NCBI GenBank assembly: GCA_017502165.1
Contig: JAFVVO010000036.1
Location: 1-41,530 of the forward strand
Source: Clostridia bacterium
GTDB lineage: Bacteria; Bacillota; Clostridia; Christensenellales; QALW01
Length of the DNA stretch: 41,530 nt
Direction of reading: 5' to 3'
In this document: positions 1 through 41,530 of the stretch, one piece after another
Layout: the number at the start of each line of letters is the position of its first letter
Position numbering within the stretch: position 1 is the first letter of the stretch
Notes under the pieces: model-generated
What the model was told of the DNA's origin: nothing
The model's database searches: none
Seen by the model: only the letters and a program-made list of their open reading frames with translations
Made by a program: the position numbers and the translations under genes

Positions 1-42
1 CACGTATTTACTGAAAAAACAGAACATGGAATTATTAAATAA
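1..42 (+). CDS. Possible C-terminal end of a gene cut by the window edge
   Basis: Frame 1 is open from the first base to a TAA at 40-42 (13 residues, ending HGIIK) and is followed about 55 bp later by a strong rightward intrinsic terminator. That fits the tail of a rightward gene lying outside the window, but 13 residues cannot identify a family and an open frame this short is expected by chance. Confidence 0.25.
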   Translation, partial: HVFTEKTEHGIIK

Positions 43-96
43 AACGATATAAAAAACGCGTAATTTTGTATAAGTTTGTAAAAAATAACGATTTTC

Positions 97-130
97 AACG
101 GAGAACACTGAGGTTCTCCGTTTTTTGTTT
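97..130 (+). terminator. Intrinsic terminator, rightward
   Basis: A 10-bp perfect stem (AACGGAGAAC / GTTCTCCGTT) with a 6-nt loop runs directly into a long T tract. It would end a rightward transcript entering from the left edge. Confidence 0.75.
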
Positions 131-182
131 TTTTTGATAACATCTGCGAAAAAGACGGTGCCTTAACTCAACATAAGTTTAT

Positions 183-220
183 AGAAAGCTCATCTTCTAT
201 TAAGGTGAGCTTTCTTTTCT
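183..220 (+). terminator. Second rightward terminator-like hairpin
   Basis: AGAAAGCTCA (183-192) pairs perfectly with TGAGCTTTCT (206-215) across a 13-nt loop and is followed by a T-rich stretch. It could be a backup terminator. The rest of 1-320 shows no convincing gene. Confidence 0.4.
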
Positions 221-320
221 GCGCCGAGCAAATATATGCTCTATTGATTTGTTGCTTAAAAATCTTAAGGCGCCATAATCGGCACTTATTGGTGGCCGGG
301 ACCAGCAATAGCTATAATCA

Positions 321-833
321 TCAACAGCGTTTTTTATTATTAAATTCATAATATGACGCCAAATAATCCTCTGGCATATCATAATCATTATATTCAATCC
401 ATAATGACACAACTTTTAAAAACCAAGTGGTATCATCCGGTAAACGTATCGTTCTTCCAAAAGCGTCAAACGTATTTTGATTATCCGGCGCTTCATATAC
501 GCCTTGTGAGGTTGGTTTGATACCATATCTTGCAAAAAACCTATCCATCACATCATAACACGCCTGGGCAGTATATCCTAATGCGCGTGCCTTTTCATCA
601 TCGAACCGCAAAATCATACGACGCATATCTTCTTTTTCTGCAAATTCGTGTAGAATCAAATAATCTTCTATATCACCATAGGCTTTCCAAAAATATGGTG
701 CAGGATTCAACCCTACTTTTCCGCAAGAACACCACATTATTGGTCCGGCGTAATCGCTTGGGTCACTGTAAAAGCGTTCTAATATTTCTCCGCAATGTTT
801 ACACGCAATGCGACAAATTTTCAAATACTCCAT
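321..833 (-). CDS. Two-domain hypothetical protein: zinc-ribbon-like N-terminus plus 'KARALGY' domain
   Basis: 170 aa, family not recognised. Residues 1-45 contain two cysteine pairs (CKHCG and WCSCG), suggesting a small zinc-binding domain; this half is clearly similar to the C-terminal part of the 1087-1587 protein (both have LER.Y.S..DY.G and C.CG motifs). The second half, from about residue 75, matches the whole 2403-2702 protein, sharing KARALGY, RFARYGI or LFARYGI, and QGVYEAPDNQNTF. The protein is therefore a fusion of two domains that also occur separately in the same operon. The ATG is preceded by GAGGA 8 nt upstream. It is the last gene of a seven-gene leftward operon, 3 nt after the previous stop. 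No function can be assigned. Confidence 0.75.
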   Translation of the reverse strand: MEYLKICRIACKHCGEILERFYSDPSDYAGPIMWCSCGKVGLNPAPYFWKAYGDIEDYLILHEFAEKEDMRRMILRFDDEKARALGYTAQACYDVMDRFFARYGIKPTSQGVYEAPDNQNTFDAFGRTIRLPDDTTWFLKVVSLWIEYNDYDMPEDYLASYYEFNNKKRC

Positions 834-836
834 TTC

Positions 837-1082
837 TTAATCCTCGTTAAATGCAGCGCGAAAGAGTGCATCCCCGTCTTTCTCCTGTCGCAACGGTTCC
901 CATACGCGCTCGTGTTCGGTACGCAGTTGCTCCAAGATATCATTGATAAACGGATCTTCGTCAAAAATCGGACGATATTGCCGTTGTAACCCTTCCAGAT
1001 TGTTAAGACACTGCTTGATACAGGCTGCTTTTCGTAGCTGGTTATGTGGCATTTTAAATAACTTTTCGATCTCTGTATCCAT
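837..1082 (-). CDS. Small hypothetical protein (81 aa)
   Basis: 81 aa, helical and charged, without cysteines suited to metal binding, signal peptide or membrane segment; not recognised. It starts at an ATG 4 nt after the stop of the 1087-1587 gene, with a GGGA-type ribosome binding site inside the end of that gene, and stops 3 nt before the next start. Tight coupling on both sides supports its being real. A longer overlapping frame (821-1096) is rejected as a shadow. Confidence 0.6.
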   Translation of the reverse strand: MDTEIEKLFKMPHNQLRKAACIKQCLNNLEGLQRQYRPIFDEDPFINDILEQLRTEHERVWEPLRQEKDGDALFRAAFNED

Positions 1083-1086
1083 AAAC

Positions 1087-1587
1087 TTATTCCCATTCTA
1101 CTTCATAATATTCTTCACAATCGGTTGTTGGGTCCACGTCATTGGTCCAGATCAGTCTCGGCCACAATGGACTTGGATCAAATGTAAACGCACCACACGT
1201 GCACGCCATCAACCCACCACCATAATCTTTCGGACTCTTGTATGTTCGCTCCAGTACCATACCGCAGCATTTGCAGGTAACACGACACAATTTATAATAC
1301 TTGACGTTTTTTTCACGCTCTCCCATACTTAACGTCTCTATCTGTCCAAACACAGGCGTATTGCGAATAAACGCATATTCCTTTGCACAGGGCACATGCT
1401 GGTTCAAACAAAGAGCATCTACCCGATGAAGCAGCCAAACCGCCTCCGGATACCATCCTTTTTTCCAAAAATGGTCGATTTCTTTCCGTGAAAGCACGTC
1501 TATTAAAAACTGAACCTCTCCACGTTCGGCAATGCAGCGTTCAATATTCGTTTGAAATAGCTTGTTTACAACAAACGGTAGAGTCAT
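1087..1587 (-). CDS. Hypothetical protein with C-terminal zinc-ribbon-like domain
   Basis: 166 aa. The C-terminal ~70 residues (CKCCG, then ACTCG) are paralogous to the N-terminal domain of the 321-833 protein. The N-terminal ~90 residues are a separate helical segment with a pattern like WLLHRVDAL...N..VP...EY..IR. I have a weak, unchecked memory of similar small helical proteins beside DUF3990/DUF3791 genes in Firmicutes. A clean GGAG lies 8 nt before the ATG. Cytosolic; no signal peptide or membrane segment. Function unknown. Confidence 0.7.
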   Translation of the reverse strand: MTLPFVVNKLFQTNIERCIAERGEVQFLIDVLSRKEIDHFWKKGWYPEAVWLLHRVDALCLNQHVPCAKEYAFIRNTPVFGQIETLSMGEREKNVKYYKLCRVTCKCCGMVLERTYKSPKDYGGGLMACTCGAFTFDPSPLWPRLIWTNDVDPTTDCEEYYEVEWE

Positions 1588-1599
1588 AAAAATACTCCT

Positions 1600-1893
1600 T
1601 TAATACAAATCCTCTGAATAGAGCTCACGCTCCATTTTTTCTTGTTTATACGTCAAGACGGTGTCTGAGAGCTGACCGCACTCGAGTGCGTGTTTAAAAG
1701 CATCCCTGCGGTTTAAAAACGCACCTTTATGATCTAAAAAGCCTTCGATTTCCTTGCGCTTACTTTTGGGAGGCAATTCAAGTACATGCATCAGTTCCCA
1801 ACAATTTGCGTGTCGGTGCCCGGAGATAATGGTTTGAATAGTTTTACCGTTCGCGTTGGTAAACGTAACGTCAATCGCTGCACAAATAATCAT
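1600..1893 (-). CDS. Hypothetical protein, phage-type 'GF.....F..R..A' pattern
   Basis: 97 aa from the ATG at 1893, chosen because an AGGAGG sits 5-6 nt upstream; the frame stays open to 1911, but the upstream ATG has no ribosome binding site. Residues around GFLDHKGAFLNRRDAFKHA resemble a motif of small phage and prophage proteins (GF.T..GRFV.R.EA..IA), and the protein has an RH..C segment. This is recollection of a pattern, not a domain assignment. It lies 12 nt upstream of the next gene in the operon. Confidence 0.65.
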   Translation of the reverse strand: MIICAAIDVTFTNANGKTIQTIISGHRHANCWELMHVLELPPKSKRKEIEGFLDHKGAFLNRRDAFKHALECGQLSDTVLTYKQEKMERELYSEDLY

Positions 1894-1903
1894 AAATTCC
1901 TCC

Positions 1904-2215
1904 TTACACAATCGTCTGATACCGGGTTTTCGGCGTAATCATCGACAAATCGCCCGAACTAAACCCGTCTAACGTAACCGAACCCACGACAAACAAACCG
2001 GGCAATCCCAGCTTGGAACGCGTTTCGATACGGCACCACACTTGGTACACGTTGCGTTTTTCATCCATCCAATAAAGCTCTGGCAACAAAAAATCCTTCT
2101 GCATCACTTCTACCGAGTATCCTTTAACTGCCTCCGGGAACGTCAGCTCGCTTTTTGTGGCCACCGCCTTCTCTACAGCTGCATATAAAGCGTTTTGTCT
2201 TTCTCTCTTGGTCAT
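1904..2215 (-). CDS. Hypothetical protein (103 aa)
   Basis: 103 aa, with a predicted mix of strand and helix, no signal peptide or transmembrane segment, not recognised. The start is supported by AAGGAG 6 nt before the ATG. The stop lies 10 nt before the next start. Part of the seven-gene leftward operon. Confidence 0.65.
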   Translation of the reverse strand: MTKRERQNALYAAVEKAVATKSELTFPEAVKGYSVEVMQKDFLLPELYWMDEKRNVYQVWCRIETRSKLGLPGLFVVGSVTLDGFSSGDLSMITPKTRYQTIV

Positions 2216-2225
2216 TTATTACTCC

Positions 2226-2393
2226 TTAAAACAAATTTTGCTCAATGGCCACCTTCTGCTTGCGCTGGAAGTGCCAATTCAGGATGCGGGCGTAAAACGA
2301 TTTCTCGTCATCGGAAGCAGCTTCCCGAATTAACGTCATCAGATCCTTGATGCTGAGCTCTTGCGCCTGCGCATACAAATTCTTCTGAGCCAT
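2226..2393 (-). CDS. Small hypothetical protein (55 aa)
   Basis: A 55-residue frame begins at the ATG at 2393 (MAQKNLYAQAQELS...) and ends at TAA 2226-2228. It has a helical, charged composition (SIKDLMTLIREAASDDEKSF). It fills the gap between two neighbouring operon genes exactly: 9 nt after the 2403-2702 stop and 10 nt before the next start. A short GGAGCAATC sequence upstream serves as ribosome binding site. The packing and codon pattern support a real gene. Function unknown. Confidence 0.65.
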   Translation of the reverse strand: MAQKNLYAQAQELSIKDLMTLIREAASDDEKSFYARILNWHFQRKQKVAIEQNLF

Positions 2394-2402
2394 GATTGCT
2401 CC

Positions 2403-2702
2403 TTATCTACCATTTATTTTAGCATATTTATAGTGAACCGCAAGGCAGTCACCCCAGCATCCATCCTCAAAAGAAGTCCATGAATCAATCACCTTCAGAA
2501 ACCAATCGTTATCAAATGGCAAACGTTGCGCCACGCCGAATGCAGTAAAGGTGTTTTGATTGTCTGGGGCTTCGTACACACCCTGGCTCGCCGGATAGAT
2601 ACCATACCTTGCAAAGAGTCTATTCACAGCTTCATAGCACGTTTGCGCTGAATAACCAAGCGCACGTGCTTTCTTATCATTAAATACAAATACCATAATC
2701 AT
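2403..2702 (-). CDS. Stand-alone 'KARALGY' domain protein (paralogue of 321-833 C-terminus)
   Basis: 99 aa, first gene of the seven-gene operon. Nearly the whole protein aligns with the second half of the 321-833 product, sharing KARALGYSAQTCYE, LFARYGI.P.SQGVYEAPDNQNTF and WFLKV. Such conservation in a short domain suggests a folded, selected unit. GGAGG lies 8 nt before the ATG at 2702; an in-frame ATG at 2696 is an alternative start. No known family recognised. Confidence 0.7.
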   Translation of the reverse strand: MIMVFVFNDKKARALGYSAQTCYEAVNRLFARYGIYPASQGVYEAPDNQNTFTAFGVAQRLPFDNDWFLKVIDSWTSFEDGCWGDCLAVHYKYAKINGR

Positions 2703-2722
2703 TTTAATTTCCTCCGTAAACC

Positions 2723-2771
2723 AAAAAAGCGCACTTCTCCCACCTTCAATAAGAAAGTAAGTGAAGTGCGC
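2723..2771 (-). terminator. Intrinsic terminator, leftward, between leader and operon
   Basis: On the minus strand a perfect 9-bp GC-rich stem (GCGCACTTC / GAAGTGCGC) is followed directly by TTTTTT. It sits between a strong upstream promoter and the first operon gene at 2702, so it either ends a small transcript or acts as an attenuator for the operon. Confidence 0.7.
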
Positions 2772-2801
2772 ATAATTGCTATACTTCGTGCAGAACAGGT
2801 A

Positions 2802-2909
2802 CTATCGTTCTGCTACTATACTGCGATCATATTTGAAACATACTATAAGCTTAAGCGTCCCGTTGCTCAATATGTTTCCACATTCGCCTGACCTTGCGAC
2901 GTAGTCCAT
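2802..2909 (-). CDS. Possible 35-aa leader peptide
   Basis: An ATG at 2909 has an excellent ribosome binding site (AGAGGA, 6-nt spacer) and opens a 35-codon frame (MDYVARSGECGNIL...) ending just before the leader hairpins. A competing frame in the same stretch encodes a very basic peptide (ERKRNKYGLRRKVRR) but lacks a good start. Either could be chance. Confidence 0.3.
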   Translation of the reverse strand: MDYVARSGECGNILSNGTLKLIVCFKYDRSIVAER

Positions 2910-3009
2910 ATTTGTTCCTCTTGCGTTCATTAAGCCGTCCGTCCCGGTCAAATCCTGAACACCGAACATATGACAATAAATTTGATATGCAGGGATTTAT
3001 TGCACAAAT

Positions 3010-3039
3010 ATAATACACTATACCGCACACTCTTGTCAA
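3010..3039 (-). promoter_or_regulatory. Sigma-A promoter, leftward
   Basis: The minus strand reads TTGACA (3034-3039), an 18-nt spacer and TATTAT (3010-3015). It overlaps the last codons of the exonuclease gene and points into the leader and the 2702-321 operon. Confidence 0.6.
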
Positions 3040-3551
3040 GAAATTATTTTCTTAAAACAAAACAACGTAGCTTTTGCATCCTCCAGACTGTCATGAGCGT
3101 TGAAGTTATAACCAAAGTACTGAGCACAAGACACAAGTTTTTGCACCTTTCCTTGATTGTATTGCGAAGCAAAGTGACGCATTACATCAAAATGCTCTTT
3201 GCACGATAAATCAATTCCGGCAGCAATTAAAAAACGAATATCGAAGCCACCGTTATATGAAACAATCAATGCTGCGTCGTTAAAAATTTTACGGACGAGA
3301 GGAAGTAATGTATGTAAATATGGTGCATTTTTAACAGTTTCCGGAGATATACCATGGACCTGTTGTGCATATTTCCATTCAGTTTTTCTGTAAGGTTTTA
3401 CATAGGAATTAAGCAATATATTGCCGTTTCCGTCTATTAAAGATATTTGAAGAATTTCATCACTTTTACTATCAAAGCCTATCGTCTCTAAATCAAAAGA
3501 AACCACTTTGTCCAAGTCTACCCTGTATTTATCAAGATCGCAATTTAACAT
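3036..3551 (-). CDS. DnaQ-like DEDDh 3'-5' exonuclease
   Basis: 171 aa, a single RNase T/DnaQ exonuclease domain. All DEDDh residues are visible: D20 and E22 in FDLET (Exo I), D104 in YNGGFD (Exo II), and H153 and D158 in HDSLED (Exo III). The family removes nucleotides from 3' ends of DNA or RNA with two metal ions and acts in proofreading, repair or DNA processing. A stand-alone copy without polymerase or helicase domains, next to an HTH gene and two transposases, suggests a processing role for the mobile element rather than replication proofreading; that is inference. The ribosome binding site is weak (AAGGA about 11 nt upstream). It probably forms a transcription unit with 3570-4028. Confidence 0.85.
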   Translation of the reverse strand: MLNCDLDKYRVDLDKVVSFDLETIGFDSKSDEILQISLIDGNGNILLNSYVKPYRKTEWKYAQQVHGISPETVKNAPYLHTLLPLVRKIFNDAALIVSYNGGFDIRFLIAAGIDLSCKEHFDVMRHFASQYNQGKVQKLVSCAQYFGYNFNAHDSLEDAKATLFCFKKIIS

Positions 3552-3569
3552 GCATGTTTTGTCCTTTTG

Positions 3570-4028
3570 TTACTGTTCTTTCTGTGAAGGATGATATCCC
3601 CCGTTACTTACTCTACCGTCTTTAGGATATGGTGTGTTTTGGGGAATCAACCATCCTGAACTTGTTTTATATGCCCCCTGTAAGCGTCCATCTGCACACA
3701 GTTTTTTTATGATCGCCCGACTTTTTTTGTGTAAATCCGCGTACTCACTTACGGAAACATATTTTTCTTGCAAAATTATGCTCGCAAAAGTATTTTCGTT
3801 TACGATAACAAGAGAACCCTTTTTATCTACATATGCTAATGTTTCTCCGCGAACATCTTCCATCTTCGCTATATTATTACTCCAATATTCATCAGAACCT
3901 TTAAATTCATTTGGATGTTTAAATCCGGTTAGCAGCGATGCTAAAACCTTTTCGTCGGCAACCAAAGTGGAACCATTGGAACACAATAATTTAAGTCCTG
4001 TTTTTGTTTTTATTAAACGTAATCTCAT
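3570..4028 (-). CDS. Excisionase-like HTH protein
   Basis: 152 aa. The C-terminal ~60 residues (SVSEYADLHKKSRAIIKKLCADGRLQGAY..SSGWLIP) have the winged-HTH pattern of MerR/excisionase (Xis)-type DNA-binding domains: helix, 'choose-the-site' helix, then a wing with a conserved Trp-Leu-Ile-Pro. The N-terminal 85 residues are beta-rich and not recognised. Such domains bend or mark DNA for site-specific recombination or regulate promoters. The gene diverges from the giant transposase with only 27 bp between the start codons, so it is a natural candidate to regulate or assist it. AAAGGA lies 8 nt before the ATG. Confidence 0.65.
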   Translation of the reverse strand: MRLRLIKTKTGLKLLCSNGSTLVADEKVLASLLTGFKHPNEFKGSDEYWSNNIAKMEDVRGETLAYVDKKGSLVIVNENTFASIILQEKYVSVSEYADLHKKSRAIIKKLCADGRLQGAYKTSSGWLIPQNTPYPKDGRVSNGGYHPSQKEQ

Positions 4029-4055
4029 AATTTTTTCCTTTCTATAGAGGTGTAT

Positions 4056-6551
4056 ATGAATAAAAATCTTTTTAATACAATTTCTTCCGAAATCGAGCAG
4101 GTGCTTTGGCGTTTTAAAAACGAGGTTTCATCAGCAAACCTTGAGCTACAGAAAAAATATATTTTAGAAGACAGTCCTTATTCAAAATGCATTAATGACG
4201 CAATTTCCAGCTATGCAGAATTCCTTTTTTATTATAACTTAAAGCTTAAGGAAGCGTTTGTTACTCGTCCAAGCTTGATAAAAGAGTTGGATCTGGATTT
4301 ATGGGTGTCTTGCGAAAACAAAACAAACCGAGAGCTTCTTGAAGAAGGCAAATCACCATACGCCTACGATTCCGAAGGTGGAAAAATCGAAATACATCAC
4401 ATCGGACAACAATATGATTCTCCATTTGCAGAATTAACCATTGATGAGCATAGTCTTGAGGGAAATAGCAAATTGCTGCATGAGATTCAGGAAAATAGCT
4501 GGCGTAATCAAGAACAACTAAAAAACAAATTTTATACAGAAAAAGCACACTATTGGAAGTTGCGTGCTTCCGGAACAATCAATTTAAGCAGTGGTGTAAA
4601 ATTTAAAAAGCTTCCACATAGAAGCTTCAGTACGCCGGAAGAAATTTCTCAAAAATTAAAAGTAATTATTGAATATTTGTTTTCCGAAGCTTCTATTGAG
4701 GATTTGAATTATATCAGCAATTTAGCCGAAAGCTACGCTTTAGTAAAAGAAATAGGTGTAAAATCCATCAGCGAATTTGTTAACAAGGAAAGACAAGACA
4801 CTCCTATCGTCTGTACGTTTTGCGGAGAGTCCGATTGTATTTCTCATGGAAGTTATAAAACATCGGGAGAAAAAATTAAAAGATATAAATGTCGAAAGTG
4901 CGGCAAAGTATTTACACAAGTTAATAACTCTATTATTTCCGGCAGCAATCTATCATTTATAGAATGGATGAGGTTTATCGATTGCCTCTTTAACGGGTTT
5001 TCTGTTGCTAAAACTGCAAAAATCTGCAACTTAAGTGAGCGTAGCGTGCAAACAAATAGATATAAACTTTTTTATGCCTTGAAATGCCTTGACGACGAAA
5101 TAGTCTTACACGACAACGTTGTTTTGGACGAAACATATTTCACCGTGAGTTATAAAGGTAATCACTCTGCCAATCCAACGATTATTCCCCGAAAATCAAG
5201 AAAACGTGGTGGCGAAAACCATGTCCCCGGAACATCTAAAGAAAAGGTTTGTGTTGCCTGCGCATTAGATGACAACGGTATATCTATTGCGCGAGTTTGC
5301 GGTTTGGGAAGTCCTACTACAAAGAAATTATCTTATACGCTCTCTTCGGCATTAAAATCGGAAAACATAGACACTTTGTATGCAGACAAAGAAACATCGA
5401 TTCAACTCTTTGCACAAGAAAATCAAATTAATTTAAAATCTGCAAAATTATTACGAAAAGGAAATCAACGTGCAACAAATCAAATAGTTAATAAAGATGT
5501 TTTATTAACAAACAAGTATCTGCAAAAAATGAACTCGTATCACAAACGATTACATTCATTTATAGACAAATTTTCAGGTATATCGAGTGCAAATTTGGCG
5601 GGATACGTTTACTTATTTGCATGGAAAGAAAGAAATAAAAACAGAGATAAAAACGAAGCTTATCGTGAGTTATTTGCAAAAATGACAGAAAGAAATACGC
5701 ATATTTCCTATGACGAGATTTGTTCGGGTCTGTTTTTACCAAATCCTTTTAGAATAGATGCTGTAAAAAAGGATATTTTTCGCAATCAAAAACGAGCAGA
5801 TGAGATATATGCGTTGTATGCCGAAGGAATGCTTCATAAGGAAATTGCAAAAATATATTCTATGACTAATCAAGGAATTGGTCGTATTATTCGTAAATAC
5901 AGTGCTTCACATTTGGCATATTCAACAAAAAAAGATAAAGAAAAAGAAGAAAAACTCTTAAAAAAGGCAATGCCTAGAGGCTACCGAATAAACTATGCTG
6001 AAAAATTTGTTAAATTATATTACGAGCGAAAAGCGTGGACCGGCAACCCTAAAGAGTTTTATGAAAATAAAGCAAGAGAGCACAACCTGTCTAAGCAAAC
6101 TATTAAATCAAGAATAGCAAAAGGTCAGCGAATTGTTGATTTAAAGGATGCTTTTTTTATTACTGATACTTTTGAATATGCGAGCTTAAAACAAGTGTAT
6201 AACAATATTTATGATGAGTTTAACTATTTGAAAGCACAAAATATACCCAAACTTCAATGTTACGATATGTTAGCCGAGAAATATAACTATGAATGTCATA
6301 ATATAATGCGAATAATTGGCATTATGAAAAAAGATACAACTAAATATTTTGGCCGAGAAAACATACGGTTGACTCACGCGGAGTCAATAAACAGAGATAA
6401 AGCTGTGTTTATCGATTATCTGCATTGGAAAGGCTCGCGTGAAAACTTCTGTATTTGGGCATCCGAAAAATACAAATTATCAAAATATTATGTAAACGAA
6501 ATTATTCACTATTGTTTGTCTGCAGATATAAAAAGATACGATATGCTTTAA
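4056..6551 (+). CDS. HNH/ENDO VII-like nuclease fused to IS1595-type transposase with C-terminal HTH segments
   Basis: 831 aa from the ATG at 4056 (AGAGG, 5-nt spacer); an in-frame GTG at 4050 overlaps that ribosome binding site and is less likely. Layout seen: residues ~95-175 carry IEIHHIGQ (H114, H115), DSPFAELT, an isolated H132 and a LLH (H142), the pattern of LHH-type HNH/ENDO VII nucleases; ~253-282 is a CxxC...CxxC zinc ribbon; ~355-540 is an IS1595-type catalytic core with LDETYF (D358), YADK (D444) and MNSYH (N493, H496), consistent with the DDN clade; ~580-615 is a sigma-region-4-like HTH (LYAEGMLHKEIAKIY), followed by at least two more HTH-like segments to the end. IS1595 transposases are normally ~300-350 aa, so nearly 500 residues are extra. 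Its stop overlaps the convergent 6548-7600 gene. AT-rich compared with the chromosome to the right. Confidence 0.8.
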   Translation: MNKNLFNTISSEIEQVLWRFKNEVSSANLELQKKYILEDSPYSKCINDAISSYAEFLFYYNLKLKEAFVTRPSLIKELDLDLWVSCENKTNRELLEEGKSPYAYDSEGGKIEIHHIGQQYDSPFAELTIDEHSLEGNSKLLHEIQENSWRNQEQLKNKFYTEKAHYWKLRASGTINLSSGVKFKKLPHRSFSTPEEISQKLKVIIEYLFSEASIEDLNYISNLAESYALVKEIGVKSISEFVNKERQDTPIVCTFCGESDCISHGSYKTSGEKIKRYKCRKCGKVFTQVNNSIISGSNLSFIEWMRFIDCLFNGFSVAKTAKICNLSERSVQTNRYKLFYALKCLDDEIVLHDNVVLDETYFTVSYKGNHSANPTIIPRKSRKRGGENHVPGTSKEKVCVACALDDNGISIARVCGLGSPTTKKLSYTLSSALKSENIDTLYADKETSIQLFAQENQINLKSAKLLRKGNQRATNQIVNKDVLLTNKYLQKMNSYHKRLHSFIDKFSGISSANLAGYVYLFAWKERNKNRDKNEAYRELFAKMTERNTHISYDEICSGLFLPNPFRIDAVKKDIFRNQKRADEIYALYAEGMLHKEIAKIYSMTNQGIGRIIRKYSASHLAYSTKKDKEKEEKLLKKAMPRGYRINYAEKFVKLYYERKAWTGNPKEFYENKAREHNLSKQTIKSRIAKGQRIVDLKDAFFITDTFEYASLKQVYNNIYDEFNYLKAQNIPKLQCYDMLAEKYNYECHNIMRIIGIMKKDTTKYFGRENIRLTHAESINRDKAVFIDYLHWKGSRENFCIWASEKYKLSKYYVNEIIHYCLSADIKRYDML

Positions 6552-7600
6552 GCTACACATGGTATCGGGGGTACATTAATAATATCTTCAACTCGCAAGT
6601 AAGATCCACTTAACTTAATAGAATTATATAATTCATTTGCAAAATCTATATTCTTTTCCTTTTTATGATTTTCAAGCCAGATATACAGATTTACATAATT
6701 GTTTAAATATTTTGTGGCAACGCCATTGTAGTTTCTCATAAATGTTCTAAAACGCCTATGCAAATTATTTACGTTTTGTAAATGATAAACGCCTTTTATT
6801 TCCGGCGGACTGGTATTATCCTTGGAAATAGTGTGCGCTGCAGTTTGAACTAACTCAATGTTAGTACCGTCAAAATACTTTTTTGTGCTATGTGCTTTAT
6901 CTGCGACAACGATAGTATCCTCTAAAAGACGATCTCCAAATGCATACGCAAGCATATCGCAATTAGCTGCACCGATACCCAAAACCTCGCCGTATACGTG
7001 ACCTTTTCGTTCAACTGCACACATGACACAAGCTTTACTACCTAATTTGCCTGCGTTGTCTGTTCCGCGCTTAAAAGCTTCGCGAGGCATAACAAATTTT
7101 TTGCTTTTTGTGTGGTTCCCTTTATAACTAACAGAAAAAAACATATCATCGGCTTCTACAATGCCACTCATAAACCGATTTTCTTGATCTCTTTGAAGAA
7201 GACCCAATATTTTATGTCGCCACAAAAACGCAGTGCGAACACTAATGCCACATTCTGAAGCACATTTTTCAAGAGAGCATCTGGATAATAATAAGGGAAT
7301 GTATTTCTTCCAAACATCAGGCGCACAATGGGAATGTGCAAATGCGGAAAAGGACGTGCTTGTAAAAGTACATCCGCAGGATCTACATCTATATCTCTGT
7401 TTGCCGTTCTTATCTTTTCCGAACTTTGCAATTTGAGAGCTCTCGCATTTTCGGCATGTAACAATTTGTGATTCTTGAAAACTCTCTTCTGTAGAATCCT
7501 CAACCTGTTGAAGAAGTTCAAAAATCCTATCTGCGATTGACTTCAACTCAGAACTATTAAGGTTGCCTATCTCATTGTAAACAGTATTAAATCTTCCCAT
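6548..7600 (-). CDS. IS1595-family transposase
   Basis: 350 aa, full length. Zinc ribbon CRKC (49-52) and CRSC (72-75), an HTH-like region around residues 105-130, then the catalytic core: EADDMFF (D151), VVADK (D234) and VNNLHRRF (N278, H281) followed by GVATKYLNNYVNLY, which I recognise as typical of the DDN-type IS1595 clade. It shares VSYKGNH with the 831-aa protein, so the two are distant relatives. The last 4 bp overlap the end of that gene tail-to-tail, so this is not a simple IS with its own ends between them. The start ATG at 7600 has AGAGAGG 5 nt upstream. It may move the locus in trans or together with its giant neighbour. Confidence 0.9.
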   Translation of the reverse strand: MGRFNTVYNEIGNLNSSELKSIADRIFELLQQVEDSTEESFQESQIVTCRKCESSQIAKFGKDKNGKQRYRCRSCGCTFTSTSFSAFAHSHCAPDVWKKYIPLLLSRCSLEKCASECGISVRTAFLWRHKILGLLQRDQENRFMSGIVEADDMFFSVSYKGNHTKSKKFVMPREAFKRGTDNAGKLGSKACVMCAVERKGHVYGEVLGIGAANCDMLAYAFGDRLLEDTIVVADKAHSTKKYFDGTNIELVQTAAHTISKDNTSPPEIKGVYHLQNVNNLHRRFRTFMRNYNGVATKYLNNYVNLYIWLENHKKEKNIDFANELYNSIKLSGSYLRVEDIINVPPIPCVA

Positions 7601-7776
7601 AAAAACCTCTCTTAAATATCTACAATTATATTATAGCCGATTGGCAACAATTTGTCAATAGGAAATTGTATAAAAATTCAGTTTTTTCAAGGGTTTTGGC
7701 AAAAAATTGGCTCTGTCAACAATTAAGTTCAATATAGCCAATTTCAAGGACAGATAAATAATGCTTGAAAAAATCG
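7601..7776. other. Gene-free stretch with inverted repeats
   Basis: No coding frame. AAATTGGCT (7704-7712) and AGCCAATTT (7736-7744) form a 9-bp inverted repeat, and a related GCCGATTGGC lies near 7636. This could be the edge or promoter of the transposase locus. Clear terminal inverted repeats for an IS were not found. Confidence 0.3.
7755..7772 (+). repeat. 18-bp direct repeat, left copy
   Basis: TAAATAATGCTTGAAAAA occurs here and again exactly at 9839-9856, where it contains the -35 box of the kinase promoter. The two copies bracket the lipoprotein and immunity-protein genes. Here no -10 box follows. Confidence 0.5.
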
Positions 7777-7812
7777 CGCAAAAAATAAACCCCGTGTTAC
7801 ATACGCGGGGTT
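7777..7812 (-). terminator. Intrinsic terminator of the lipoprotein gene
   Basis: A ~10-bp stem (AACCCCGTGT with ACGCGGGGTT, one G-U pair) lies 47 bp past the stop of 7859-9352 and is followed on the minus strand by TTTATTTTTT. Confidence 0.75.
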
Positions 7813-7858
7813 GTTGGTTTGTTGAAACGTGTTAAAAAACAATGGAGATATTTGTTGT

Positions 7859-9352
7859 TCAAGCAGAAGGTGTGTTGCTGTCATTGATAAGTTTATAATT
7901 CAAACTTTTTGCTATAGCATATTCTTCTGCCTTTGAATCTTTTTCTACATGCAACAGTATATTGTCTGGAAAAATAAACATCTCGTGTGTCGGAAACTCA
8001 GTCACATTAGCATAAATAACAAGTTCTTTAAATAAAGGGTAATACCCAAATGCATCTCCGCATATTTTTGTTACTGATTTGGGGATAGTGTACGTTTTAT
8101 CTGTTTTTCCTTCAGGATAAGCCACCAAAGTTGTTTTGTCATAATTAAATAACACACCGTCTTGGCTGGAAAAATAAGTGTTTTTTGAATCGACTTCTAT
8201 TTTTGTTAATGATGGACATCTAAAAAATGGATTTCCATCAATAAGGTCGACTTTTGAAGGAATCAGAAATTCAGTAATGGAATAACAACGATAAAAAGGG
8301 CTTCCCACTATAGCTGTAATGCTATCAGGCAATGTAATTGCGCTTGTTCTTTTGTGTTGATAAAATGCATTTGGTCGAATAATCGTTACGGGCTTACAGT
8401 TAATGTAATTGGGAATGGTTATGGGAGTTTCGGTGTCATTATATTCGTGTGAAATTATTTCTATAGCTCCGTTGGATTCTGCATACTCGTATTTTTTCAA
8501 CTCGTTTTCTGCAACAAACTCAACTTGTACAGGCTTAAAGGTTTTTTCGGTCTGTTGGTATTTTAACACAACGTTTACCGAGCCAATGCTTTTTATAACA
8601 CCATAAGAAACGTTTTGAGAACCTATGATTTCACATACGCCGTCATTGTCAACGTCGGCAACTTCAACGTTTGAAAATGTGCTGAACTTGAGAACGTTTT
8701 CGTTTTTGTTTTTAACTGTCCCGTTTTCATCAAAAAAGGAAGAATCTGTTTTGTTGCTTTCAAGAGTTATGGTTCTTTGGTAATTCAAGCTTGGGAATTT
8801 AATCAGAAGCTGATAATTGTCAAGCAACTCTCCCGTGAATCCAAAGTTTAATTCGTCATAAGGAATATCAGCGTCGGGACCGTTATATATGTAATCCGTT
8901 TTAGGAAAAGCGTATATGGATACAAGCTCATCTTTTGCTTGGAAAACCTGCAATTTATATTCGCCTATACCCATAGCGGTGCGAACGTTATTTACTATAA
9001 TTTCTTCGTCTGCATCGCCGTTTACGTCACCAATATATACTGAGGGATAATAGGTCGCGCACTCAACTAACGTTGTGGCAAGCAAAGAATCTTTGGTTTC
9101 TACCACAAGAACAGGGTTATACGGCTCTCCGCTGTTTTTGCCATAAACCCAAACGTTTTTAATATTACTGTCGGCTTTTTTTGATTTATAAGTTCCCAGC
9201 TCTGCGAGCTCGGCATACGTTGTATTGTTAACGGTTATCTCGTATAAGTCGTTTCTTTTTTCAATTTTAACGTTTGCTTTCTCGTTATCTGTGCAGGCAA
9301 TAAGTGAACACGCTAATATAAAAACCATAAATAATGATAATGCTTTTTTCAT
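7859..9352 (-). CDS. Lipoprotein with FG-GAP-like and leucine-rich (BspA-type) repeats
   Basis: 497 aa. The N-terminus is a lipoprotein signal peptide (MKKALSLF...ACSLIAC) with the lipidated Cys at residue 20. The middle contains two Asp-rich loops of FG-GAP/EF-hand type (DVNGDADEEI and DVDNDGVCEI). The C-terminal ~200 residues carry repeats such as I.IPNYI, ITLPDSIT, SLTKIEVD and YTIPKSVTKICGDAF, the LRR_5/BspA-like pattern common in surface proteins of gut Clostridia. It is probably exposed on the outer face of the membrane and binds ligands or other cells; the partner is unknown. It has its own terminator, and the Imm40-like gene is 42 bp upstream in the same direction. Confidence 0.85.
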   Translation of the reverse strand: MKKALSLFMVFILACSLIACTDNEKANVKIEKRNDLYEITVNNTTYAELAELGTYKSKKADSNIKNVWVYGKNSGEPYNPVLVVETKDSLLATTLVECATYYPSVYIGDVNGDADEEIIVNNVRTAMGIGEYKLQVFQAKDELVSIYAFPKTDYIYNGPDADIPYDELNFGFTGELLDNYQLLIKFPSLNYQRTITLESNKTDSSFFDENGTVKNKNENVLKFSTFSNVEVADVDNDGVCEIIGSQNVSYGVIKSIGSVNVVLKYQQTEKTFKPVQVEFVAENELKKYEYAESNGAIEIISHEYNDTETPITIPNYINCKPVTIIRPNAFYQHKRTSAITLPDSITAIVGSPFYRCYSITEFLIPSKVDLIDGNPFFRCPSLTKIEVDSKNTYFSSQDGVLFNYDKTTLVAYPEGKTDKTYTIPKSVTKICGDAFGYYPLFKELVIYANVTEFPTHEMFIFPDNILLHVEKDSKAEEYAIAKSLNYKLINDSNTPSA

Positions 9353-9394
9353 TTTTACAACTCCTTTGTTTTTGTGGGGTAATAGTGGAATGCT

Positions 9395-9709
9395 TTAGAG
9401 TTCCTTTGTTACAATTACTACAAAAAACGTAGTTCCGTTTAATTTTATATAATTTGAAATGTATTCATATGCTGTTTTGAAACCTTGTTCTACGTTGGTT
9501 TTATGATTTTGATTGGAGTCTGTATCATAGTACCAATTATCGTAATTGTGTTCTAATTTTTCCGTCAAAATATCTCCGCCTAAAACAATTTTGTTCTTAC
9601 TTTTCAGGTATTCAAGAACTAAAAGGGAGTCATCTATTTTCCACGCAGTTTCAAAATCAGAAAAATCTGTGGAAATAATCGTTTTATTTCCAAAAGTTAT
9701 TTTCTCCAA
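9395..9709 (-). CDS. Imm40-like immunity protein
   Basis: 104 aa. The pattern VLGGDILTEKLEHNYDNWYYD, then a helix (VEQGFKTAYEYISNY) and a final strand (FFVVIVT), matches my memory of immunity protein 40, found next to polymorphic toxins. Such proteins neutralise a cognate secreted toxin in the producing cell. No toxin gene is seen nearby, so this would be an orphan immunity gene. The start is TTG at 9709; an AGGAG lies about 10 nt upstream and no in-frame ATG fits, so the unusual start decides the N-terminus. The family call is from pattern memory. Confidence 0.55.
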   Translation of the reverse strand: MEKITFGNKTIISTDFSDFETAWKIDDSLLVLEYLKSKNKIVLGGDILTEKLEHNYDNWYYDTDSNQNHKTNVEQGFKTAYEYISNYIKLNGTTFFVVIVTKEL

Positions 9710-9838
9710 ACCGCATCAACTCCTTAAATAACTGCAATTATATTTCTACTTAAATAATAAACCATCAGAAACTCAAAGTCAATAGTGAATACACGGTAAA
9801 ATGAACATGTTTGTTTTTTAGATAGATAAATTAAACGT

Positions 9839-9856
9839 TAAATAATGCTTGAAAAA
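9839..9856 (+). repeat. 18-bp direct repeat, right copy
   Basis: Exact second copy of the 7755-7772 sequence. It overlaps the -35 region of the promoter of the following gene. Confidence 0.5.
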
Positions 9857-9877
9857 TTTGTATAAGTTTGGTATAAT
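9849..9877 (+). promoter_or_regulatory. Sigma-A promoter of the NahK-like gene
   Basis: TTGAAA (9849-9854), a 17-nt spacer and TATAAT (9872-9877) precede the start codon at 9916 by about 40 bp. Confidence 0.75.
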
Positions 9878-9915
9878 GGTTTGAGTGTTAAATAAGAAAC
9901 AGAAAGGCTTTTATT

Positions 9916-10971
9916 ATGAAAGATTTTTCAAACGTATTAAAGAACTTTGGTTTTCCTGAAGACAGCACAATGATTCCTTGGGGTAACGGCCACATTAACG
10001 ATACCTTCAGGGTTAATGACGAGTATCTTCTTCAAAGAATAAATACCAATGTGTTCAAGGACCCTAAAGGCTTAATGAACAACATTTATCTCGTAACGGA
10101 TTTCCTTTCTAAGAGAATCGTTGCGGCAGGGGGCGACCCTAAGCGCGAAACTCTTACCATCGTTAAAACTGTTGACGGCGAGCTTTTCTTTACTGACGAC
10201 GACGGCAAGGCTTACAGAATGTATCTCTTTATTGATAACACCCTGAGCCTTGATAAAGTAGAAGAAAAGGAAGATTTCTATTCTTGCGGCTTCGGCTTTG
10301 GTGACTTCCAAAGACAGCTCGGCGAGTTCGATGCTTCACTTTTAACAGAAACTATTGTAAATTTCCACAACACCCTTGCCCGCTTTGAAACCTTTGAAAA
10401 GGCAATAGCAGATAATAAATCAGGCAGACGTGATTTGGTTCAGGCTGAAATTGATTTTGCCCTTGCCCGCAAAGGCTTGGTTGAAGATATTATGGACAGA
10501 TATTCACGTCTTCCCTTGCGAGTAACCCATAACGATACCAAGCTTAACAACGTTTTGTTTGACGAAAAAACACGCAAGCCTCTTTGCGTAATCGACCTTG
10601 ACACCGTTATGCCCGGCAAGGCGGCAAACGATTTTGGTGACGCCGTTCGTTTCGGCGCTTCCACCGCCGCAGAGGACGAAACGGATTTATCAAAGGTTCA
10701 TTTTGATATTGAGCTTTACCGTGCCTTCGCCCAAGGCTTCCTTGCAGGCTGCGGAAACGTTTTAGGCGAAGAAGAACGCATTTCCCTTGCTTACGGTTGC
10801 ATTTTAATGACCTTTGAATGCGGTATGCGCTTCTTAACCGACCACCTGGAAGGCGACACCTACTTCAAGATACATAGAGAAAACCACAACCTTGACAGAT
10901 GCCGTACACAGTTTAAGCTTGTTTCCGAAATGGAACAACAGCTTGACAAAATGATTGAAATAGTGAAATAA
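9916..10971 (+). CDS. N-acetylhexosamine 1-kinase-like (APH-fold) kinase
   Basis: 351 aa, close to NahK length. An aminoglycoside-phosphotransferase fold is shown by the catalytic loop VTHNDTKLNNVLFD (D207) and the metal site CVIDLDTVMPG (D227). The N-terminal PWGNGHINDTF segment is typical of NahK-like kinases, often mis-annotated 'mucin desulfatase'. NahK phosphorylates GlcNAc or GalNAc at C1 with ATP, feeding sugars from mucin or milk glycans into UDP-sugar metabolism. No lacto-N-biose phosphorylase or transporter is beside it, so the substrate is inferred. The start follows AGAAAGG. Monocistronic, with its own promoter and terminator. Confidence 0.8.
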   Translation: MKDFSNVLKNFGFPEDSTMIPWGNGHINDTFRVNDEYLLQRINTNVFKDPKGLMNNIYLVTDFLSKRIVAAGGDPKRETLTIVKTVDGELFFTDDDGKAYRMYLFIDNTLSLDKVEEKEDFYSCGFGFGDFQRQLGEFDASLLTETIVNFHNTLARFETFEKAIADNKSGRRDLVQAEIDFALARKGLVEDIMDRYSRLPLRVTHNDTKLNNVLFDEKTRKPLCVIDLDTVMPGKAANDFGDAVRFGASTAAEDETDLSKVHFDIELYRAFAQGFLAGCGNVLGEEERISLAYGCILMTFECGMRFLTDHLEGDTYFKIHRENHNLDRCRTQFKLVSEMEQQLDKMIEIVK

Positions 10972-10976
10972 AAAAG

Positions 10977-11005
10977 TCCCGTTATCGAAAGATAACGGGA
11001 TTTTT
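10977..11005 (+). terminator. Intrinsic terminator of the NahK-like gene
   Basis: Perfect 10-bp stem (TCCCGTTATC / GATAACGGGA) with a GAAA tetraloop followed by TTTTT, starting 5 bp after the stop codon. Confidence 0.9.
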
Positions 11006-11103
11006 CAAAAATTAAACATTTGGTGATTTTTGATAATAGTTGTTTTTTCTTAGCCTACTTTTTTCAGACAGATATGTAAATTCCTAAAAATCTTTGCGGG
11101 GAA

Positions 11104-12693
11104 TTACATCAAACTATCAATAACCGCTTGGGCAACGCGGATGCCGTCAACGGCGGCGGACATAATTCCGCCTGCATAGCCTGCGCCTTCACCGCAGGGA
11201 TAAATCCCCTTTATTGAAGCTTCTGAAAATTCATCGCGAAGCACGCGGATTGGGGAAGAAGAACGGGTTTCAACGCCGGTTAAAACGGCGTCGGGGGCTG
11301 CAAAGCCCTTTATTTTTTTGTCAAATTCAGGCAAGGCTTGGCGGATTGAATCTACTGCAAAAGCGGGCAGGCAACCTGATATATCGCTCCAAGCAACTCC
11401 AAGGGGATAAGAGGGAGTAACTGCACCGCCCTTTGTTGATGGTTGATTTTTCATAAAATCACCAACAAGCTGGGCAGGGGCACGGAAGCTTCCGCCACCT
11501 AACAAAAAAGCGGCGCGCTCGTATTTTTGCTGAAATTCTATTCCTGCTAAAATATCGTCAGAGCCAAAATCCGAAGGCTCAACGTTGCAAAGCACCGCAG
11601 AGTTGGCATTTTCGCCATTTCTTGCAAAATTGCTCATACCGTTAACCACAAGGCAACCGTTTTCACTGGCGGCGGCAACCACCTGACCGCCGGGACACAT
11701 ACAGAAGGTGTAAACGCTTCTGCCTGGGGGCAAATGGCAGGAAAGCTTGTAGTCTGCAGGGGGCAGAAGATGAGCAAAGGTGCCAAACTGACTTTCGTTA
11801 ATCATTTCCTGCTTATGCTCAATTCTAACTCCAACGGAAAATGGCTTTTGTTCCATTTTGATTCCGTGATTTTTAAGCATCAGGAATACGTCCGTTGCGC
11901 TGTGTCCTGCGGCAATAATAAGCTTATCGGTTAGGATTTCTTCCTGACCGTTTTCGTTTTCAACAACAACCGCCGACAAGGTATTATCCTTTGCTTTTAT
12001 GTCCGTAAGCCTTGTTAAAAACCTGAATTCTCCGCCTAAGGAGATGATTTTTTCTCGTAGATTTTCAACTATATTGCAGAGGTTATCTGTACCTAAGTGA
12101 GGTTTTGAAAGGTATAAAATTTCCTCAGGCGCACCGCAGGCAACGAAGGTTTCAAGCACTGTGCGGCAACGCTCGTCTTTGATGTTTGTGGTAAGCTTTC
12201 CGTCAGAAAACGTGCCTGCGCCACCTTCACCGAACTGCACGTTTGTTTTTTCGTTAAGAACACCGCAGGAGAAGAATTTTTCAATCTCCTGCTTTCTTTC
12301 CTTAGCCGTTGCGCCACGCTCAATTATAATGGGTTTTAAGTTTGCAAGTGACAAAATATACCCTGCAAAAAGGCCTGCAGGCCCTGCACCGCAAACAATC
12401 GGGCGGTGCTTTGGCGTTTTAGGAGTTTTAATTTGAATTGGCTCGGGCGCAACAAAAATACGGGCATTTTTGTTCTTTGCGTTTTGAAGAACCTTGTTCT
12501 CATCACCAAGAACGGTTACACCTAAGGTGCAGGCAAAGAAAACGTCATTTTTATGCCGTGCATCTACTGATTTTTTCAAGAACTTAACGTCTTTTATTTT
12601 ATCTTTTTCAAGGCGCAGTTTTTTAGCAACGAGAGACGTTATCTGTTGCTGAGAGTATTCTAATTCAATTCTTACGTTAGTTAACTCTATCAT
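11104..12693 (-). CDS. FAD-dependent dehydrogenase, COG2509 type
   Basis: 529 aa. An N-terminal ~95-residue domain is followed by a Rossmann dinucleotide-binding motif (CGAGPAGLFAG, residues 101-111) and a second FAD motif (VQFGEGGAGTFSDGKL), then LIIAAGHSATDVF and a C-terminal GIYPCGEGAGYAGGI that closes the FAD site. This arrangement identifies the uncharacterised COG2509 flavoprotein family, common in Firmicutes; the substrate is not known. The gene is convergent with the NahK-like gene and divergent from the spoIIA operon. Length is normal and no defect is seen. Confidence 0.85.
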   Translation of the reverse strand: MIELTNVRIELEYSQQQITSLVAKKLRLEKDKIKDVKFLKKSVDARHKNDVFFACTLGVTVLGDENKVLQNAKNKNARIFVAPEPIQIKTPKTPKHRPIVCGAGPAGLFAGYILSLANLKPIIIERGATAKERKQEIEKFFSCGVLNEKTNVQFGEGGAGTFSDGKLTTNIKDERCRTVLETFVACGAPEEILYLSKPHLGTDNLCNIVENLREKIISLGGEFRFLTRLTDIKAKDNTLSAVVVENENGQEEILTDKLIIAAGHSATDVFLMLKNHGIKMEQKPFSVGVRIEHKQEMINESQFGTFAHLLPPADYKLSCHLPPGRSVYTFCMCPGGQVVAAASENGCLVVNGMSNFARNGENANSAVLCNVEPSDFGSDDILAGIEFQQKYERAAFLLGGGSFRAPAQLVGDFMKNQPSTKGGAVTPSYPLGVAWSDISGCLPAFAVDSIRQALPEFDKKIKGFAAPDAVLTGVETRSSSPIRVLRDEFSEASIKGIYPCGEGAGYAGGIMSAAVDGIRVAQAVIDSLM

Positions 12694-12770
12694 AAATTCA
12701 CCTACTGATTGAACATATTATATCACAAAAGTGTTTTAATTACAAACGGCAAAAATAGAAAAAAGCAGAC

Positions 12771-12797
12771 AAAGTTTTTGCGTCATTAACAGAGAAT
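12771..12797 (+). promoter_or_regulatory. Candidate sigma-H promoter of the spoIIA operon
   Basis: AAAGTTTTT (12771-12779), 11 nt, then AGAGAAT (12791-12797) matches the sigma-H consensus (RnAGGAWWW, N11-12, RnnGAAT) with two mismatches in the -35 element. In Bacillus subtilis spoIIA is transcribed by sigma-H. The predicted +1 would fall very close to the start codon (12812/12821), leaving a short leader. Confidence 0.45.
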
Positions 12798-12811
12798 ATC
12801 ATATTAAGGAG

Positions 12812-13105
12812 ATGAACAATTTGGAACTGGTACTTGAATTAAGAGGAGAAATCGACCACCACAGAGCCGAAAGCCTGCGGCAAAGGCTGGATAAGGAAAT
12901 TTTAGAAAGCGGTGCCGACAAGGTGATTTTTGACCTTTCGCACGTTACGTTTATGGATTCAAGCGGAATAGGCGTGCTTCTTGGCAGATACAAGCTGTTT
13001 GCCACGCGAAAGCTCTATTTATTCGGGGCAAACGAAACGGTTGACCGTCTGCTTACTATGGCAGGGGTGTATTCCGTTATGCCCAAATATGAAGAAAATC
13101 TTTAA
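12812..13105 (+). CDS. spoIIAA: SpoIIAA, anti-sigma-F factor antagonist
   Basis: 97 aa, a single STAS domain: GEIDHHRAESLR, then VIFDLSHVTFMDSSGIGVLLGRYK. The serine of DSSGIG is the site phosphorylated by SpoIIAB. Dephosphorylated SpoIIAA binds SpoIIAB and frees sigma-F in the forespore. The order spoIIAA-spoIIAB-sigF confirms the call. The start is uncertain: AAGGAG abuts the ATG at 12812 with no spacer, whereas TTG at 12821 has a 9-nt spacer and may be the true start (94 aa). The first beta strand looks shorter than usual in either case. Confidence 0.92.
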   Translation: MNNLELVLELRGEIDHHRAESLRQRLDKEILESGADKVIFDLSHVTFMDSSGIGVLLGRYKLFATRKLYLFGANETVDRLLTMAGVYSVMPKYEENL

Positions 13106-13121
13106 CCTAAGGAGTAGCACG

Positions 13122-13559
13122 ATGAAAAATTCCGCTATTATAAAATTTCAGTCCTTGTCACAAAACGAGAGCTTTGCGCGAATCTGCGTTTCGGGCTTTA
13201 TTGCGCCCCTTAACCCCACCGTTTCACAGCTTGCCGACATTAAAACCGCCGTAAGCGAGGCGGTAACAAACGCCATTGTTCACGGGTATCCCGATAGCGT
13301 AGGCGAAATAGAAATGCGTCTTTATTCTGACAAAAATTTAGTAAAAATCGAAATCGTTGACGATGGCGCAGGCATTGACGACGTTGAACGCGCAAGAGAG
13401 CCCTTTTTCACCACCTGCTGTGACGGAACACGCTCGGGAATGGGCTTTATGGTGATGGAGAGCTTTATGGATTCCGTTACGGTGGTTTCGGCAATAGACG
13501 AGGGAACTCGCGTTGTAATGACTAAAAGGGTTGGCAAAGACAGTGAAATGGGAAACTGA
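13122..13559 (+). CDS. spoIIAB: SpoIIAB, anti-sigma-F factor and serine kinase
   Basis: 145 aa, a GHKL-fold ATPase. The N box (SEAVTNAIVHGYPD, E46 and N50), G1 box (DDGAGIDD) and glycine-rich lid (FFTT...RSGMGFMVME) are all present. SpoIIAB binds sigma-F and holds it inactive, and phosphorylates SpoIIAA. AAGGAG lies 8 nt before the ATG at 13122, which sets the start; the open frame extends upstream through spoIIAA in another frame. It follows spoIIAA by 16 bp and overlaps the start of sigF. Confidence 0.95.
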   Translation: MKNSAIIKFQSLSQNESFARICVSGFIAPLNPTVSQLADIKTAVSEAVTNAIVHGYPDSVGEIEMRLYSDKNLVKIEIVDDGAGIDDVERAREPFFTTCCDGTRSGMGFMVMESFMDSVTVVSAIDEGTRVVMTKRVGKDSEMGN

Positions 13560-14262
13560 CAACACTCTGCGCCTTATAGAAGAATCAAAAAAGGGAAACA
13601 CGCGTGCCACGGAAATTCTCGTTAAAGAAAACGAGCCGTTGGTTAAATCCATAATTAAGCGTTTTTTAGGAAGAGGCATTGAATACGACGATCTGTTCCA
13701 AATCGGCAATATCGGCTTGCTGAAGGCGATTTCGGGCTTCAATCCTGACTTCAGCGTGCGGTTTTCAACTTATGCGGTGCCTATGATTTCGGGTGAGGTT
13801 AAGCGCTTCGTGCGCGATAACAACCTGATAAAAATGCCCCGTTCTCTAAAGGAATTGCAACAAAAAATCCGTTTTCTCCGCCAAAAGCTTACTGTAGAGC
13901 AAGGGTGCGAACCTACGGTGGAGGAGCTTGCCGAAAAATTGGAGTGTCAGGTAGAAGATATCATTCTTGCCCTTGATTCCATGAACGCCTGCGCATCACT
14001 TGACGAGCCTGCCTTTGAGGAAGAGGGCGTCACTAAAATGGATTTATTGGCGGACAAAAAGGATAAGGGAAATCTGCTTGATAAAATTGCCCTGCGCCAA
14101 TGCATCGACCAGCTTGACGAACGGGAGAAAACCGTAATTTTTTTACGGTATTATAAGGATTTTACTCAAACGAGAATTTCGGAAATTTTAGGAATTTCCC
14201 AGGTACAGATTTCCCGAATAGAAAGCCGCACCATCGAAAAGCTAAAAAGAAAATTAGGCTGA
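13531..14262 (+). CDS. sigF: RNA polymerase sigma-F factor, forespore-specific
   Basis: 243 aa from TTG 13531, or 239 aa from GTG 13543. Region 2 (DDLFQIGNIGLLKAISGFNPDF and RFSTYAVPMISGEVKRFVRD), region 3 and region 4 HTH (FTQTRISEILGISQVQISRIESR) are intact. Sigma-F directs the first forespore genes. The start overlaps the 3' end of spoIIAB by 17-29 bp, so the two are translationally coupled. Neither start is ideal: AAAGGG abuts the TTG and lies 12 nt from the GTG. Regulated through the SpoIIAA/SpoIIAB partner switch. Confidence 0.93.
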   Translation: MAKTVKWETDNTLRLIEESKKGNTRATEILVKENEPLVKSIIKRFLGRGIEYDDLFQIGNIGLLKAISGFNPDFSVRFSTYAVPMISGEVKRFVRDNNLIKMPRSLKELQQKIRFLRQKLTVEQGCEPTVEELAEKLECQVEDIILALDSMNACASLDEPAFEEEGVTKMDLLADKKDKGNLLDKIALRQCIDQLDEREKTVIFLRYYKDFTQTRISEILGISQVQISRIESRTIEKLKRKLG

Positions 14263-14302
14263 TACTCCTTAAAAAGAAAGCTATATAAAAGACAAAATAA
14301 AA

Positions 14303-14330
14303 AAACAGGTGTTGCAACCTGTTTTTTGTT
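14303..14330 (+). terminator. Intrinsic terminator, probably bidirectional
   Basis: AAACAGGT / ACCTGTTT hairpin with a T-rich tract rightward and A-rich sequence on the left (T-rich on the minus strand). It lies between the convergent sigF and 14354-14704 genes and could serve both. Confidence 0.75.
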
Positions 14331-14353
14331 TTGTGTCTATCTCTATTTGTAAA

Positions 14354-14704
14354 TTATTCTTCGTCTTCCTCTTCTTCCTCTTCCTCGTTATTTTCCATTT
14401 CGGCCATAACTTCGAGAGAGTCTTCAGCGGTATCGGGAAGCATATCGTCATCGTCTTCATAGTCATCAGCGCCGACGTCTTCCTTGTCTTCCCTTTTCAT
14501 TTTTTCGATGCGGCAAGCATAGCAGAGTTCTTCCCCTTCTTCAAGATAATTCTCGTTACATTCGGGGCAAAGCTTATACTCCTCATCAAGTTCAAGCTCA
14601 GGCTGACCTTGAATTTTTCCCATATCCACAAGACAAACCTTGCAATACTGCTCGGTTTCCTCATTGATATAGTTAAGCATACATCTGGGACATTTAATAT
14701 ACAT
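14354..14704 (-). CDS. Zinc-ribbon protein with acidic C-terminal tail
   Basis: 116 aa. Four cysteine pairs (CPRC, CKVC, CPEC, CYAC) within the first ~65 residues suggest two small zinc ribbons. The last ~45 residues are extremely acidic, ending in a Glu/Asp run. No membrane segment. Paired zinc ribbons with an acidic tail suggest a nucleic-acid- or protein-binding adaptor, but no family function is known to me. Divergent and convergent neighbours are unrelated, so it is probably a single-gene unit. Confidence 0.75.
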   Translation of the reverse strand: MYIKCPRCMLNYINEETEQYCKVCLVDMGKIQGQPELELDEEYKLCPECNENYLEEGEELCYACRIEKMKREDKEDVGADDYEDDDDMLPDTAEDSLEVMAEMENNEEEEEEEDEE

Positions 14705-14876
14705 TAAAATTCACCTCGTAACATAGTGGATACATTATATGTGATTTCTATTAAATTGGCAAGTGAAATTTTCATCACTTTAATATATTGTATTATTTGC
14801 CCTGTTTTTATGCTACACGGCTCGTTTTTTGCCGTTAAGACGTGTGTTTTTACAAAAAAACCTGCTCTAAAAAAAT

Positions 14877-14897
14877 AAGGCGGTAAAATGCCGCCTT
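14877..14897 (-). terminator. Intrinsic terminator of the trk operon
   Basis: AAGGCGG / CCGCCTT stem with a 7-nt loop, followed on the minus strand by TATTTTTTT, 12 bp past the trkH stop. Confidence 0.85.
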
Positions 14898-14909
14898 AAA
14901 AATCATATT

Positions 14910-16346
14910 TTATTTTTTCCGCCAAGCAAATGGAATAAACAAAATCAGCATCGGATAAATTTCAAGTCTTCCGAAAAGCATTGCAAAGGACATTACGACC
15001 TTTGTTAAATTCGAAAAACCGTCATAGCCGGCGTAAGCCGCGCCGTAAGCAGGGCCAACGTTATTAAAAGTAGCCGCCGTGGCAGAAATACTTACTTCTA
15101 TGCCGAAGCCGTCAAGGGAAACCAACAAGAATACCACCACCTGGCAAATACAGTACAGCGCAAAATAGGTGCTTACTCCCGAAAGCGTTTCTTCGTCAAC
15201 CGTTTTCCCTTCAAACTTAACCGCCTTTACGTTTCTTGGGTGAACAACACGCAAAATGCGGTTTTGTATCATTTTACAGAGCAAAACAAGGCGTGATACC
15301 TTTAATCCGCCTGCTGTTGAGCCTGCGCAGCCCCCGATGAGCATAAGCATCAGCAGTATGCTCTTAGAGAATGTGGGCAAAGCGTTAAAATCTAATGTAG
15401 TGTAACCCGTAGTGGATATTATGGACGCTACCTGAAACGCACTGTGGCGCACCGTTTCACCGGTAGTTGCAAACAAGCCTCTAACGTTAAGGGCAATAAG
15501 AGTTATTGCCGAAAGGACTATTGCTCCGTAAACCCAAAGCTCCTGACTTTTGAGTGCCGAAGAAAACTTCTTAATTAAAACAAAGTAGTAAATATTAAAG
15601 TTTGCTGCGAATATCAGCATAAACGCGGTTATTACCCATTGGCAGTAGGGTGAATACGATGCAATGCTGTCTGCCTTAGTTCCAAAGCCGCCCGTGCCTG
15701 CCGTGCCAAAGGTGTGAATAACGCTTTCGAACAAGTTCATTCCGCCAAAGCAAAGAAGAATAATCATTAGAATAGTTAAAGCAATATAAATAATATACAA
15801 AAGCCGAGCGGTAGTCTTTGCCTTGGGAACGAGCTTGCCGATGACAGGACCCGGCATTTCCGCACGAAGCATATGCATACTTCTGCCTGATGCGGTGGGC
15901 AGAACAGCCATAACTAAAACAAGCACACCCATACCGCCTATCCAGTGGGTAAAGCTACGCCAGAAAAGCATACCGTGACTAAGGCTTTCCACGTCATTTA
16001 ATATGGTGGCACCCGTCGTCGTCAAACCGCTGACCGTTTCGAAAACGCAGTTGATAAAGCCCTTGATTTCGCCGCTGAAATAAAAGGGCAGGGCGCCTAC
16101 TATGGACATCAGCACCCAGGCAAGAGCAACGGATATAAGACCTTCCTTTGCAAAGAACACCTGGTCCTTTGGCTTAAAAATAACGGAAAGCACAAAAAAC
16201 GCAAAGGCAACCACCGCGCCAAGTGCAAGCCACAAAGCACTTGAAAATTCGCCGTAAAGAAAGCCTACAAAGGCGCTTATCATCATACAAACGGCTTCAA
16301 CGCCCATAATTTTGCCGATGAAGTTTAATATCATTCTATAGTTCAT
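14910..16346 (-). CDS. trkH: TrkH-type potassium uptake membrane protein
   Basis: 478 aa polytopic membrane protein. The four pore-loop filter segments of the TrkH/KtrB superfamily are visible: VSGLTTTGATIL, GTAGTGGFGT, IISTTGYTTLDF and FNNVGPAYG. It forms the K+-conducting subunit, gated by the cytosolic TrkA ring. Encoded 31 bp downstream of trkA in the same operon. The C-terminus ends at IPFAWRKK, a normal end for the family. Confidence 0.95.
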   Translation of the reverse strand: MNYRMILNFIGKIMGVEAVCMMISAFVGFLYGEFSSALWLALGAVVAFAFFVLSVIFKPKDQVFFAKEGLISVALAWVLMSIVGALPFYFSGEIKGFINCVFETVSGLTTTGATILNDVESLSHGMLFWRSFTHWIGGMGVLVLVMAVLPTASGRSMHMLRAEMPGPVIGKLVPKAKTTARLLYIIYIALTILMIILLCFGGMNLFESVIHTFGTAGTGGFGTKADSIASYSPYCQWVITAFMLIFAANFNIYYFVLIKKFSSALKSQELWVYGAIVLSAITLIALNVRGLFATTGETVRHSAFQVASIISTTGYTTLDFNALPTFSKSILLMLMLIGGCAGSTAGGLKVSRLVLLCKMIQNRILRVVHPRNVKAVKFEGKTVDEETLSGVSTYFALYCICQVVVFLLVSLDGFGIEVSISATAATFNNVGPAYGAAYAGYDGFSNLTKVVMSFAMLFGRLEIYPMLILFIPFAWRKK

Positions 16347-16377
16347 TTTTCTTCCTTAAGGGCATAAAAGCCGTACC

Positions 16378-17736
16378 TTATCTTAAAATATCGGAAAGAT
16401 TCTGTATTCTCTGTCCTTCGGCAATAATTATAACACGGTCGTTAGGTAAAATAACGTCGTCACCGGTGGGGATAATGGGCTTACGCTCGCGAACGATACC
16501 GGCAATAAGGATATGCTCCTTAAGAGGCATTTCCTTAAGGGGAACGTTTTTCATTTCAAACTCGCTTGAAACCTTAAACTCAATGGCCTCAACCTGATCG
16601 CTGAACAAACGGTAAAGAGTTTCAATATTGCTTCCAAGAGAGTGGCGCAGGGCACGTGCGTATCGAACAACTACATCGGAAACCACTTCTCTGGGAGAAA
16701 CAATACTGTCAAGCCCAAGATTTTTTGCCAAATTGCTTAATTCCTCTTTGTTGACCTTGGCAATGGTCTTTGGCACCTCTAAGGAGGCGGCAAAAACGGA
16801 CATTAAAATGTTTTCCTCGTCACTTCCCGTTAAGGAAACGAAGGCTTCCGTATCCTTGATGCCCTCTTCCAAAAGAAGCTCCTGCTGAGCGCCGTCACCG
16901 GCAACAATGGTTGCCTTGGGAATATCGTCGCAGAATCTTTGAATAACCTCAGAATCGCGTTCAATAATCTTAACACTGCTGCCTGAGGCAATAAGCATTT
17001 TTGCAAGATAATACGCAATACGGCTTCCGCCCAAGATCATAATATCCTTGGCTTCCTTCTGGTAAACGTTAAGCTCCTTAAAGAACTTAACTGCCTCGGT
17101 AGGCGTTGCGGTAATACCTATTCTGTCGTTACTTTTAAGCACGAAATTTCCTTTGGGGATAAATACCTTATCTCCTCTTTGAACGGCGCAAACAAGCACC
17201 TTGGCGCTATATTTTGCGCGCATCTGAATAAGTGACATTCCGTCAAGGGCAGAATCGGGCTTTAAGTTAAGCTCAATCATCTGGAAGTTTCTGCGAGAGA
17301 AATGCTCTATCTTCATTGCCGAGGGGAATTTAAGAATATTATATAAATCCTGAGCAACAAGCATATCGGGATTAATTGCCATTGACAAGTCAAGCTGATG
17401 GCGCAAAAACGCTAAAGCGCTGTAATTATATTCAGGGTTACGTATTCTTGAAATAGTATGCTTTGCGCCCATTCTCTTTGCAATAAAGCAGGAAAGCATA
17501 TTTATTTCGTCAGAAGCTGAGGTGGAAACGAACATTTCTGCCTCGTCGATACGCGCTTCCCTCAAAACGTCACAGTCGGTACAGCTTCCGCAAACGCCCA
17601 TAACGTCAAACAGATTGGTTATCTCCTCTATTACCGCAGGATCGTTATCAATAACCGTTATATCGTGTCCTTCGTTTACAAGGCTTTCAAGCACCGTTAC
17701 GCCTATTTTACCGCATCCGGAAATTACTATTTTCAT
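16378..17736 (-). CDS. trkA: TrkA, regulatory subunit of Trk potassium transporter
   Basis: 452 aa from the ATG at 17736, which has AAAGGAAC just upstream; the open frame runs to 17901 but that extension overlaps a terminator and is not protein-like. Two tandem TrkA_N Rossmann domains (ISGCGKIG near residue 10 and MILGGSRIAYYLAK near residue 230), each followed by a TrkA_C domain, give the standard full-length two-repeat TrkA. It binds NAD(H)/ATP and gates TrkH. First gene of the trkA-trkH pair. Confidence 0.95.
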   Translation of the reverse strand: MKIVISGCGKIGVTVLESLVNEGHDITVIDNDPAVIEEITNLFDVMGVCGSCTDCDVLREARIDEAEMFVSTSASDEINMLSCFIAKRMGAKHTISRIRNPEYNYSALAFLRHQLDLSMAINPDMLVAQDLYNILKFPSAMKIEHFSRRNFQMIELNLKPDSALDGMSLIQMRAKYSAKVLVCAVQRGDKVFIPKGNFVLKSNDRIGITATPTEAVKFFKELNVYQKEAKDIMILGGSRIAYYLAKMLIASGSSVKIIERDSEVIQRFCDDIPKATIVAGDGAQQELLLEEGIKDTEAFVSLTGSDEENILMSVFAASLEVPKTIAKVNKEELSNLAKNLGLDSIVSPREVVSDVVVRYARALRHSLGSNIETLYRLFSDQVEAIEFKVSSEFEMKNVPLKEMPLKEHILIAGIVRERKPIIPTGDDVILPNDRVIIIAEGQRIQNLSDILR

Positions 17737-17811
17737 ATTTGTTCCTTTCTTGAAGATAAGAATGTATCTAAGTAAAAGTATATCACTAAATTGAGAAAAG
17801 TCAATAAAATT

Positions 17812-17842
17812 AAAAGGCACAACGGATTTCGTTATGCCTTTT
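17812..17842 (-). terminator. Intrinsic terminator of the antiporter gene
   Basis: AAAAGGCA-C-AACG pairs with CGTT-A-TGCCTTTT, with a T-rich tract on the minus strand, 6 bp past the stop of 17849-19138. It separates the antiporter from trkA-trkH. Confidence 0.8.
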
Positions 17843-17848
17843 GTCGTA

Positions 17849-19138
17849 TTATTTATTTTTTGCGTCCTCAAGCTTTTGCTGACGGCGTTGTTTAACCTCA
17901 TCGGGAATAGGTTTAATTTCTCCTGCGGCTTTAAGCGCCTGCTTCGTTAAAAGAGGGCCTATGAGCTCATAAATAAGCACCGCAAAAAGAGTAATATTGC
18001 GAATTAAGTTTCCCTGCTCGCCAAGCTGCATGGCGGTTGTGCACATGCCAAGGGCAACGCCTGCCTGAGGAAGCAAGGTAATACCTAAATACTTGCAAAT
18101 CCGGCTTTCGCATTTTGTTGCCTTGGTGCTTGCGAAGGTTCCGAAATATTTTCCTAAGGAACGGAACACAATATACACTAAGCCGATAATAATTATTGCC
18201 GTATCGCCGAACACTCCAAGCTCCAGCTCTGCGCCGCTTATAACGAAAAACAGAGCAAAAATCGGTGACGTCCACTTGTCCGTCCGCTCCATAAGCTCGG
18301 TTGAAAGAGGACAAATATTGCAAAAAACGGTTCCTAACATCATGCAGGTTAAAAGTGATGAAAAATGCACGTGAATTGCACCTATATTGAATTCAAGCAT
18401 TGAAAGGGCTGCAGTTAAAAACACTACGCCGATAGTAAGGTTAAGACGGTTTGTGTTGGAGTTAAAGAACTTTTCAAGCTGAGTAAGCACCCATCCCATA
18501 ACTGCACCGAGAGTAAGTGACGCAGCAATTTCAATCAAGGGGTTAACCAGCAGAGAAATAACGTCAACACTACCGCTTACCATAGTTTTTGCAATGCCGA
18601 AGGAAACGGCAAAAACTACCAGGCCTACTGCGTCGTCAAGGGCAACGATAGGAAGCAAAAGCTTCGTTAAGGGACCCTTTGCCTTATACTGACGAACAAC
18701 CATTAAGGTTGCGGCAGGGGCGGTGGCGGTGGCTATGGCACCGAGCGTTAAAATTTGCGGAACGGTAATTTTATCGGGCATAAGCGCATAAAGGCCGAAA
18801 AGCGCCAGGTCAACGAAAAGCGTTGCCGCAAGCGCCTGCACAACACCTACAACAAGTGCCTGCTTGCCCGTATGCTTAAGGTCTTCAAGGCGGAATTCGT
18901 TACCGATTGAAAAGGCGATAAAGCCAAGGGCAACCTCAGAAACCACGCTTAATCCCGCAACCTGCTCCATAGACGAAAAGCCTATACCTTCAATATTAAG
19001 CGCGCCAAGGCAGTAAGGACCGATAAGCACACCTGCAATCAAATATGCCGTAACCGACGGCAAATGCAGGGGCTTAAACAGTCTTGTCATCAGAAGTCCT
19101 GCTAAAAGGGCGACTGCTACTGATAACAGTACGTTCAT
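17849..19138 (-). CDS. Cation:proton antiporter, CPA2/Kef-like
   Basis: 429 aa with about 12 hydrophobic segments and a short basic C-terminal tail; no RCK/TrkA_N domain, so shorter than full KefB/KefC. The TATAPAATLMVVRQY and IVALDDAVGLVVFAV segments are the conserved ion-binding core of CPA2 exchangers, with the paired Asp in LDDAV. It exchanges Na+ or K+ for H+ across the membrane. Its place just upstream of trkA and trkH suggests a shared role in K+ and pH balance, though a terminator separates them. The exact ion cannot be told from sequence. Confidence 0.85.
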   Translation of the reverse strand: MNVLLSVAVALLAGLLMTRLFKPLHLPSVTAYLIAGVLIGPYCLGALNIEGIGFSSMEQVAGLSVVSEVALGFIAFSIGNEFRLEDLKHTGKQALVVGVVQALAATLFVDLALFGLYALMPDKITVPQILTLGAIATATAPAATLMVVRQYKAKGPLTKLLLPIVALDDAVGLVVFAVSFGIAKTMVSGSVDVISLLVNPLIEIAASLTLGAVMGWVLTQLEKFFNSNTNRLNLTIGVVFLTAALSMLEFNIGAIHVHFSSLLTCMMLGTVFCNICPLSTELMERTDKWTSPIFALFFVISGAELELGVFGDTAIIIIGLVYIVFRSLGKYFGTFASTKATKCESRICKYLGITLLPQAGVALGMCTTAMQLGEQGNLIRNITLFAVLIYELIGPLLTKQALKAAGEIKPIPDEVKQRRQQKLEDAKNK

Positions 19139-19307
19139 TTTTTCATCTTCTTTCTTAAGTGAATAAACGGCAAATCCGTATTTTTTTAACGGAGTTAATT
19201 GTAGTACAAATGCTTTTTCTTGTCAAGGAAATATCCTTAAAAACTCCCCCTTTATTGTCCGTTTTAACACAAAAGCGCAGAAAGTTTTTGAATTTTTCTT
19301 AAAACAC

Positions 19308-19336
19308 TTGTCATAAAGCTGTTTTTATAATAAAAT
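19308..19336 (+). promoter_or_regulatory. Sigma-A promoter of hom
   Basis: TTGTCA (19308-19313), a 17-nt spacer and TAAAAT (19331-19336), 37 bp before the hom start codon. No riboswitch-like structure is obvious in the short leader. Confidence 0.55.
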
Positions 19337-19373
19337 ATAAATATATTATATTTTTGAAAGGAATATTCCTCCT

Positions 19374-20576
19374 ATGATAAACGTTGCAGTTTTAGGTTTC
19401 GGTACTGTTGGAAGCGGTGTGGTTGAGCTTATTGAAATGAATCAGGCGCACATCACCGCAAAGCTTGAAAATCAGCTTAACGTAAAGTATATTCTTGACA
19501 TTCGCGATTTTCCCGATAGTCCCTATAAAGATAAATTTGTTAAAGACTTTTCCGTTATAGAAAACGACCCCGATATTAAGGTTGTTGCCGAAGTTATCGG
19601 CGGCGCCACCTTTGCTTACGACTACACCGTTCGCGCCTTAAAGGCAGGTAAAAGCGTTGTAACCTCTAACAAGGAGCTCGTTGCTCAAAAGGGCTATGAG
19701 CTTCTGCAGCTTGCCAAGGAGCACAACGTAAACTATTTCTTCGAGGCTTCCGTAGGCGGCGGTATTCCCCTCATCCGTCCTATGCACAGATGTATGGCGG
19801 CTAACGAGGTAACCGAGGTTTACGGCATTCTCAACGGCACCACAAACTTCATTTTAACCAAGATGATAGAAGAAAATATGCCCTTTGCCGAAGCCCTTAA
19901 AACCGCGCAGGAATTAGGCTACGCTGAGGCTGACCCCACTGCCGACGTTGAAGGTATTGACGCTTGCAGAAAGATTTGTATTCTTTCCTCTCTTGCCTTC
20001 GGCCACCACGTTTATCCTAAGGACGTTTATGCTGAAGGTATCAGCAAAATTTCTCTTGATGACGTTGCTATTGCTGACGAAAACGGCTACGCAATTAAAC
20101 TTATCGGTCAGGCAGAAAATTACGGAAGCAAAATCAAGGCAATGGTTTCCCCTGCACTTGTTCCCCACACCAGCCTGCTTTCAAGCGTTAAGGACGTGTT
20201 TAACAGCGTTTTAATGCGCGGTAATGCCGTTGGAGACGTTTTCCTTTGCGGCAGAGGCGCAGGTAAGCTTCCCACCGCCAGCGCAGTTGTGGCTGACATT
20301 TTAGATGCCGCAAAGCACTTTGAATTTCTTAAAGGCTGGGGCTGGCAGGACGAGGTTGCAAACCGCGTTCTTTCTCAGGAAGAGCTTGATTTCTCCTGGT
20401 ATCTCAGAGTAGAAAACACCCGCGAGGAGCTTTTAGCACAGTATCCCGACGCAGACGTTGTATTTGACGAAAACGGCGTTATTGCCGCCATTACAAAGGT
20501 TGAAAACAACGGCGAGCATCAGAAAAAGCAGAAAAACCTTAAGGTGCTTTCCGCTATCCGCGTGTTACAGCTTTAA
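19374..20576 (+). CDS. hom: Homoserine dehydrogenase
   Basis: 400 aa. The N-terminal NAD(P)-binding motif (AVLGFGTVGSGVVE), substrate motif SNKELVAQKG, FEASVGGGIPLI, GILNGTTNFILTKM and ELGYAEADPTADVEGIDA are diagnostic. It reduces aspartate semialdehyde to homoserine for threonine and methionine. The region after ~residue 310 is shorter than a full ACT domain and ends in a basic segment, so feedback inhibition by threonine may be altered; that is inference. Aspartate kinase of the same pathway is encoded separately at 24281-25597. The start has GGAATATTCCTCC upstream rather than a strong GGAGG. Confidence 0.95.
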   Translation: MINVAVLGFGTVGSGVVELIEMNQAHITAKLENQLNVKYILDIRDFPDSPYKDKFVKDFSVIENDPDIKVVAEVIGGATFAYDYTVRALKAGKSVVTSNKELVAQKGYELLQLAKEHNVNYFFEASVGGGIPLIRPMHRCMAANEVTEVYGILNGTTNFILTKMIEENMPFAEALKTAQELGYAEADPTADVEGIDACRKICILSSLAFGHHVYPKDVYAEGISKISLDDVAIADENGYAIKLIGQAENYGSKIKAMVSPALVPHTSLLSSVKDVFNSVLMRGNAVGDVFLCGRGAGKLPTASAVVADILDAAKHFEFLKGWGWQDEVANRVLSQEELDFSWYLRVENTREELLAQYPDADVVFDENGVIAAITKVENNGEHQKKQKNLKVLSAIRVLQL

Positions 20577-20628
20577 TTTTAGAGGCAACCACACTTAAGC
20601 AAAATAAACTTTTTATTTAACAACTTTT

Positions 20629-20652
20629 GGGAAGGTAATACCTTCCCCTACG
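20629..20652. repeat. Dispersed palindromic repeat, GGGAAGGT type
   Basis: GGGAAGGT-AAT-ACCTTCCC followed by CTACG. The same element recurs at 40725-40755 and, with changes, at 23405-23435, 37737-37757 and (reverse orientation) 40678-40702. With no T tract it is unlikely to be just a terminator. Confidence 0.8.
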
Positions 20653-20668
20653 TTTCTACGAGGTAAAT

Positions 20669-20797
20669 ATGGCAAAGAAAAACAACTCAAAAAAACCCAT
20701 AAACTTCGTCCCCTGGGCAATCGTTGCAATTATCTTCGGCTTTTTAGCCGGCTTTGCAATCTGTTGGATGACCTTTAGTTATTTAGGGGGAAATTGA
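20669..20797 (+). CDS. Small single-pass membrane protein (42 aa)
   Basis: 42 residues: a basic N-terminus (MAKKNNSKKP), then a hydrophobic helix (~residues 13-36, VPWAIVAIIFGFLAGFAICW) and a short Gly-rich end. An ACGAGGT ribosome binding site precedes the ATG by 5 nt. The basic head and single helix suggest insertion with the N-terminus in the cytosol. It follows hom by 92 bp with a palindromic repeat between. Family not recognised. Confidence 0.65.
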   Translation: MAKKNNSKKPINFVPWAIVAIIFGFLAGFAICWMTFSYLGGN

Positions 20798-20830
20798 TTG
20801 TGCTATTGCACAGTTTTATTTGCCACACAA

Positions 20831-20912
20831 AATGATATTGACTTCGTCAAATGACGTGGCGTAAAAGCGCAAATGATGTGTTCTAACGGGCAATTAAGGT
20901 GTGTTGACGCAC
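20831..20912. repeat. Degenerate mini-hairpin array
   Basis: AATGATATT (20831), AATGACGT (20850) and AATGATGTG (20872) recur at 19-22 bp spacing; the first spacer is the hairpin TTGAC-TTC-GTCAA. The 30-bp tail at 20883-20912 is 27/30 identical to 40617-40646, showing that this is a decayed relative of the 40.5-kb array. Confidence 0.65.
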
Positions 20913-20943
20913 GATTATTATATGTTTGTATATTAAAAATTAT

Positions 20944-20963
20944 GGCAGGGGTTTACTCCTGCC
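20944..20963. repeat. Dispersed palindromic repeat, GGCAGG type
   Basis: GGCAGGGGTTTACTCCTGCC, an imperfect palindrome. Its exact reverse complement is at 40789-40808. Confidence 0.8.
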
Positions 20964-20981
20964 ATAATTTTTGCAAACAAA

Positions 20982-21011
20982 AAAAGACGATGGAAAATTC
21001 CATCGTCTTTT
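20982..21011 (-). terminator. Intrinsic terminator of the surface-protein gene
   Basis: GACGATGGAA / TTCCATCGTC stem with flanking A and T runs, 18 bp past the stop of 21029-23089 on the minus strand. Confidence 0.85.
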
Positions 21012-21028
21012 AATTTTAACTAATTAAA

Positions 21029-23089
21029 TTAGTCTTCTTTTCTCTTCTTGGAAACTACTACAAGTGCTACAGAAGCAAGAGCAACAGTTGCAATAAGAGC
21101 TACGGGAAGAACGTCACCGGTGCCTTCAGGCTTGGAGCCACCCTGGTTGGGGTCTTCCTGAGGCTCAACGTAGTATCTTACGTTAAGGTCCTTAAGGAAG
21201 TAGGTGCCATTCTTTACAGACTGGTCAAATGTAAGGTTGTAAGCAGCGCCTTCGGTGATCATACCCTGAACGTCTTCATAGGTGAAGGTTACGATCTTGG
21301 TAACCTTGTTCCAGGTGCCCTTGCTGGTTCCGCAGTGACCAAGGCCCATATAGGAGTTAGCTGCGCCTGCATTGGTAATATCATCTAAGCAAGAAACGTT
21401 ACCGCGAAGGTCACGGAATAAGAAACCTGCGATACCTGCGTTGGAAACTTCACCGGTACCATCTAACATAAGAGCAAAGGAGATTTCAATATCAAAGGAC
21501 TCGCCTGCTTTAAGGTCAAGCTGCTCAGCCATCTTAATTACGTAAGGTGCAATTGAAACGGAAGGTCCGTTCCATGCATTGTCAGGTGAATAGGTGAATA
21601 CCTTTGCGCCATCCTTTTCAACGATAGCTGCATCGTGAGTTCCTCCAAAGCCGAGCTTACCGTAAGCGTCAGTGATGGGGCCTGCGGTTGCGCCGGAAAG
21701 GTTGGTAATGTTCTCAGGAAGAACGTTCTTTTCATCTGTGTAATCACGGATGTCTTCAGTTACAACAGTAAGAGTAACGTCAGCAGCGCCCATTGTATAT
21801 TCTACAACGCCGTCAACTGCGGGATACTCAGTAGTACCGTCGGAGAGACCCTTAAGCTGCTTTGTGCTGTCAGCAAGAGTAACTTCGATCTGAACCTTCT
21901 GGCCTTCTTCAGCCTGAATGGTGTTGGTTTCAGCGCCGTCAATCTTAACGGTGTCGCCATCGCCGGCTGTAACAGTAAGATCGTTAGCGATATAAAGACC
22001 AACAAATACGTTGTCGATGGAATAAGTTGCGTCCTTGGTTACGCCGTCAAGGCAAAGAGTATAGCCGGTATCAGACATAGCTGCAATATCAGCAGGAGTC
22101 ATTGTGAAAACACCGGAAACGGTGTACCAAGTATCTTTTGTGCCGGTCTTGTTAACGATTGTTACGTTGTTGTTGGAATCAGCTACAGGAGCAGTAACTC
22201 TACCTGCGCAACCACGCATAATAAGCTTTGCAGCATACTGCATAGCTACGTTGCTGGTCTTGAAGTCAAGAGAAACTTTTACCTGGAAGGATTCATACTC
22301 GCCAAGCTGACCTGCCATCTTCTTAAGTGTGGGGGCAAGGATCCACTGGGGTGATACCCAAGAACCACTGGGAACATAGGTGATAACCTTGTTTTCGCCG
22401 TCCTTAGCTACAACAGCGCCGTTAGTTGCATCTAAAACAGGAGTTGCGCCAACTTCAAGAGTTTCGAAGGTGGACTTTTCAGCAGGAAGAACGTTTTTAC
22501 CGTTGATTACGTTAACGTCTTCATAAACAAGTTCAACGTAAACGTTATCCATAGTTACGTCTGCGCCTGCGCTAAGGTGGTCAAGACAGAAGCTTGTTGC
22601 ACCTAAGGTAGCAAGCTCAGCAGGACTAATTTCATACTCTGCTTCAAGGTGGAACCACTGGTTAGCAACGTTGCAGGTGGAGTTCCAAGTTTTCTGTACG
22701 TTGTTAATGAAGTTACGGATGCTAAGCTGAATGAACTGGTCACCACGGGGGAGAGAAGTCTTTAAATCCATGCTCATCTTGATAACGAAGGACTTGGTTG
22801 CGCCGATCTGAGCTGAGAATGCCAAAAGGTCTTCCTTAATTGCCCAACCGGGTGAAGAATAGGTTGCAGCAGCATGGTAAGTACCAGCCTTGCTGTTCTT
22901 TGTTGCATCCTGAACAACGGTCATACCGTTAACGGTAGCACCAACTTCAGATGCTTCAAAGTCACCGTTCTCAATGAGGTTACCTGATTTGATAACGACT
23001 TTGTCTTCTGCACTTGCAAAAATACCGGTTACTGCTACACAGCCGATAACCATAGCAACTGCAAGTACAATGCTTAATAATTTTTTCAT
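21029..23089 (-). CDS. Secreted, wall-anchored surface protein with three related beta-rich modules
   Basis: 686 aa. Signal peptide (MKKLLSIVLAVAMVIGCVAVTGIFASA, cleavage near residue 27). Three modules of ~160 residues recur (about 35-195, 205-370 and 465-640), each with a stretch like SPGW.I / WVSPQWIL / WNGPSVSIAP, a FSAQIG.TKSF / MAGQLGEYESF / MAEQLDLKAGESF segment and a 'DTWY' or 'GTWNK' strand, resembling carbohydrate-binding jelly-roll folds. A small bacterial-repeat domain (~385-455) lies between modules 2 and 3. The C-terminus has TGDVLP, a hydrophobic helix and KKRKED, a sorting-signal-like anchor that lacks a classical LPxTG. Function probably adhesion or glycan binding; unproven. 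Confidence 0.75.
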   Translation of the reverse strand: MKKLLSIVLAVAMVIGCVAVTGIFASAEDKVVIKSGNLIENGDFEASEVGATVNGMTVVQDATKNSKAGTYHAAATYSSPGWAIKEDLLAFSAQIGATKSFVIKMSMDLKTSLPRGDQFIQLSIRNFINNVQKTWNSTCNVANQWFHLEAEYEISPAELATLGATSFCLDHLSAGADVTMDNVYVELVYEDVNVINGKNVLPAEKSTFETLEVGATPVLDATNGAVVAKDGENKVITYVPSGSWVSPQWILAPTLKKMAGQLGEYESFQVKVSLDFKTSNVAMQYAAKLIMRGCAGRVTAPVADSNNNVTIVNKTGTKDTWYTVSGVFTMTPADIAAMSDTGYTLCLDGVTKDATYSIDNVFVGLYIANDLTVTAGDGDTVKIDGAETNTIQAEEGQKVQIEVTLADSTKQLKGLSDGTTEYPAVDGVVEYTMGAADVTLTVVTEDIRDYTDEKNVLPENITNLSGATAGPITDAYGKLGFGGTHDAAIVEKDGAKVFTYSPDNAWNGPSVSIAPYVIKMAEQLDLKAGESFDIEISFALMLDGTGEVSNAGIAGFLFRDLRGNVSCLDDITNAGAANSYMGLGHCGTSKGTWNKVTKIVTFTYEDVQGMITEGAAYNLTFDQSVKNGTYFLKDLNVRYYVEPQEDPNQGGSKPEGTGDVLPVALIATVALASVALVVVSKKRKED

Positions 23090-23387
23090 TATTAAATCTT
23101 CCTTTCTTTTTTATGGCTTTACACCAATTTGTGTTTATATTATACGCTTGGAAAAAATGTTTGTCAATACTTTTTAACAAATTATGAATAAATTTTTTCT
23201 GTAAATTTTTGTTTTTGCAGGAATTTTTGACCTAAAAGCAAAAAAAGACATACTGTTTAGTTGTTATCGGCATTTTGAGGGCGTTTTTTTTGAAATAATT
23301 ACGCGTTCTGCCCAGTGTAAACAGCACGTCAATGGCGCCCCCCACACATTATATTATATATAACGCGTGAGAACAATTATGAACAAA

Positions 23388-23435
23388 AAACGGACGGATA
23401 TAGTAAATTTCGGGAAGATGGCACCTTCCCCTACA
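23388..23435. repeat. Composite repeat: GGACGGATATA head joined to GGGAAG palindrome
   Basis: AAACGGACGGATATA (23388-23402) is identical to the start of the 40.5-kb array (40476-40490). Two bases later AAATTTCGGGAAG...CTTCCCCTACA (23405-23435) matches 40725-40755. The sequence that separates these two modules at 40.5 kb, including the hairpin array, is absent here. Apart from this, 23090-23440 holds no gene that I can see; it is AT-rich with one run of C. Confidence 0.75.
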
Positions 23436-23440
23436 GCACG

Positions 23441-24280
23441 CTACTGCATAAAACCCTTAGGGTCATATCCAAATATTTGCACGATTTCAAACTTATCCGA
23501 GTTTTTAATGTCCTGCACGGTTACGATTTTGCCGCCTGTGGAATCAATATCAATTCCTGCGTTTTTATATGCGTACCACACCATTGATGCGCATTGAACG
23601 CCGTCGGGGGTTTTATCGGTGTATTTTTTATTAAAAACTCCTGCAAGCACGTTGTATTGCGTGCCTTTAATATTTTTATAGGCGTCTTTTGCGAGATTTT
23701 CGGTAAATTCCTTGTCCGCATCTTTAAGGCGAAGAAGCATAAACGTGGGGTAGGTTTCCCATTCGGAAAGATAATATCTGCCTGCAGGAACGTTAATAAT
23801 AGGCGCTTCAAGGGTATGCAGTTCGTCAAGCACCAGCCCCGCGTGGCCGTGGCGCCAACCGAACGAATGGCTTGACTCCATAATAACCACGTCGCCTGCC
23901 TGAGCGCAGAAAATCGAAAAGCTTCTTTCCATAAAGCCCGCGGAATCCACAAAATATTCCATATTGGTGGTTATAGCCTTGCGCTTACAAACAACGTTTT
24001 TGGGGGCAAAGAAGCTTGCCTGCGCCGAAAGAACGCTTGAAGCAAAGGTTTCCGTTTGCTTTAATTGGTCGATAGCTATTTTGCCGAGCCCCGTCTGAAA
24101 AAAGAAGGTTTTGTAATCCTCTTTGGAATAGCTTTCCTTATTTATAAGGGCGGAAAGGTCTTGTTTTTCGTAATCAGGTGAAAAGTATGCGTTGTTATCC
24201 ACTGTAACAACGCATATAATAGCCGAAACAAAGCAAACCGCCGCCATAATAGCGGAAATAACTGCTAACCTCTTTTTCAT
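23441..24280 (-). CDS. Permuted NlpC/P60-like (YiiX/YycO-type) protein
   Basis: 279 aa. An N-terminal membrane anchor or uncleaved signal (MKKRLAVISAIMAAVCFVSAIICVV) precedes an extracellular domain. The order of catalytic motifs is permuted: a histidine in WRHGHAGLVLD comes first, and the cysteine in QCASMVWYAYKNAGIDI comes later, as in YiiX/YycO-like permuted papain-fold enzymes. These act on amide or ester bonds in envelope molecules; the substrate is unknown. The start codon abuts the aspartate kinase stop without spacing, so it is likely the last gene of that operon. Confidence 0.65.
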   Translation of the reverse strand: MKKRLAVISAIMAAVCFVSAIICVVTVDNNAYFSPDYEKQDLSALINKESYSKEDYKTFFFQTGLGKIAIDQLKQTETFASSVLSAQASFFAPKNVVCKRKAITTNMEYFVDSAGFMERSFSIFCAQAGDVVIMESSHSFGWRHGHAGLVLDELHTLEAPIINVPAGRYYLSEWETYPTFMLLRLKDADKEFTENLAKDAYKNIKGTQYNVLAGVFNKKYTDKTPDGVQCASMVWYAYKNAGIDIDSTGGKIVTVQDIKNSDKFEIVQIFGYDPKGFMQ

Positions 24281-25597
24281 TTAGTTTTTGAATGTATCGT
24301 GGATAACACGAATGCTCTTTTCAAGATTTTCTTCGTCAACACCGATAATAATGCTGATTTCACTTGAACCCTGGTCAATGGTGCGGATATTGATTTTTTC
24401 TTTACCTAAAGCGGTGAAGATTTTACCTGCAGTACCTGCGCTCTTTGCCATACGGTGACCAACTACCGCTAAAAGTGCAAGGTTGGGAACGTATTCCAAG
24501 GAATCAGGCTCCAGCTCATCCTGAATGGCGGAAAGCACGCTGTCGAGCTTGCCTTCAATAGCCTTAACGCTGATAACGGCGGTCATAGTGTCAACACCGC
24601 TGGGAAGATGCTCAAACAAAATGTTGTTGCGCTCGAAAATTTCAAGGAAGCGTCTGCCGATACCAAGCTTACTGTTCATCATACTCTTTTCAATGGTAAT
24701 GGCGCAATATCCGGGGTGACCTGCAACACCGGTGATAGTCATATCTGACTTATAGTTGTCAGCCAGCTTGCTGACAATCATAGTGCCGTCGTCTTCGGGC
24801 TTGTTGGTGTTACGGATATTGATTGGAATGCCGCTTTGTGCAACGGGGAAAACTGCGTCCTGATGCAATACTGCGGCGCCCATATATGAAAGCTCGCGTA
24901 ATTCCTTATAAGTAATGTACTTAATGGTTTCGGGATTATCAACTATTCTGGGGTCGGCGGCTAAGAAGCCTGAAACGTCGGTCCAGTTTTCATAAATATC
25001 CGCCTTTGCGGCGCGGGCAACAAGGGAACCCGTAATATCACTTCCGCCGCGGGAGAAGGTTTTAATGCTGCCGTCGGGCTTGGAGCCGTAGAAGCCGGGA
25101 ATAACTGCTTTGCCGCATTTAGCAAGGCGCTTACCCATAACCGCATTTGTCTTTGCGGCATCAAGCACGCCTTCTTCAGTAAAGAAAATAACCTCTGCCG
25201 CGTCAATAAATTCAAAGCCAAGATATTCCGCAAGCAAAATACCGTTAAGATATTCACCGCGTGATGCGGCATAATCTACGGAAGCACCTGCTTCAAGCTT
25301 TTCCTTAATGCGCATAACCTTTGCGCGAATATCAGCCTTTAAGTTAAGCTCGTTTTTAATTTCCTCATATCTTGCGGCGATCTTCTCTAAAACCTCGCCG
25401 GTATCCTGACCTGCGCAGGCCAAGGCATAGGTTTTATACAGAAGGTCCGTTACCTTATCGTCACCGCTGAAGCGCTTTCCGGGTGCGCTGGGTACAACGA
25501 ATTTACGGTTACTGTCCGCCAAAATAATGTCGGCCACCTTCTTAAATTGACCTGCGTCAGCAAGTGAGCTTCCGCCGAATTTTGTTACTTTTATCAT
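24281..25597 (-). CDS. Aspartate kinase
   Basis: 438 aa. The N-terminal KFGGSSLAD motif, the SRGEYLNG and FSRGGSDITG segments of the amino-acid-kinase fold and two C-terminal ACT domains (ITGVAGHPGYCAITIEKS and LALLAVVGHRMAKSAGTAGKIFTALG) are present. It phosphorylates aspartate, the first step to lysine, threonine and methionine. The ACT pair is the usual feedback site; the inhibitor cannot be read from sequence. Lies 11 bp downstream of the DUF1015 gene and directly upstream of the NlpC/P60-like gene. Confidence 0.95.
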   Translation of the reverse strand: MIKVTKFGGSSLADAGQFKKVADIILADSNRKFVVPSAPGKRFSGDDKVTDLLYKTYALACAGQDTGEVLEKIAARYEEIKNELNLKADIRAKVMRIKEKLEAGASVDYAASRGEYLNGILLAEYLGFEFIDAAEVIFFTEEGVLDAAKTNAVMGKRLAKCGKAVIPGFYGSKPDGSIKTFSRGGSDITGSLVARAAKADIYENWTDVSGFLAADPRIVDNPETIKYITYKELRELSYMGAAVLHQDAVFPVAQSGIPINIRNTNKPEDDGTMIVSKLADNYKSDMTITGVAGHPGYCAITIEKSMMNSKLGIGRRFLEIFERNNILFEHLPSGVDTMTAVISVKAIEGKLDSVLSAIQDELEPDSLEYVPNLALLAVVGHRMAKSAGTAGKIFTALGKEKINIRTIDQGSSEISIIIGVDEENLEKSIRVIHDTFKN

Positions 25598-25608
25598 TTT
25601 GTTTTCTC

Positions 25609-26817
25609 CTACTTTATTTTTCTTGCTTCGAAATAGTATCTTTTATCAATGCCCATTCCCATTGAGAAGGTCTTTCTGGGAAGAGCTCCGTTTTTTAGAA
25701 CTGCAGGGAATAACTCGGACTTATCAAGCCCTGAAATTAAAATACCTATTCCCTTTTTATCCGTCACGTTTTTGCGCACCTGCTCAGGCTCGTGAATGTA
25801 ATCAACCTCACCGCCAAAGGATGCAAGGTGCTTATCTATTATATTCTGTATTGAGCCAACCGTCAAGCAATGAGTGGGTAAAATTGAAAATTCTTTTTCG
25901 CCCTTGCCCGTTATTACGGTGATTTTTTGACCGTCGGGGGACGAATTTTCTTCCAAAGCCTTCAAAAACGCATCTTCGTCAACGTTGTAAAGTATGCGGT
26001 GAATAGGCTCAAACTCCAAGGCTTCGGAATGAAGATTGACTACCTCGCAAAGCGCAAATCGGGCAGGGTGCTTAAGCTTTTCTTCTTCAGAAAGAGTTTC
26101 CTTAACTGTCTCCCAGCACTTTTTGGCTGTTGCAAGAGAATGGTTGCCGTCACCAACCGCAAAGCAAATAACGTTATCGTCTGTTCCGCAAGCAACTGAG
26201 GCAAACTGCGATAAAACCCTTTCCTTTGCCGAATCGGTTAAGGCGTAGCCCTTAAGCCTTCCGCCGCGCATCATTAAATCCGTTTCGTAAAGAGGAACCA
26301 TATCCTTTTCCTCAAGAGCTTCGATAATCTGTTTTTTCTCGTCATTAATCAAAAGCATTATGTGGGGAAGCTCCAAGGGTGCGTTTTTACGAATGGCAAC
26401 TCTTGGGGGAAGACGGTCCTCAATGGTGCCCTCGGTGGGACGAACTGCAGATCGGGTTCCCTTATAATATTCGTACTGCTCTAAGTCAACCGCAAGCACA
26501 AGTCCTTTGCGGATTTTTCCGTTATCAAGGGTGCGCTGAACAAAAATAATCGCATCCTCAATTTCCCTGAAAACGCCCTTTGCAAGATAGTCTTCCATAT
26601 TTGCATTTATCCTTGCAATACGCTCCGAATTATCCTTGCTTAAATAGATTTCGGGAAAGGTAATGTGATAAGTTGATGGCTTATCCTTTGTTATTTTCTC
26701 AACCTCCTGCCAATATTTTTCGTCACCTGTAAACTGGTCGCAGGCAACGCAGGAATAGGCAAAAAGGTCAACTTTTTCGTTGGGCAACAATATATTGCAA
26801 GGTTTTACTGCGTTCAT
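25609..26817 (-). CDS. DUF1015 (COG4198) family protein
   Basis: 402 aa from the ATG at 26817, which has GGAG about 9 nt upstream and forms an ATGA overlap with the stop of the previous gene; the frame stays open to 26850 but that start is less likely. The N-terminal YSCVACDQFTGDEKYW, and FAVGDGNHSLATAKKCWE with the conserved GDGNHS, mark the DUF1015 family. The family is widespread, cytosolic and without an established function. Confidence 0.85.
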   Translation of the reverse strand: MNAVKPCNILLPNEKVDLFAYSCVACDQFTGDEKYWQEVEKITKDKPSTYHITFPEIYLSKDNSERIARINANMEDYLAKGVFREIEDAIIFVQRTLDNGKIRKGLVLAVDLEQYEYYKGTRSAVRPTEGTIEDRLPPRVAIRKNAPLELPHIMLLINDEKKQIIEALEEKDMVPLYETDLMMRGGRLKGYALTDSAKERVLSQFASVACGTDDNVICFAVGDGNHSLATAKKCWETVKETLSEEEKLKHPARFALCEVVNLHSEALEFEPIHRILYNVDEDAFLKALEENSSPDGQKITVITGKGEKEFSILPTHCLTVGSIQNIIDKHLASFGGEVDYIHEPEQVRKNVTDKKGIGILISGLDKSELFPAVLKNGALPRKTFSMGMGIDKRYYFEARKIK

Positions 26818-28076
26818 AATTCTTCTCCATTCATATCTTGTATTGCGCAAAGCATTGCGGCCTTTACCTGATGGTAAACTATTCCGCCCTGCATATAAAA
26901 CATATAAGGCTCGCGCATGGGTGCGTCACCGCTGAATTCAATGGACGCTCCCTGCACAAAGGTGCCCGCCGCCATAATAACCTCGTCGGTGTAGCCCGGC
27001 ATTGCCCAAGGCTCAGGAAGCGCAAAGGAATCAACGGGCGAAACTCTTTGTATCCACTGGCAAAGCTGAATAAGCCTTTCCCTCTCGTGCATACAAACCG
27101 ACTGAATTATACAACCTCGCTCTTCGTCAAACTTAGGTGACGGAGCATAGCCAAACTCTTCAAGAATTTTTGCCGAGAAGATTGCTCCCTTAAGGGCCTG
27201 CGCAACAGTTTGAGGCGCAAGGAAAATTCCTAAATAAAAGGGCAGATAGCCTGCGGCATAGGAGCCAACCTCTCCTCCGATACCGGGGGCGGTCATTCTA
27301 TAGGAAATTCTCTCAATTAACTCTTTCTTACCTGCCAAATACGCTCCCGTAGGGGCAATTCCGCCGCCTGCATTTTTAATTAAAGAGCCAACGATTACGT
27401 CTGCCCCTGCTTCAAGGGGTTCACGGTCTTCAACAAATTCACCGTAGCAGTTATCAACGAAAATAATTGCCGTGTCGTTTACAGAACGGATAATTTTGCA
27501 AGCCTTTTCAATATCCTTAATTAAAAGGCTGGGTCTGTCCTGATAGCCTCGAGAGCGCTGAAGCATTATTAAGTCTTTGCCCTTTGCCTTTTCTTTAAGT
27601 GCAGAAAAATCAATGTGTTTATCTTTAAGGGGAAGCTCTTCATATTCCGCTCCCATATCACAAAGGGAGCCTTCAACGAATTCCTTGTGACCGATAATGC
27701 CTTCCAAGGTGTCATATGGGGCGCCGGATGCAGACAAAATTTTTGTACCTTTCCTTGTTAACCCCTGCAAGCCGAGGGCAAGGGCGTGAGTTCCCGATGC
27801 GATTGCAGGACGCACGATTGCCGCCTCCGCCTTGAAAATTCGGGCGAACAGTTTTTCTAATTTATCTCTGCCCAAATCGTCATATCCGTAGCCGTAGCTT
27901 GCGGCGAAGTGGGCAGGGGCAATTTCTTCCTTGCGGAAGCAATCAAGGACCCAAAGCTGATTTTCCTGCTGAATTTTCTCTATGCGCTGAAAATACGGCA
28001 TGCATTTTGCTTCAATTTCCTCACCTATTGCTTCAAGCTTCGGTGAAATTCCGTAGTTTTGTTGTAAAATGCTCAT
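26814..28076 (-). CDS. Methionine gamma-lyase family / aluminium-resistance-type PLP enzyme
   Basis: 420 aa. Fold-type I PLP enzyme with the Schiff-base lysine in DVIVGSLIKNAGGGIAPTG, aspartate in IIFVDNCYGEF, and the family's FAASYGYGYDD and PGIGGEVG motifs. The PF06838 family is annotated methionine gamma-lyase or aluminium-resistance protein; the real substrate is uncertain. Stop and next start overlap by 4 bp (ATGA). In the aro-lysC operon. Confidence 0.85.
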   Translation of the reverse strand: MSILQQNYGISPKLEAIGEEIEAKCMPYFQRIEKIQQENQLWVLDCFRKEEIAPAHFAASYGYGYDDLGRDKLEKLFARIFKAEAAIVRPAIASGTHALALGLQGLTRKGTKILSASGAPYDTLEGIIGHKEFVEGSLCDMGAEYEELPLKDKHIDFSALKEKAKGKDLIMLQRSRGYQDRPSLLIKDIEKACKIIRSVNDTAIIFVDNCYGEFVEDREPLEAGADVIVGSLIKNAGGGIAPTGAYLAGKKELIERISYRMTAPGIGGEVGSYAAGYLPFYLGIFLAPQTVAQALKGAIFSAKILEEFGYAPSPKFDEERGCIIQSVCMHERERLIQLCQWIQRVSPVDSFALPEPWAMPGYTDEVIMAAGTFVQGASIEFSGDAPMREPYMFYMQGGIVYHQVKAAMLCAIQDMNGEEL

Positions 28077-28084
28077 TTTATCTC

Positions 28085-28513
28085 CTATTTGTTTTCAAGT
28101 AAATAATCTATGGCTTCCAAATACCCCTGAAAGCCCTTGCCCGTAATCGTTTTTTGGCAGGCAGAACGGATAAAGGAAACCTGACGGAAATCCTCTCTCT
28201 TGGTTACGTCGGAAATATGTACCTCTACCATAGGCAAGGAAACCGCCTTAGCCGCATCTAAAATAGCAACGCTTGTGTGAGTATATGCGGCAGGATTGAT
28301 AACTATTGCATCAAAGGAATTTCTCGCTTTTTGAATAAACGTAACGAGTTTTCCCTCGCAGTTAGTCTGTTTAATTGTAATAGAGACGTTTTTCTTTTTT
28401 GCGTGGTCCTTTATCATTTTGCAAAGGTCTGCATAAGTGTTTTTGCCGTAAACGTCAGGCTCGCGAACACCAAGCATATTAAGATTCGGACCGTTAAGAA
28501 CTAATATTTTCAT
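28085..28513 (-). CDS. aroQ: Type II 3-dehydroquinate dehydratase
   Basis: 142 aa, normal length. LVLNGPNLNMLGVREPDVYG includes the catalytic Tyr and the lid; INPAAYTHTSVAILDA and EVHISDV... complete the active site. Third step of the shikimate pathway: dehydroquinate to dehydroshikimate. Its start overlaps the aroC stop by 4 bp (ATGA), so the two are translationally coupled. Confidence 0.95.
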   Translation of the reverse strand: MKILVLNGPNLNMLGVREPDVYGKNTYADLCKMIKDHAKKKNVSITIKQTNCEGKLVTFIQKARNSFDAIVINPAAYTHTSVAILDAAKAVSLPMVEVHISDVTKREDFRQVSFIRSACQKTITGKGFQGYLEAIDYLLENK

Positions 28514-29562
28514 TTTTCCTCCATTAAATCGAGAACGGCTATTGCGGCGGCTGAAATAACCGGTGCAACCGCCCGCTGTACTATGCAGGGATCGTGTCTT
28601 CCCTTAATTGAAAGCTCCACGTTTTCTTTTGTTTTAAGGTCAACTGACTTTTGCGGAACGAAAATTGACGGGGTAGGCTTAAACGCTACCTTGAAAATCA
28701 GCGGCATACCGTTGCTCATTCCCCCTAAAATTCCGCCGCAGTTGTTGGTAAGAGTCTGCACCTTGCCGTTATCAAAAATAAATTCGTCGTTATTTTCGCT
28801 TCCCAGCACCTTGGTGCTTTCAAAGCCTAAGCCGAACTCAATTCCCTTAACTGCAGGAATGGCAAAAACGCTTGATGCGATTGCTCCGTCAAGTCCGTCG
28901 TAAAGAGCGTCGCCAACGCCCACGGGCAAGCCGACGATTTTACATTCGATTTCTCCGCCGACAGAATTTCCATTTTCTTTTGCCGAGAGAATTTCCTGCT
29001 TCATTTTTTCTCCCTTTTCGTCGTTAATGACGGGAAAGGGCTTTTTATGTATTCCGCTAACTGAATTTGAAAGCCAATCAAAGCTATCGTCTTCTACCCC
29101 ATGAATAGACGCAACGTGAGCGTCAATCTCAATTCCGCGGGAAGATAAAATCTGCTTGGCTATTCCCCCTAAAATGCACATTGGCGCAGTTAATCTGCCC
29201 GAATATCTTCCGCCCCCTGTAGAAATGCGGCCGTACTTAACAAAGCAGGGATAATCTGCGTGGGCAGGGCGGGGAACGGTTTTTTCATAATCCTGTGAGC
29301 GCGTATTAGTGTTTTTTATTATTGCCTTAAAGGTTGCACCGTCAAGCACGCCGTTTTCATCCATTCCCGAGATAATTTCAAAGTTATCCTCTTCCTTTCG
29401 GGGAGTTGAAAACTCGTTCTGTCCCGGAGCGCGAAGTCGGCAAAAGGCGCGCAATTCCTCTAAATCAATTTTTACTCCATTGGGAAGATTTTTGGCAACA
29501 ACGCCGATTTGTTCCCCGTGGGATTCACCGAAAATGTCAACAGTAACGTTTTTACCGAACAT
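28510..29562 (-). CDS. aroC: Chorismate synthase
   Basis: 350 aa. FGESHGEQIGVV at the N-terminus, RPAHADYPCFVKYG, GGGRYSGRLTAP and RHDPCIVQRAVAP at the C-terminus are family signatures. Uses FMNH2 to turn EPSP into chorismate, precursor of aromatic amino acids, folate and prephenate. Four bp downstream of the TrhP-like gene. Full length. Confidence 0.95.
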   Translation of the reverse strand: MFGKNVTVDIFGESHGEQIGVVAKNLPNGVKIDLEELRAFCRLRAPGQNEFSTPRKEEDNFEIISGMDENGVLDGATFKAIIKNTNTRSQDYEKTVPRPAHADYPCFVKYGRISTGGGRYSGRLTAPMCILGGIAKQILSSRGIEIDAHVASIHGVEDDSFDWLSNSVSGIHKKPFPVINDEKGEKMKQEILSAKENGNSVGGEIECKIVGLPVGVGDALYDGLDGAIASSVFAIPAVKGIEFGLGFESTKVLGSENNDEFIFDNGKVQTLTNNCGGILGGMSNGMPLIFKVAFKPTPSIFVPQKSVDLKTKENVELSIKGRHDPCIVQRAVAPVISAAAIAVLDLMEEK

Positions 29563-29566
29563 TGTT

Positions 29567-30757
29567 CTACCTCTTTCTTAAAATGTCGCCCTCTTCAAGC
29601 TCAAAGGGACAGTCAACGGTAATAATTTCCTGGGGATGAGGCGCGCAATCAACGGTTTCGCCAAGAGAATTTACCATATTTTTAACCTCAAAAGACAAGC
29701 CGATGGATTTAGGCGAAACGATTTCAAGCACGTCACCAACGCAGAAACGATTTCTCTGCTCTAAAGTCAGCCTGCCGTTTTCCCACTTTTTAGCAACGCC
29801 TGCAAACACTTTATCCTGCTTGTATGCCATATCGTCGTCGGGAGTGTATCTTTCCAATTCCCCGAAATAAAATCCGCTTGAATAGGGACGGTGGCTTACG
29901 CAGTCAAGCTCTTGAGAAAGCAGGCTGACGTCAGCCGTTTTATCTATTGCGTGGCGGTACGCGTTAACCACCGTTGCAACGTAATAGGGTGATTTCATTC
30001 TGCCCTCAATCTTAAAGGAGGTTACCCCCGCATCAACAAGCTGATCAATAAAATCAATGCACTTCATATCCCGTGAGGAAAGCAGCGTGGTGCCCTTTTC
30101 ACCCTCTTCAACGGGGAAAAACTCGTTAGGCCTTGTCTGCTCAACAAGATGGTATCTCCAACGGCAAGGCTGTGTGCATTCGCCTCGGTTGCCGCTTCTG
30201 CCCGTTAAATAGGAGCTGATAAAGCACCTGCCTGAAAAGGACATACACATTGCGCCGTGTACAAAGGCCTCAATATCAAGGTCTTGGGGAATATTTTGGG
30301 AAAATTCTTTAATTTCCTCTAATGTCATCTCCCGCGCAAGAACTATTCTGCGGGCGCCCATCTGATAATACACGTTGGCGCAAAATGAATTCTGACAGTT
30401 TGCCTGCGTTGAAACGTGGATTTCAAGGTCGGGTACCTCCTTGCGCAAGCAGGAAATTACGCCTAAATCTGAAACGATTACCGCATCAACGTTTAATTCC
30501 TTTAACTTTTTGCCGTATGCGGCAATTTCCTCAAACTCCCCTTCCTTTGCAAAGGAGTTAACGGTTACGTATATTTTTTTACCAAAGGAATGGACGTAGG
30601 AAACCGCTTCGGCAAGCTTCTCTAAGTCAAATCCCGTAACGCTTGAGCGCAGCTGCATAATCGGTCCGCCCAGATAAACTGCGTCTGCACCGAATTTAAT
30701 AGCGGTTTTCAAGCATTCCATATCGCCTGCAGGGGCTAAAAGCTCAACTTTTCTCAT
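29567..30757 (-). CDS. U32 family protein, TrhP-like
   Basis: 396 aa. The U32 core is clear: EAFVHGAMCMSFSGRCFISSYLTGRSGNRGECTQPCRW holds the conserved Glu and the cysteines that in TrhP-type proteins bind an iron-sulfur cluster, and SFKIEGRMKSPYYVA is typical. C-terminal small beta domain (VGDVLEIVSP). Size and architecture resemble YegQ/TrhP, which in E. coli takes part in prephenate-dependent hydroxylation of U34 in tRNA. Its place 4 bp upstream of aroC, whose product feeds prephenate, fits such a role but does not prove it. Often annotated 'peptidase', which is probably misleading. Confidence 0.85.
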   Translation of the reverse strand: MRKVELLAPAGDMECLKTAIKFGADAVYLGGPIMQLRSSVTGFDLEKLAEAVSYVHSFGKKIYVTVNSFAKEGEFEEIAAYGKKLKELNVDAVIVSDLGVISCLRKEVPDLEIHVSTQANCQNSFCANVYYQMGARRIVLAREMTLEEIKEFSQNIPQDLDIEAFVHGAMCMSFSGRCFISSYLTGRSGNRGECTQPCRWRYHLVEQTRPNEFFPVEEGEKGTTLLSSRDMKCIDFIDQLVDAGVTSFKIEGRMKSPYYVATVVNAYRHAIDKTADVSLLSQELDCVSHRPYSSGFYFGELERYTPDDDMAYKQDKVFAGVAKKWENGRLTLEQRNRFCVGDVLEIVSPKSIGLSFEVKNMVNSLGETVDCAPHPQEIITVDCPFELEEGDILRKR

Positions 30758-30843
30758 ATTTTTTCCTTTCGATTAAAAAGACAATGCCGTTTTGCTGAAA
30801 AATTCACTTTCAATTTCTACTGCCTCGGCAACTGAAAATCTGT

Positions 30844-32874
30844 TTACTGCAAGGTCTTAAAATAAAGGCCTTTAGTTCTTTCAAAGTCGATTTCTCCTCC
30901 GAAAGAGAATAAATCGAATATTTTTTTAACCTGCTTTTGCGTCTCTAAGGTAAAATGCAGCATATAAAAATCTGCGTTTATTTCATTCCTTGAAACAAAC
31001 AGGGGCACCGAATTAAGCAAGGTGGTGTATTTTTTGTCGTTGCAGACAAGGGTAAAGCTTTTACCTATTCTGTCGGTTAAGGTGTTCACTCCCGAGCACC
31101 CCTTGCACCCGTCCTTTGTTTTGGCAGGGCAGGCGCGCATACGCATAAGAGGCAAATAGCCGTAAGCCATTATCCCTTTTTTCTTGCAGGAAATTTCCCG
31201 CAAATTTCCTTTTGAAGTTTCAAAGGAAATAAGCGTTTCTTTAACTCCTAATTTGCGGTACTCGTTTACTGCTTCGGAATTGAGCAAATTAAGTCCCCAA
31301 CCACCTACGGCGTTAAGCCCTAATTTATTTGCCAAATGCACCGCGCCGATATTATCGCAAAGCACGTTTTCAAGACCCATTTGCTTTTTCTCAAGCAAAA
31401 TCGCTTCCTGCTTTTCCTCGTCAAAGGGGAAAATTATGGACGGTATTTCACCGATAACAAGTTCAAATTCAAAGCATTCCTTGGTTATTTTGTTTGCAGG
31501 CACAACCAGCCCAATATTTTTAGGCAAAAGTGCCGCTTGAGCAGGGTTTTCCACCCGAACTAAAATTTCAGGGAATTTTCTTGAAGGAGCCTCAACGTTT
31601 TCCCTCGTCAATGCCTTCTCTATGGGGAAAATTTCGTGTTCCCTCTTTTGCCTGCGAAGTGCGGAAAGCTTCTCAAGCGCTTCTCTGCGCATTTTGTTAA
31701 GACTCGAAAGCGGTACGCTTAAGCCCTTTTCGCAAGCAACGTCTGTTTTGTTTATTTTATATGGCGTTCCGCCGGTTTTGGAAAGCTGTTTTATAACGTC
31801 CTCGGCGGTTGTTTCTCTGTTTATTGCTTTTTCGGGAGCATCACCGCCAACAGTAACAACATTTTTTCCGTCAGAAATGGTAACCAGCACTTGTTCTTCT
31901 GCTTTGATACGGGCAGTTACGTCTATTTTAACTCTGGGATTCTCGTTTTTATAGGTGTTAGCAATATCCTTAAGCACGTCAAACGCGGCAACAACGTCTT
32001 CCTTGTTGCGCCAGCCGAACATTTCAACGGTGCGGTTATCGGCAAAATAACCGTCGGTAAAGCCCGAACGGGAAAAAACTTTCCGTAACGCTTCAATTTG
32101 AGGTTTTCTGCCCTCTAAAACGTCCTTACAGCAGGAAACCGCCATTGCAACGTATTCGGGGCGCTTCATTCTGCCCTCTATTTTAACGGAAGACACTCCC
32201 TTTTCAATTAGCCTTGGCAAATAATTTATCAAGGACATATCCTTAAGGGAAAGGGCGTAGGGACGGGAATTAACGTTAAAATCAAGCCTGCAAGGCTGGG
32301 CGCAAAGACCGCGGTTACCGCTTCTGCCCCCTAAAATGCTCGAAAGATAGCATCCGCCCGAAAGACACATACATTGGGCGCCGTGAACGAACACTTCCAC
32401 TTCCATCTTAGTGCTTGCGCAGATTTTTTCTATTTCCTTTTCGGACAATTCCCGCGCTAAAACAACCCGTGAAAAGCCAAGCTTTTCAAGAGCTTTAACG
32501 CCTGCAACGTTATGCACCGAAAGCTGCGTTGATGCGTGCATCTCCAAATCGGGCACACATTCCCTAACAATTTTTGCTACCGCTAAATCCTGAATAATTA
32601 CTGCGTCAACACCTGCAAGGGCTACTTGCTTAACTGCGTCATAAGCCGCATCAAGCTCATTTTCCTTTACCAAGGTGTTAAGGGCAGCGTGAACGCGAAC
32701 TCCGCGCTCATGGCAATATTCGACCGCCTGACAGAGCTCATCAAAATCAAAGTTTTTCGCGCGTCTTCTGGCATTAAACTGACCAAAGCCAAGATAAACC
32801 GCATCAGCGCCGCTTTGAACTGCGGCAATAAGCTGTTCCTTCGCTCCTGCAGGAGCAAGTATTTCAATATTCAT
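30844..32874 (-). CDS. U32 family protein with DUF3656, RlhA-like
   Basis: 676 aa from the ATG at 32874 (GGAG, 6-nt spacer); the upstream in-frame extension to 32889 is unlikely. U32 core: EVFVHGAQCMCLSGGCYLSSILGGRSGNRGLCAQPCRLDF and SVKIEGRMKRPEYVA. The long C-terminal part corresponds to the collagenase-like DUF3656 region and contains the cysteine-rich RMRACPAKTKDGCKGC, possibly a metal site. RlhA (YdcP) of E. coli, of similar size, hydroxylates C2501 of 23S rRNA. Begins the 32.9 to 23.4 kb leftward run; 86 bp separate it from the next gene. Confidence 0.8.
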   Translation of the reverse strand: MNIEILAPAGAKEQLIAAVQSGADAVYLGFGQFNARRRAKNFDFDELCQAVEYCHERGVRVHAALNTLVKENELDAAYDAVKQVALAGVDAVIIQDLAVAKIVRECVPDLEMHASTQLSVHNVAGVKALEKLGFSRVVLARELSEKEIEKICASTKMEVEVFVHGAQCMCLSGGCYLSSILGGRSGNRGLCAQPCRLDFNVNSRPYALSLKDMSLINYLPRLIEKGVSSVKIEGRMKRPEYVAMAVSCCKDVLEGRKPQIEALRKVFSRSGFTDGYFADNRTVEMFGWRNKEDVVAAFDVLKDIANTYKNENPRVKIDVTARIKAEEQVLVTISDGKNVVTVGGDAPEKAINRETTAEDVIKQLSKTGGTPYKINKTDVACEKGLSVPLSSLNKMRREALEKLSALRRQKREHEIFPIEKALTRENVEAPSRKFPEILVRVENPAQAALLPKNIGLVVPANKITKECFEFELVIGEIPSIIFPFDEEKQEAILLEKKQMGLENVLCDNIGAVHLANKLGLNAVGGWGLNLLNSEAVNEYRKLGVKETLISFETSKGNLREISCKKKGIMAYGYLPLMRMRACPAKTKDGCKGCSGVNTLTDRIGKSFTLVCNDKKYTTLLNSVPLFVSRNEINADFYMLHFTLETQKQVKKIFDLFSFGGEIDFERTKGLYFKTLQ

Positions 32875-33000
32875 TTTTATCTCCCACAAGAAATTATATA
32901 ATACACCAATTTATATTATATCGGTTACGTTGTAAACTACAGTTATTATATCACAATCCCCGCCAAACGCAACGGTTTTCGTGTTCAAAAATAAAAAACG

Positions 33001-33025
33001 CCCGAGAAAGCAGTTGTTTCTCGGG
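33001..33025 (-). terminator. Intrinsic terminator of the cohesin-protein gene
   Basis: CCCGAGAAA / TTTCTCGGG stem, 11 bp past the stop at 33037, with a T-rich stretch (GTTTTTTATTTTT) on the minus strand. Confidence 0.9.
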
Positions 33026-33036
33026 GTTTAGTTTAA

Positions 33037-34578
33037 TTATTCAAAATCTTCGTCAGGCTCGTTTGCGTTTTGTGAGCTTGGTGATTCCGTTTCTTCAATA
33101 ACGAAGTTATAAGGGTCAACCTCATCGGTTTCAAGATTCCAGTTGCGCTTTACCTTGGGCTTTCTTTCCTTGCACTTTTTTACGCTGAGCACTATTATCG
33201 CAACAAGCGTTCCTACTAAGAAGAAACCGCATACGATGGCGCCAACCAGCATCCAATCAATTTTAAGAGGCTCCTTATCGTCAACGGAAACGTCGGCATC
33301 GGTGCCTACAACACAGATTTGTGAATAGAGCTTTGATGAAAGACGCTGAACCGTTGCATCAAAATTACAGTAGATTGCCACGTAATCCTCACCCGTTGCG
33401 GAATTGAGCACGTTTACAATATAATATCCGTCCTCAAAGGCAGGGTTCGTCCAGGCAGGATAAAGTCTGTCCTCAAGATAGAGTGTGGCGGAAGTAAAAG
33501 CGTTAGTTGCCATAACCTCCGAGGGCAGAAAATCTAAGAATACCAGGTGCTGACTGTTGATTGCAATGGGGTTAAAGGTGGTAAAGGTCTGACTGTCCTT
33601 ATCAAAAACGAAGAACGTGTCATCCTCACCGTCAGTTAACTGCATAATGCTTATTTTACCGAGAGTTGCAATTTCAACGGAATGTCCCTTGAAGAAAACC
33701 TCTTCCTTAACGAAATTCTCAATTAGCGGAAGCGTTATACTTGCAATAACGTTGTATTCCTTACCGTCAACGGAAACCTTGATTTCAGGCGGCGGTGTAA
33801 GCTCAGGTGAAATTGTGGGCGTGGGAGCAGGTGTTTCGTCAACGGGTGCCGCCGCAAGACGCTTAATTTTTACCGTATAGGTTTTAGTAGTGCCGTCAGG
33901 CGCGGTAACCTTAATTCTGCGCTGATTATCTCCCACCTTAAGCTCAACGGAATCAAGGGATTTTGCCGTTGCATTGGCATCCTCCTTTGCCCATTTAAGC
34001 GAATAGCTGTCTACACTGTTGGGAACTGTTACGGAATATTCCGTAACGCTGGGTGAAAACTTAGGCGAAAATCCGTATCCTGCAGGACCCTCAAGGCTTG
34101 CAAGGTTGCAGTTGGAGGATTTGTTTTTCTCTTTAATTGAAATTTTTACGGTTTTGCTTGCCGGTGCGCCGATATAATCAGCGTTGATATCAAAGAACTC
34201 ACCGCCCGTATAGGTAACGGTTGCATCACCTACTGCTTTTGCCTTAAAGGTAATGGTTAAAGTGTATTTTTTGCTTGTTGATTTTGCATTAAAGTCATTA
34301 ACTTTAATGGTATTGCTTCCTACATTTTCTGAAGCTGAACCTAAAGAGCTTGTATAAGAAGAATAGGTAAGTGTGCCCGATGAAAAACTTACGGAAAGCT
34401 CTGCACCAACGATATTTGCATCAGAGCTTGTAAAGGTAAAAGTAACCTTTACCGTGTCGCCTACGTAAACGGTGCTTGCCGAAGCGCTTCCCGCAACGGT
34501 ACAAGTCGCCTGCACGGGCACCGTTAAAAGCGATGCGGCAATTAAAGCTATTAAAAATATTGATAAAATCTTTTTCAT
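33037..34578 (-). CDS. Membrane-anchored protein with cohesin-like and cadherin-like domains
   Basis: 513 aa. Signal peptide (to about residue 24), then ~25-150 a cohesin-like beta-sandwich (STVYVGDTVKVTFTFTSSD, IVGAELSVSFSSGTLTY, YTLTITFKAKAVGDATVTYT), then ~155-240 a cadherin-like beta-sandwich domain (YGFSPKFSPSVTEYSVTVPN, YTVKIKR). A Pro/Thr linker leads to an unrecognised domain, then a transmembrane helix (~448-472, IDWMLVGAIVCGFFLVGTLVAIIVL) and a charged cytosolic tail. Anchored by its membrane helix with the cohesin outside, it could hold a dockerin protein; the adjacent upstream gene encodes one. Last gene of a two-gene unit, 4 bp after the stop of 34583-36682. Confidence 0.75.
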   Translation of the reverse strand: MKKILSIFLIALIAASLLTVPVQATCTVAGSASASTVYVGDTVKVTFTFTSSDANIVGAELSVSFSSGTLTYSSYTSSLGSASENVGSNTIKVNDFNAKSTSKKYTLTITFKAKAVGDATVTYTGGEFFDINADYIGAPASKTVKISIKEKNKSSNCNLASLEGPAGYGFSPKFSPSVTEYSVTVPNSVDSYSLKWAKEDANATAKSLDSVELKVGDNQRRIKVTAPDGTTKTYTVKIKRLAAAPVDETPAPTPTISPELTPPPEIKVSVDGKEYNVIASITLPLIENFVKEEVFFKGHSVEIATLGKISIMQLTDGEDDTFFVFDKDSQTFTTFNPIAINSQHLVFLDFLPSEVMATNAFTSATLYLEDRLYPAWTNPAFEDGYYIVNVLNSATGEDYVAIYCNFDATVQRLSSKLYSQICVVGTDADVSVDDKEPLKIDWMLVGAIVCGFFLVGTLVAIIVLSVKKCKERKPKVKRNWNLETDEVDPYNFVIEETESPSSQNANEPDEDFE

Positions 34579-34582
34579 TTTC

Positions 34583-36682
34583 TCAACCCAATCCTAAAAT
34601 TCGTTTTTGGCAAAGAATAAGGTCTGCCACGTTGGTTTTGTTGTCGCTATTAAAGTCCATAGCACGTTTGCGTGCCGCATTGGTAATATTGGAAAGTCCC
34701 AAGATTTGTTTTTGAGTTATAATTAAGTCTGCTACGTTTAATTTTCCGTCACCGTTAGAATCTCCAAAGATAACCGCATAATAAGTTTTTTCTACCTTTG
34801 AATCGTAGATAAGGCATATCTTATCTCCCGTTTTAACTGTTTGGGTGGCGGTTTTCTTACTGCCGGACGCGTCAAAATATTCTACCGTATAGCCCTGAAC
34901 GGTTATTTTGCCGTCAAGCTGAGCCACCGTGCTTCCTGCGCCGATTCCGAGGATAAGGTCATCACTAACGGTAAATTCCGTTGAAAACTCCTTTGGAACG
35001 GGTGTGGGCGTCGGTGTTAAAGTGGGCGTTGCCGTGGGTGTTACCGTAGGTGTTGTTGACGGCGAAGCAGAAGGTGTTTGTCCTTCGGGGGTAGGCTTTA
35101 CCGTAGGCTTGGCTGTTGGAGTAGGTGTGGGCGTTGGGTCAGGCTCCTTGGGCAAATCTGCCGTGGTTGTTACGTAGAGCATATACACACGCTTAAGTCC
35201 GTTTGTAGCCGTAACCGTTACGGGAATTTTGTTAGTCTGATATTTTAACTCGATTTCGCCGATGCCTTCCACCTTGGCGGCTGAATTTTTTGCCGTTGCG
35301 GAAATATTTATGGTTTTGCCTTCAACGAAAAGCTCGTATTCGAACTTATACATATCAAACTCTTCCGTCAATTCTTCATCTTTAACCGAAAGAGCCGAAA
35401 GCAAGTTGTTTGCGTTGCCCGTTCTTAAGGGCAGGCTTGCAGTTTTCTCGGGCATATTTTCGTAAACGGGAATAAGGAAATTAAGTGCCGATTCCTCTGC
35501 AAGCGTTCCTGAAATTGCGCTTCGGAGCGTTTCGCATTCGCTTACCGCCGCCGAAACGTTAGTCATATACTGATGGTTATAATAACCGTTACCGCCGTCA
35601 ACCACGTCGTACTTTTGCAAGTACAAGGTGTTTTGGCCAACGCCGATATAGTTTTTAACAAGGAAGTTGGCGCCCCCTAAAATTGCCTTATAAACGGAGT
35701 TCCAGCCCTTGTTTTTAGCGTAAATTGCACCGTTTAATATGGCGCTTCTGCCGCTGTGGGCGTAGGCACCGATATCAAAATGATTGTAATAGCCCTCATA
35801 TCCCGAAACAGTGCCGTGGGCAAGCTTATTACCCTTTGCGCCCTGCTCCATTTTAATTCTTGCGGCAAGCATATAGGGGGATGCTCCCGCCTCCTCTGCC
35901 GCCTTAACTATTGCTTCGGCATAGGTCATACCGTCCCCTGCGTCCTTATTGTGCATAAAGGTATTTTTGAGAATTCCGTTTATAACCTCAGGGTCGGTTT
36001 TACTTCCGTCATTTGAAAGCACTAAGAACTGATATACGTTACCGTCAAGGAAATTTCTCGGGTCAAGGTAATATTCGATAACCTCTTTACAAGCCTGATT
36101 CCAGTTTCCGCTGTCAAAGGAATACCAGGAGCTTGCAGACCAGTTATACGCGCCGTCCTCGAAGGATTTCCACGCCTCAGGCGACTGAAGCAGGTTTCTG
36201 CCGATAACCCATTGATTTTTAAGCAGCGTGTCCCACGTCATAGTAGTTTTAAGCGCCGTAAATCTCCACGTTGGATGCAAGGCGTGAAGGGTTCGGAGCT
36301 TTTCGTGATAGCTTTCGGGGAAAGCCAGAATTGCCGTTTCGAAATCCTCGTCCGAAAGCTCAGGAATTTCTATCAAGGTTATGTACGTTGATAAGCCGAA
36401 GCCTACAATTCCGTTGGCGGAAATCTTGTACCAGACCTCACTGTTTTCGTTGGTCACGGTTCCGATAACGTCAACCACGCTTCCCTTGGCAACGGAGCCT
36501 ACCTTTCCAAAGCTCGTTCCGGGACCGCTTCTGATATTAAGGTTGTCACTGTTAGTAGCGATTACACCTTTTTTGTCAAGCTCTTCAACCTCATAAGCAA
36601 AGGCAGTCAATCCCGAAAACAGCATCACTATTATCAGAACAACGCTCAAGGCTAATGAAATTGTGCCCAATCTGAATTTCAT
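34583..36682 (-). CDS. Secreted N-acetylglucosaminidase with SH3 domain and C-terminal dockerin
   Basis: 699 aa. Signal peptide (~1-29); bacterial SH3 domain (~40-105, NLNIRSGPGTSFGKVG...); a glucosaminidase domain (~135-400) of the LytG type with Glu in AARIKMEQGAKG and SGYEGYYNHFDIGAY; a cadherin-like strand region (~425-510); a long Pro/Thr linker; and a C-terminal type I dockerin (~637-699) with two Ca-binding repeats, DSNGDGKLNVADL and DFNSDNKTNVADL. It would cut the glycan backbone of peptidoglycan in cell-wall turnover or separation. The dockerin may tether it to the cohesin-like protein encoded next to it, the inferred function of the pair. Confidence 0.85.
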   Translation of the reverse strand: MKFRLGTISLALSVVLIIVMLFSGLTAFAYEVEELDKKGVIATNSDNLNIRSGPGTSFGKVGSVAKGSVVDVIGTVTNENSEVWYKISANGIVGFGLSTYITLIEIPELSDEDFETAILAFPESYHEKLRTLHALHPTWRFTALKTTMTWDTLLKNQWVIGRNLLQSPEAWKSFEDGAYNWSASSWYSFDSGNWNQACKEVIEYYLDPRNFLDGNVYQFLVLSNDGSKTDPEVINGILKNTFMHNKDAGDGMTYAEAIVKAAEEAGASPYMLAARIKMEQGAKGNKLAHGTVSGYEGYYNHFDIGAYAHSGRSAILNGAIYAKNKGWNSVYKAILGGANFLVKNYIGVGQNTLYLQKYDVVDGGNGYYNHQYMTNVSAAVSECETLRSAISGTLAEESALNFLIPVYENMPEKTASLPLRTGNANNLLSALSVKDEELTEEFDMYKFEYELFVEGKTINISATAKNSAAKVEGIGEIELKYQTNKIPVTVTATNGLKRVYMLYVTTTADLPKEPDPTPTPTPTAKPTVKPTPEGQTPSASPSTTPTVTPTATPTLTPTPTPVPKEFSTEFTVSDDLILGIGAGSTVAQLDGKITVQGYTVEYFDASGSKKTATQTVKTGDKICLIYDSKVEKTYYAVIFGDSNGDGKLNVADLIITQKQILGLSNITNAARKRAMDFNSDNKTNVADLILCQKRILGLG

Positions 36683-36888
36683 TTAATCTCTCCTGACGGA
36701 TTTTTTGCTTTTTTTGCATTTTGCTTTGTCGCTTTTTTCAACAAAAGCAAACCCATTATACCACCTAAAAATGCATTTTGCAATAGTTTTGTAACAATTT
36801 GACGAAAAAACCGCCTATTTTTTACTGGAAAAACTGTATTTTCGTTCCTTTTTTGTGTTTTTAGGGAAATTATTTCCCTTAATAGTCC

Positions 36889-36917
36889 TTGCGAAATTCT
36901 ATAAAGAATGGTATCAT
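36889..36917 (+). promoter_or_regulatory. Sigma-A promoter of the HAD phosphatase gene
   Basis: TTGCGA (36889-36894), a 17-nt spacer and TATCAT (36912-36917), about 31 bp before the start codon. Confidence 0.5.
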
Positions 36918-36948
36918 AGAAGCATAAATAATTCTTTGCGAGGTTAAT

Positions 36949-37734
36949 ATGAAAAACATTAAATGCGTAATGCTTGATTTGGACGGTACTGTTTATTTAG
37001 GGGATAATATCTTCCCCTGGACGCTTGAATTTTTATCCCGTCTTGATTCTTTAGGCATAAAACACATATTTTTGACCAATAATTCTTCAAAGGGCACCGA
37101 CGCCTATATTCAGAAGTTTGCAAAAATGGGAATAGAGGCTGACGAAAGCAATATTTTAATCAGCTCACACGCGGCGGCAGACTATATTAACAATAATTAT
37201 AAGGGAAAACGCACCTTTATTTTAGGCACCGAAAGTATGCAAAACGAAATGAAGGCTCTCGGCGTTAACGTTTGCGAGGACGAGCCCGAAATTCTTCTTG
37301 CAGGCTTCGATACCGCCCTTGATTATAATCGCCTTACGAAATTTGCGAACTTAGTGGCAACGGGGCTTCCCTATATTGCCACCCATCCCGACGCAGTTTG
37401 CCCTGCAGAAAACGGCTTCTTGCCCGATTTGGGAAGCGTAATCGAGCTTATTTACGCCTGCTGCAAGCGTCGTCCGCAAGTTATCTGCGGAAAGCCTAAC
37501 GAACAGATTTTAATTGCCGCCGAGCACAAAACGGGCTTTTCAAGAGAAAATCTCTTAATGGTAGGGGACCGCCTTACTACCGATATTGCCATCGGCGCGT
37601 GGGGCATCAAAACTGCCCTTGTGCTTTCAGGTGAAGCGACTATGGAGGACGTACCTTCCGCGCCCCACAGACCCGATTATATTTTCCCCAGCATTAAAGA
37701 GCTTGGGGAAGCCTTGGAAGAAGCAAATAAATAA
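36949..37734 (+). CDS. HAD-IIA family (NagD-like) phosphatase
   Basis: 261 aa. Motif I MLDLDGTVYLG (nucleophile and acid Asp), motif II LTNNSS, a C2-cap region with SSHAAADYI, and the motif III/IV segment VICGKPNEQIL and MVGDRLTTDIAIGAWGIKTALV. This is the class IIA architecture of NagD/AraL/4-nitrophenylphosphatase-like sugar-phosphate or nucleotide phosphatases. Substrate not predictable. Cytosolic. Gene stands alone with a GAGG ribosome binding site. Confidence 0.9.
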   Translation: MKNIKCVMLDLDGTVYLGDNIFPWTLEFLSRLDSLGIKHIFLTNNSSKGTDAYIQKFAKMGIEADESNILISSHAAADYINNNYKGKRTFILGTESMQNEMKALGVNVCEDEPEILLAGFDTALDYNRLTKFANLVATGLPYIATHPDAVCPAENGFLPDLGSVIELIYACCKRRPQVICGKPNEQILIAAEHKTGFSRENLLMVGDRLTTDIAIGAWGIKTALVLSGEATMEDVPSAPHRPDYIFPSIKELGEALEEANK

Positions 37735-37736
37735 AT

Positions 37737-37757
37737 CGGGGAGATACCGTCTTCCCT
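37737..37757. repeat. Degenerate GGGGAGA palindrome
   Basis: CGGGGAGA-TACCG-TCTTCCCT is an imperfect relative of the GGGAAGGT palindrome, located right after the HAD gene. Confidence 0.45.
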
Positions 37758-37778
37758 CTTAAAAAACATCGCGGGGCG

Positions 37779-37811
37779 TTAGCGTGTTATCCTTAACGGA
37801 GAACACGCTAA
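37779..37811. repeat. 10-bp stem hairpin before the array
   Basis: TTAGCGTGTT / AACACGCTAA with a 13-nt loop, no T tract. It precedes the mini-hairpin array. Confidence 0.6.
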
Positions 37812-37820
37812 AACTAAGTT

Positions 37821-37984
37821 TGCCCTTATGGGCAAGTGAAGTTTACTTCGAAAGTGAAGTTATCCTGCGGATAGTGAAGTTTTGCCTTTGGCAAAGTGGG
37901 CAAACTTAACTTCACTGCGAGCCCCTGTGAGCAACTTCACTGTGCGTAGCACAACTTCACTTTCGCAGTAGCGAAAACTTCACT
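37821..37984. repeat. Mini-hairpin array with an orientation switch
   Basis: AGTGAAGTT occurs at 37835, 37853 and 37873; its reverse complement AACTTCACT occurs at 37908, 37933, 37953 and 37976. Spacers are different short palindromes: TGCCC-TTAT-GGGCA, TACTTCGAA, ATCC-TGC-GGAT, TTGCC-TTT-GGCAA, then on the right GTGC-GTA-GCAC and TTCGC-AGTA-GCGAA; one spacer (37917-37932) is imperfect. Because of the switch, the left and right halves can also pair with each other. There is no open frame through it. The rest of 37735-38228 contains the hairpins listed separately and no gene. Confidence 0.85.
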
Positions 37985-37985
37985 A

Positions 37986-38040
37986 ACAGAAAAAGAGCAG
38001 ACACATAAGGTCTTTTCCACTTGCGTGTTTACTCTTTCTG
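37986..38040. repeat. Long hairpin after the array
   Basis: CAGAAAAAGAG with CTCTTTCTG, extended by GACAC with GTGTT inside, with a ~21-nt loop. Immediately right of the mini-hairpin array. Confidence 0.6.
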
Positions 38041-38069
38041 CTTGTATAAAGGTTTGGGCTTAGCCCATT

Positions 38070-38137
38070 TGCATTTGACCAGTCAAATGCGATGCTCGAA
38101 CTTAACGATGTTTTCCAAATTCTCCGCTAAGAGCATC
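38070..38137. repeat. Near-perfect palindrome and further inverted repeat
   Basis: GCATTTGAC-CA-GTCAAATGC (38070-38089) is followed by the inverted pair GATGCTC (38091-38097) and GAGCATC (38131-38137). It ends about 90 bp before the GH2 start codon. Confidence 0.55.
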
Positions 38138-38228
38138 ACCCATTTTCGCCCCTTATATATTTTTTGATAGTTTTTATTGTCTAAAGCGGCAAAAATTTGC
38201 CGTTACTTAACAAATAAAGGGTGTTTTT

Positions 38229-39917
38229 ATGAGCCAATTTAACCATTTGAAAACTTATCAGGGAGAAAATCAATCTTATCCTCCCTTGAACGAATATCCA
38301 CGCCCCGCTCTAAAGCGTGATTCCTTCTTTAACTTAAACGGCTGGTGGGATTTCCGCTTTGAAGACGAAACGAAAATGCGCAAAATTCTTGTGCCCTACG
38401 TTTGCGAAAGTCTGCTCTCCGGCATAAACGAGCTGTCGGCAGGAAGAGATTTATTCTACTGTCGCACCTTTTCGCTTCCGCAAGGTTTTATAAAGGATAA
38501 GGTGCTTTTGCATTTTGGCGCAGTTGACCAGATTGCTTCCGTGCACCTTAACGGAACGCTTCTCGGCACTTGTGCGGGAGGATATTTTCCCTTTTCCTTT
38601 GATATAACCGACCTTTTACGAGAGGAAAATTTGTTAGAGGTTAAGGTTGAAGATAAATTGGATCTTCGTCTTCCCTACGGCAAGCAGAGCAACAAACGCG
38701 GCGGAATGTGGTACACCACCTGCTCAGGCATCTGGCAAACGGTTTGGATCGAAAGCGTGCCCGAAAACTATATTGAAAGCTTCGATATTTCCTGCACCTT
38801 AGAACAAGCAAGAATTACCTTCAAGGGCATTGAAACGGGTGAAGTTTCAGTTGAAGAAAACGGAACTACCGTTAAATACGAAATTAAAGACGGTGTTGCG
38901 GTTATCACCCCCGAAAATCCGATTTATTGGTCCCCCGAAAATCCGCACTTATACCATTTTACCGCCAAAAGCGGCAAAGACGAAATTTCGTCTTATTTTG
39001 CCCTGCGCACCCTTGAAATAAAAGATTGCAACGGCGTTAACCGTCTTTGCTTAAACGGTGAAAAGTACTTCTTTTCCGCAGTTTTAGACCAGGGATATTT
39101 CAGCGACGGTATTTTTACGCCCGCAAGTGAAAAATCCTTTGAGGAAGATATTTTAGCAATGAAAAGGCTTGGCTTTAACACTTTGCGCAAGCATATTAAG
39201 GTTGAGCCTCAGATTTTCTATTACCTTTGCGATAAATTAGGCATGGTGGTTTTTCAGGATATGATAAATAATTCCACCTACTCCTTTTTACGCGATACCG
39301 CCCTGCCCACCATCGGCTTAAAAAGGTTGAACGATAAATTCCTGCACAGAAATAAAATTTCACGTAAAAACTTTATTTCTTCAATGGTGGAAACGGTTAA
39401 TCTTCTTAAAAATCACCCCTGCATCTGCCTTTGGACAATCTTTAACGAGGGCTGGGGACAGTTTGAAGCAACTAAAGCGTACCGTTTGCTTAAAAGTATG
39501 GATTCCTCACGGTTTATTGACTCGGCTTCCGGCTGGTTTGCTTGTTGCGAGAGCGACGTAGAAAGTCTGCACATTTACTTCAAGAAATTAAAGGCTAAAA
39601 AGAGTGATAAGCCTATAATTATTTCCGAGTTCGGCGGATACGCTCTCAGCCTTAAGGACCATGTTTTTAACGAAAACAACGAGTACGGATATTCTAAATA
39701 CACCGATATTTCCACCTTTAACGAAGCGCTTGAACGGTTGTTTGAAGAGGAGCTTCTGCCCCTTATCAAGTCAGGAGTATGCGCTTCGGTCTACACTCAG
39801 CTTTCTGACGTGGAGGACGAAACTAACGGTCTTTTAACTTATGACAGAAAAATCTGCAAGGCAAGCGACAGCTTTGCGGAAATAAACAAAATGCTTTACG
39901 AAGAAATAAAAAAATAA
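38229..39917 (+). CDS. Glycoside hydrolase family 2 protein
   Basis: 562 aa. An N-terminal sugar-binding jelly-roll (~35-165: NGWWDFRFED, VHLNGTLLG, GIWQTVWIE), an immunoglobulin-like middle (~170-265) and a TIM barrel (~275-560). The acid/base pair is in LWTIFNEGWGQFE (Asn-Glu) and the nucleophile in IISEFGGYAL (Glu). It lacks the C-terminal domains of long beta-galactosidases. No signal peptide, so it acts in the cytosol on imported oligosaccharides; whether beta-galactosidase, beta-glucuronidase or beta-mannosidase cannot be told. AAGGG lies 8 nt before the ATG. Confidence 0.9.
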   Translation: MSQFNHLKTYQGENQSYPPLNEYPRPALKRDSFFNLNGWWDFRFEDETKMRKILVPYVCESLLSGINELSAGRDLFYCRTFSLPQGFIKDKVLLHFGAVDQIASVHLNGTLLGTCAGGYFPFSFDITDLLREENLLEVKVEDKLDLRLPYGKQSNKRGGMWYTTCSGIWQTVWIESVPENYIESFDISCTLEQARITFKGIETGEVSVEENGTTVKYEIKDGVAVITPENPIYWSPENPHLYHFTAKSGKDEISSYFALRTLEIKDCNGVNRLCLNGEKYFFSAVLDQGYFSDGIFTPASEKSFEEDILAMKRLGFNTLRKHIKVEPQIFYYLCDKLGMVVFQDMINNSTYSFLRDTALPTIGLKRLNDKFLHRNKISRKNFISSMVETVNLLKNHPCICLWTIFNEGWGQFEATKAYRLLKSMDSSRFIDSASGWFACCESDVESLHIYFKKLKAKKSDKPIIISEFGGYALSLKDHVFNENNEYGYSKYTDISTFNEALERLFEEELLPLIKSGVCASVYTQLSDVEDETNGLLTYDRKICKASDSFAEINKMLYEEIKK

Positions 39918-39920
39918 CTG

Positions 39921-39949
39921 TTGATTTTTAGCTGATTTTGTAGTATATT
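39921..39949 (+). promoter_or_regulatory. Sigma-A promoter of mscL
   Basis: TTGATT (39921-39926), a 17-nt spacer and TATATT (39944-39949), 34 bp before the start codon. Confidence 0.65.
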
Positions 39950-39983
39950 TAACACATAAGAAAAAGAAAGGTAGAAAAATAAA

Positions 39984-40424
39984 ATGAAAAAGATTATTGC
40001 AGGTATCAAAAACTTTTTTGCTGATTTTCAGGCATTTGTAAACAAAGGCAACGTGCTTGACATGGCAGTAGGTATTATCATAGGCGGTGCGTTCAAGGAT
40101 ATCGTTACTTCCTTGATCGACAACATTATCTCCCCCTTAATCGGCCTTATCTTCAAGGCAGACTTCAACGACGTTGCAATTCACGTTTTAGGTGTTGACA
40201 TTAAGATTGGCGCATTTATAACCGGCGTTATCAACTTTGTTGTAATGGCATTCGTGGTATTCTTAATCGTTCGCGGTGTTAATTTCCTTCGCGAGCTTGG
40301 CAAGAAAAAGGAAGAGGAAGCTCCTGCTCCCGCACCCAATACAAAGAAGTGCCCCTATTGCTGCACCGAAATTGCTATTGAAGCAACCCGTTGCCCCCAT
40401 TGCACCAGCCAGCTTGGCGAATAA
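39984..40424 (+). CDS. mscL: Large-conductance mechanosensitive channel MscL with zinc-ribbon tail
   Basis: 146 aa. The MscL core is complete: FVNKGNVLDMAVGIIIGGAFKDIVTSLIDNIISPLIG (first membrane helix) and FITGVINFVVMAFVVFLIVRG (second helix). After an Ala/Pro linker the C-terminus carries CPYC...CPHC, a zinc-ribbon finger in place of a plain end. The channel opens under membrane tension on osmotic downshock. The zinc ribbon would lie in the cytosol and could assist assembly or sensing; I recall similar tails in other Firmicutes MscL proteins. AGAAAGG upstream. Confidence 0.93.
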   Translation: MKKIIAGIKNFFADFQAFVNKGNVLDMAVGIIIGGAFKDIVTSLIDNIISPLIGLIFKADFNDVAIHVLGVDIKIGAFITGVINFVVMAFVVFLIVRGVNFLRELGKKKEEEAPAPAPNTKKCPYCCTEIAIEATRCPHCTSQLGE

Positions 40425-40440
40425 TTAAAGAAACACAAAA

Positions 40441-40466
40441 TGCCCGATTTTGCGTCGGGCATTTTT
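40441..40466 (+). terminator. Intrinsic terminator of mscL
   Basis: TGCCCGA / TCGGGCA stem with a 7-nt loop followed by TTTTTA, 16 bp after the stop codon. Confidence 0.9.
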
Positions 40467-40475
40467 ATTTTTGGG

Positions 40476-40646
40476 AAACGGACGGATATAAGCGCACACG
40501 TGCGCAGTTAAATTTTGTGCTTGCGCACATTGTCCTACGGACAGTTATATTTGCCTTTCGGCAAGTGATATTGCGCTTCGCGCAGTGATATTCGCCTAAC
40601 GGCGAGTGATATAACCCTAACGGGTTATTAAGGTGTGCTGACGCAC
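40476..40646. repeat. Mini-hairpin array (AGTGATATT type)
   Basis: Begins with AAACGGACGGATATA, then a run of seven hairpins: GCGCAC-AC-GTGCGC, TGTGC-TTGC-GCACA, TGTCC-TAC-GGACA, TGCC-TTTC-GGCA, GCGC-TTC-GCGC, CGCC-TAAC-GGCG and AACCC-TAAC-GGGTT. The last four are separated by AGTTATATT (40543), AGTGATATT (40564, 40584) and AGTGATATA (40605) at 20-21 bp spacing. The tail at 40617-40646 repeats 20883-20912. It lies downstream of the mscL terminator, so it may not be transcribed from mscL. The 40425-40917 interval holds no gene; the remainder is palindromic repeats. Confidence 0.85.
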
Positions 40647-40677
40647 TAAGCATTATATTGTTATTTATATCTATTCC

Positions 40678-40702
40678 TGTAGGGGAGGCAACCTGCCTCC
40701 CG
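40678..40702. repeat. Palindromic repeat, CGGGAGG type, reverse orientation
   Basis: TGTAGGGGAGGCA...TGCCTCCCGA: reverse orientation of the CGGG-stem/stem-CCCCTACA element seen at 40725-40755 and 23405-23435. Confidence 0.75.
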
Positions 40703-40724
40703 ATAAACGAATCCTTTGTTTTAC

Positions 40725-40755
40725 AAATTTCGGGAAGGTAATACCTTCCCCTACG
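40725..40755. repeat. Palindromic repeat, GGGAAGGT type
   Basis: AAATTTCGGGAAGGT followed by AATACCTTCCCCTACG. Shares its palindrome with 20629-20652, and its AAATTTCGGGAAG start with 23405-23417. Confidence 0.85.
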
Positions 40756-40788
40756 GTATAAAACATACAAATCCAACAAATAAATTAC

Positions 40789-40808
40789 GGCAGGAGTAAA
40801 CCCCTGCC
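40789..40808. repeat. Palindromic repeat, GGCAGG type
   Basis: GGCAGGAGTAAACCCCTGCC is the exact reverse complement of 20944-20963. A small hairpin GTGCC-AAC-GGCAC follows at 40841-40853. Confidence 0.8.
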
Positions 40809-40880
40809 CTACAAAATGCAATATGTCAACTATAATATCCGTGCCAACGGCACACCGCAGTTGTTCACCATTCATCAATA

Positions 40881-40919
40881 AAATAATCGTCCATGTGCAT
40901 AGCGCATGGACGATTATTT
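40881..40919 (-). terminator. Strong intrinsic terminator overlapping the XRE stop codon
   Basis: A perfect 15-bp stem (AAATAATCGTCCATG / CATGGACGATTATTT) reaches into the stop codon of 40918-41232. On the minus strand the stem is followed by a weakly T-rich tail (TATTGATG). Confidence 0.7.
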
Positions 40920-41232
40920 AGCTGTTTTTTGTTAAGCCTGCCACTATCTGACAAATGCCGTCTAACTGTTTCTCATCAAGCTTTTTGAGATTTTGAAGCA
41001 ATTCTTCGATTTTTTGCGGATATACGTTTTCATCATCAAAAAATTCTTTAGGCGAAATCTGCAAATAATCACAAATGTAAAAGAAAACCGTCATGGACGG
41101 ATAAGACTTTCCGCTTTCAATATCGTTAATGTATCCCGGGTTCTGTCCAATGGAAAGACTCATATCTCTTGCTGATACGCCTTTACGATTACGCAAAACC
41201 GCTAAGCGAACGGAAAAATTATCTTCTTTCAT
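40918..41232 (-). CDS. XRE-family transcriptional regulator
   Basis: 104 aa. The N-terminal HTH (~residues 8-62: LAVLRNRKGVSARDMSLSIGQNPGYINDIESGKSYPSMTVFFYICDYLQISPKEFF) is of Cro/C1 type; a short helical C-terminus follows. Diverges from the 41380 gene across a 147-bp region full of ordered repeats, so it probably regulates itself and that gene. Confidence 0.88.
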   Translation of the reverse strand: MKEDNFSVRLAVLRNRKGVSARDMSLSIGQNPGYINDIESGKSYPSMTVFFYICDYLQISPKEFFDDENVYPQKIEELLQNLKKLDEKQLDGICQIVAGLTKNS

Positions 41233-41254
41233 TTTTAATCAACCCCTTTTATTA

Positions 41255-41352
41255 TATTGTATCCGACACCACTCAAAAAATAACGGATACAATCACCAAA
41301 AGAGATTGAATTAACGGAATATATGTGATATAATCACTTTATATAACGGAAT
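41255..41352. promoter_or_regulatory. Operator-like repeats in the divergent control region
   Basis: TAACGGA(A/T) occurs at 41281, 41312 and 41344, spaced 31 and 32 bp (three helical turns). ATTGTATCCG (41255-41264) and CGGATACAAT (41284-41293) form a perfect 10-bp inverted repeat, and GTGAT-ATA-ATCAC (41325-41337) overlays the -10 box of the rightward promoter. Likely binding sites for the XRE protein. Confidence 0.6.
41306..41334 (+). promoter_or_regulatory. Sigma-A promoter of the SLOG-like gene
   Basis: TTGAAT (41306-41311), exactly 17 nt, TATAAT (41329-41334), 45 bp before the start codon. The spacer holds one TAACGGAA repeat, so a bound repressor would cover the promoter. Confidence 0.75.
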
Positions 41353-41379
41353 CAATGTAATAAAAGGTGAAAAACATTT

Positions 41380-41530
41380 ATGAACAAGGTTTGTTGTGGG
41401 TTTGGTCACAGAATAGTTTTTTCTAACGCAGAAGCAGAAATAAATAAAGCCGTTAAGGCGATGATAGAAGAGCAAGGAGTAACGGTGTTTTTAACGGGCG
41501 GAATGGGAGCGTTTGATAAATTGTTCAGCC
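41380..41530 (+). CDS. SLOG/DUF1273-like protein, start only
   Basis: First 50 codons of a gene cut by the window edge. MNKVCCGFGHRIVF at the start and VTVFLTGGMGAFDKLF match my memory of small DUF1273/YpsA-like Rossmann-fold (SLOG) proteins in Firmicutes, which bind nucleotides or their derivatives; the role is unknown. GGTG 10 nt before the ATG is a weak ribosome binding site. Divergent from the XRE regulator. Confidence 0.6.
   Translation, partial: MNKVCCGFGHRIVFSNAEAEINKAVKAMIEEQGVTVFLTGGMGAFDKLFS

What the first reader, a model, noticed from the sequence alone, without database searches (positions are those of the whole stretch)
4056..6551. Apparent fusion of an HNH/ENDO VII (LHH-like) nuclease to an IS1595-type transposase
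Seen: the 831-aa protein carries IEIHHIGQ, DSPFAELT and LLH motifs near residues 110-142, then a CxxC/CxxC zinc ribbon and a DDN-type IS1595 core (D358, D444, N493), then HTH-like segments. Known: LHH-type HNH domains are usually toxins, and IS1595 transposases are ~300-350 aa. A metal-dependent nuclease joined to a cut-and-paste transposase would suggest a second DNA-cutting activity, for example for excision, target-site or rival-DNA cleavage. I do not know of a described protein with this layout.
Basis: partly seen in the sequence, partly recalled or inferred. Interest (0 to 1): 0.88.

Follow-up and report, generated by a model that had tools for sequence, protein, structure and literature searches.

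The report
Nuclease-armed transposase of large transposon
A DNA-cutting domain otherwise known almost only from bacterial toxins is fused to a jumping-gene enzyme, and the pair belongs to a conserved three-gene machine at the end of large (14-21 kb) cargo-carrying transposons in gut Clostridia, which suggests an independent counterpart of the two-nuclease Tn7 transposition machine.

Summary
The 831-aa ORF carries a Pfam LHH (HNH/Endo VII) nuclease domain (59.6 bits, cut-off 23.3), a zinc ribbon, an IS1595-type DDN core (D358, D444, N493) and several C-terminal helix-turn-helix modules. It is not a one-off: three full-length homologues (41-46% identity) and one two-ORF version (about 25%) occur in other Clostridia MAGs, and all keep the LHH and DDN residues. 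In all five loci the gene lies in the same three-gene block: a divergent HTH gene, the fusion, and a convergent ordinary-size IS1595 transposase whose stop codon abuts or overlaps the fusion's. The block is one end of a large transposon. Two complete copies span 14.1 and 21.3 kb, with 25-bp inverted repeats (25/25 and 23/25) and perfect 8-bp target duplications. The window's element has its left end on another contig (C26), with the same duplication AATTTCAA, and a genus relative shows the empty site. Only the three-gene block is common to all five elements; the rest is cargo. Most likely the LHH domain supplies a second DNA cut during transposition, by analogy to TnsA of Tn7; the exact cut is untested. 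LHH was reported as largely toxin-restricted, and IS1595 elements as single-transposase.

The parts
4056..6551 (+). LHH-IS1595-HTH fusion transposase, 831 aa
4323..4568 (+). LHH (HNH/Endo VII) nuclease domain, residues 90-171; N91, H114, H115, E126, H132, H142, W167 invariant in the four full-length fusions
   Evidence: predicted beta-beta-alpha finger at pLDDT 94
4812..4901 (+). CxxC...CxxC zinc ribbon, residues 253-282
5106..5582 (+). DDN (RNase H-like) catalytic core, residues 351-509, D358/D444/N493
5787..6548 (+). C-terminal all-helical region with HTH-like modules, residues 578-831
6548..7600 (-). second, ordinary-size IS1595 transposase (350 aa, DDN intact), convergent, stop codon overlapping the fusion's by 4 nt
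   Evidence: (133.7 bits)
3570..4028 (-). 152-aa HTH/excisionase-like protein, divergent from the fusion with 27 bp between starts; conserved in all five loci
7715..7739 (-). right terminal inverted repeat of the transposon (GGCTATATTGAACTTAATTGTTGAC, outer end at 7739); matches the left end on contig C26 at 23/25
7740..7747 (.). 8-bp target-site duplication AATTTCAA; the identical copy precedes the left end at C26:122385-122392
7635..7646 (.). palindrome AGCCGATTGGC in the promoter of the partner transposase; a like palindrome lies about 140 bp inside the left end and its sequence co-varies with it between elements
1..7739 (.). right part of the transposon; the remainder is C26:122393-129582 of the same genome plus an unassembled gap
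1..3551 (-). cargo: small zinc-ribbon/unknown proteins and a DEDDh exonuclease (3036-3551)

Best explanation
The fusion is a core transposition protein of a large IS1595-family transposon. SHOWN: a three-gene module (HTH protein, LHH-DDN-HTH fusion, separate DDN transposase) sits just inside one end of elements that have 25-bp inverted repeats and make 8-bp target duplications; it is the only gene set common to all five loci; both transposases keep DDN and the nuclease keeps its LHH residues. INFERRED: the two DDN proteins assemble on the ends, cut the 3' strands and join them to the target 8 bp apart; the LHH nuclease, tethered to that complex, makes the additional donor cut (most likely the 5' strands at the ends), so that a 14-21 kb element can leave as a clean double-stranded fragment instead of by replication. 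This is the job TnsA does beside TnsB in Tn7, here done by an HNH-type nuclease taken from the polymorphic-toxin pool. The C-terminal HTH modules would read end or target sequence, and the divergent HTH gene would act as regulator or accessory end-binding factor.
For: Element boundaries: G599 79550-93612 with TIR 25/25 and TSD 8/8; G597 10092-31350 with TIR 23/25 and TSD 8/8; window element TIR 23/25 and TSD 8/8 across two contigs, with the empty site in G398 where the left-flank gene directly adjoins the right-flank kinase gene. The best arbitrary pair in a comparable scan of the G600 contig scored 26/33 against 31-33/33 here. The module keeps its order in all five loci and nothing else is shared by all. 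LHH residues N, [LI]HH, E, H, H, W listed for Tox-LHH (PMC3482391) are all kept, and the LHH region is the most conserved part of the fusion (54.5% mean pairwise identity). The split gene in G600 shows that the association is with the transposase as a partner, not only by covalent fusion. Of 86 LHH loci examined, 81 carry LHH at the C-terminal end and only the four fusion-type loci have an IS1595 gene in their flanks. In Tn7, TnsA-TnsB cuts both strands at each end for cut-and-paste (PMC8188705 abstract).
Against: No activity was tested. Which strand or site LHH cuts is not visible from sequence. Ordinary IS1595 elements move without such a nuclease and may use replicative excision through circles (PMC5704250). 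Two of three well-delimited elements also carry a tyrosine recombinase, which could be a cointegrate resolvase and would point to replicative transposition. The element ends of the split version (G600) were not found. The LHH model gives only a very weak structural match to colicin E7.
Confidence: 0.5

Rival explanations
1. Retention or homing nuclease: LHH cuts the emptied donor site or an uninserted allele, so that repair restores or spreads the element (works like TnpB/IscB beside TnpA, or like a homing endonuclease).
For: It is a nuclease tethered to sequence-reading HTH modules; each genome holds a single copy of the element.
Against: The insertion sites in the four delimited loci are unrelated, so no fixed homing site exists; there is no sign of a guide RNA system, though RNA was not searched.
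Confidence: 0.18
2. Structure-specific processing: LHH acts like T4 endonuclease VII and resolves branched strand-transfer or cointegrate intermediates.
For: LHH is placed in the HNH/Endo VII fold group (Pfam name; PMC3482391).
Against: Known Tox-LHH domains act as toxin nucleases; two of the complete elements carry a tyrosine recombinase that could resolve cointegrates.
Confidence: 0.12
3. Toxin, addiction or competition module: LHH remains a toxin that harms cells lacking the element or cuts rival DNA, with the transposase as a carrier.
For: The domain family is toxic elsewhere and is otherwise found at toxin tips (PMC3482391).
Against: No immunity gene (such as the SMI1/SUKH-like neighbours seen at standalone LHH genes) is conserved beside the fusion; LHH is N-terminal here, without secretion domains, and co-conserved with an intact DDN core.
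Confidence: 0.1
4. Non-canonical relaxase or nickase: LHH nicks an origin so that the element can be mobilised by conjugation.
For: The G599 and window elements carry a TraD/VirD4-like coupling ATPase, G599 a homologue of a NikA-like protein seen in G600, and no relaxase was recognised in the complete G599 element.
Against: The coupling-ATPase cassette is absent from G597 and lies beside toxin/immunity-like genes, so it looks like cargo; the fusion is present regardless.
Confidence: 0.05
5. The fusion is an ordinary IS1595 transposase that picked up a non-functional domain, or a chance neighbour of a separate IS.
For: Nuclease activity has not been measured.
Against: LHH residues are invariant at 41-46% identity, LHH is the most conserved region, and five loci share one clade, one gene order and abutting stop codons.
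Confidence: 0.05

Closest known systems
IS1595-family insertion sequences and their passenger-carrying forms (MTnSag1/tISSag10, tISCpe8)
   Same: Zinc ribbon plus DDN core, 25-bp inverted repeats beginning with GG, 8-bp target duplications (PMC5704250, PMC8101967)
   Different: Two transposases instead of one, one of them fused to a nuclease and a long HTH tail, an additional HTH gene, and 14-21 kb of cargo-bearing DNA instead of 1-2 kb
Tn7 and relatives (TnsA-TnsB)
   Same: By analogy only: a nuclease plus a DDE-type transposase at one end of a large cargo transposon; TnsA can also occur fused to TnsB (own knowledge)
   Different: TnsA is a restriction-type nuclease, not HNH; no TnsC ATPase or TnsD/TniQ target selector was seen; insertion sites differ; transposase family is IS1595, not TnsB
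Tox-LHH polymorphic toxin domains (PF14411)
   Same: The nuclease domain itself, including residues N, LHH, E, H, H, W
   Different: Here at the N-terminus of a transposase, without secretion domain or conserved immunity gene; a separate clade from 39 other LHH domains sampled
Casposons (families 2 and 3)
   Same: An HNH nuclease and HTH proteins conserved beside the integrase, proposed to cooperate with it (PMC4046053)
   Different: The integrase is Cas1 with PolB; here a DDN transposase with the nuclease fused to it

Membership tests
LHH nuclease (PF14411, HNH/Endo VII) | Profile match above the curated cut-off | tested here: met
   59.6 bits against 23.3; homologues 46.9-65.2 bits
LHH nuclease (PF14411, HNH/Endo VII) | Conserved N, [LI]HH, E, H, H, W | tested here: met
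   N91, H114-H115, E126, H132, H142, W167 (list from PMC3482391)
LHH nuclease (PF14411, HNH/Endo VII) | Match to a solved HNH fold | tested here: inconclusive
   Profile search and Foldseek both rank colicin E7 first but only at E 0.03-0.1 and 7.4; the VIA-align second look gave no match; model pLDDT 94
LHH nuclease (PF14411, HNH/Endo VII) | Metal-dependent nuclease activity | not testable with these tools
   needs protein
IS1595 transposase family | IS1595 profile above cut-off and intact catalytic triad | tested here: met
   80.4 bits against 75 for the fusion, 133.7 for the partner; D358, D444, N493
IS1595 transposase family | 8-bp target duplication and GG-ended inverted repeats | tested here: met
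   three elements
IS1595 transposase family | Single transposase gene (usual rule, PMC8101967) | tested here: not met
   two in every element
Tn7-like transposons | TnsB-type transposase with TnsA-type nuclease and TnsC ATPase | tested here: not met
   transposases are IS1595 and the nuclease is LHH; only the HTH gene, fusion and partner are shared by all elements. Works-like claim only
Polymorphic toxin | LHH at the C-terminal tip with an immunity gene | tested here: not met
   LHH is N-terminal and no conserved immunity neighbour exists

The most novel reading that the evidence does not exclude
An independent invention of the Tn7 principle: an HNH/Endo VII nuclease recruited from toxin systems was joined to one of two IS1595-type transposases, giving a heteromeric two-nuclease machine that turned a small insertion sequence into a class of large cargo-carrying transposons.
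Probability: 0.4. Interest if true: 0.92.

Novelty: new variant of a known kind. Interest (0 to 1): 0.83.

Why it matters
It shows a toxin nuclease family co-opted into a transposition machine, and a small-IS transposase family scaled up to carry 14-21 kb with a conserved multi-gene module. If LHH makes the second donor cut, one point mutant would test directly whether adding a nuclease switches a DDE/N transposon from replicative to cut-and-paste movement, a question so far tied to Tn7 and its relatives. The cargo (reverse transcriptase, RHS, toxin-like and coupling-ATPase genes) suggests that these elements move conflict genes among gut Clostridia.

Tried and rejected
Scans with the single protein as query in genome and viral collections found no relatives, because the peptide patterns were unconserved; an LHH-anchored profile found them. 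Viral contigs, phages and plasmids hold no fusion, only standalone LHH or ordinary IS1595. About 1000 sampled genomes of the phylum, class, order and family hold none besides the window's own. Left end inside the window: searched and absent, later found on contig C26. Ends of the G600 element: not found. Fold of the LHH domain alone: no convincing solved match; the full-length model is poor in the LHH region because only six rows were available. Two other N-terminal LHH proteins (L051, L066) have glycine-rich, membrane-like tails, not transposases. PADLOC gives no match for the fusion or its partner. Library searches for a described HNH-IS1595 layout returned nothing relevant, but most subscription papers are not held.

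Full report
WHAT IS THERE. The ORF at 4056-6551 (+) encodes 831 aa. Residues 90-171 match Pfam LHH, a nuclease family of the HNH/Endo VII superfamily, at 59.6 bits against a cut-off of 23.3. Residues 297-527 match the NCBIfam IS1595 transposase at 80.4 bits against 75. The zinc ribbon (C253, C256, C279, C282) and the triad D358/D444/N493 align with invariant columns of other IS1595-type transposases. In the predicted model residues 351-509 take the retroviral-integrase fold (best Z 10.6) and residues 578-831 form helical HTH-like modules. The LHH domain folded with 44 rows gives a confident model (pLDDT 94.4) whose HH strand, second strand and following helix look like a beta-beta-alpha finger. 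The only named structural neighbour, colicin E7, is far below significance, so the fold claim rests on the family profile.

IT IS A CONSERVED PROTEIN. A profile anchored on the LHH motif found full-length homologues in three other genomes at 41-46% identity (L018, L019, L020) and a version split into a 174-aa LHH ORF and a 657-aa transposase ORF (L021). All pass both family cut-offs. The LHH residues listed in the literature as N, LHH, E, H, H, W (PMC3482391) are invariant among the four full-length fusions, and the LHH region is their most conserved part (54.5% mean pairwise identity, against 48.5% for the DDN core and 37% for the C-terminus). The fusions' LHH domains form one clade against 39 others, and their transposase domains form one clade apart from ordinary IS1595 and from the partner transposase. 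In 81 of 86 LHH loci the domain sits at the protein's C-terminal end, as in toxins, and only the four fusion-type loci have an IS1595 gene in the fetched flanks.

IT IS PART OF A THREE-GENE MODULE. In all five loci the fusion lies between a divergent HTH gene of about 150 aa and a convergent, separate IS1595 transposase of about 350 aa whose stop codon abuts or overlaps the fusion's. The partner is 51-60% identical to the window's among the four close loci and 41% for L021; the HTH protein is 36-48% identical. Both transposases keep DDN everywhere.

THE MODULE IS ONE END OF A LARGE TRANSPOSON. The sequence upstream of the partner transposase ends in a conserved GGCT... repeat in four loci. Fetching the contigs gave complete elements: G599:C10 79550-93612 (14.1 kb) with 25/25 matching inverted repeats and the 8-bp duplication CCGGTGGG, and G597:C28 10092-31350 (21.3 kb) with 23/25 and AAATTTTT. 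The window's right end is at 7739, followed by AATTTCAA. The left end lies on contig C26 of the same genome at 122393, preceded by the same AATTTCAA and matching 23/25. In the genus relative G398 the left-flank GTPase gene directly adjoins the kinase gene found at window 9916-10971, which is the empty site and shows that C26 and the window contig were one locus. A blind scan for equally placed end pairs in the G600 contig gave at best 26/33, against 31-33/33 here. A palindrome (AGCCAATCGGCT or TATCCAATCGGATA) lies about 100-140 bp inside both ends and changes in concert between the two ends of one element; in the right end it overlaps the partner's promoter.

CARGO. Apart from the three genes nothing is shared by all elements. 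Cargo includes a TraD/VirD4-like ATPase cassette (window and G599 elements), a NikA-like protein (G600) and its homologue (G599), a tyrosine recombinase (G599 intact, G597 in two ORFs), RHS proteins (G597, G598), a defence-class reverse transcriptase (window element; PADLOC RT_VI, 224 bits) and small zinc-ribbon proteins. Each genome holds one copy of the fusion.

HOW IT PROBABLY WORKS. Shown: a mobile element with defined ends, two intact DDN transposases and a nuclease domain under conservation. Inferred: the DDN domains cut and join 3' ends, giving the 8-bp duplication, and the tethered LHH nuclease makes the extra donor cut that lets a large element leave cleanly, the role of TnsA in Tn7, where the TnsA-TnsB heteromer cuts both strands at each end (PMC8188705 abstract). 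Retention nuclease, branched-DNA resolvase, toxin, and relaxase-like nickase remain possible and are listed as rivals with tests. The tyrosine recombinase in two elements is the main point against, since it could mean a replicative route with resolution.

WHAT IT IS NOT, AND NOVELTY. It meets the IS1595 criteria of profile, triad, GG-ended 25-bp repeats and 8-bp duplication (PMC5704250, PMC8101967) but not the usual single transposase gene. It is not Tn7-like by membership, and it is not a polymorphic toxin by architecture. LHH has been described as largely restricted to polymorphic toxins (PMC3482391), and no paper in the held library describes this layout; subscription literature could not be searched. 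I rate it a new variant of a known kind: a new group of large IS1595-family transposons with a nuclease-fused second transposase.

LIMITS. The four relatives come from records labelled MAGs, and the window's own genome is a 44-contig draft. The family is rare: none besides the window's own in about 1000 sampled genomes, and four in the LHH-anchored scan of 84,980 species, which only finds loci with an intact [IY]E[LI]HHIGQ peptide. No biochemical activity was tested.

Noticed in passing
G000 contig C26:122615-123607 (L115): A reverse transcriptase of the defence-associated kind (PADLOC RT_VI, 224 bits) sits just inside the left end of the window's transposon.
   Followed up: partly
L115:14041-16588 and L107:9012-10879: TraD/VirD4-like ATPase (147.9 bits to TrwB_AAD_bind) next to a putative toxin and, in the window element, a weak immunity-factor-like gene; the ATPase is shared by the window and G599 elements.
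   Followed up: partly
L111:13654-17205: Retron-like reverse transcriptase (RT_Ec107-like, 386 bits) with VWA-like and MoxR-like genes beside the split LHH/transposase locus of G600.
   Followed up: no
   Followed up: partly
window 321-833, 1087-1587, 2403-2702: Several small cargo proteins share cysteine motifs or an EAPDNQNTF.AFG stretch, as if duplicated.
   Followed up: no
L020 8734-8860 and 9384-9410; L019 8231-8290: Two of the transposons are inserted into palindromic, repeat-like intergenic sequences (CACCTTCTCC...GGAGAAGG type).
   Followed up: no
L007 and L010: Standalone LHH toxin genes lie between a HerA-like ATPase gene and a gene for an SMI1/KNR4-like immunity protein.
   Followed up: no
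window 3036-3551: DEDDh exonuclease gene next to the HTH gene; no homologue found in the other four elements.
   Followed up: no

Follow-up and report, generated by a model that had tools for sequence, protein, structure and literature searches.

The window, that is, the entire stretch of DNA analysed here (41,530 nt), is a contig (C39) of a clostridial genome (G000) that comprises 1.83 Mb in 44 contigs. The array of interest lies between the genes encoding a HAD-family protein (positions 36949-37734) and a glycosidase-like protein (38229-39917); in another genome of the same genus (G001), these two genes (window 36949-39917) are not adjacent and are found on contigs C9 and C1, respectively. 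The linker AGTGAAGTT occurs on the plus strand at 37835, 37853, and 37873 and on the minus strand (reading AACTTCACT) at 37908, 37933, 37953, and 37976. The original prediction of a 9-nt repeat found three times and then, flipped, four times is therefore borne out, with seven copies versus 0.33 expected and at most 2 in any dinucleotide shuffle. The start-to-start steps of 18 and 20 nt in the plus set and of 25, 20, and 23 nt in the minus set agree with the proposed period of about 20 bp. The spacers, as also claimed, differ from each other and are mostly perfect hairpins: five are perfect (GCCC-TTAT-GGGC, ATCC-TGC-GGAT, TTGCC-TTT-GGCAA, GTGC-GTA-GCAC, and TTCGC-AGTA-GCGAA) and two are imperfect (TTACTTCGAA and GCGAGCCCCTGTGAGC). 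The array region folds much more stably than shuffled sequences do, with z scores of -12.7 on the plus strand and -8.4 on the minus strand.

The box first drawn around the array (37821-37984) proved too narrow, as the structured unit covers positions 37815-37984 and the element as a whole approximately 37779-38145. Reading inward, the unit consists of the left-end arm TAAGTTTGCCC (37815-37825, plus strand), its partner GGGCAA (37830-37835), the left half with three AGTGAAGTT linkers and the mini-hairpins between them (37835-37881, plus strand), the central segment GGGCAAACTTA (37898-37908, plus strand), and the oppositely oriented right half with four linkers and their mini-hairpins (37908-37984, minus strand). 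The center is the exact reverse complement of the left end (an 11-nt inverted repeat, 100% identity), so the left-end arm can pair either with the local GGGCAA or with the center. Related elements, in which the central segment is also found, are organized alike, and their arm, partner, and center have changed in concert. The array in the window shares with the PF05635-linked family described below the facing linker-hairpin halves and a center complementary to the left end. An origin of the right half by snap-back copying from the left half was rejected, as its hairpins are not the reverse complements of those in the left half.

The left half overlaps a plus-strand match to the Rfam family Gut-1 (RF01706) at 37811-37885, which is marginal (51.0 bits, with the gathering cut-off at 50), and the right half gives a weak minus-strand match at 37929-37985 (30.7 bits, below that cut-off). 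Half of the array is thus covered by a motif listed since 2010 among noncoding RNAs. The claim that the array differs from known layouts is supported for CRISPR and REP; that it resembles nothing described is not supported, as the Gut-1 model of Rfam covers half of it. The CRISPR assignment was rejected because the repeat orientation flips and the spacers are hairpins; a MIR156 match at 37983-38044 (22 of 62 bits) was dismissed as due to chance.

A second array, one-directional and with GTGATAT linkers, lies on the plus strand at 40542-40617 (Gut-1, 73.6 bits). It spans window positions 40498-40640 and has related copies elsewhere in the genome, on contigs C2, C18, C10, and C42. The neighboring repeat TGTAGGGGAGGCAACCTGCCTCCC ... 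GGGAAGGTAATACCTTCCCCTAC ... GGCAGGAGTAAACCCCTGCCC (40670-40812) recurs beside arrays at four other loci (L008, L004, L007, and L022).

Copies, ends, and insertion sites of the element

The whole element (37779-38145, plus strand, about 367 bp) has inverted-repeat ends and a twin elsewhere in the genome: a 99% identical copy of 37779-38145 is located at C16:20634-21001 between quite different flanks, and diverged copies are found on contigs C35 and C26. The left terminal inverted repeat GTGTTATCCTTAACGGAGAA (37784-37803, plus strand) lies within a hairpin (37779-37811), and the right one, GTGATGCTCTTAGCGGAGAA (38120-38139, minus strand), was recovered with 0 mismatches. In a pattern search allowing at most one mismatch, four pairs of these 20-nt repeats in facing orientation were recovered from the genome, compared with none for the reversed control pattern. 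Between the array and the right end, the element carries a long A-rich/T-rich hairpin (AACAGAAAAAGAGCAGACAC...GTGTTTACTCTTTCTG, 37986-38041), predicted from the sequence and the fold, which is retained with a changed sequence in the C35 and C26 copies. Within an element the linker is uniform: GTGAAGT in the window, GTGATGT in the C35 and C26 copies and in the sister genus, and GTGAAAT or GTGATAT elsewhere.

The flanks of the element pair with each other. In the window, the 5' arm GGGGCG (37773-37778, plus strand) pairs with the 3' arm CGCCCC (38147-38152, plus strand), followed by TTATATATTTTTT, with a T-rich run after the 3' arm. The corresponding flanks are AAAAAAGCCAACGCA ... TGCATTGGCTTTTTT for the C16 copy, AAAAGCACCTATGGATA ... 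TATCCATAAGTGCTTTTTT for the C35 copy, and AAAAAGGACGAGAA ... TTCTCGTCCTTTTT for the C26 copy. The four sets of flanks are the arms of different intrinsic terminators, and the element sits in the terminator loop. For the eight complete elements, which represent two end types, the pairing of each element's own flanks was equalled in only 1 of 20,000 shuffled assignments, and element halves at contig ends show the same picture of terminator arms. No target-site duplication was detected in the complete copies. A truncated relative from a different family (L151, G013:C3:49551) lies between 19-bp direct repeats of half a terminator (AAAAACACCTTATCTATTA). At another locus (L199, G249:C16), terminator copies on both sides of a gene for a four-helix protein share their stems, and their loops are reverse-complemented (GAAA versus TTTC), resembling the flip of a hairpin end.

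Of the 31 arrays, 12 have a tRNA gene no more than 150 bp away and in every case lie 3' of it. In the rpiB intergene and in that of an XRE gene, the element, there with the second end type described below, is present in one genome of the sister genus (G004) and absent from the other (G003), with diverged flanks; because the flanks at orthologous sites have diverged too much, no clean empty site was obtained. Searches for plasmid or phage carriers of the element by DNA similarity, and for the exact array pattern in viral contigs, produced no matches.

With terminal inverted repeats and near-identical copies at unrelated sites, the element is MITE-like, and the 367-bp unit could be taken for an ordinary MITE on whose inverted repeats a DDE transposase acts to move it, with the hairpin array as a passenger. 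The clear repeats at both ends speak for this, and it is for the repeat-ended elements that lodging in terminator loops has been demonstrated. However, about ten copies in the sister genus (G003 and G004) have ends of a second type, and the two different end types bear the same kind of core; many other arrays lack such end repeats altogether and begin directly after the terminator T-run; and a search of seven genomes that allowed up to two mismatches found no gene-bearing element with these repeats. A passenger role of the array is therefore unlikely.

Mini-hairpins and the PF05635 partner protein

Arrays of hairpins in convergent orientation are found repeatedly across the Clostridia; their stems vary and covary, and their loops are one-sided. 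Pairing has been kept in the spacers: stems of at least 4 bp are present in 74% of the 170 distinct spacers from all fetched arrays versus 3.9% after shuffling. The fetched loci together contain 182 distinct spacers; 108 of them carry the C-T-N(1,2)-C-G loop at their center, against 7.8 expected by shuffling, and a loop of the reverse polarity is seen in just 2. The suspicion that self-pairing is preserved despite sequence variation, for which a test of spacer covariation had been proposed, is supported by the innermost stem pair, which is of the Watson-Crick type in 104 of these 108 spacers (39.9 expected with shuffled 3' arms). All four pair types are used at this position, and the Watson-Crick excess extends to all five stem levels tested.

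Since the loops on the linker strand are C-TNC-G or C-TNNC-G, those on the opposite strand are C-GNA-G or C-GNNA-G, and GNA or GNNA loops are known to form DNA mini-hairpins of extraordinary stability (PMC4686876). In the four-base GNNA loops, position 3 is occupied by purines and pyrimidines in a ratio of about 13 to 25; the lack of a purine bias there speaks against the RNA-type GNRA loop. Classical cUUCGg loops are missing from the array spacers. Folding energies do not separate the DNA form of the array from the RNA form, and it is for this reason that DNA as the active form is something we infer.

The genome of the window has 32 Gut-1 matches in 1.83 Mb, and matches that are closely paired run plus and then minus (for example, on contigs C34, C18, C41, C7, C16, and C39), with further such pairs in the genomes of the relatives and of the class. 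Within the order, G013 has the most copies observed, with 55 Gut-1 matches in 1.3 Mb and very long, one-directional arrays (for example, at L039). Absence of the pattern from related genomes, which would have refuted the original interpretation, was not observed. The distribution is patchy: of 41 related genomes searched, 7 have the pattern, as do 25 of 243 in the class. Many of the genomes used are probably metagenome bins.

The genes that adjoin the arrays repeatedly encode a four-helix protein of the PF05635 (23S_rRNA_IVP) family, TIGR02436, whose relatives with solved structures include 2RLD and 2GSC. PF05635 was found above the cut-off in 27 of the 31 array-bearing genomes versus 1 of 31 other genomes (Fisher p 5.6e-12), where the gene-negative genomes come mostly from the order and the positive ones mostly from the wider class. 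The count of 27 does not include G179; its single, weak hit adjoins a reverse transcriptase gene and is thus the DGR protein Avd. Array-bearing genomes without a PF05635 gene thus number four (G032, G105, G257, and G179, the last with the DGR-type hit only), and some PF05635 genes have no array. A Gut-1 match lies within 400 bp of 15 of the 76 PF05635 matches (approximately 0.5 expected), usually directly upstream of the gene, and many more PF05635 genes are preceded by arrays with other linkers (GCTAAAT, TGAATT, GCGATAT, or GTGATGC). The predicted structure of the protein (pLDDT 92.8) resembles 2RLD, 2GSC, and Avd; against Avd (4DWL), the model gives a Z score of 15.3 and an rmsd of 1.6 over 108 residues, with unrelated helical bundles reaching a Z score of at most 13.7. 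The proteins had no match in PADLOC.

The genome of the window has a single PF05635 gene (L233), which belongs to a clade without such an array; a PF05635 gene of the GTGAAGT class is absent from this genome, the sister genus being the one place where such genes turned up (L137 and L214). The four-helix gene is adjoined by tandem arrays at L137 (G003:C91), where a terminator hairpin with the loop GTCTACCGAC is repeated in every unit, and at L241 (an IMG/VR contig). The 23S rRNA IVP is among the genes newly tied to CRISPR adaptation modules (PMC10910872), and hairpin-heptamer arrays might pass for CRISPR arrays in that gene set.

On a tree of 30 PF05635 proteins, the ten linker classes (hand-assigned from the loci; an automatic two-strand 7-mer count agreed in 18 of 25 cases) require 10 changes, with a minimum of 9 and a mean of 21.4 for shuffled labels; none of 200 shuffles was as low as 10. 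The GTGAAAT, GTGATAT, GCTAAAT, and TGAATT protein clades each cover different host families, and five genomes (G115, G108, G149, G076, and G127) contain two protein-linker pairs each. Judged by this tree, the linker sequence follows the protein and not the host. The match may mean that linker and protein are inherited together as one mobile unit, that the protein recognizes the linker, or both; recognition is favored by the fact that all linkers of one element change in concert.

Outside Clostridia, PF05635 genes on plasmids of Cyanobacteriota, Bacteroidota, Spirochaetota, and Chloroflexota lie between inverted tandem short repeats, mostly heptamers, without hairpins; in Nostoc, for example, these are (AATTCGT)n and (ACGAATT)n. 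Of the 14 PF05635 genes, 9 have 10 or more inverted 8-mers in common between their flanks, compared with 0 of 370 control windows. On the Planktothrix plasmid NZ_LR882951.1 (L246), the PF05635 gene is located between drmD and pglX; at two other loci (L253 and L254), such genes lie between DUF1156 and Swt1-HEPN genes. At all three loci, the neighbors are genes of defence-type operons.

These data bear on the original classification of Gut-1, which Weinberg et al. judged in 2010 to be certainly RNA and confined to the human gut (PMC2864571); no further paper with the accession RF01706 was found among open-licence full texts. If the array is a structured noncoding RNA, its transcript would be the active form, for example, as a sponge with single-stranded GUGAAGUU linkers, and its copies would have spread as a useful RNA. 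The Rfam family was itself built on covariation, the stems do covary, and the arrays follow genes from which read-through could transcribe them. On the other side, the two halves face each other, so that one transcript never has both in the same sense; the GNNA loops lack the purine preference of GNRA at position 3, and cUUCGg is missing; and in other phyla PF05635 genes come with heptamers that have no hairpins. Taken together, these features make an RNA function of the array quite doubtful.

A domesticated bidirectional terminator or stabilizer of mRNA 3' ends, kept at gene ends for its effect on transcripts, would account for the arrays at terminators and 3' of tRNA genes and for a facing layout that fits transcripts from either side, but it is very improbable given the patchy distribution (25 of 243 genomes), the absence from orthologous sites, and a linker type that follows the protein rather than the host.

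A candidate mobile element and its proposed trans-acting protein

Elements of this kind are repeated, have two types of inverted-repeat ends, lodge in the loops of terminators, are missing at orthologous positions in a sister species, are linked to PF05635, and have linkers that match the protein clade. The array in the window is therefore probably the core of a gene-less mobile DNA element, derived from a PF05635 element, that would act as DNA, be bound by the protein, and move. It would belong to a large family whose gene-bearing members encode the four-helix-bundle protein (PF05635, 23S-rRNA-IVP/S23/TIGR02436, Avd-like), and the 7-9-nt linker would serve as a protein-clade-specific unit repeat in two facing sets. 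When one strand is exposed, the hairpins could form and the facing linker sets could bring the halves together; a PF05635 oligomer would then bind the linkers and hairpins and, with host enzymes, transfer the element or a copy of it to a different hairpin loop, for which transcription terminators, often with a tRNA gene nearby, would be preferred. As neither a reverse transcriptase nor a Y1 transposase is associated with the arrays, the enzymes involved would be those of the host or of another kind.

A wider proposal, for which we consider the odds to be even, is that PF05635/TIGR02436 proteins, including S23p, are the trans-acting part of a widespread and apparently undescribed class of mobile elements. 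The cis-acting part would be the facing arrays of a clade-specific heptamer (tandem heptamers alone in cyanobacteria and further phyla, heptamer plus DNA mini-hairpin arrays, i.e., Gut-1, in Clostridia), and entry would be into hairpin loops, be it in terminators or in 23S rRNA helices. Because the array repeat type travels with PF05635, it provides this family with a candidate target site, and the linker-protein match offers a concrete candidate recognition code. The presence of small S23/IVP proteins in 23S rRNA genes and at other sites has been unexplained since around 1990, with mobility proposed and a target lacking (PMC4990558). What Rfam holds as a certain RNA would be recast as one half of a mobile DNA element.

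Comparison with known systems

Gut-1 likewise consists of three hairpins joined by GUGAAAU-type linkers, but its model represents one half, described as a human-gut RNA, whereas the array in the window is a facing pair within a repeated PF05635-linked element. REP/BIME/REPIN sequences with their RAYT proteins combine short facing palindromes, a small cognate protein, and gene-less copies. The outline is similar; in the window family, however, the palindromes vary and the linkers are conserved. Mobilization of the RAYT/REP type was rejected because Y1_Tnp (PF01797) is absent from 6 of the 7 array-bearing genomes in the set of relatives (G000, G001, G003, G004, G013, and G019). The pneumococcal BOX, compared here alongside BrickBuilt, is a small inverted-repeat element with an internal repeat array. 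The BrickBuilt MITE of Porphyromonas gingivalis is, like the element in the window, a small inverted-repeat element with an internal repeat array near terminators (PMC4596501); unlike the window family, it has 23-nt tandem repeats, and the portion of its description consulted reports neither a mini-hairpin array nor a partner protein (PMC4596501).

The cyanobacterial STRR/SDR sequences resemble the window family in combining heptamer repeats with small compensating hairpins. According to Elhai (2008), hairpin SDR elements are reportedly found inside the tandem heptamers (STRR) of Nostoc; the heptamers seen here flank PF05635 genes in inverted orientation. We know of no previous link between STRR/SDR and PF05635.

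Two further systems involve proteins of the same family or fold. The intervening sequences (IVS) of 23S rRNA with an S23p/IVP open reading frame encode the same protein family, and the insert occupies or replaces a small hairpin loop; in Coxiella and other bacteria, an IVS stands where a 23S rRNA helix formerly had its small loop (PMC4990558). IVS have been proposed to be selfish elements, and a role of their open reading frame in mobility has been proposed, not shown (PMC4990558). In contrast to the IVS, the window family resides in terminators and beside tRNA genes, carries linker-hairpin arrays, and commonly occurs as gene-less copies. Avd of the DGRs has the same fold as the PF05635 model (4DWL), and DGR retrohoming needs a hairpin in the target DNA, with a free stem sequence and a GRNA loop (PMC3240598), much as the mini-hairpins combine free stems with a conserved loop. 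A DGR-type reverse transcriptase as the partner was itself rejected, RVT_1 being present in 10 of 31 array-bearing genomes versus 6 of 31 others (p=0.38). The parallels with IVS and DGRs fit an element that would be recognized through hairpins and enter hairpin loops. The linker-protein match also suggests that one hairpin-based principle may be common to the cyanobacterial heptamer repeats, the Gut-1 arrays, the rRNA intervening sequences, and DGR Avd.

Follow-up and report, generated by a model that had tools for sequence, protein, structure and literature searches.

The array of hairpins at positions 40476-40646 of the DNA analysed here (the window, 41,530 nucleotides in full length) belongs to a family of hairpin arrays that is multicopy and, in the relatives sampled, extragenic. 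In these arrays a constant separator of 8-9 nucleotides alternates with self-complementary units whose stems are arbitrary, the loops take the form C-TN(N)C-G on one strand, and copies gain or lose units or whole arrays. Judging from sequence comparisons, we put at about an even chance the reading that the window array is one instance of a noncoding, REP-like DNA repeat dispersed in the genome, with hairpins that replication template switching, biased to the leading strand, both creates and keeps perfect. The family is filed in Rfam as Gut-1 (RF01706). It is probably a dispersed DNA repeat and not a single or discrete RNA gene, in which case the Rfam name misdescribes the entity. What appears to be most new is an orientation according to replication arm, together with first hairpins that look copied from the host gene; both features come from relatives, not from the window copy.

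Anatomy and neighbourhood of the window array

The array follows a same-strand gene, mscL, and a terminator-like hairpin, and is built as follows.

39984..40424, + strand: mscL, same-strand gene upstream of the array (Pfam PF01741, E 1.1e-34)
40440..40472, + strand: intrinsic-terminator-like hairpin and T-tract between mscL and the array (by inspection)
40478..40688, + strand, ends approximate: whole dispersed element in common with the copy at G000:C2:115k (blastn, 76% over 238 columns)
40492..40505, + strand: hairpin 1, GCGCAC/GTGCGC
40506..40514, + strand: separator AGTTAAATT, a variant (from the AGTKAWRTT list)
40516..40529, + strand: hairpin 2, loop TTGC
40531..40543, + strand: hairpin 3, loop TAC
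40542..40617, + strand: match to Rfam Gut-1 (RF01706), 73.6 bits against a gathering score of 50
40543..40551, + strand: separator AGTTATATT
40551..40564, + strand: hairpin 4, loop TTTC
40564..40572, + strand: separator AGTGATATT
40572..40584, + strand: hairpin 5, loop TTC
40584..40592, + strand: separator AGTGATATT
40592..40605, + strand: hairpin 6, loop TAAC
40605..40613, + strand: separator AGTGATATA
40611..40628, + strand: hairpin 7, loop TAAC
40635..40646, + strand: weak hairpin 8, 4 bp, GTGC-TGAC-GCAC

The seven hairpins at 40492-40628 are perfect and non-overlapping, with arms of 5-7 and loops of 2-4, whereas 500 dinucleotide shuffles of 40476-40646 gave a mean of 0.77 hairpins and a maximum of 4. 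The earlier note on this DNA had reported seven hairpins in a row, the last of them separated by AGTKATATW at 20-21 bp; both statements are borne out, with separators starting at 40543, 40564, 40584 and 40605 and spacings of 21, 20 and 21. It had also likened the array to a second one at 37.8 kb with slightly different separators, and AGTGATATT and AGTGAAGTT do differ in 2 of 9 bases. The array folds with z = -4.5 on the + strand and -4.2 on the - strand, and the first arm of hairpin 1 can pair near 40633-40638 as well, closing the entire array. By its likeness to the copy at G000:C2:115k, the element (approximately 40478-40688) exceeds the interval 40476-40646 given previously.

The window copy sits behind a terminator, and its first hairpin is not gene-derived. 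Downstream, a gene for an HTH protein lies on the opposite strand and runs toward the array; no tRNA was found within the window. In G001, a genome of the same genus that keeps the GH2-mscL arrangement, no array was seen by eye, either in the first 600 bases or so behind mscL or in roughly 700 bases ahead of GH2; at 64% identity of the MscL proteins, the noncoding DNA cannot be aligned. A tie between arrays and the glycosidase neighbourhood was considered and rejected, as 80 Clostridia loci at homologues of the neighbouring glycosidase gene yielded no convincing array. A second palindromic repeat, of the TGTAGGGGAGGC.. type, borders the array at 40679-40760 and is also found at locus L045; a stretch beside another Gut-1 array of the same genome is 82.7% alike over 185 bases.

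Gut-1 copies in the genome and across the order

The core of the array, at 40542-40617, matches RF01706 above the cut-off, and the 37.8-kb array also matches, with 51 bits against the gathering score of 50. The genome carries 32 Gut-1 matches at E <= 0.001, of which 14 exceed the cut-off, and a separator-gap-separator pattern gave 51 matches in it compared with 0 for the reversed pattern. Matches were identified in four of five genomes of the same family, and in 99 of 396 sampled genomes (50 of 142 genera) of the order, where the per-genome counts are minimum values, as only a few candidates were scored in each. The suggestion that the array belongs to a family of elements rather than being a single accident is therefore upheld, with many copies both in the genome and in relatives.

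In PMC2864571, Gut-1 is listed as a likely noncoding RNA known exclusively from environmental sequences of the human gut. Besides this paper, a search of one open library found no paper treating the Gut-1 family, and nothing relevant on related repeats in gut Clostridia. As filed in Rfam, Gut-1 is a trans-acting structured noncoding small RNA present in several copies, and the scores above the gathering cut-off and the compensatory changes in its stems agree with an RNA gene. Across nine copies in the genome, 98 of 99 stem cells are Watson-Crick, compared with a mean of 0.69 when the 3' arms are dealt anew, and 9 of 12 pair positions show more than one Watson-Crick pair type with both sides changed. 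However, the number of units is variable, two relatives (G283 and G381) have 61-70 matches each, many copies lie tens of bases from gene stops or at tRNA terminators, and the arrays of these two relatives are oriented by replication arm, so that we regard an RNA gene as improbable. The linker is constant, and there are 124 distinct 5' arms among 212 units; since the hairpins of these units were picked for perfect arms, their 100% pairing is no proof by itself.

Within the genome the separators fall into the classes AGTGATATT, AGTGAAGTT, AGTGATGTT and GTGAAAT, and in the copies printed they are almost uniform within one element. Some elements, such as the window copy, have hairpins in a single orientation. 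Others are convergent, with left and right arrays whose separators are reverse-complementary and can therefore pair into a trunk (folding z = -9.5). Hairpin number differs between copies, a point that the earlier note had raised, with one hairpin-plus-separator unit more in the C2 copy than in the window copy. The 37.8-kb array is part of a convergent element.

37779..38145, + strand: sister element, convergent AGTGAAGTT arrays (98.9% over 368 bp to the copy on G000:C16)
37811..37885, + strand: Gut-1 match inside the sister element (51 bits)

The two sister copies, in the window and on C16, have unrelated flanks, and both lie within flanks of the inverted-repeat, terminator type. Inverted repeats flank the window sister element and four other copies. 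When joined, the flanks of each of the five elements fold more stably than 100 shuffles do on average, and in four of them no shuffle matches the fold; the exception is the window's own sister copy (-11.1, against -15.3 for the best shuffle). The target-site duplication expected of a MITE was not seen at the two sister copies, which are the sole near-identical pair and are flanked by inverted repeats. A GCATTTG-N6-CAAATGCGATGC hairpin occurs at the right end of convergent elements, at 38071-38095 of the window and four other places in the genome. All five places of this right-end pattern, the only one searched for an autonomous MITE partner, adjoin arrays.

In 6 of the 20 loci first fetched from the genome (L038, L043, L046, L050, L052 and L054), the element lies directly behind a tRNA gene and its terminator, and L046 has a partial second tRNA copy. 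At approximately 820-1110 of L046 (G000:C18), and at L205 (G283:C1 near 1,049,000), the 3' end of a tRNA is repeated behind the tRNA gene, followed by a terminator and then a Gut-1 array. By eye, the tRNAs concerned are a tRNA-Ser and a tRNA with a CCA anticodon, respectively, and an inverted piece of the T-arm lies between the copies. The right ends of L046, L050, L054 and L051 have a common GAGTTCGAATTC-like sequence, the complement of which could read as GYKKDIF..YEFELL-like peptides and which, by eye, is perhaps a coding remnant.

Gene ends and replication arms in two relatives

G283 and G381 come from one genus in a different family of the order; both genomes are closed or almost so, and they have 61 and 70 Gut-1 matches, respectively, at E <= 0.01. 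When arcs were assigned from GC skew, sampled in stretches of 20 kb, the strand of the match agreed with the arc in 55 of 61 cases in G283 and 62 of 70 in G381. In positive-skew arcs the agreement was complete (28/28 and 27/27), leaving no minus-strand match among 55, and the rule was broken by 14 of the 131 matches overall. A binomial p of approximately 1e-11 is too small, since the arrays are clustered and certain of them yield two matches that overlap. The origin and terminus are inferred from skew alone, as dnaA does not lie at a skew switch. In G381 the local skew is reversed at 390-430 kb, a stretch that holds no match. Dense clusters of arrays occur soon after one GC-skew switch in both genomes (1.03-1.09 Mb in G283, 1.18-1.22 Mb in G381). 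In the genome of the window, where orientation was assigned by hand, the rule was not seen: two of six single-orientation arrays and approximately 10 of 16 convergent elements fit the weak local skew.

None of the 75 arrays of these two relatives lies inside a gene according to codon-scored gene calls. Two arrays have no upstream gene in the stretch; of the other 73, 57 follow a gene of their own strand and 16 a gene of the opposite strand. A table based on longest open reading frames (same/same 14 and opposite/opposite 13 of 35) had indicated no link to genes, and was replaced by the codon-scored calls.

A perfect or near-perfect palindrome, defined as scoring at least 8 and ending no more than five bases from the first separator, starts 30 of the 75 arrays, compared with 0 of 375 shuffled sequences and 4 of 400 random positions. 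It is present in 23 of the 48 arrays lying within 45 bases of a same-strand gene end, overlaps the coding end in 18 of those 23, and has the stop codon within its loop in 9 of the 18. A hairpin with the stop codon in or at its loop was identified at 11 of 48 array-bearing gene ends versus 44 of 1271 array-less ends (p = 1.7e-6), the latter comprising 33 of 773 leading and 11 of 498 lagging ends. The palindromes at the 44 array-less ends may be relics or early stages; since they occur there too, part of the stop-in-loop palindromes may be ordinary terminators.

Orthologous loci were compared among G283, G381 and G097. In at least four pairs, the orthologue that lacks the array also lacks the palindrome:

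G097:C38:50862, array; G381, array-less (98.6% identical over 429 bases)
G283:333399, array; G381, array-less
G283:477182, array; G381 and G097, array-less
G381:1204526, array; G283, array-less

Where both orthologues bear an array, the hairpin can follow the gene that carries it. G283:511763 and G381:678091 share 93% identity over 429 bases and the protein ending ..NYSRSN-stop, but the last codons differ, being AGA AGC AAT in the one gene and CGT TCA AAT in the other. In each case the second arm is the reverse complement of its own gene end, save for one or two mismatches. At G283:3083159 and its orthologue in G381/G097, the array is present in both and the palindrome only in G283.

The closer pair, G381 and G097, differs in 24 of 642 array columns at nine loci, fewer than in the flanks (4 of 13 loci were dropped for want of a spanning match). 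This result rejects hairpins that are hypervariable at short range. The arrays of the pair are mostly near-unchanged, which implies that rewriting is slow or rare, and selection at the sequence level is possible. One array has four hairpins in one genome and two in the other, and the array at G381:563150 is absent in G097.

Selection at mRNA 3' ends is the strongest rival to template switching, given that the arrays stand behind genes running the same way and that their hairpins take in stop codons. The hairpins would protect or terminate the upstream mRNA, as REP stabilisers do, with stems under selection for RNA pairing. The copies behind tRNA and mRNA terminators in the genome of the window, and the lower divergence of arrays compared with their flanks, also fit such a role. 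However, 519 of the 1365 called genes are on the lagging side and yet the positive-skew arcs hold no minus-strand match, so that genes alone are insufficient to account for orientation; the 16 arrays behind an other-strand gene likewise argue against selection at mRNA 3' ends. We consider it unlikely, if less so than the other rivals.

Orientation by replication arm is also seen in the biology of IS200/IS605 elements as given in PMC6006769, and the family could be a non-autonomous mobile element that moves as single-stranded DNA on the lagging-strand template by means of a Y1/RAYT-type enzyme. It is palindromic, extragenic and multicopy, and its arrays are present or absent at orthologous sites. 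However, the genome of the window has no Y1_Tnp match, and such matches occur in 32 of 99 genomes with Gut-1 versus 105 of 297 others (p = 0.63). Moreover, there is no fixed stem, and inspection of the printed arrays revealed no GT[AG]G foot. Such movement therefore seems improbable, to much the same degree as an RNA gene or marginally less so.

The loops offer a further reading of orientation. In the genome of the window, TNC makes up 33 of 44 three-base array loops and TNNC 26 of 43 four-base loops; in G283 and G381 together the counts are 111 of 158 for TNC and only 15 of 54 for TNNC, and in other hairpins 20 of 217 and 21 of 244, respectively. On the opposite strand these loops read GNA or GNNA closed by C-G, and d(GNA) loops with a C-G closing pair are stable DNA loops (PMC5815330). 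Orientation might thus be left by loss, if arrays with stable GN(N)A loops on the lagging template are deleted while the opposite arrangement survives. However, a search for stronger folding of the lagging-template strand found none, the mean DNA folding energies of the two strands being equal (-21.83 and -21.81), and loss would leave the gene-copied first hairpins unexplained. We regard it as very improbable.

Proposed template switching and known systems

Template switching would act when a nascent strand turns back on itself, adds a reverse complement of the bases it has just laid down and then resumes on the template. Foldback on the leading nascent strand would set the copy on the 3' side of the original, in keeping with the observed polarity, and a leading-strand bias of switching would lay arrays along the replication arm, as in the two relatives. 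An array at a gene end would be tolerated, and is probably a selfish 3' boundary element. Such switching would explain why stems are arbitrary yet perfect, and why the first hairpins of relatives mirror the last codons and stop of the host gene. Template switching generates hairpins and reverse-complement copies in one event (PMC8794818), and quasipalindrome switching in E. coli is strand-biased, with leading-strand correction reported (PMC7202029). By itself, however, it leaves the constant separator and the spread of separators unaccounted for. Moreover, orientation is off-rule in the genome of the window, as it is for the 14 exceptional matches of the relatives, the window copy sits behind a terminator without a gene-derived first hairpin, and DNA folding energy is equal between strands.

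A further-reaching proposal, which we hold tentatively and think doubtful, is that the arrays form a self-renewing, genome-wide system. The separator would mark leading-strand foldback, the host gene end and stop would be copied, hairpins would be added and stems rewritten, and the covariation of Gut-1 would be mutational and not the sign of an RNA gene.

If Gut-1 is a repeat, the Rfam family would have to be reclassified as a DNA repeat instead of an RNA gene. Should template switching be the right reading, these genomes would preserve natural traces, in their hundreds, of how hairpins arise and are renewed in living bacteria. They would also caution that covariation, usually taken to prove a functional RNA stem, can result from mutation alone. 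The orientation rule would make a strand-specific replication process readable from sequence.

Group IIC introns and some insertion sequences target terminator hairpins. The sister elements in the genome resemble them in lying inside terminator-type inverted repeats, but Rfam scans gave no match to a group II intron, including the domain V core of group IIC, and no protein was found. The gaps between separators are self-complementary in the window array, as in the arrays of relatives, unlike the unrelated, non-palindromic spacers of a CRISPR.

REP, BIME and REPIN sequences (as described in PMC3116915 and PMC6006769) are similar in being short extragenic palindromes with tens to hundreds of copies, sometimes in tandem, and the 32 matches in the genome and the arrays of G283 and G381, all outside genes, follow this pattern. 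However, REPs as given in PMC6006769 have a conserved stem with a 5' GT[AG]G foot, and the array family is the reverse, with the stem free, as the many distinct 5' arms attest, and the linker constant. Furthermore, a TnpAREP/RAYT (Y1) gene was found neither in the genome of the window nor in association with Gut-1 among the genomes surveyed.

As for Gut-1 RNA, the window array and its copies match the model and have the same separators and hairpins. In contrast to the noncoding RNA of PMC2864571, the entity seen here is a multicopy repeat with a variable number of units, arranged by gene ends; the arrangement by replication arm, in two genomes only, is a further difference from Gut-1 as that paper describes it. 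The hairpins made by template switching in PMC8794818 and PMC7202029 share with the arrays a reverse-complement copy made in one event and, in E. coli, a leading-strand bias. Those hairpins are single events, whereas here they would recur genome-wide, as arrays with a constant separator.
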